Assembly (NCBI GenBank): GCA_015039315.1
Contig: WIDE01000204.1
Coordinates: 1-29,894 of the forward strand
Source: Clavulina sp. PMI_390
Lineage: Eukaryota; Basidiomycota; Agaricomycetes; Cantharellales; Hydnaceae
Direction: 5' to 3'
DNA: 29,894 bases
A model generated the notes under the pieces. It saw nothing but the letters and a program-made list of their open reading frames with translations, was not told where the DNA came from and made no database searches. Made by a program: the position numbers and the translations under genes. Position 1 is the stretch's first letter. Each line of letters begins with the position of its first letter. Of the stretch, positions 1 to 29,894 are shown piece by piece.

Positions 1-104
1 ATGATTCTCACGGTCTGTAAGACTCTGCACCGCCTTGCAGCGAACATCTGAACCCCAGCAGAGACCTTCAGAACACCTACCTCTTCGCTACTTCTTGTGA
101 TCAA
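1..104. other. 5' flank of F-box gene A
   Basis: Leader or promoter end of F-box gene A, cut by the window edge. An ATG at position 1 opens only a 16-codon frame ending in TGA, so it is not part of the protein. Confidence 0.4.
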
Positions 105-2153
105 ATGGATTGGTCCTTTCTTTCTACGTGGAGAAGCGCTCGTCGTGCGACGGCACGTGGCCGGATTATTGACTCCACTGCCGCAGCAACAGCACCTCTC
201 AAGCATGATGGGAAATTTGGCCAAGGCATAACGCGTAGTCAACATTCCGCTCAAAAAATAAGGCTCTCTTCCCTTCTGGATGATGTCCTATTCGAAATTA
301 TCTCTTGTCTTTCGCCCAGAGACATAATCTCACTTGGTCATGTCGGTGGTCTCTTTGCTTCGCTTGTACTGGATTCTGAACCATTCATATGTTCGCCCAC
401 TATCTGCTGCTTTGGTGTGGTAATCTTGACAGACTTGCCAAGCGCTCCGCTCATTCTCCAACCTTGACACTATCTGGCGAAAGGCCCTCCTTCAAGAACC
501 ACCTTGTATCCCTAATTTCACTCCCTTTCGTTTCACGCCGCATCCATCTCATGTCAAGACACATGATACTTCCCCCTCGACCAAGTATTTTCATGCCTCC
601 ACGACCTTCGCCATCGTGAAACCTGTTCGTGGGTTAACACACTATCCCCTTTCCTCGCTCCAAGAGAGATATTTGGCGACGTTACGGGCACGCAATTCTT
701 TGAAGCGACCACTTGTCTCTATAGAGCCGATGACCGTGGTGTTAAAAAACTTTTCGCTTATTGAGTTCCATAACATGGGGTTCACAGCCAAAGGGGAGAT
801 CTTCTGGGTTTGGCTTGGTCAGGAAGTCCAACTACTTGATCTGAGGGGAGCCCAGATGATAAGGTGGAGCGTCAACTTCCCAAGACTTCGCGAGGGTCAA
901 ACCCAAAACAGTAAGGGTTCCTGCTGGCACATTGTTGAACTGGGTCACTGGCGGGATACAGAAGGTGTCATATTGATTGAAGGATGCTCGTAAGTATCTC
1001 AATCGTCGTTTTTTTTTTCAAAAAAAAAAAAAAACGCATGCATGAGTTTTAATGGCGCCTATCTAGGCTCGACGATGATGTCCAGTTATTTTTCCAGTCG
1101 ATGCCCGTCTCTCACCGAACCAGGACAACACCAAAAAAATCCAGGAGATCTTTCACTGTACCGCCGGCCTTTATGTACCAACTCTCCCTCCCAGCAATCC
1201 CCCAAAGTTGTTCTCTTTCTGGGCATTATCTAATCGTAAAGATTCAGGATACGCTGAGAGTCATCGATCTGACCTTGCCGGACGTATCGTTTTCACTCCA
1301 TCATGCGGTTCGTGCTTATGACTTCCAGAGGCGTATAGCGGAATCTGATATGATTCCCCCTTTGAGATAGCCGTTTTGCTTGATGTGTGAAGTCATTAAC
1401 GATCAATATCTTCTGATCACAGATACATCCACCCCATCGTCGGTGACGAAGCACTACGCTTTAAGTGCACTACGTGATGGTCGCAATGAATCGGTGCAGG
1501 TTTACACCCCTCCTGGTGTTGAAATCGATCGAATTCTCACCCTCCCGCGCTCTCTCTCCCTAAATCCTGCAACCTCGAAAATGGACTTGATGTTCTGGCG
1601 TTATGACTGGCCAGTATGGCCTGGACCCACTCGTGTAAAAGTTCTGCGCGGTTCTACCGCTCTCATTGAAAACCGAATCGTCTTAAACACTCCTACTCAA
1701 TCTGGAAGCTACTCGGTTGATCTCCTATATCCCGAACTACGTGACCCTCCGATCGCTACTCGAGGTTCAAAGGATTTCCAGTCTACGCTTCAAAAGGGGA
1801 CAGTCGAGGTCATGGAGACGATGCCAATGGTCACCTTAGCATTAGCTCAGGGACACGACCGCTTGCTCAATCTTGTAAAGGCGAGCCCATCAACCCAGCA
1901 AGCAGGCATTCTTGCTACTCTAGGTCTTCCAGCTGCAAGGAGGACTATTGTCGTCACCGAAGTCGGACCATCTGGTGATTCTCTTGTTCACAAACCATTG
2001 TTTGTCCGCAATTTCATTACAGGGGCTGTGGAGCCTCTCAGTGCGGTCGACTGTCAAGAATTCAAGTGGAATGAGGTATCAGGAATGATCGCAATCAGGG
2101 CGCCAGGTAAATCGGATGTAGAAGCAACAATTTCTCTGTACCGGCTTTGCTAG
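105..2153 (+). CDS. F-box protein A (four exons)
   Basis: Exons are 105-341, 433-989, 1067-1307 and 1371-2153, giving 1818 nt and 605 aa. The N-terminal F-box is at about residues 54-95 (LSSLLDDVLFEIISCLS, then PRDIISLGH and, after intron 1, TCQALRSFSNLDTIWRKALL). F-box proteins bind Skp1 and act as substrate adaptors of SCF ubiquitin ligases. The rest has recurring strand-like units such as GEIFWVWLGQEVQLLDLR and HYLIVKIQDTLRVIDL, suggesting a beta-propeller-like substrate domain (inference). Introns have phases 0, 2 and 0. Intron 3 (1308-1370, gttcgt...gatag) removes the in-frame TAG at 1368-1370, and the paralogue at 6642 has an intron at the same place, so this is not a nonsense mutation. 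The ATG at 105 is the first in the F-box frame. Target unknown. Confidence 0.8.
1009..1034. repeat. T10-C-A15 homopolymer pair in an intron
   Basis: Ten T, one C and fifteen A in a row inside intron 2 of F-box gene A (990-1066). The tracts are complementary with almost no loop. The intron of the paralogue at the same position (7398-7457) has no such tract, so it arose in this copy or was lost from the other. Homopolymer length may be affected by sequencing error. Confidence 0.8.
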
Positions 2154-4682
2154 TCACTGGAGGGGGATGTGCTCGGGTTTCTGCTTTAAATATATGTATC
2201 TTCGGATGTCCTTTATGCGTCAGTGCGCCGCTAGGATCCATATCTACAATGTAAGGAAATTTCGAGAATGGAGGCTCGTATTTATGTAGTTCTAGTGCTG
2301 TCAGCTCCTTCGGATCGATCGAAGGCATTTGTGCGTCGCATCTGAGTAGTCGAAAAAGCAAATTCCTTCCATTTGACTCAAAGACATACCATTAGATTCG
2401 GAAAGTCTTCCCACGCAAAACATGATAGTAGGTTGATACGGGCTTGCGTCTCCAATCTCACCCTTGCCGACGGAACTCTGTAGCGGTGCTAGGAGAGATG
2501 AGCCTAGATTGCCGTCAAGGGACCATCAAATAATCTCTGCTTTAATGCTGAAGAATAGTCCTCCACAACTGCAAAGATCTTCCTTCCGCGCTTCATGGAG
2601 TATGGTTCGCAGCTCTTGGGGCTGGGAAGCTCTTTTAGGAAGATAATCATTCATAAGGTTAGCAAACTCTGCCCTAGAGCGTTCTTCTCATCATGAAGCT
2701 CACCATGGAAGATTCACTTTAGTAGGAGTCGTTTCAAGATCTCCCTTGATAGAGGATCTCACGGTCCACATTATAGAACTTTCCATTGTGAACGGCCGGG
2801 ATATTTGGCCTCGAGCTGCACAGCTAATGACCTGTATGTAGCGTGGTACCGCATTCATGAGCTCCGCTACGGTAGCGGTTCAGTGCCACAAGCTGATAGT
2901 GCTCGAAAATCGAGCTCCAGACGCTTCTTTGTTTCCTACGCTCAACTTTACTTAACCCGGCCAAACCGGAGATAGATAGACTTGGCGTTTTGGGGCCGCT
3001 CAACAGACACCGCTTGGAGTGGGTCACCTGGCGTGGAGCTCGCTCGTGGGTCATCTCCTCCCTCTAGCGGCCAAACCAAGCCTGGGGCTCGCAGTCCGCA
3101 CGTCTTCGGGATCTTCAGCTCCATCTAGATTATATGCGCATTGAAGACGGCTATCTTTCATAGAATTCGGCGGGGAAAATCGATCCTCAGGGCAGCGTAT
3201 CAGACACCTCGAGAGTAGTAAACTCCTAGTCATGTTGGCGGCGCAAGGGTATGACCGCCAATTATCGTCCCTCGTGAATGTAGCCCCTCGTTGCCGTGGG
3301 TTCTCGCCGAGAGAGAAGACGTACGTCATCCCGGAATTATGCCCTCAGGAGGCTATATTCCCCACAAGTAGTGCTATCCCATGTCTGCAACCACTGAAAG
3401 TGGAGACATAATATATGTGGAGAAGACACATGGTGCATAGCAAAAATATCACGCGTTGGATACAGACATCAAGATCGCTGGATTATTCTGAACAACTAGG
3501 GAGAGAGCATATTTGGATGATGACTGGTCGAAGATCGGAGAGGAAGCGATAAGTCGGCGCACCCTGCCCGATTATGGAGAACGAACATTCACCTTCTAGA
3601 AGACACAGGGTCAGGGACAGAGATTGATCGCCAACTAAGCTTATTCACACATGGCGAGAGGATCATGACGTATTAAATTCAAGGAGATGAGTTCGCTTTA
3701 CCATGTTTTTGTCGTCCCAACACTTTATCACAACGCTCGATCCAAACAGTCGGCAACCAGCCACCATTCTGACGAGTCAGTTACGGACGACTAGACCCCG
3801 CTTCATCTGCATATGCTCTCTCGCCTCATCTTTGGCGGGACCTCCGCGCTAGTCAGCATACAAGATCTCCGCGGCCACGTTGGCGCCATAGCCTCTACAG
3901 AGCTGGGGGGATCCATTCCTCCCCGCAGCTTCTATATCCCACCACTTTTCCCGAACAACACTTCTATGCTCTTAGTTCATCGTCATGAGGTGCAATTAAG
4001 ATATCCATCCTTAATGAATCATATCTGTTTCAGCCCTTAACCGCCAGCCCGCCCTGCTCCACTGCATTCGTGTGACTTTTTGCGCACATCACGCTGCAAA
4101 TTGGGCTCGAGCTACATGCATGGGGACTTTTTCTGCTGATGTTTCCTTGGGGAAATCTTGCAGTATTCATGTGTGAGCTATCTCTAGGCCCTGCATTGTG
4201 ACGTACGAGTATCATCGTCCCGCCTTGGACACGCCTTTTCGATTCCACGCTGTGTCATACCCTCATGTTGTCTCTAAGGGAGCTCGACTGCCTCTCACAA
4301 CGCAGTGACATCACTCGTCAGTTTCTCTGTTAGCGTCTATCTGTCGCCTTTGGAGGTGTATTAGGACTTGTCGATTTATTCTAGCGCTAATATTGCTCAA
4401 ATTGGCTTTGTGATGCATGTCCGACATGTCTGTTTTGGGACTCGGCCAGAGCCTCACTGGCCAGCGGCGTCCCCACAGGACCGACGCAAACGTAAATGGT
4501 TGGATTATCTACTCTGGCTGATCCATGCGGGCATCGGTCTAAAATAGCCCTGTTCGGATCCTGGACGAGTTTCACTGGAGTCATAACAGTTTGGCCATAG
4601 ATAAAAGGCCTCATGGCGGCTGCGCCATCATAGATATTCACCTTCCCTTCTTCGTGGGCTTCACCATTGCATCTCCACTACA
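2154..4682. other. 2.5 kb without a recognisable gene
   Basis: Short ORFs on both strands (for example 2824-3054 -, 3051-3329 -, 3813-4040 +) show no family motif, consistent splice structure or repeat that I recognise. The stretch near the right end holds the PriA-like promoter. It may contain decayed mobile or gene sequence, but nothing visible supports a specific call. Confidence 0.5.
4600..4608 (+). promoter_or_regulatory. TATA-like element of the PriA-like gene
   Basis: An A/T-rich GATAAAAGG stretch lies about 75-80 nt before the ATG at 4683, where a fungal TATA box is expected. It is followed by a pyrimidine-rich leader ending in ctccactacaATG. Not an exact TATAAA. Confidence 0.4.
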
Positions 4683-5811
4683 ATGCACGGTCCAAAAATT
4701 ACTGCCTGGCCTTATACACTGCTGATTATTCTCAGTGTCCTGGTTCCTCATGCATCCTCAGCGCTGCTCAGACCTCGCGATACTTGTGGTATTGTGGACA
4801 CCGACTTGGTCATCCAGACGCAAAATAAAGGCACAAAAGATTATGGCACGCTGAACAACGTCTGTATCTGGTACGTACCCGTGAATCTCGTATTTCGTTG
4901 CCGCGGGCGTTGAGGCAGTCTTCGCATCAAGTTTCATTACTCACGCCTTCGTGGTACTCTCTTTGTAGCCAAAGTGGAGTTGATAGTAAGTCTTGGCTTC
5001 CCGTATCCAAATTTTCAAATGTTTATACAGTTTCGGACCACTCATCCCTGCAAATTGGCCAAAACTCTCACTATCTCTGATTCCGTCATTTTCTTTCCGC
5101 ATTTTCCTGCTAGATTTCATCCAGACGAATTCAGTAGCAATGGCCGCAGCTGCCGATGCGGGCCAAACAGCAACCGAAAACGCGCTCAACCAACTTATCG
5201 CCAGCGGACAATTCGTTCCTTCGTGCCCAGCTGCTCCTGCCCCCAGTGCCCGCAAGCGCTCACCCGCCGATATCGCGCGCCACGAGCACCGATGCGAATA
5301 CGGGCTCACTAAATGTGGTCTGCGTACCGGGCTCTCATATGCCGAAGCTTTCGCCTTGGCCACCTCCGGGCCCACACGATCCCAACAGGACGGTAACTAT
5401 TGGCAGAAGAAGCGCCCGAGCTCCAACACTCTGACGGCAGAAGACTACGCCATCCTTCGGGCTTATGAGTGCCTCGACGTCCAAACCCACCTCGAGAGTT
5501 GCGGTGGCTGCGCGGAGCCTTACATCTTTGGGCTTCTGCCTTGGGAAGTCGAGAGTCTGGTTCCAGGCGAGGACTGCACAGCCCAGGAAGGCGTGAGTGA
5601 CGTGGAGTGCTGGCGTGGGTCATGTCTCGTGAGGAAGTGCAAGAAGGGGTGGAACCTTGTTGCGATCGAGGGTGACAGCCAGCCGATGCGATGCATACCC
5701 AAGAGTATGGCAGCCAACGCGAAGGCCCATGCTGGTGAAATCCACTTCAACGCCCTCGAAAAGCGTAATAATGACGCCTCTGGTGACGGGGGTGCACAGC
5801 TTGCCGCCTGA
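4683..5811 (+). CDS. PriA-like secreted cysteine-rich protein (three exons)
   Basis: Exons are 4683-4870, 4969-4985 and 5114-5811, giving 903 nt and 300 aa. Residues 1-26 form a signal peptide (TAWPYTLLIILSVLVPHASS), so the protein is probably secreted or wall-associated. It then carries the layout of the basidiomycete PriA family (named after Lentinula edodes PriA): VCIC followed by NFIQTNSVA at residues 60-80, then YECLDVQTHLESCGGC near 187-202, then DCTAQEGVSDVECWRGSC and KCKKGW with regularly spaced Cys. Family biochemistry is poorly known; PriA is abundant in developing fruit bodies. The middle exon is only 17 nt, but its phases (2 in, 1 out) and the family motif support it. The gene sits between the two paralogous F-box genes. 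The C-terminal tail after the last Cys is low-complexity. Confidence 0.85.
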
Positions 5812-6641
5812 TTGCCGACGAGGGCATGGCTCAAGCGTGACACCGATGGATGGACTGATCTAATACATAGACCCCAGGTTCGCGGTCTGATCGTTCTCAA
5901 TCAATTCCCTCATCTGACCACATCTTAGTTTCCAACGCACATTAGCATTCAAGACCACCAAGGTCGACATTTACTTATCATTTTCGAACCATTCGTTTTT
6001 TTTTCCCCCTACTTTCCAATTTCCGAGTTCCAGCGCGCGCGCGAGCGATAAAACAGCCCAATGACGCCCAAAGTTTGTTGTGTTTAGTTCAAGACTCGAT
6101 CTCGCCAGTTTTGTTTGATCACATCATTCGGATAGCAAAACTCCCCAGAATGGCGATTCGTACATAGCTGTATTTGTATTACTTCATTGAACCTGAATGT
6201 AATTTGTCGAGTCCCGTTTATTGAGCTCAGTAAGCTTCGCAAAGTTTTCGTTGTGTAACAGCGATTTCCCATATTATACGTTGTATCTGAGAGAACACAG
6301 CCATTACAAACCAAGAAGAGTCGTATGGATGGTATCATCGTCAAAAGCACGGGCGGAAATGAACGTTTGTCATTGAGAACGATAGGCTGGATCAGTATCA
6401 AACGGGGCGAGTGCGTCGTCTCGGCAGCGGATGAGACGTAGGGAGTGTGTGAGTGGGCAGATCATAAGGTCTCACGGAAGGTGTGGTGTGACAAGACAGA
6501 GGAGAATCGGTTTCAAGCCAGTCCGTGACACTCTGTCACCTTGTTCGGGTCCATCTAAGACATTTTGCGTCTCGCGACCAGCACCAAGAAGTCTCCTCCA
6601 CTCAATCTAGAAAATTAGAAGTGAATTCGCAAGCTCTCTCG
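5812..6641. other. Intergenic: PriA-like 3' end and F-box B promoter
   Basis: The left part should hold the 3' UTR of the PriA-like gene and includes a T-rich run near 5996-6008. The right part is the upstream region of F-box gene B. A 105-codon minus-strand ORF (6084-6401) has no recognisable motif. No clear TATA box before 6642. Confidence 0.5.
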
Positions 6642-8630
6642 ATGGATAGCTATTCGGCTCGCGAGCCTCAATTTCGGTCACCAAATCTGACCTCTCTTCC
6701 TAACGATCTCCTCATGGAGATCCTCTCCCACTCTCTTTCACCAACAGACGTCATCTCACTTGGCCAAGTGAGTCGTTCTTTTTGATATTACTTTCCCATG
6801 CTCTGTACGGTCTATTCTGAGTTCTCTTATATCTTTTTAGACTTGTCAAATGCTCCGCTCGTTCACCAAGGCCGACGCTGTCTGGCGACAAGCCCTACTT
6901 CACAAGCCCCCTTACATACCTAAATTAATAACCTTTCAACTTGCAGATCTCTCCGGTCCTGGTCATATAAATGACGCCAATACGCCAACGACGGACCATC
7001 CCACTTCCTCCGTTTCCACTCATGTTGAGAAGTGGGGTAATAACCTACCGCGCCGTTCTGCTTCCACGCTTCGCGGCAAATACCTTGATGCTCGTCGGGC
7101 GCGAAAGCTCCTTTGCGGAGAGGTCTTATGTATCGAAACGACGAACGTCATTCTTGACGGCTGTCCGCGCTGTGACATATACGGAATGGGATTCACTTTG
7201 GCAGGAGAAATTTTTTGGATCTCCTTTGACAAGGAACTCCAGTTATTCGATCTGCGTGATACTCAGGTCAACAAAATCACCATCAAGTTCGCACCAGTGA
7301 CGGTTCCTCCGAAGCAAGATCTAAAGAGGAACTGGTACCTCGCAGAGGTAGCCCGCTGGCGGGGTGAAGAGGGAGTTATGTTGGTCAGCGACTCGTGGTA
7401 AGTAGCTCAATGACTCAGAGTGTGGATAAGTTAGTAATTTAGGGCCTTTATTGATAGTATCGAGAAAGAGTTGGATGTGTTCTTCCAGCCACTACCCCGC
7501 CCAACTCAGAGCCAACCGCAGGATTCGGGAAATGGGATTCAACGGCCAATTTTGATGTATAAAATTGCTCTCCCATCGATGCCGCAGCGGGTCACTATCT
7601 CCGGACACTACCTAATAGTATCGATGCAGGGTGCATTGAAAATAATCGATTTGATCTCCCCACGGGAAACATTTTCACTCCATGAGACGGTTCGTGTTTA
7701 CGGCTCTCAGTGGTGCATCTTCTCCTCTAATGAGAATTTGGCATTCGCATTCAGCCACAGTCCTTCCTTTACGAAATCATCGATGGCAAGCATCTGCTCG
7801 TTTCAGGCAATACGGGTAACGGGTCGACAGTGATGTGTTACTCCCTCGATGAGCTTCGCGACGGTGTTGGTGGGGTGTCGAAGGCTTATTGCGCACCGAG
7901 CGTCCAGCTCAAGAAGCTCCTTTGTCTCCCACATTCGTTCTCACTCGACCCGGATACATCAGAAATGAACTTGGCCTTTTGGGGCCATTCAGCAGAATAC
8001 GCCTGGAATCGACCGCCTGGCTTAGAACTCAGACGTGGGTCAGTCACGCCGCCAGCTGCTGCCACTGGCAATGGTAGCTCGTCGATCCACCTGGAAGCCC
8101 ACCCACGTTATAGCAGTTATCCGAGAGATATTCTGTTCCCTGAGTTAGATTCCATGTGGATCGATGAAAGCTGTCTATCACGGACCGAGATGAAAGAGAT
8201 CGATGCTTGGGGCGGAATAGATGCCGCGCTCGAGATCGAGCTCCAAAGCATCTCTTCTGTGCAGGGATATGATTGCTTGGTGAGCCTCGTAGAAAGAGTT
8301 TCAGGCATATCAGACCTGTTGCTCGATTATTTAGACATGTCACCGGATGAGAAGGCAATCGTCGTCACCCAGATCGGACCCTCAGGGAATGGTACCGGTC
8401 TCATCCACAAGCCACTTCATACCTTTTCTAGCGCCACCAAGAAGCTGTGCCCACTGATATACCCCGACTACAGTGAGTTCCGGTGGAACGAAGCTTCAGG
8501 GAGGTTCGCGTTCATGGACTGCGATTGCATACCCCCCGAATCAGATTCCCCCGTCACCATTTCACTTTCGCTACTGTGCGAGCATCGGTCCGCTGGTGAC
8601 TCTAATATGGAGTCGGAGCGGGCAATATAG
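6642..8630 (+). CDS. F-box protein B, paralogue of protein A (four exons)
   Basis: Exons are 6642-6767, 6841-7397, 7458-7689 and 7755-8630, giving 1791 nt and 596 aa. The F-box is at residues 16-55 (LTSLPNDLLMEILSHSLS, PTDVISLGQ, then TCQMLRSFTKADAVWRQALL). Like protein A it is a predicted SCF substrate adaptor. Matching segments include GMGFTLAGEIFWISFDKELQ (A: NMGFTAKGEIFWVWLGQEVQ) and GHYLIVSMQGALKIIDL (A: GHYLIVKIQDTLRVIDL). All three introns share position and phase with gene A, and exon 2 is 557 nt in both. Intron 3 (7690-7754, gttcgt...ttcag, branch ctaat) joins two different frames. Intron 2 could also end at 7442, adding five residues in frame; 7457 is preferred because it aligns to A without a gap. 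The start is the only ATG upstream of the F-box in frame. Confidence 0.84.
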
Positions 8631-9465
8631 CGTTAATGCATAGTGAGACCTAGTGCATGTACCTGCTAGCCAGTTGTGGGGCACGATATGTTGCTATTTT
8701 ACCAAGGTCACGCGTCTACAGCCATAGTAGTTCAGAGCCTCAATCACACCATGCACGTGGCGAAAAGTTATGTGTATGTCATTCCTACCCGTACTTATAC
8801 AAGTACCCAGAGAAAGAAAAAACAAAAAATCAAGGTATGTGTACAAGTAGGGAAAAGGAAAAAGCAGAGGATGGGGCATAGTGATGAGTCGTAATGGATA
8901 CAGTCAGTCGTAAAAAAGAGTGCAGTGTGCATTAACATGGTATCATGCAAATGGGTTGATGCGAAGAGAATGCAGAAAGTGAACAGTAAGAGGGAAGGCA
9001 TAGTTGGGGGAGAGGGCATAGAGTGAGGCATGCATAGATCAGTCGTAATGGTGGGATAGCAGAGATCCCAAGAAAGAAAAGCAAGCGAGCGAGCAGAACG
9101 GAAAGCAAGAAACAGAAAGCAGGGGGTTGGGTGGAATTGGGGTGGACACGAATCGTTATCGGCTCGCTGCTCGCAGAGCAAAAAAGCGGTCATAGATGGG
9201 TCACGAGGGAAAAAAGAAACAAGAGTGGGGATGGGTGGGGGTCGAAAGTAAAGAAATCAACAAAGAGGGATTGGGTGAAGGGATCAAATCGTAACACAGG
9301 ACAGCGTTATTCGCAAACGAAGAGAGAACTTCAGGCCGAGGGACGAGAAGTGCTATAGCAAGATAACAATATGGCTATGAGGGAGCTCATGCCTTATCGC
9401 TATCGTAAGCTATTACACAATTTCCCACTCCTTCAGTATCGAGCTTTCAGCATCAACATCGCACA
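8631..9465. other. Convergent 3' flanks
   Basis: Lies between the 3' ends of F-box gene B (+) and the Q-rich gene (-). The + strand is strongly A/G-rich, which makes long but meaningless ORFs on the other strand. No gene seen. Probably holds both 3' UTRs. Confidence 0.5.
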
Positions 9466-11711
9466 CTAGTTGAACCTGTCACCAAAAAAAAGTTAGATCA
9501 GTGGGAGAACCTCACGCAAGAGGAAAATGCATGCTCACCAAGGCAGTTCAGCCGCCCACAGATGGTTCGCCATGCGCTGCATCTCCCACGCCCTCCTCTT
9601 GATCTCCCAAATCGCCTGATGGAACAAGCCTCCACCATGGTGGTTCTGCTGCTGCTGATGCCAGTGAGAGACCTCCATGCCAGTCTGGTGGTGGTGCTGA
9701 TGGGGATCAACGTTGTACGCGAGGAGGAGCGAGAGAGGCTCTTGCAGTTCGGCGCTGAGCTCGGCGATGCGCTGTGTACCTTGCTGGACGCGCGCAATGA
9801 GGTCTTCCGCTATAGACATCCAGACACGGACCGAGGCCGAGGTCAAGGTGAAGTCCGTCCGTCGAGCACAGAGAGGGATATCAGCGAGAGTGAGAAAGCG
9901 AAAAGACGAATCGATCGATCAGCATTCCGTTTTCATACGTTTGCGCATCACTTGTCAAAAGTGTAGCAGCTACACTAATGAAAGGAAAAGCCAAAGCAAT
10001 AAAAAGCAACTCACGTCTCGGAAGAGCCTGCTGCTGATCGAGCCCGGGAGCAGAGGGAGGGGCGGTAGCAGGTGGCCACGCTCCTGGCACCTGTACGTAT
10101 GACGCCGCACCACCTAGCTGCTGCTGTTGGGTCTGGTGATGATAGTGCTGCTGCTGATGCTGCTGATGCAGGTGAAGATCGGGCACGGGAAGGTTTAGGG
10201 AGCCCAAAGGCGGAAGCGACTCGTGCACGTGTTGGTGGTATGCTTGCTGCTGCTGCTGCTGCTGCTGGGCATCGAACCCATGTGACTGTGCGGCTGAGAA
10301 AGCATCCGCTCCTTGCTGCACTGCAGCAGCTTGCTCATGAGAAGTAGAGACCGAACCGTTCGCATTCGGACTTGCGTCCGAAACCGGCTGGATGACGGCA
10401 TTCTGCTCATGTTGCTCCTGCTCCTGCTGAAGTTGTTGCTGCTGACGGTGCTGCACGACCCATTCCGGCTCGGCAGGATACGTCGTGAATGGCGCAGCAG
10501 GCTGCTGATTCAGCATTCTCGGAGACGTATCGATGCGGAGAGTTGGGCGAGTGCTCGGGGGTCGGGAGAACGACTCGGTGACGGCAGGCGAGAGGACAGC
10601 GGGGAGGGCATGCTGATGATGATGCTGGGTGAAAGGCTCGTGCGTGCTGACAAAGGACATTGAGCTGCCAGTAAAGTTGGTACTCGAGACGCTCGCGTTC
10701 AGAAGGGGATTCGGGAGAGCAGTGTCAGGGAACTCTGGAGTCGGAGACGCAGCACGGCCATTGGCAGCAAACGAGTTTCCGAGGACCATAAACGAGGCAG
10801 CCACGCTGGGAGTGGGCGGTGCGCTTGACAAATCTGACGAGGACGACGAGTCGCTATCATCATCATCGTCATCACTGCTAGGAGTATAGTCTTCGTCGTC
10901 AGAGTCGCTCTTGGTCGTATTATGAGCAGGAGACTGCTCTGCTGAGCGAGACGACGTGGCACCCAAGAACATGCCGTCGGCGGTATGCTCCAGCGAGCTC
11001 TTGATGCCAAGTGAGGCTAAATGCAGCGCCACGTCTGTGTCGATGCGGCTAACATCGGCAATCGTCGCACGGCGAATCGTCCGCGTCGGCGTCGGGCTCA
11101 CTGGCTCGGCTGGTAAAGTCACAGCTTTGGTGTTGGGCACAAGGCTGCCAGAACGCAAGTGGGCAAGAGGCGTCGTGATGAACTGCCTCCAGTTGGCAGG
11201 GCTGTGATTCACAGCTGAAATGTCGAGGTTTCCGTCCTCATCAAACGGAATGCATCCTTGCTCCTCGTCGAATGGTGTCGGAGACATGAGGTATGGATGC
11301 GGGTACGAGGCGTAGATATGGCCATCGGACATATCGACATCGATCGAGGAGACAGCGACGTTCTGAGTGGGAAGCAGCGGGCCGCGCCGCGCTTGAAGTG
11401 CACGCTCACGGCGCTTCAAGGGGGTTGCGTTCCATGCGATGGGATCGACGACGAGCTTGTACGCCCTGGCGCGCTCATGCTGTAGCTTGCGGTGCTTCTG
11501 GATTGCCTCGTCGCGCTGCGAGCCTGCAGAAATTAGGGGGAAACAGAAAGATTCACTGATGTCAGCAGCGCTCCGCAAAGCTGCCATAGAAAGAAACACG
11601 AGGTGTGTGCTCACGATCGCGAATATATGGTGCTGCTTTGGCCTGGCGCTGCGCCCGCGGCGTGGGCTTGCAGTCACCGTCGCCAAACGGTGTTGTTGTT
11701 ATTGAAGACAT
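9466..11711 (-). CDS. Gln/His/Ser-rich protein of unknown function (four exons)
   Basis: Exons from the 5' end are 11711-11615, 11523-10015, 9809-9539 and 9475-9466, giving 1887 nt and 628 aa. I do not recognise the family. The N-terminus has a basic, probably helical block at about residues 33-82 (SQRDEAIQKHRKLQHERARA, then KRRERALQARRG) that looks the most conserved. An Asp/Ser block lies near 235-255, then long Gln/His-rich tracts with a run of eight Gln near 451-458, and a C-terminal segment IWEIKRRAWEMQRMANHLW. This composition is common in fungal nuclear or transcription-related proteins, but that is inference. The third intron (9476-9538) has a good ctaac branch site and leaves a last exon of only ten bases (ending WFN, stop). 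Without it the protein would stop at 9535, two residues shorter. The second intron, 9810-10014, is long for this window and its acceptor is the least certain junction. Confidence 0.72.
10245..10267. repeat. CAG/CTG trinucleotide tract coding for poly-Gln
   Basis: Between seven and eight tandem copies of TGC on the + strand, read as CAG on the coding minus strand. It encodes a run of eight Gln in the Q-rich protein. Further interrupted CTG/CAG clusters flank it (10111-10170, 10416-10450). Likely variable in length between strains. Confidence 0.85.
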
Positions 11712-12926
11712 CCCAGATGCTTCAGGGGGGCGTAAGAGAGTTGAGAACGACGAACGAGACGAAGAAGAAGATGATGGTAGAAGGTGGAAGGCCTGAGAGG
11801 ATCAGAGCGCAAGGGATAATAACGTGACGTTTGCTCCCAGGCAAGGGGGCGCTTTAGACTTGAGGCGCGTGTGAGATAAGTATGGGGTGGGACGAGGCGG
11901 GTTGGTTTTTCGAGGATCGGTATTAAGAAGAAAAGCGGCCCGGCCACTCAAAACTATTCTGATTCGTGATGTAATCAAGCGGGAGAGGACACTGGATTTG
12001 GGAGGGGGAGGGCCTGCTCCGATTTGAGGGGACGACAGCTGACCGATCGAGGACGCGCGGCAGCCTCGAGGCAGATGATGTCGGTTGCAAGATGGGAAAC
12101 GGGGGGACCTTTGGAAGGGGCTCGTACTACATCTCCATCATTTTAAGCATTTCCGACTCAAATGTGGCGGTATTGTTGTTGTTTCCATGTGAGGGGGGAC
12201 GGAGGCGCCTCCTGGCGTGTCTAGACAACCAGGACGGCGTTAGAGGGCCAGAACGCGTGGCCAATGCATTTCGCTCGGAAGAACTTGTCAGATACTTTCT
12301 CACTCAGGCCCAGGGAGATACCAGCCAATGTTTTATCTGCTTTTTGTTCCTGCAAAACAGTTGAGAAACGCTGATAAAGGGGACCTCGTTGTCCTCAGTG
12401 GCGCGTTAGGGTCTGTTTGGTTTCGCACATCATTCAATTGGGGGTCTGGGGTCACCACGAGGGGTCGTGCAGGAACTGTATTCCACCCATCAACCCCTGA
12501 CTCGTTTTACGTTGATCAGTCAACTAGGCGAGGTTTAGACAAAGAAAGGCATGGCTTGATTCATATTGGGTGAGTTCTACGTATATACCTAGTGGCGCAA
12601 TGACTCGTAGACTATTCGACATGAGAGAGGAGTTATTATGTGTACATAGGACGAAGGTTGACATATGCAACAAACAATAACGGACGAGAGGGGGATTAAA
12701 ATGCAAAGTACGTGGGGTTGCACTTTTGGAGAGAGGGGAGTGGAAGGGGAGAGAATAATATAAATGAATAAAGTACAACAGGCTTGAAGGCGAAGGTGGT
12801 GAAGGAAGAAGAATAGAAAAGGAAAAAAGGTGAGAGAAATAGGAAGCTGGAAGAGAGAAAAGAAGAGGACTACTGGGTAGGACACGCATCGGACGCGTTC
12901 CACAACCTCAAGCTTGCAAGTGTTCC
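11712..12926. other. Promoter of the Q-rich gene and Rif1 3' flank
   Basis: Both neighbours are on the minus strand. The part next to 11711 is the Q-rich promoter. The part next to 12927 should be the Rif1 3' UTR. 12690-12870 is purine-rich on the + strand, producing spurious minus-strand ORFs rich in Ser, Leu and Phe. No coding feature supported. Confidence 0.5.
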
Positions 12927-15900
12927 CTAGTTCGCACCAAGACCAGGCGAACTAGATCTACTGCTACTGCTGCTCGCAAACCTCTCCTCGACACGGCTGC
13001 TCAGCACATTCAGCATCTGTCTCAGCTCATCCAGCTGATCAACATCGAGGCTTTCCACACCATCAACATTGCCCATCGCGATCTGCAGTGCCTCAGTGAG
13101 CTCTGCGCTAGACGATCGGCGCATGACTTGACGCCCACTCGTGGTCGTAGCCGAGCTGGAGCTCGCGACAGGCGTCCCAGCACGAGGCGTGCTACTCGGA
13201 AGAACCTCAAACGAGCTCGACGACGACATGCTCAGGCGGGACTTTTTGCGTTCCATGTGCTTCTTGATCGGACTCGATGGAAGTTGAACAGAGTCATCGC
13301 TGCTGGGATTATCATCTGACGAATGAGGCTTGAGCTGGGAAGAATGAGAGCGAACGTGGGATGAGGAGGCAGGGGTTTGAGTGTGAGGATGGCGAGCGAG
13401 TGCAGGTGATAGGACAGTATCCCCCAGCCCTGGTAGGCGTGGCCCACGCATGGCGCTTTGGGGAGTTTGAACCTCAGTGGGCGATGAGGGTTCGGTAACT
13501 GAGTCATCTGGCAATCAAAAAGTAAAGCATATGTGTTAGGGTTGTGAGTGTGAAAAGGAAAAGAGGATGCGAACGCACCACTTGATGGCATCTCGGGATG
13601 AGCAACCCCCGGCTTCTCAACGGACGACGTGAGGAGGTGCAGGCGAAGCTGTGATACCCTTGAGACCGAGCGCAACCGCTTTGCAGGTACCGGCTCCGCA
13701 GCTAGATAGGGTCCGATTGCAAACATTAGTTCCTGATCTTGAAGGTTAAAGGCCAAAGCAGGGCGTACCAGGTGATATCTCCTCTTCCGCTGCCTCGACG
13801 TTAACAGACCTTGTCCTTTTAAGAGATCTCTTTGGAGTCTGCGCCATCATGCTCAATTCCGGTTGACTTTGCGTTGCCCTGAGATCTTCACCACGAGCTT
13901 TGGTCGCCGTCGTCGTTGTTGCAGTCACTGCTGGTGGCGGGGCTGTCGACGAGGTCGAAGGCTCAGGCGCGTCCACATCGGTAGTCGCAGTGGTCGATTT
14001 GCGGCGAGCGAGGAACTGCTTTACAGTCGGCAACTCAATCTCGAGCTGCGCAAACGATCGCTTGCGACGATGTGTGGCAGGCGAGTCAGGGGGCGTGAGA
14101 CGGTCTGAAGCAGAGCTCGCTGTCGATATCTGCGGGGCAGACTGCGATGCGACAACACGCTGAGAAGAGGATTGAGATTGAGACTGGGACTGGGATTGCG
14201 AAGACCCAATGCGCCTGCGAGAGAACCCAGTTGCTTGTTTGATGAACTGCGCGACCAGGTTGAAGGAGGTAGACCTCGAAGCGACGGGCTCTTCGTCCGT
14301 GTCCGTATCGGAGTCGACGGCTTCCTCATCCTCCTCATCCCTTGATGCGCCACGCTGGCGTTTTGCGCGTTGCGACAGGGATACATCAAAGTCGTGGTCC
14401 CTAACACGCTTCCTCGTCGAAGCTGCGTTCACGGGTTTTGAGATTTTGGGAGGCGTCGTCGGAAGAGTCGGGATAGATACAACAGCGCGGCTGCTCTCGG
14501 GATACTGAGCCATTTCTTCTGGTGCATGCCCATCCAGGATAACAGAAGTAGACGCAGCAACATCAGACTCCTCTCGAGATCCAGTATGTGAGGACCGTTG
14601 ATCCTCAGCAGAATCATCCTCAAGGCTCGCAAGCTCACGAGGATCAATGACTCGGGCATGCTCCACATCGGAGTCGCTCACCTCGGCCACGAAGGCACGG
14701 GGTGACCTGTGTTGCGCAATCTGAACCCGCTCAGGCGTTTCAGGTACCTCAGCAAAGTCATCAAGGCTCAGAGAACTCTCGATGAAATCCTCCTCTTCTT
14801 GCTCTTGTTCCTGCTCCTGCTTGGCTGGTGGAAGCGCAGATGGAAGTGATGCGGAAGAAGGCTGGCGGGGTTCCACAGCGGCCTTCTGCTCGAGGATGTC
14901 AGAGGTATCAACGATTTCGATGGAATCGTCAAAGCTGGATCGGCGGCGGAGGTGTGGAACAACGTGAGATTGAGAGACCGTCATCGAGATGTCATCTGAG
15001 AGCTGAGTGTTATCGGCCATAAATGACGGGGCATCTGCATCCTGGATCTCACTGATATCAGCAACGTTGGTGGGCTGACGGGCCTCAGGTTCAAAGCCAC
15101 TCTCTGGCGCTGTGGGTTCTACAGCTGCAGCAACTTCGGCAGCGGACATCTCAGAGCTGCCAAGCTGCTGCTCATCCACCGATGTGCGTTCAGGGACGAT
15201 GGAGGCCGCCGCAGGGAGATCTGACACGCCTTTGTCCTCCACCTCGCCAACAACGACGCCCGAAACAGGGGGCACTTCGAGCGAGGACGAAACTGGAGCA
15301 TCACCCGTTGACATGTCATCCAGGACACTTTCGACACCCGCAGCAAAGCCCAATGACTCATCGCCCCTTGCGATAAAGGCCTGCAAGTGCTCTTTCAACT
15401 CGACAGAGTACTCGTATCCGTTGCTTATGAGCTCGACGGACGCCTCCCTGAACTTGGCATTCCAGAAGCTCCTGAAGATCGGAAGGACGAGACCTGGCAC
15501 TGGAATGTGGGTGAACGCGGATGTGAGGATCGGGGAGATGATATCGAGAGTATGAGCCGTAGCAGGGATGGAGGGAGACTTGAGGGCAGTGAGGATAGAG
15601 TTGTAGAGAGGCACGATGAACTCATTGTATTGCTCTGCTGTGAGCGCCTCGTCATGGTCATGAAGCCATGGCAGCAGACCGTTTTTCAGGAGTTGCAATC
15701 GAGTGAGAAGGGCGGCGGGGGGAGTAGAGGCGATGATGGAACCGAGATGGGGTAACAGCAGGATCACAGATGGAATATACGCTGCACGAACCCCGGTGCG
15801 CGCATCGGATGGCCTGTTCTCTGAAAGGATGTCGGTCACGAAGGAGAGAAGCGTGGCGAGCTGTGCCTCATCGGCCGCAGTAGCCTCTGCATCATCAGCA

Positions 15901-18900
15901 ACAACGAACTTCAGCAGCTGCTCGAGTGCAAACAAGCAGGCATCGAGCCCATAGATCCTCCCCAGCGAAGGCAGGACTGGGACAAGCTTCGCCGCCACGA
16001 CCACATTCGAAACACCCTCGAATCGAGCAGCCAAGACTGCCTGGTAGACCAATGCCTCCCAAGTGGGAGAGAGCCTGCGCCATGAGAGCGATGGAGGGAA
16101 GCATGCGCAAAGGGAAGTGAGATGCTCCCAGTAGAGCTCAATCTCCTTCGTGGCCTTGACTGCAGCACACTCCCAAGCCGTCGTCCAAGCGCTGGGACGC
16201 TTAGCTGGTGTGTCGACATTTTCATCGTCGTCGTCCTCCGGTTCCACAACTCCATCCTCCGAAGCAAAGTGGGTAGTAGTAGTGGAGACATCAGTCATGG
16301 ACGGCAGTTGACGGCGCTCGCTCAACACACCCTCACGGATCGCCTTGGGCATCTCCGTCAGAGGATGCGAGAGACCATACTGGATGACAACCCCGACAGT
16401 GGTCTTCCACAACTCCCTCGTTGCCTCCTCAGTGAAATGCTCCTCTTCCTTGGCGAAGCGTACAAGCAGACCCAGCATGTCCGTGGCAAAGCTTGCAGGG
16501 AGAAGACCAGGCTCGAAAACATGCGTCACTGTCGCGAAGAGGCTGTGAGGAACGGCCACGCGGCAGTATTGCTCATCGCGCCCGCTGATCGTGGCGGGGG
16601 TGGCCCACGAGGAGGGCGGGCGCGTCATGAAGAACTGCAGTTGATCAATGATGTGTTTGGAAAGCACGAGGCGATCTTCCGTATCGTGATCAACACTCTT
16701 CCGGGCGGTAAGGAGGGCTGTCCACAGTGCCTGGACGGTTTTCTAAGGGAATGGTGGAGCGTCAGGAAACAAACAACGAAACGAAGCAGGTGGCCGGAAT
16801 TTGAACTCACCCCTATACTGAGATCCTTTGTCTCCACGCCCTCCTTGAGCACGAGCCTCCAGCACTTGACGAGCTCGTTCCAATGCTCTCTAACCTCATC
16901 GCCATCCAACGGGCGGATATCCGCAACTTGGATCACCTCCGACGTCAAGATAGACTTGGCATTGCTCGTAAACGCCTTGACTGGGTCGGCCCCCGCAGCA
17001 AGACCAGCGCCAACACCAATGAACGCACTGCCATTCAGGATGGGGGTACTAACCAGCTTTCTCCAATCCCACGTCTGATCCTGTTGCTGCTCCTCTTCCG
17101 TCTGCGACTCCAGCAAAGCCGTGTCAAAAGACGCAAGGAGGCGGAAGAAGATGTTGATCTCGTACTGCACGCGCTCGCCGAGCATGCAGCGGAGGATCTG
17201 CAACCCAACACCAACAGCCTTTTGGTCTGAGCCATCACCCACACACGCGCCCATGACAGCGACGCCAACAGGGTGTTGGAGCATTTGCGGCTGCGCGACA
17301 ATCGCGCCTTTGCCACTACCATTCGCTCCGTCGCTCCGTCGGGCCTGGCGCATGACGAGCCCATGCTCATCATCCACATCCGTGAACCCATCGACGCCCA
17401 GCCGGTGTCCATCCTCCCACGCAAACGCTAGCATACTCCAAAGCGCACGCGAGAGGAGCTTGACGCCCGGCTCGCGGCGGTTGTTTAGCCCTTTGTTCAT
17501 GCTGCTGAGGAAGATCTGCATCCAGCGCTTGTTCGCGAGGAAGTGGTGGCCTGCAATGACGAGGATGCTGCCTAGGACAGCCATGCCCCAAGCGGCTTCG
17601 ACGCCGCCAGCCGTGAATGTCTTTTCGAGGATAGGGGCAAGAGCAGTGGAGGTCGCAGGCTGAAGGACCGCTTTTCTCAAGAGAGGGATATCTGTGTCCT
17701 CGTTCACACAAACCTGTGCGATCGTCCCAAGCGCTTGAGCAGCCTTGAAACGAAGCGCCTGCGTGGGCGATGAAACGAGGTGGGAGAGCAGGGTGGGAAA
17801 GATCTCAGCGTAGAAAGGATTAAAGGCAGGGAGAGCGGCGTCTGCGATGGTCTGAAGCGCGCCGAGGCACTCAGATGTTGCTCCCTTCTTACCCTCGCGC
17901 CCAAAGTCGCCACGGATCCCGCGTGCAAGGACGCTCATGATATGGGAGGCGAAGGGGGAGATGATGGGTGAAGGAAGGTGCTGCACTTGAAGTACTGCTG
18001 AAGCAAGAGTCCATGTCTTGCGCGGGTTCGGCGTAGGAAGAGTAGGGGCTTCTAATATCGACAACACGGTTGCGAGAAGCGAGCGAAGACGATCCTCTGT
18101 ATCGTAGGAGGCACAAAGAGTAGTAAATTAGTATGCGAAGAATGAATGTCTGAGAATGAAGCTCACCGTCGATCAGGGTGTACAATTGAGGCACCCAGAA
18201 TATCAGGGAGACGACCTTGAGGGCCGCGGAGCACACCATGTAAAGATCGCGAGCATACGTGACCTCAAACTCGGTCAAGCCGCCACGCTTGGTAGTAGTG
18301 GAGGATTTCGCTTTGGGCGTCACTTCATCATTGTCCTCTTCATCAGCAGCAGCCTTCTGACTTCCCTCGATGTCACTCGAATCGGGAGTCTCGGGGAGAT
18401 AGGATGGGGTAGGCCTTGCGACAGGATCAACGAGAGCACGCTTGATATCGCGCTCCAAAGCGGTAAGAATAGGGTCAAGATTCTCTTGGAAGGGTCGCAG
18501 TGCTTCAGGTTCTTCGATATCGCTGGGAAAGCGAGAGCGCAAGCGGGAGAAAATGACGGTCCACGCTTCAATGATGTCTTTGATGGTGAGCGGGACCGTG
18601 GAAGCAGGGAAGTCTTGAGAGCTGAGGGGAGTGCTGATAGGTGTGAGGTCCGCAAAAATGGTGGATGGGGAGGCGTCTGGAGAAGAGGGTAGTGGTAGTG
18701 TAGACTCGATGAGAACTCTGAGAGGTGAGACAATGAGTGATTCGTGTCGCAGAGCGTCCGCCTCGGGCTCTGGCGTAGTGTGGCGTGGGCTTCGTTCCAC
18801 AGGCAACATTAGGTTCGCAACGACTTTCTCCGGGTCCGCCATGATGTCGCCACTTGACGACAACGAAGAGGACGAGGAGACGGATGATAGTACAGAGGAA

Positions 18901-19211
18901 ATAGATATGTTTCGTGGGTGAAGAACAAGCGAAGGGCGCTTGAGAATAGATCGTGAAGGTTTGTGGAGCGCCGCGCTGGACGGAATGCGACGCGGCGGTC
19001 CTGGTGGCGTATGAGGATGGTGCGAGTTCTTTGCGGAGAAGAAAACAGCGCGTCGCGGCGCGAGGCGCAGGGGGGTGATGGGTGGACGCGACGGGGACTG
19101 TACAGAGACCGAGCTGGCAGTCTTGGTGGTGGTAGCGGGCGACGACGGCGAGCGGGAGAATACGTTTTCCTTGCGCGAGCGACTTGGTGGTGGCGTGAGC
19201 GGTGTGCTCAT
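12927..19211 (-). CDS. rif1: Rif1 orthologue, telomere/replication-timing protein (five exons)
   Basis: Exons from the 5' end are 19211-18167, 18096-16811, 16742-13769, 13701-13579 and 13507-12927, giving 6009 nt and 2002 aa. Rif1 recruits protein phosphatase 1 to chromatin, sets replication timing, limits telomere length and influences break repair. The N-terminal tail has two PP1-docking motifs, RAVFF (residues 54-58, RVxF type) and SILK (88-91), in the order known for budding yeast Rif1. From about residue 205 to 1270 the chain is long, helical and HEAT-like (for example TIKDIIEAWTVIFSRLRSRF and ALRFKAAQALGTIAQVCV), matching the Rif1 N-terminal domain. After that comes a long disordered acidic/Ser-rich region with SQ repeats near 1625, basic patches, and a short helical C-terminus (LDELRQMLNVLSSRVEERF). 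Introns are 67-71 nt; intron 1 has a perfect tactaat branch site. The start is the first ATG in frame; the frame further upstream opens only with GTG. Confidence 0.9.
14161..14208 (-). repeat. Ser-Gln dipeptide repeat in Rif1
   Basis: The minus strand reads SSQSQSQSQSQSSSQ at about Rif1 residues 1623-1637. Five SQ units in tandem plus a sixth after SS make a dense SQ cluster, the target motif of ATM/ATR-type (Tel1/Mec1) kinases. Codons vary between CAA and CAG and TCC and TCT, so it is not a pure hexamer microsatellite. Confidence 0.75.
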
Positions 19212-20158
19212 TGCTGATGATGCTGACGTCGGTGCTGTCTTGGTCTCAGTCAACAACCACGATGCCAGCGACCACTCTCGCACTCTAGTCGCGTCTCAGA
19301 TATGAAAACGCGCGTTTTCGACCAGTTATCGCGCAGATTATTGGAAATATAGACGTGAATGGGTCTTGCGACACCAGGGCGACGTGCTTTGTGGCGCGTT
19401 GGTGTCGACAGTGGTGGTCGGTTTCAGGTGGATGAGAAAGTTGAGTTTGGAGGCACCTTCCGGTCCAATATGATTACATCAGCACCAGGGTCGTTCCGTC
19501 CGATCCGTCATAATTCACACAACTGTACTCATAGTGGAGCACTAGCGAAAGAAAGGCAAGGGGGAAAATAGAATATGTCGAGGCGCCGATTTCGTACTGG
19601 GGTTAGCAACGGCCATATGGAAGACTACAACCACCCCTTCACGCCTCTTTGGAGGCTCTCTAACGGCTGAAATAGTGCATCACTTGTGCAGCTGCCCTCA
19701 ATCAACAGTATAGATAGCCGTTTTTTGTCAAAAAGGCTGGAAAGCGAGACCGATCCTCATGGGCATGGACAGAGGGTGTTCTTTGTGATTAGATGCTACT
19801 TGATGAGAAGCTAACAATCTTATGGATGCATGCTCAAACTAGCATTAGTCTCCCAGTCACGTTGGTCCATCTATACCGACGTTGTAACGACCCTGGCGTA
19901 TATGGACACTGCTTTCTCCAATCTTCACCAGCACTGAAGCAGGAAGTTATTCACACCATTGACACATTGCAAGATCATTCATTTTTCCGCTCCCTTCTCT
20001 GTCCACTACAAGTGTGTCCTACGTGCGATTCAGACTTTTTTAAAACAAAGAAATCCATCCATCGACCCGAAAAGCCGCACTCCCGTTTCAGAGTCCGTCA
20101 AGGGCAACAACCTTGGTGCATGCTAGTGTGGACATGGTCCAGCTCCTCCCACAGAGCC
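19212..20158. other. Rif1 promoter and caleosin 3' flank
   Basis: The caleosin gene upstream is also on the minus strand, so the right part holds its 3' UTR and the left part the Rif1 promoter, including the palindrome at 19304. No gene seen. The plus ORF that starts at 19793 runs into caleosin exons and is treated as a shadow. Confidence 0.5.
19304..19319. promoter_or_regulatory. 16-bp palindrome with ACGCG cores, Rif1 promoter
   Basis: GAAAACGCGCGTTTTC is a perfect 16-bp palindrome about 95 nt before the Rif1 ATG. It holds ACGCG on both strands, the core of MCB-type sites bound by MBF at G1/S genes in yeasts, though not the full ACGCGT. A role in S-phase expression of Rif1 is inference. 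Confidence 0.4.
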
Positions 20159-21601
20159 TCACATGTAAGAGAACAGTCCGAATTCTCTCCTCTTTCCCAA
20201 TTTATTCTCTTCATCAATCCGAATCTGGACGACATCCTCAAAGATCGTGCCCTAGATATCAAAAGAGCCAGTTTAACAAATGTAGATATGCGTAAGATGG
20301 GTTGAACAATGTGGAAGTGAATTATAAACTCACGGCATAGACAGACTTGACCTGATCCTTGGTGACCTTGCCGTCCGCGGGATTGACGACCCAGAAGAGC
20401 AGCGTCCATTCAAACGGACCCTTGAACAGCCCCCAGCCGTCACTACGCACATCAATGAGGTTGATCAGCGAGTATCAAGAAGTGAGTGACCAGAGGGACG
20501 TACGAAATGCCGTGGCGGTAACTCTTGATCATGGTCATGGCCTCAGGATAAGTGAGGGTGTCCTTGTTAGGCGAGCCAGAGAAGCTGAGCACGAAGGAAT
20601 ATCATTGTTAGTATGGCGAGCAGCGAAAAGGATTGGATAAGCACAATGGTGACATACGCCCAGATCTTTTGGAATTTATCGTCCTCATACCACCCCTCCT
20701 GGTTCCAGGTATGCGTTGACGCGGTGTGCTTGGCAAATTCAAGATTACCAGCATATATCCTATGATAATGATACAGTCAAAAATCTGAAATATGTAATTT
20801 GGGATAATTTCCGGCAGACCAAGAGAAGGGACGCACCGCAAGAATGGATCAGGGATGTATGACCATACAAGGCTCGGTAGGAACCAGAATAGACTCCATA
20901 GGTCGACGATGTCGGTCAATTTCGGATGCGGGACGGTAAGCGGGCTGAAGATCGTTCCAGGTTGATCATGATAGCATTAGCGAGCCAGGGTGGCAAAGGA
21001 GCAAGAGGGCAAGGAGTCGGTGAGCTGAATAGCCGAGCTGGAGCGCAAGAATAGGAAAGCCCTTACGCAAATCCAATGTGACCAACAAACGCAATCACCC
21101 ATGCAGTGACCCACTTGACTGAACAGAGAGATGCAAACGTGTAGCAAGGAGATTTGATAAAACGGTCCAAAGGAATTCAGCCGCCGAATCGATGTGGCTC
21201 CCAGGAGCATGCAAGATGAAAGAAAACTCACACCCGACCTCTAGGATTATCAACGCAACACTCGGTCAATTCACTCCTCCGGAGGACAATATATTTTGGG
21301 CGCTCACTGTATAGTCCACGTGCAGTGTCAGAGGGCCAGACGATCCCGTCCTTGTCCGTGTCGAAGAAATCGATGTGCTGTAGTCATTAGAGTAAATCGG
21401 GTCGGTTCTATGAGCATCTGCGACATCCGAGACGTGGGTGAAGAGAAATTCACTCACTCGGTGAATCGGCGGGCGAGGATTACGAGGGTCATACTGGTTA
21501 ATGTCGACTGCACCGGGCTTGCTAGCATCGCCGTAAGAGGGCAGACTAATAGTGGGGACGACAACAGGATTTCCTTGAGCGCCGAGAGCTGTAATAGACA
21601 T
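20159..21601 (-). CDS. Caleosin / peroxygenase (nine exons)
   Basis: Exons from the 5' end are 21601-21458, 21377-21308, 21240-21232, 21118-21067, 20944-20837, 20759-20658, 20584-20504, 20442-20334 and 20251-20159, giving 768 nt and 255 aa, near the usual caleosin size. Caleosins are lipid-droplet or ER proteins with a Ca-binding EF-hand and a haem-dependent peroxygenase activity that oxygenates unsaturated fatty acids. Seen here: His49 just before the EF-hand loop DTDKDGIVWPSD (54-65), RGLYKVGF, a hydrophobic segment (WVTAWVIAFVGHIGFA, then proline-rich PLTVPHPKL), YIPDPFLRIY (121-130), AKH with His139, and GWGLFKGPFEWTLLF. His49 and His139 match the two invariant haem-ligand histidines. The family's usual KHGSDS-type sequence after His139 is altered to KHTASTHTW. 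Exon 3 has only nine bases, yet restores the family frame. No signal peptide. Confidence 0.9.
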
Positions 21602-21692
21602 TGAGGATGACGCTGAAGAGTTTTTGCTAGAGTGCGTGCGGGGGAGGTGGGGGAAAAGATAGACCGAAGAGACTTTTGGCGGGTAGAGAAGC

Positions 21693-21701
21693 AAAAATAT
21701 A
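21693..21701 (-). promoter_or_regulatory. TATA-like box of the caleosin gene
   Basis: On the minus strand the sequence reads TATATTTTT, 92-100 nt upstream of the caleosin ATG at 21601. Position and composition fit a TATA box. Confidence 0.45.
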
Positions 21702-21753
21702 CTGCGGCGAGTTGACTGAAGGAAACGGTCCGCTGGTCTATATCCGGTTCGTC

Positions 21754-21763
21754 ATTGGCCAAT
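21754..21763. promoter_or_regulatory. ATTGGCCAAT palindrome (double CCAAT box)
   Basis: A perfect 10-bp palindrome carrying CCAAT on both strands, about 155 nt upstream of the caleosin ATG and about 55 nt beyond its TATA-like box. CCAAT boxes bind the HAP/NF-Y complex in fungi. Functional role inferred from position. Confidence 0.4.
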
Positions 21764-24026
21764 TTCCACTGCCTGTCGGTAGTGCTATGCTCATGAAAAT
21801 AGTGAGCGCTCATCAGTCCTGGTGTTACGAGAATACGAGAAGCTGCAACGATGTGATTGAACAGGCGGGATCGGTGGTTGAGTTGCAATAATTGCGAATC
21901 AGCCGGGGGACTCATCATTTGAATTCTGAGTATCACGAGGGATATCGATGTCATTAAGCTTCCGGACGACTTGCCCCGCTGACAACTCTGCCAACGCGTG
22001 GCATTGGAGCAGTGACAACCAAGAGAGTTGACTAGATCTCCGGCGCGACAGGGTCACCCAGTCGGTTGCTAAAACCAGAGGCGAACTTGAGCACAGATTC
22101 TCAGCCCGGCATTCTTCTTCAGCAGTGAACTTGGCTCATTCGTAATGGTGCAGCACCCTCAACCACGTCAAAAGGGCATGTCAAGCCGACCGGCGTGATT
22201 AGTTTACGTTGGGCAGGGGCAGGACTCTAGCATGTGAAGCCGCGCGCGATCGATAGTCGAGGCTGATTAAGGGTCAAGGTCAGCCACGAGCCAAGAAGTA
22301 TTTGACACTGATGATGTGTATTTACTCCACGACGTGGACTAGCCCTGACAGCTCATTATCGATCACTCACATGCAACTGCCCATAGATTATATCGTAGCG
22401 CCTAGTATCGGCAAAGCGTTTGCACCGAAGTCTCCATGACCCTAGCGATATCCGATCACTCCCTTGATCGCAGCTCACAACTGCTATCCTTCCCTTCATA
22501 TCATCGTGGAGTCGTCAATAAAGCATCTTGGCGCAGATTCTCAATTACCCTTAGTACCTCCTCGATGGCAGATCCTTGTGCTCTGTCCCACATCGCATTT
22601 GCTCCTGATAACAGCAAACCACACCCTGATTCGCCGTTTGCAAATGCAGAGAATTTCGTCTCTGGCCGTCGTCTATATCCGATGCCCCGATGCTCCGCTC
22701 ATCGCACGCTTTCTAGAGTATTCTCTTCTTTACGGACTATTGTATTCGGTCTCACAATTCATACGGATAAGGCGCGCGTTTCTTGTCGACGAAAGAGCCT
22801 ACGCCCCTTTAATGAACATCCGGTGCCAGCTCCATAGCCCAGCATTCAATGACGCCCAAAAATGTTCCCCCCTGTTGACCCGGTAATTGAATCATTCTTC
22901 GATCCAACTGGTCTCAGCGCTTCGAGTGGAACATCTTCTCCGAGTTCCAGCCTACCGGAGGCTAAAGCACCCCTCCGTGTTAACTTTGCGCTAGCTACGA
23001 CGCTTCGTCAGATCAAGGGGATATGTGGCCATCGCGTGCCCCAGGATGCGTCACCTGTGTTCTATAAAGGGGATCTTCATAACAACTACTGAAACTCTGA
23101 CACAGTCTTTAACCCGGTGACCGCAGGCTGGCCTCACACTAGTCCGTCAGCCGTCTAGAGCCCTCAATAATGACCTATAGATCATAGTACTAGTTTCTCA
23201 TCACAGATAGCTGTGGTGGACTGGTCTAGCGAACTGCTCCAGGTGCGCGATGTCCTTCTCATTCCCCCCGAAACCCTAATTTACGTGCTAAGATAGGACA
23301 TGATCTTGCCTGCCCCTTCGTCTGCCATATTTACTAAGGCTGCATCTTGCTCTACTGCTCAATGTCGACCTGAGCGGTGCAATGACGGGGGTTTGCTAGT
23401 ACACGCTCTCGTCATACCGGCCTCCCGGGGCCATTGGTGTGGCCCAACGACGGTGGCCGATCCCAATGATCCCGGCGCCGCCAAGATCACCCACGGGATC
23501 CTCGTCCCATGCCATCGATCATCCTCATCCCTTCTCACAAGCCCTGAAGCCATCGGTCGGCCCACGAACGCAAGAAGACATGTGAACGGCGCGCTAACGC
23601 GGTACTGCGTACATCGACGAGCTTTGTTCGCCTTCCAAGATCTACGCAAAGTCGACCTCGCCAATCACTGAATGAATTGTGTAATACAGCACAAGTGTAA
23701 GAAAAGATCGCGAAGAGGCCTTCTGCCAGCATTGCCTCACCAAACTTTTGTACAAAGAGCTTTTATAGTGCCAAGCGAACTATTTACAGGTATCACGACC
23801 GACTGACAACCCAACTAAGCAATGCCCACCACCTCGCTTATCATGCCTCGCTGTCAGTCGTACCAGGGCTGGCCAAATCATATTTTTTTCCAGCAACACG
23901 TGTGTATTGTAAGTATGGCTGATCCATATATACCTCCGCTCCATGATTCAACTATTCAGATGTAACATCGGCTGATGTGCGACCTTCAGCGACCTCAAGT
24001 GTATCAGCCCCACCAAGACATGTACA

Positions 24027-27000
24027 TTAAGTATTTGGAGACATATCAACCAAAGAACGCCAGACAATGTGCATATCCGGTCGCTTTACAGGATTTTGGT
24101 GCCACATGTCTTTCAATAGTGACCATAATTGATCAGCTGTTTTCACAGAAAGACCTAAAACCTCTGCGGCTGGTCGCTTCGGCCGCTTTCCCCGAGTAGC
24201 AGCTTGCGAGGCTTGGAAACTTTGTTCAAACTCGGCAAACGGCTTCTGAAGAGTAACCAGCTGTAAGATTGTCATCGCAAATCCATAACAGTCAGAAGAG
24301 TGTGTGGTCCGCCACTTCGAATTGCCCTTGAGAGAGAGTAGCTCGGGCGAGGTGAAGCGATCAACCCCTCCAGCAAGAATCCCAGTTCCAATCCGGGTTT
24401 GCTCATGTTTAATGCGGGAAAGACCAAAATCGCACAAGAGACCATGGCCACGGCCATCTACCAGAATATTTCTCTTTGAGATATCAACTATGTCAGCAAC
24501 TGAAGTATCGTAAACATACAATATACTGTAGGTACTAACCCCATGAAGGTCTCCATGAATAACCGGAGGGGATAGTGCATGCATATAGCTCAATGCAGAT
24601 GCAATTTCTACAATCTGCTCGAAATGACTGTGAAAAAAGGACCACAACGCAGAACGACGCAATAGAATGTATATGTACGATTGTGAACGTGGCGGTGGGC
24701 CTGAGTCGACTGGTCAAGTTGTGCAGATATTCCAAGGCGCATCCATTGTCCGCGAGGGGCGTTATAATTGAGAGAGGATAAGCATGACTTTTTGATACGC
24801 CAAGGACGGAAAGAATATTGGGGTGCTGAAGTCGAATCTGCGTCACGACTTCTCGACGAATTGCCTAGCGGTTCAATCCAATACGGTAAACACTGATTAA
24901 AGGACAAGGAATATAATCCGCTCACCGACAAGATTTTTAGGCCTTCAAGAGATTCCCAATTTCCATTGTCCGGAGGACGAGCGTCCCGAACAATGACCCT
25001 TTTGTCAAATAGTTCCGCCTCCCAGATGGTAGTCATTCCGCCAGAATCTCTGAACGTACGATTTTTTACAACAATTTCACGGACACAGCTAGGGAGCCTT
25101 CCAGATACTGAGACAGCATCCTGAACAAGACTTAGGGCTTGAGGACATAAATCTCCTAGCTTGGCGTTTGGGTCATTGAGCGCCTGTTTCAAGGCACGAA
25201 ACACGTCAGTTTTGCACCCGTGTAGGACAAAAACGACCGAATCTCCGCACAATATTAGCCTCCTCAATTATTAATGGATTCGGCCATGGTAACTTTACCC
25301 GCTGGCTACTTTTCTGAACACGATACAAAATGGTTCGTGCGAGAATATGGAGACCTCCTACAGCTACAGCTTTTCCCAGTGAGCTAGCATGTCCTATCAG
25401 CATATAAAGAGGTTAAGCCTGTCGAAGGGATAACGAACTCCGTGAAATCTGACAAGATTTCGACATTTCCCAATGCGCGCCGTAATTCGGATCTAAGGTA
25501 TCTGCTTGCACCGAACCCCCCAGTAAGGATTAGGTACTGCTGACAGTGATGCAGTCAATAAGCTCAATATAATCATTGTAGATGGTAAAAAGAACATTAC
25601 AGTTGGAGTATTGGCCATTTGGTGGCCAATCAAATACGGCGTTACGCTCGAAATTATCCCCTGAACCACGCGGTCGAAAATTGTTGCAAATTCCGATCTG
25701 GAAATATAGCTTGTTAGTTATTTTGGGCCTTCTTGGTCTGTAGCATTGTGAGAACCCATTGAAGTAGTATATCCCCTTCCGAATAGGCAGAATATCCGAA
25801 CTGAAAGCACGATGGGAGATTTTGACGTCACACGAGCGGTCGGCCCTAGATGTGAACCTTCGCTTGGCATGCCACCTGAAATTTATCTCCCCATCAGTTA
25901 GGATATCTGTCAAATCTTCCACACGTAAGCTCTCAGTCTCGGTAATTCGCCTCATTTGATTTCTGAGGTAGTCAATAAACTCGAGATCCACCTGAAAACC
26001 ACCTGGTGCGAGACCTGATGGGTCCCAATTCAGAATAAAGTAGAGCAAAAAACCAATCAAAGACCAACTACATTTTGGGGCGGTCTCTTCCAGTATGCGA
26101 GTCGCATTATTAAAGCCGCGTTCTAGTTTGTAGGATGAAATGCTGGTTGTGGGTCCACCAGAATCACAGACCACGATTCTCGTGCCTAGCTAGAATGCGG
26201 ATGAATGGGCGGGAGAGCCATGGCGGGTGCGGCGGGTGCCATCGTAGTGGTAAGTGAGAGCTCACCATCCTTGGCCTGTCCAGAGCGATCGATGGTATCA
26301 AAGGCAAGACGACAGCTTCCCCTTCCTCAGCAAAATGGAGGCGACTTTGTGTGTCCTCCAATGTCATTATACCTGCCTGAGCAACCACTTGCCGCAGGAA
26401 TCCTTGCTGGATATCACCCCAACCATTGGGATGAGTGAGGAGGATTTCTGCTCGCGCTTTCCAAGAGGGCCAGGGATCTGCGCCAAAATAGTCCCTAAGG
26501 TGACGCCGTGTTTGGGCCAGTAAATAATCCAAGAAATCGGCATAAACTCTATCAATTGTGATTCCTTCCGGGAGAGCTAGCCATAATTGTGGGAATGAAG
26601 CCATCATTATCTGTCTTTGAGTCAGGCAACCTTTTCACGCACGTTTCAGGAAATCAGACTGTCGTCTTAAGTCGTGCGCTGGGTAGAAGCGCAATTTGAA
26701 TCGCTCTACTAGCTTGTAGCCATTTTCCTCTATATTATCCCTCATGTGTGACGTGTAAGCGTCAGCTCCGCATGCTACCAGCTGGCAGAATAAAGAAGGT
26801 TAAGCCCTTTCCTTCGCTCACATAATGGCGTAAAGCCTACTTGATTATTGCTTGAATAAACTAACACAGAAGGGGTATGCTCAACCCCGGCGGAAATCAT
26901 ATCCTCTTGACCCTGCCAACGAGACACATTTGATATGAAGGGCTCTGGACCTAGATAATTCCTGGTTAATTATATGGAACTGGTGACCGCCGGATGTACA

Positions 27001-27100
27001 AACACTCAGGACGGCTCCAGTAGACAGAAACTGCCGACGTGATGGTGCCAATGTCAATAGATATCGCAAGACGCCCCTGGGGGCTATCTTTCGATGTCAT
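24027..27100 (-). CDS. HSPA12-like Hsp70 ATPase fused to a protein kinase (13 exons)
   Basis: Exons from the 5' end: 27100-27004, 26950-26841, 26781-26643, 26576-26266, 26189-26069, 26014-25756, 25697-25601, 25539-25439, 25383-25251, 25183-24926, 24864-24689, 24627-24540, 24473-24027; 2337 nt, 778 aa. Residues 1-456 follow the HSPA12-like Hsp70 ATPase fold: phosphate-1 motif LAISIDIGTITSAVSVYW (11-28), RWQGQED, LVACGADA, LPEGITIDRVYADFLDYL, ILLTHPNGWGDIQQGFLR, HFAEEGEA, phosphate-2 motif VVCDSGGPTTS (225-235), adenosine motif YLILTGGFGASRYL (380-393). Residues ~500-778 are a kinase: REV with the alphaC Glu, LQHPNILSVLGV, VIHGDLHGRNILV (catalytic Asp627), CDFG (645-647), TSPELL, NPVKRPD. The VAIK Lys appears to be Arg522. 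The ATP-grasp and kinase halves join through intron 25184-25250 (ctgac branch site). The 24628-24688 junction is least certain; an alternative uses other in-frame sites (donor 24682). Two genes remain possible, but the kinase half has no ATG before residue 506. Confidence 0.75.
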
Positions 27101-28812
27101 GAAATGGACCTGTCCGACTGACTGTAGCGCAGGTCAGTTGATAGATTGTGCGTTCTACCACGATCCAAATATTAGACTATCTGCACGTATCACTGGGAAA
27201 CACGGTCCTCACGGGGGACGGTTGCCACAGTTGAGCTGGTAGTGAGCAATGCGCTGTGTACGATGTAGACCACAGTGGCTAGAGGCGAGTGCACGTTGTT
27301 GCGGCGTGTTGATGGAGGGTATATGGTATAGTTGATCAATACTGCCTCATGCTTGCTATGAGCGAAAATACAGAGGCCTACCCATGGATTTATTATGGTC
27401 TCGGTGGCGTGCCACAACTTATCGATTATCACCAGATAGAGCAACAGATTTGATTCGCCCAATCACCGATGAACATTCTTCTGGCGGTCAAAAGCGAGGC
27501 TCGGAATTAGCAAAACAGTCTAGATACGACCCTGTGTCCATCTAAATATACTATGAAATTCATACCATAGTCCATCTGATACATAAGATCATCTTCCAAG
27601 GAGCCTGAAACATCATGCTGACCCGACAGCGTTTGACGCAGAGAAACATACCTAAACAAAACTTCTGGGGTAAACAGAGTTCGGAATAGGAGGGATGTAT
27701 AGTTGATCATCAATGTTGCGCAAGAATCCTGGTCAGGAAGAAGTCAGGAAATGTTCATTCATCACCTTTAGGCATTGCACGTGAAAAAGTTCATAGTGTG
27801 CTATCGGACCAGATATTACGGCGCCTCCGTGGTACAATTTGTTCTGATACAGGATATGGAAGGACCCATTGCGACAGATGATTATTTTGCGCGGTAGTTG
27901 AGCTCATCAACAAATTTATCTGTCTGCGGACATTTTTACTCTTCGACCAGTACGTTACAGTTTCTTTTTATTCACGATCCCAAAAACCTAGCTCATATAT
28001 GATCGGGCTATATTGTTCCGCGAGCAATCACCGAGGCAGAGCAGCAAGCGGGCATGCAGGTCCAAACTATGATCATTATAGTGTTTCTCACATAAGCGTC
28101 CCGCATCGAGACGATGGCGACTAGAGTATAGAATTGATAGTGAGCTTGGCGCTGGCAAGCTAAAGAGGAGACACCGAGTTTGGCCCTGTTGACGCCCCGC
28201 GCTTAACTTACGATTCAATATTGGTTTACTAGCAACCAGCGTTTTGGTGTCAACGCCTCAAAACGGCCCGAAGCAAGTTGCGCGATGGCCCTTTACTCTC
28301 CTCAAGGTTTCACACAAATTTAACCTACGCCGATCCTTTGTCTCTGTATGCGCAGCCACCATCGTCATCAACAGAAAATGTTCGAAAATGGGTTTCATAT
28401 GCGTAACTCGATTTCCGATTGTGGGCTCCAAAGTCAGCTGTCATCGAAAAGGGCAAGAGGGCCACCACTCAATTCACCACCGCGGAGCCGAGCATAGAAG
28501 GCGAGAGCCTGGTGCAGTGGCCACCGATGATGTCACCAGTGCCTCATTGAGCGTGGCGTCGTACATGTCCGCCATGTCGTCCTCATCGCCAATGTCTCCA
28601 GGTTAGGGTGCATGGCTCACTACTATGCCAGCCTCTGACTCCTCATCCGACTCCGCGGTGGTCTTGCAGGACTCTCTTATCACTTTTTTGTAACATAGAT
28701 GCAATATGATATGTGGTGCTCCCTGTGACGCTTTGGATTTCCTATAAAGCCTGACACCTGTGACACTCTCCCCACATCCCTCGACACACTTTATCCCTAC
28801 CTTTCACCAACG
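27101..28812. other. 1.7 kb intergenic region, possible minus-strand relic
   Basis: Divergent promoter region for the Hsp70-kinase gene (-) and the Ish1/Msc1 gene (+). On the minus strand two open stretches, 27903-27766 and 27728-27507, read like protein (for example NGSFHILYQNKLYHGG and YTSLLFRTLFTPEVLFR) but belong to no family I know and are separated by only 37 nt. A plus-strand ORF at 28244-28606 has no motif. Confidence 0.4.
28743..28748 (+). promoter_or_regulatory. TATA box of the Ish1/Msc1 gene
   Basis: Exact TATAAA, 65-70 nt before the ATG at 28813, followed by a pyrimidine-rich leader (cactttatccctaccttt) typical of strongly expressed fungal genes. Confidence 0.65.
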
Positions 28813-29894
28813 ATGAGACCAACATTCCTCATCTCTTCATTACTGCTCGTGTCGAGCGCGTCCGCCTCATGGTTCTCATCTGAGCGTGAGTATCGAGAGG
28901 CGTCCGCCTCACCTCTACCCAACTTGCGCGCCTCTTCACCATTCGACGTCACTAACTTGTCCTCCCATTCCTTCCTCTCCACAGAGCCCGAGTATAGCTC
29001 ATGGAACTCTGCCCAACTGAAGGCGTGGCTCGACGAACACTCCATCTCCGTCCCAAAAGGCTATTCGCAGGAAGAACTGTCCAAGCTTGTTGAAGCCAAC
29101 TGGTACGCCGGCCAGGCATGGTCTGAGAAACAGGTCGAGTCGGCGAAAGAGCAGTATGCCAACGTCAAGACTGCTGCGTTCGATACGTGAGTGCTGGCGT
29201 TAGTTTGAAGGTGTGGAAACTGATCGTTCCTCCCGTTGACAGTTGGTCGGAAAGTCAGCTGCGCGACTTCCTCGTTAAGCAAGGCATCGTTGCGCCATCA
29301 GGGCCACGCGAGCAGCTCGTCCTGGCTGCAAACAAGCAGTTCGTTCTATTCCATTTTTTTTTGGTCAATCTTACTCCATTGCTCAATCCGTTCGTGTGTT
29401 GCCACAGGTACCGCGCGTATACCTCTGCCGCCTCCTCACTCAGCGCCGCAGCGTCCACTGCCGTCTATGGTGACAAGATGTACCAAGCGAGCAAGTCTGT
29501 GTCATCCCTCTCCAGTGCTGCCACCTCTGCCGCTGCCACCGCATCATCTGTCCTCACGTCCGTCGCTGCCGAGACCGCCGCCGCTGCACAATTGAAGCTT
29601 GATGAGACGAAAGACTACGTGAGTATTCTACTGTCCTCCTTCTTGCCCGATATTTGCGCGCTTCGACGTCGTCGCGTCTTCGTGCGGGGAAATAAATGAA
29701 TCGCCCAGTGACGTCATACTGACTCCTCTTCTGGTTTGGATTCACAGGTTTACTCAACATGGAGTGACAACGAGCTAAGAACTTGGCTCGAGGAGAAGGG
29801 TGTCATCAAGACCAAAACCCAGGCGACGCGTGATGAGCTCCTTGCCAAGATGAACGAATACTATGCCACCGCTGCCGGCCCTGTCTGGGAGGCG
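28813..29894 (+). CDS. Ish1/Msc1 family stress-response protein, 3' end missing
   Basis: Exons are 28813-28885, 28985-29186, 29243-29338, 29408-29618 and 29748 to the window end, with 243 codons visible. The family (fission yeast Ish1, budding yeast Msc1) is stress-responsive and linked to the nuclear envelope and ER. Residues 1-19 are a signal peptide (TFLISSLLLVSSASAS). Then come Ish1-type repeats with W, a following SxxxL pair and a short helix: SSWNSAQLKAWLDEHSIS, TWSESQLRDFLVKQGIV and STWSDNELRTWLEEKGV. Each is followed by a loop and a second helix such as YSQEELSKLVEANW. An Ala/Ser-rich helix lies between repeats two and three. Every intron junction keeps frame (phases 1, 2, 2, 0), each with gtgagt-like or gttcgt donors. 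Family members usually have more repeats and reach about 400-600 aa, so a large part lies beyond the window. Confidence 0.88.

Follow-up and report, generated by a model that had tools for sequence, protein, structure and literature searches.

Among the matches listed in our search of the open-access literature, the chaperone-kinase fusion that comes nearest to the gene reported here is the DNAJ-PKAc fusion of fibrolamellar carcinoma, which is of another kind but likewise joins a domain of the chaperone system to a protein kinase. In the available part of that source, the fused domain is one that recruits Hsp70, not Hsp70 itself, and the fusion is a cancer fusion in human liver (PMC6533061). 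No Hsp70-kinase fusion of the kind described below was among the matches listed, and the main texts of PMC2838846 and PMC3937382 contain zero occurrences of "hsp70" and "heat shock." By analogy only, the gene may also be compared with WTK1/Yr15-type plant tandem kinase-pseudokinases and animal Janus kinases, in which, as far as the accessible portion of the source goes, a degenerate nucleotide-binding module lies beside a kinase, as it does here (PMC6170490); the module in our case is an Hsp70-type domain. The accessible sections of two other papers describe expansions of TK/TKL kinases in Agaricomycetes, including a large TKL set in Laccaria bicolor (PMC2838846) and the FslK lineage of mushroom fungi, to which probable enzymatic activity is ascribed (PMC3937382). 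The kinases treated here are also lineage expanded and of TK/TKL type; in contrast to the FslK kinases as described there, the domains that we aligned lack the beta-3 Lys. The agaricomycete Hsp70-like proteins that we recovered (P0009 to P0015) have the same nucleotide-binding domain without an attached kinase. Homologues of HSPA12A/B were reported only in vertebrates among the genomes examined, according to the available part of PMC2266713, and the term HSPA12-like is used for our gene as a label by resemblance, not by comparison with HSPA12 sequences. New here is a multidomain kinase with a putative regulatory module for which no precedent was found among the matches listed.

We analyzed a window of 29,894 nucleotides of the coral fungus Clavulina sp. 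PMI_390 (Agaricomycetes; Cantharellales), located on contig C118 of a 39.4-Mb genome (301 contigs). On the minus strand, a gene of 13 exons with GT-AG introns of 53 to 76 nt runs in frame from an ATG at 27100 to a stop at 24027. The earlier note had proposed this 13-exon frame, and the gene model agrees with it, except that the predicted product has 776 aa instead of 778 and exon 11 ends at 24679 instead of 24689. Exons 1 to 9 (25251 to 27100, minus strand; 27100-27004, 26950-26841, 26781-26643, 26576-26266, 26189-26072, 26014-25756, 25697-25601, 25539-25439, and 25383-25251) encode residues 1 to 455, an Hsp70-type nucleotide-binding domain assigned from the gene model, relatives, and Hsp70-type PDB matches. 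Exons 10 to 13 (24027 to 25183, minus strand; 25183-24926, 24864-24679, 24614-24540, and 24473-24027) encode residues 456 to 776 (321 residues), a TKL-like kinase with a conserved N-terminal block, assigned from the gene model, Pfam, and PDB. The spliced-alignment script placed the same 12 introns in the window; its query was our own model, so this agreement is a matter of self-consistency only.

The two halves meet, as had been claimed, at an ordinary phase-0 intron (25184 to 25250, minus strand, 67 nt, GTGCGG...AACAG), which has a corresponding phase-0 intron at two other places in the genome, the C254 and C295 loci. An alternative phase-0 donor (CGG/GTAAAG) would give a 115-nt intron. Within the kinase half, no in-frame ATG occurs upstream of residue 50 of exon 10, which lies in the glycine-loop region, again as the earlier note had it. 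Reading through the join intron leads to a stop codon at all three fused loci (near 25206 in the window, 22 nt before the kinase exon starts), and an Hsp70-only form could therefore arise by intron retention. We infer a single transcript encoding one protein, with the Hsp70-type domain followed by the kinase; for the best explanation as a whole, of which this is a part, we see an even chance.

Other genes in the window were observed in passing. On the plus strand, two similar-looking genes (21-2150 and 6841-8627), the first of which starts with an F-box-like stretch (Pfam E value of 0.0056, below the cutoff), are probably a duplicated F-box pair. The same strand encodes a CPL1-like protein at 4990-5808 (PF21671, 3.1e-17) and an Ish1-type protein at 28729-29187 (PF10281, 5.9e-9). 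Adjoining long open frames of 500, 998, and 468 aa occupy 13749-19295 on the minus strand. The 500-aa frame had a weak HEAT-repeat match (E value of 6.7e-4, below the cutoff), and the 998- and 468-aa frames had no Pfam match; we take these frames to resemble Rif1.

The Hsp70-type half was identified through its relatives and through profile matches in PDB; in Pfam, the window half alone had no match at an E value of ≤1. Exons 1 to 9 encode the motifs IDIGT (phosphate-1, conserved; 27044 to 27058, minus strand), LLTHPNGWGDIQQ, CDSGGPTTSIS (phosphate-2; 26136 to 26168, minus strand), and LTGGFGASRYL, the phosphate motifs being placed by sequence comparison. A search with residues 1 to 453 found at least seven related proteins at an E value of ≤0.001 among 7997 candidates scored, namely, P0009 and P0010 from Clavulina sp. 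PMI_390, P0011, P0013, and P0015 from Pisolithus, and P0012 and P0014, which are unnamed. Identity to the window half was 52% for P0009, 43% for P0010, and 25 to 29% for the other five. P0009 (DL93DRAFT_910128) and P0010 (DL93DRAFT_2233925) are encoded at the C173 and C106 loci, respectively, which match them at 97 to 100% off the introns, with lower scores for stretches that cross introns. In Pfam, PF00012 was weak and below the cutoff on P0009 (E value of 0.0062) and P0010 (0.31) and was absent on the window half and on P0013. A profile built from the window half and five relatives matched seven PDB sequences at an E value of ≤0.05; these were mostly Hsp70/DnaK chains, weakly matched (best E value of 0.0034), and one was a t6A synthase. 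We also predicted a fold for the relative P0009, not for the window protein itself, with six relatives in the alignment. The model was of low confidence (pLDDT of 49.7). The best 50 of its 189 Foldseek matches at an E value of ≤0.001 were Hsp70/DnaK entries or complexes containing one (E values from 1.9e-7; probability of 1.00), but the TM score by query was only 0.23 to 0.30. By sequence relation, the window half belongs with the Hsp70/ASKHA nucleotide-binding domains.

The Hsp70-type half ends at about what we take to be the normal end of an Hsp70 nucleotide-binding domain. The kinase exon comes soon after that end, and there is no C-terminal substrate-binding domain; P0012, P0013, and P0015 have a longer C-terminal region, in whose place the kinase stands in the window gene. 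The last residues in the public model of P0009 are QPESRGCGRP, which look like SQKAVAVGG read out of frame (C173, L058 2251-2557); the actual gene probably contains an additional intron and has ...FFSLVFY as its end.

Of the Hsp70 landmarks named in the earlier note, phosphate-1 and TGGFG are both intact. Phosphate-2 is present but altered, its last Asp being replaced by Ser. We take this residue to be equivalent to Hsc70 D206, and in Hsp70 this Asp helps to hold ions. The last Asp is lost in all three fused copies (Ser, Ser, and Asn) and is kept wherever the motif was found in unfused copies of this genome, that is, in 10 of 12 unfused loci (C173, C106, seven on C101, and one on C90); at the remaining two (C106:13949 and C270), we did not find the motif. 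Since the fused copies are related, the loss may be a single event. The seven loci on C101 lie on one contig, at ~184 to 246 kb.

The kinase half matched PF07714 (E value of 1.1e-27) and PF00069 (7.9e-23) in Pfam, and its best PDB chain was RIPK2 (7.6e-22), followed by CTR1, with TNNI3K among the top rows. The HGD, DFG, and SPE motifs reported earlier are present in exons 10 to 13 (HGDLHGRNIL, DFG, and SPE), with the Asp of the HGD catalytic loop (24549 to 24557, minus strand) and the DFG motif (24423 to 24431, minus strand) kept in the alignment. What had been missed is an Arg codon (24986 to 24988, minus strand; residue 66 of the kinase half) where the VAIK Lys of strand beta-3 should stand. 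A kinase that loses this lysine is usually crippled. We aligned 15 kinase domains, the window domain and 14 from fetched loci, which are a subset of the family and leave out the degenerate first kinase of C295. The beta-3 Lys was Arg in all 15, fused or not, and the alpha-C Glu, the HxD Asp, the catalytic Asn, and the DFG Asp were kept in every one. The first kinase of C295 has His at the beta-3 Lys position in the spliced alignment. The earlier note had raised a nucleotide-sensing or immune-like receptor as a possibility. The altered phosphate-2 motif together with Arg for the beta-3 Lys argues against two ordinary active enzymes, and an atypical kinase under the control of a regulatory clamp would fit the sequences better.

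A DNA search of the same genome found the Hsp70 part followed by the kinase part at C254, where spliced alignment gave 12 introns matching those of the window in place and phase (1,0,1,0,1,2,0,2,0,0,0,0), with a second kinase unit behind. At C295, all eight Hsp70 introns are present, as is a join intron in phase 0; behind it lie two kinases, the first degenerate and the second better kept. The earlier note had looked to homologues with the same domain order as support and to homologues that always encode the halves as separate genes as evidence against a single gene; two homologues in Hsp70-then-kinase order thus exist in this genome, and the halves are not always apart. The second kinase units (L009 6015-7235 at C254 and L016 5659-4563 at C295) are sisters (100/98), and the introns placed between first and second units at both loci look forced by the alignment.

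The introns inside the two halves also occur in Hsp70-only copies and in kinases without Hsp70, and the join is therefore the telling part. The query for the spliced alignments of C254 and C295 was the fused window protein, and for that reason the join was checked separately with a composite sequence built from relatives without Hsp70. In alignment with the 15 kinase domains, the composite placed an exon start immediately after AG in 10, including those of the window and C254; 8 of these 10 belong to genes without an Hsp70 match. Of the five remaining domains, two belong to second units, where this block would not be expected; the alignment differed in the last three (L014, L015, and the second domain of L018). 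At C254, the join donor is probably CAG/GTATGA (phase 0; 71 nt), a better site than the one chosen by the script. An in-frame ATG ahead of the kinase block is absent at all three fused loci (at C254, a stop codon overlaps the acceptor), and an upstream Met is absent at 9 of 11 loci checked, the exceptions being L011 and the first kinase of L012, both non-Hsp70. In the relatives, the kinase exon is preceded by other coding sequence. That the domain order and the join repeat at three loci suggests more than chance.

Both halves have been kept as protein since the window and C254 copies parted, because codon positions 1 and 2 are far better conserved than position 3. Identity at positions 1, 2, and 3 was 0.63, 0.69, and 0.40 in the Hsp70 half (436 codons; 49% protein identity) and 0.70, 0.78, and 0.42 in the kinase half (312 codons; 60%). 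A gapped global alignment (identity of 0.64 in exons and 0.62 in introns) was rejected, as it did not separate coding from noncoding sequence. Codon-position counts were used in its place because gapped alignment raises intron identity.

The kinase belongs to a large family spread over contigs C232, C255, C163, C254, and others; its N-lobe gave 42 matches at an E value of ≤0.001 in the genome, a few of which are parts of one domain. Matches to the Hsp70 half numbered 34 and were spread over 15 loci, three of which (C118, C254, and C295) have a family kinase. No Hsp70 match was present in the fetched loci of the 11 other aligned kinases, and in the six of these 11 that were examined, another module lies upstream. 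The window kinase outscored its reversed control against all six upstream modules (narrowly at L012, 185 versus 164), and the residues at the expected HRD position are variable. Spliced pieces of four of the six all matched a kinase profile in Pfam, three of them above the cutoff (best E values of 2.6e-9, 2.6e-7, 1.7e-6, and 4.8e-4). Unspliced single pieces from L010 had no Pfam match, nor did the linker between module and kinase taken from L012. On the strength of these upstream modules and the shared intron, the Hsp70 domain sits where a degenerate kinase-like module was, and it seems to have replaced this regulatory module. The closest unfused Hsp70 relatives, C173 and C106, both stop shortly after the point equivalent to the join; no kinase match was found in the ~3.4 kb of readable sequence after the C173 copy or in the ~0.9 kb readable after the C106 copy, beyond which the sequence reads N.

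In the kinase tree, the fused-locus kinases (the window, the first and second of C254, and the second of C295) formed one clade (95/94) against the 11 others once the long-branch first kinase of C295 (end branch of 5.82) was dropped; with it included, the tree left the branching near the fused copies unresolved. In the Hsp70 tree, the fused copies did not group together, and the window half was nearest the Hsp70-only C173 copy. The kinase tree thus points to a single fusion that was later duplicated, a history for which the Hsp70 tree gives no confirmation.

Protein databases returned no fused product, either among 7999 candidates scored in a whole-protein search (at least eight matches, swamped by generic kinases) or among the 7997 scored with residues 1 to 453, a search that did find Hsp70-only relatives. 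Residues 440 to 580, spanning the join, matched no protein at an E value of ≤0.001 among 398 candidates. Because two Hsp70-only proteins of this genome were found and no fused one, public annotation probably splits or misses the fused genes. A BLAST comparison of the gene with plasmids gave no match.

The explanation that we consider most likely starts from the architecture, the common join, the constraint, and the motif changes, all of which are read from the sequences. Exon shuffling would have brought an Hsp70-like gene up to the phase-0 intron preceding a kinase cassette and joined it there. The cassette would have come from a family of degenerate-kinase-plus-kinase proteins, the Hsp70 domain taking the place of the regulatory module. 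The product would be an Hsp70-type domain without the usual C-terminal substrate-binding part, with a TKL-like kinase attached through a short linker. In a normal Hsp70, the nucleotide-binding domain docks and releases, and so controls, the attached substrate-binding domain. Here the clamp would bind nucleotide, or another ligand that closes it, and would hydrolyze poorly. Its open or closed state would pass through the linker and hold or release the kinase, so that allosteric control would govern a kinase output. Since both active sites depart from the consensus, switching by ATP may not occur. Taken whole, this account of an Hsp70 clamp, poor at hydrolysis, that controls an atypical kinase is one we believe about as readily as we doubt.

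The strongest rival is a fusion in which neither domain is catalytic and the protein serves as a scaffold or an integrated decoy, with the Hsp70-type domain or the kinase acting as bait for an effector of a pathogen or competitor. The Arg at the beta-3 position in all 15 aligned domains and the phosphate-2 Asp lost in all three fused copies would suit such a protein, as would the degenerate first kinase of C295 and the degenerate kinase-like modules of the parent family; by analogy, the available part of PMC6170490 notes a proposal that plant tandem kinases act as decoys. The other four catalytic residues kept in all 15 domains would be unusual in a pure decoy, and we consider this reading unlikely. 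The same active-site changes in both halves, the degenerate kinase of C295, and the failure to find a fused protein among the candidates scored could also mark a decaying family of weakly expressed, degenerate leftovers. A frame open across 12 introns, and protein identities to C254 of 49% and 60% with far less conserved third positions, speak against decay, which we regard as quite unlikely.

Alternatively, the locus could hold two genes or overlapping transcription units, one for an Hsp70-type protein ending near 25206 and the other for a separately expressed kinase. The stop inside the join intron after the last Hsp70 exon at all three loci fits such an arrangement, as do C173 and C106, which end just beyond the equivalent position and are followed by readable sequence that has no kinase match, and the absence of a fused protein among the candidates scored. 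The kinase exon, however, begins 22 nt after the stop with no start codon before its conserved block, the corresponding exon in relatives follows other coding sequence, and the join phase is identical at three loci, making two genes an improbable solution. Finally, with phosphate-1, the TGGFG motif, and the kinase Asp residues intact, an active Hsp70-type domain might recruit clients, either misfolded or specific, for an active kinase on the same chain, making the protein a chaperone-targeted kinase. This would call on a protein that has no substrate-binding domain, an altered phosphate-2 motif, and no beta-3 Lys, and we think it very improbable.

If the Hsp70 clamp does control the kinase, the gene is possibly a new kind of signaling protein. 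Extended further, and here we are doubtful, the fused loci might form a fungal family of Hsp70-gated kinases in which a clamp recruited from chaperone work replaced a degenerate-kinase module, its closure, driven by nucleotide or ligand, switching a kinase that works without the beta-3 lysine, possibly as an intracellular receptor for non-self or stress. That a kinase family should have Arg in place of the beta-3 Lys and nevertheless keep its other catalytic residues is a separate question. The locus also allows domain replacement at a fixed phase-0 intron to be tested, since the parent genes have a degenerate kinase-like module where the fused ones have an Hsp70-type domain. If the proposal is true, the allosteric clamp of Hsp70 would be reusable as a signaling switch that controls a kinase.
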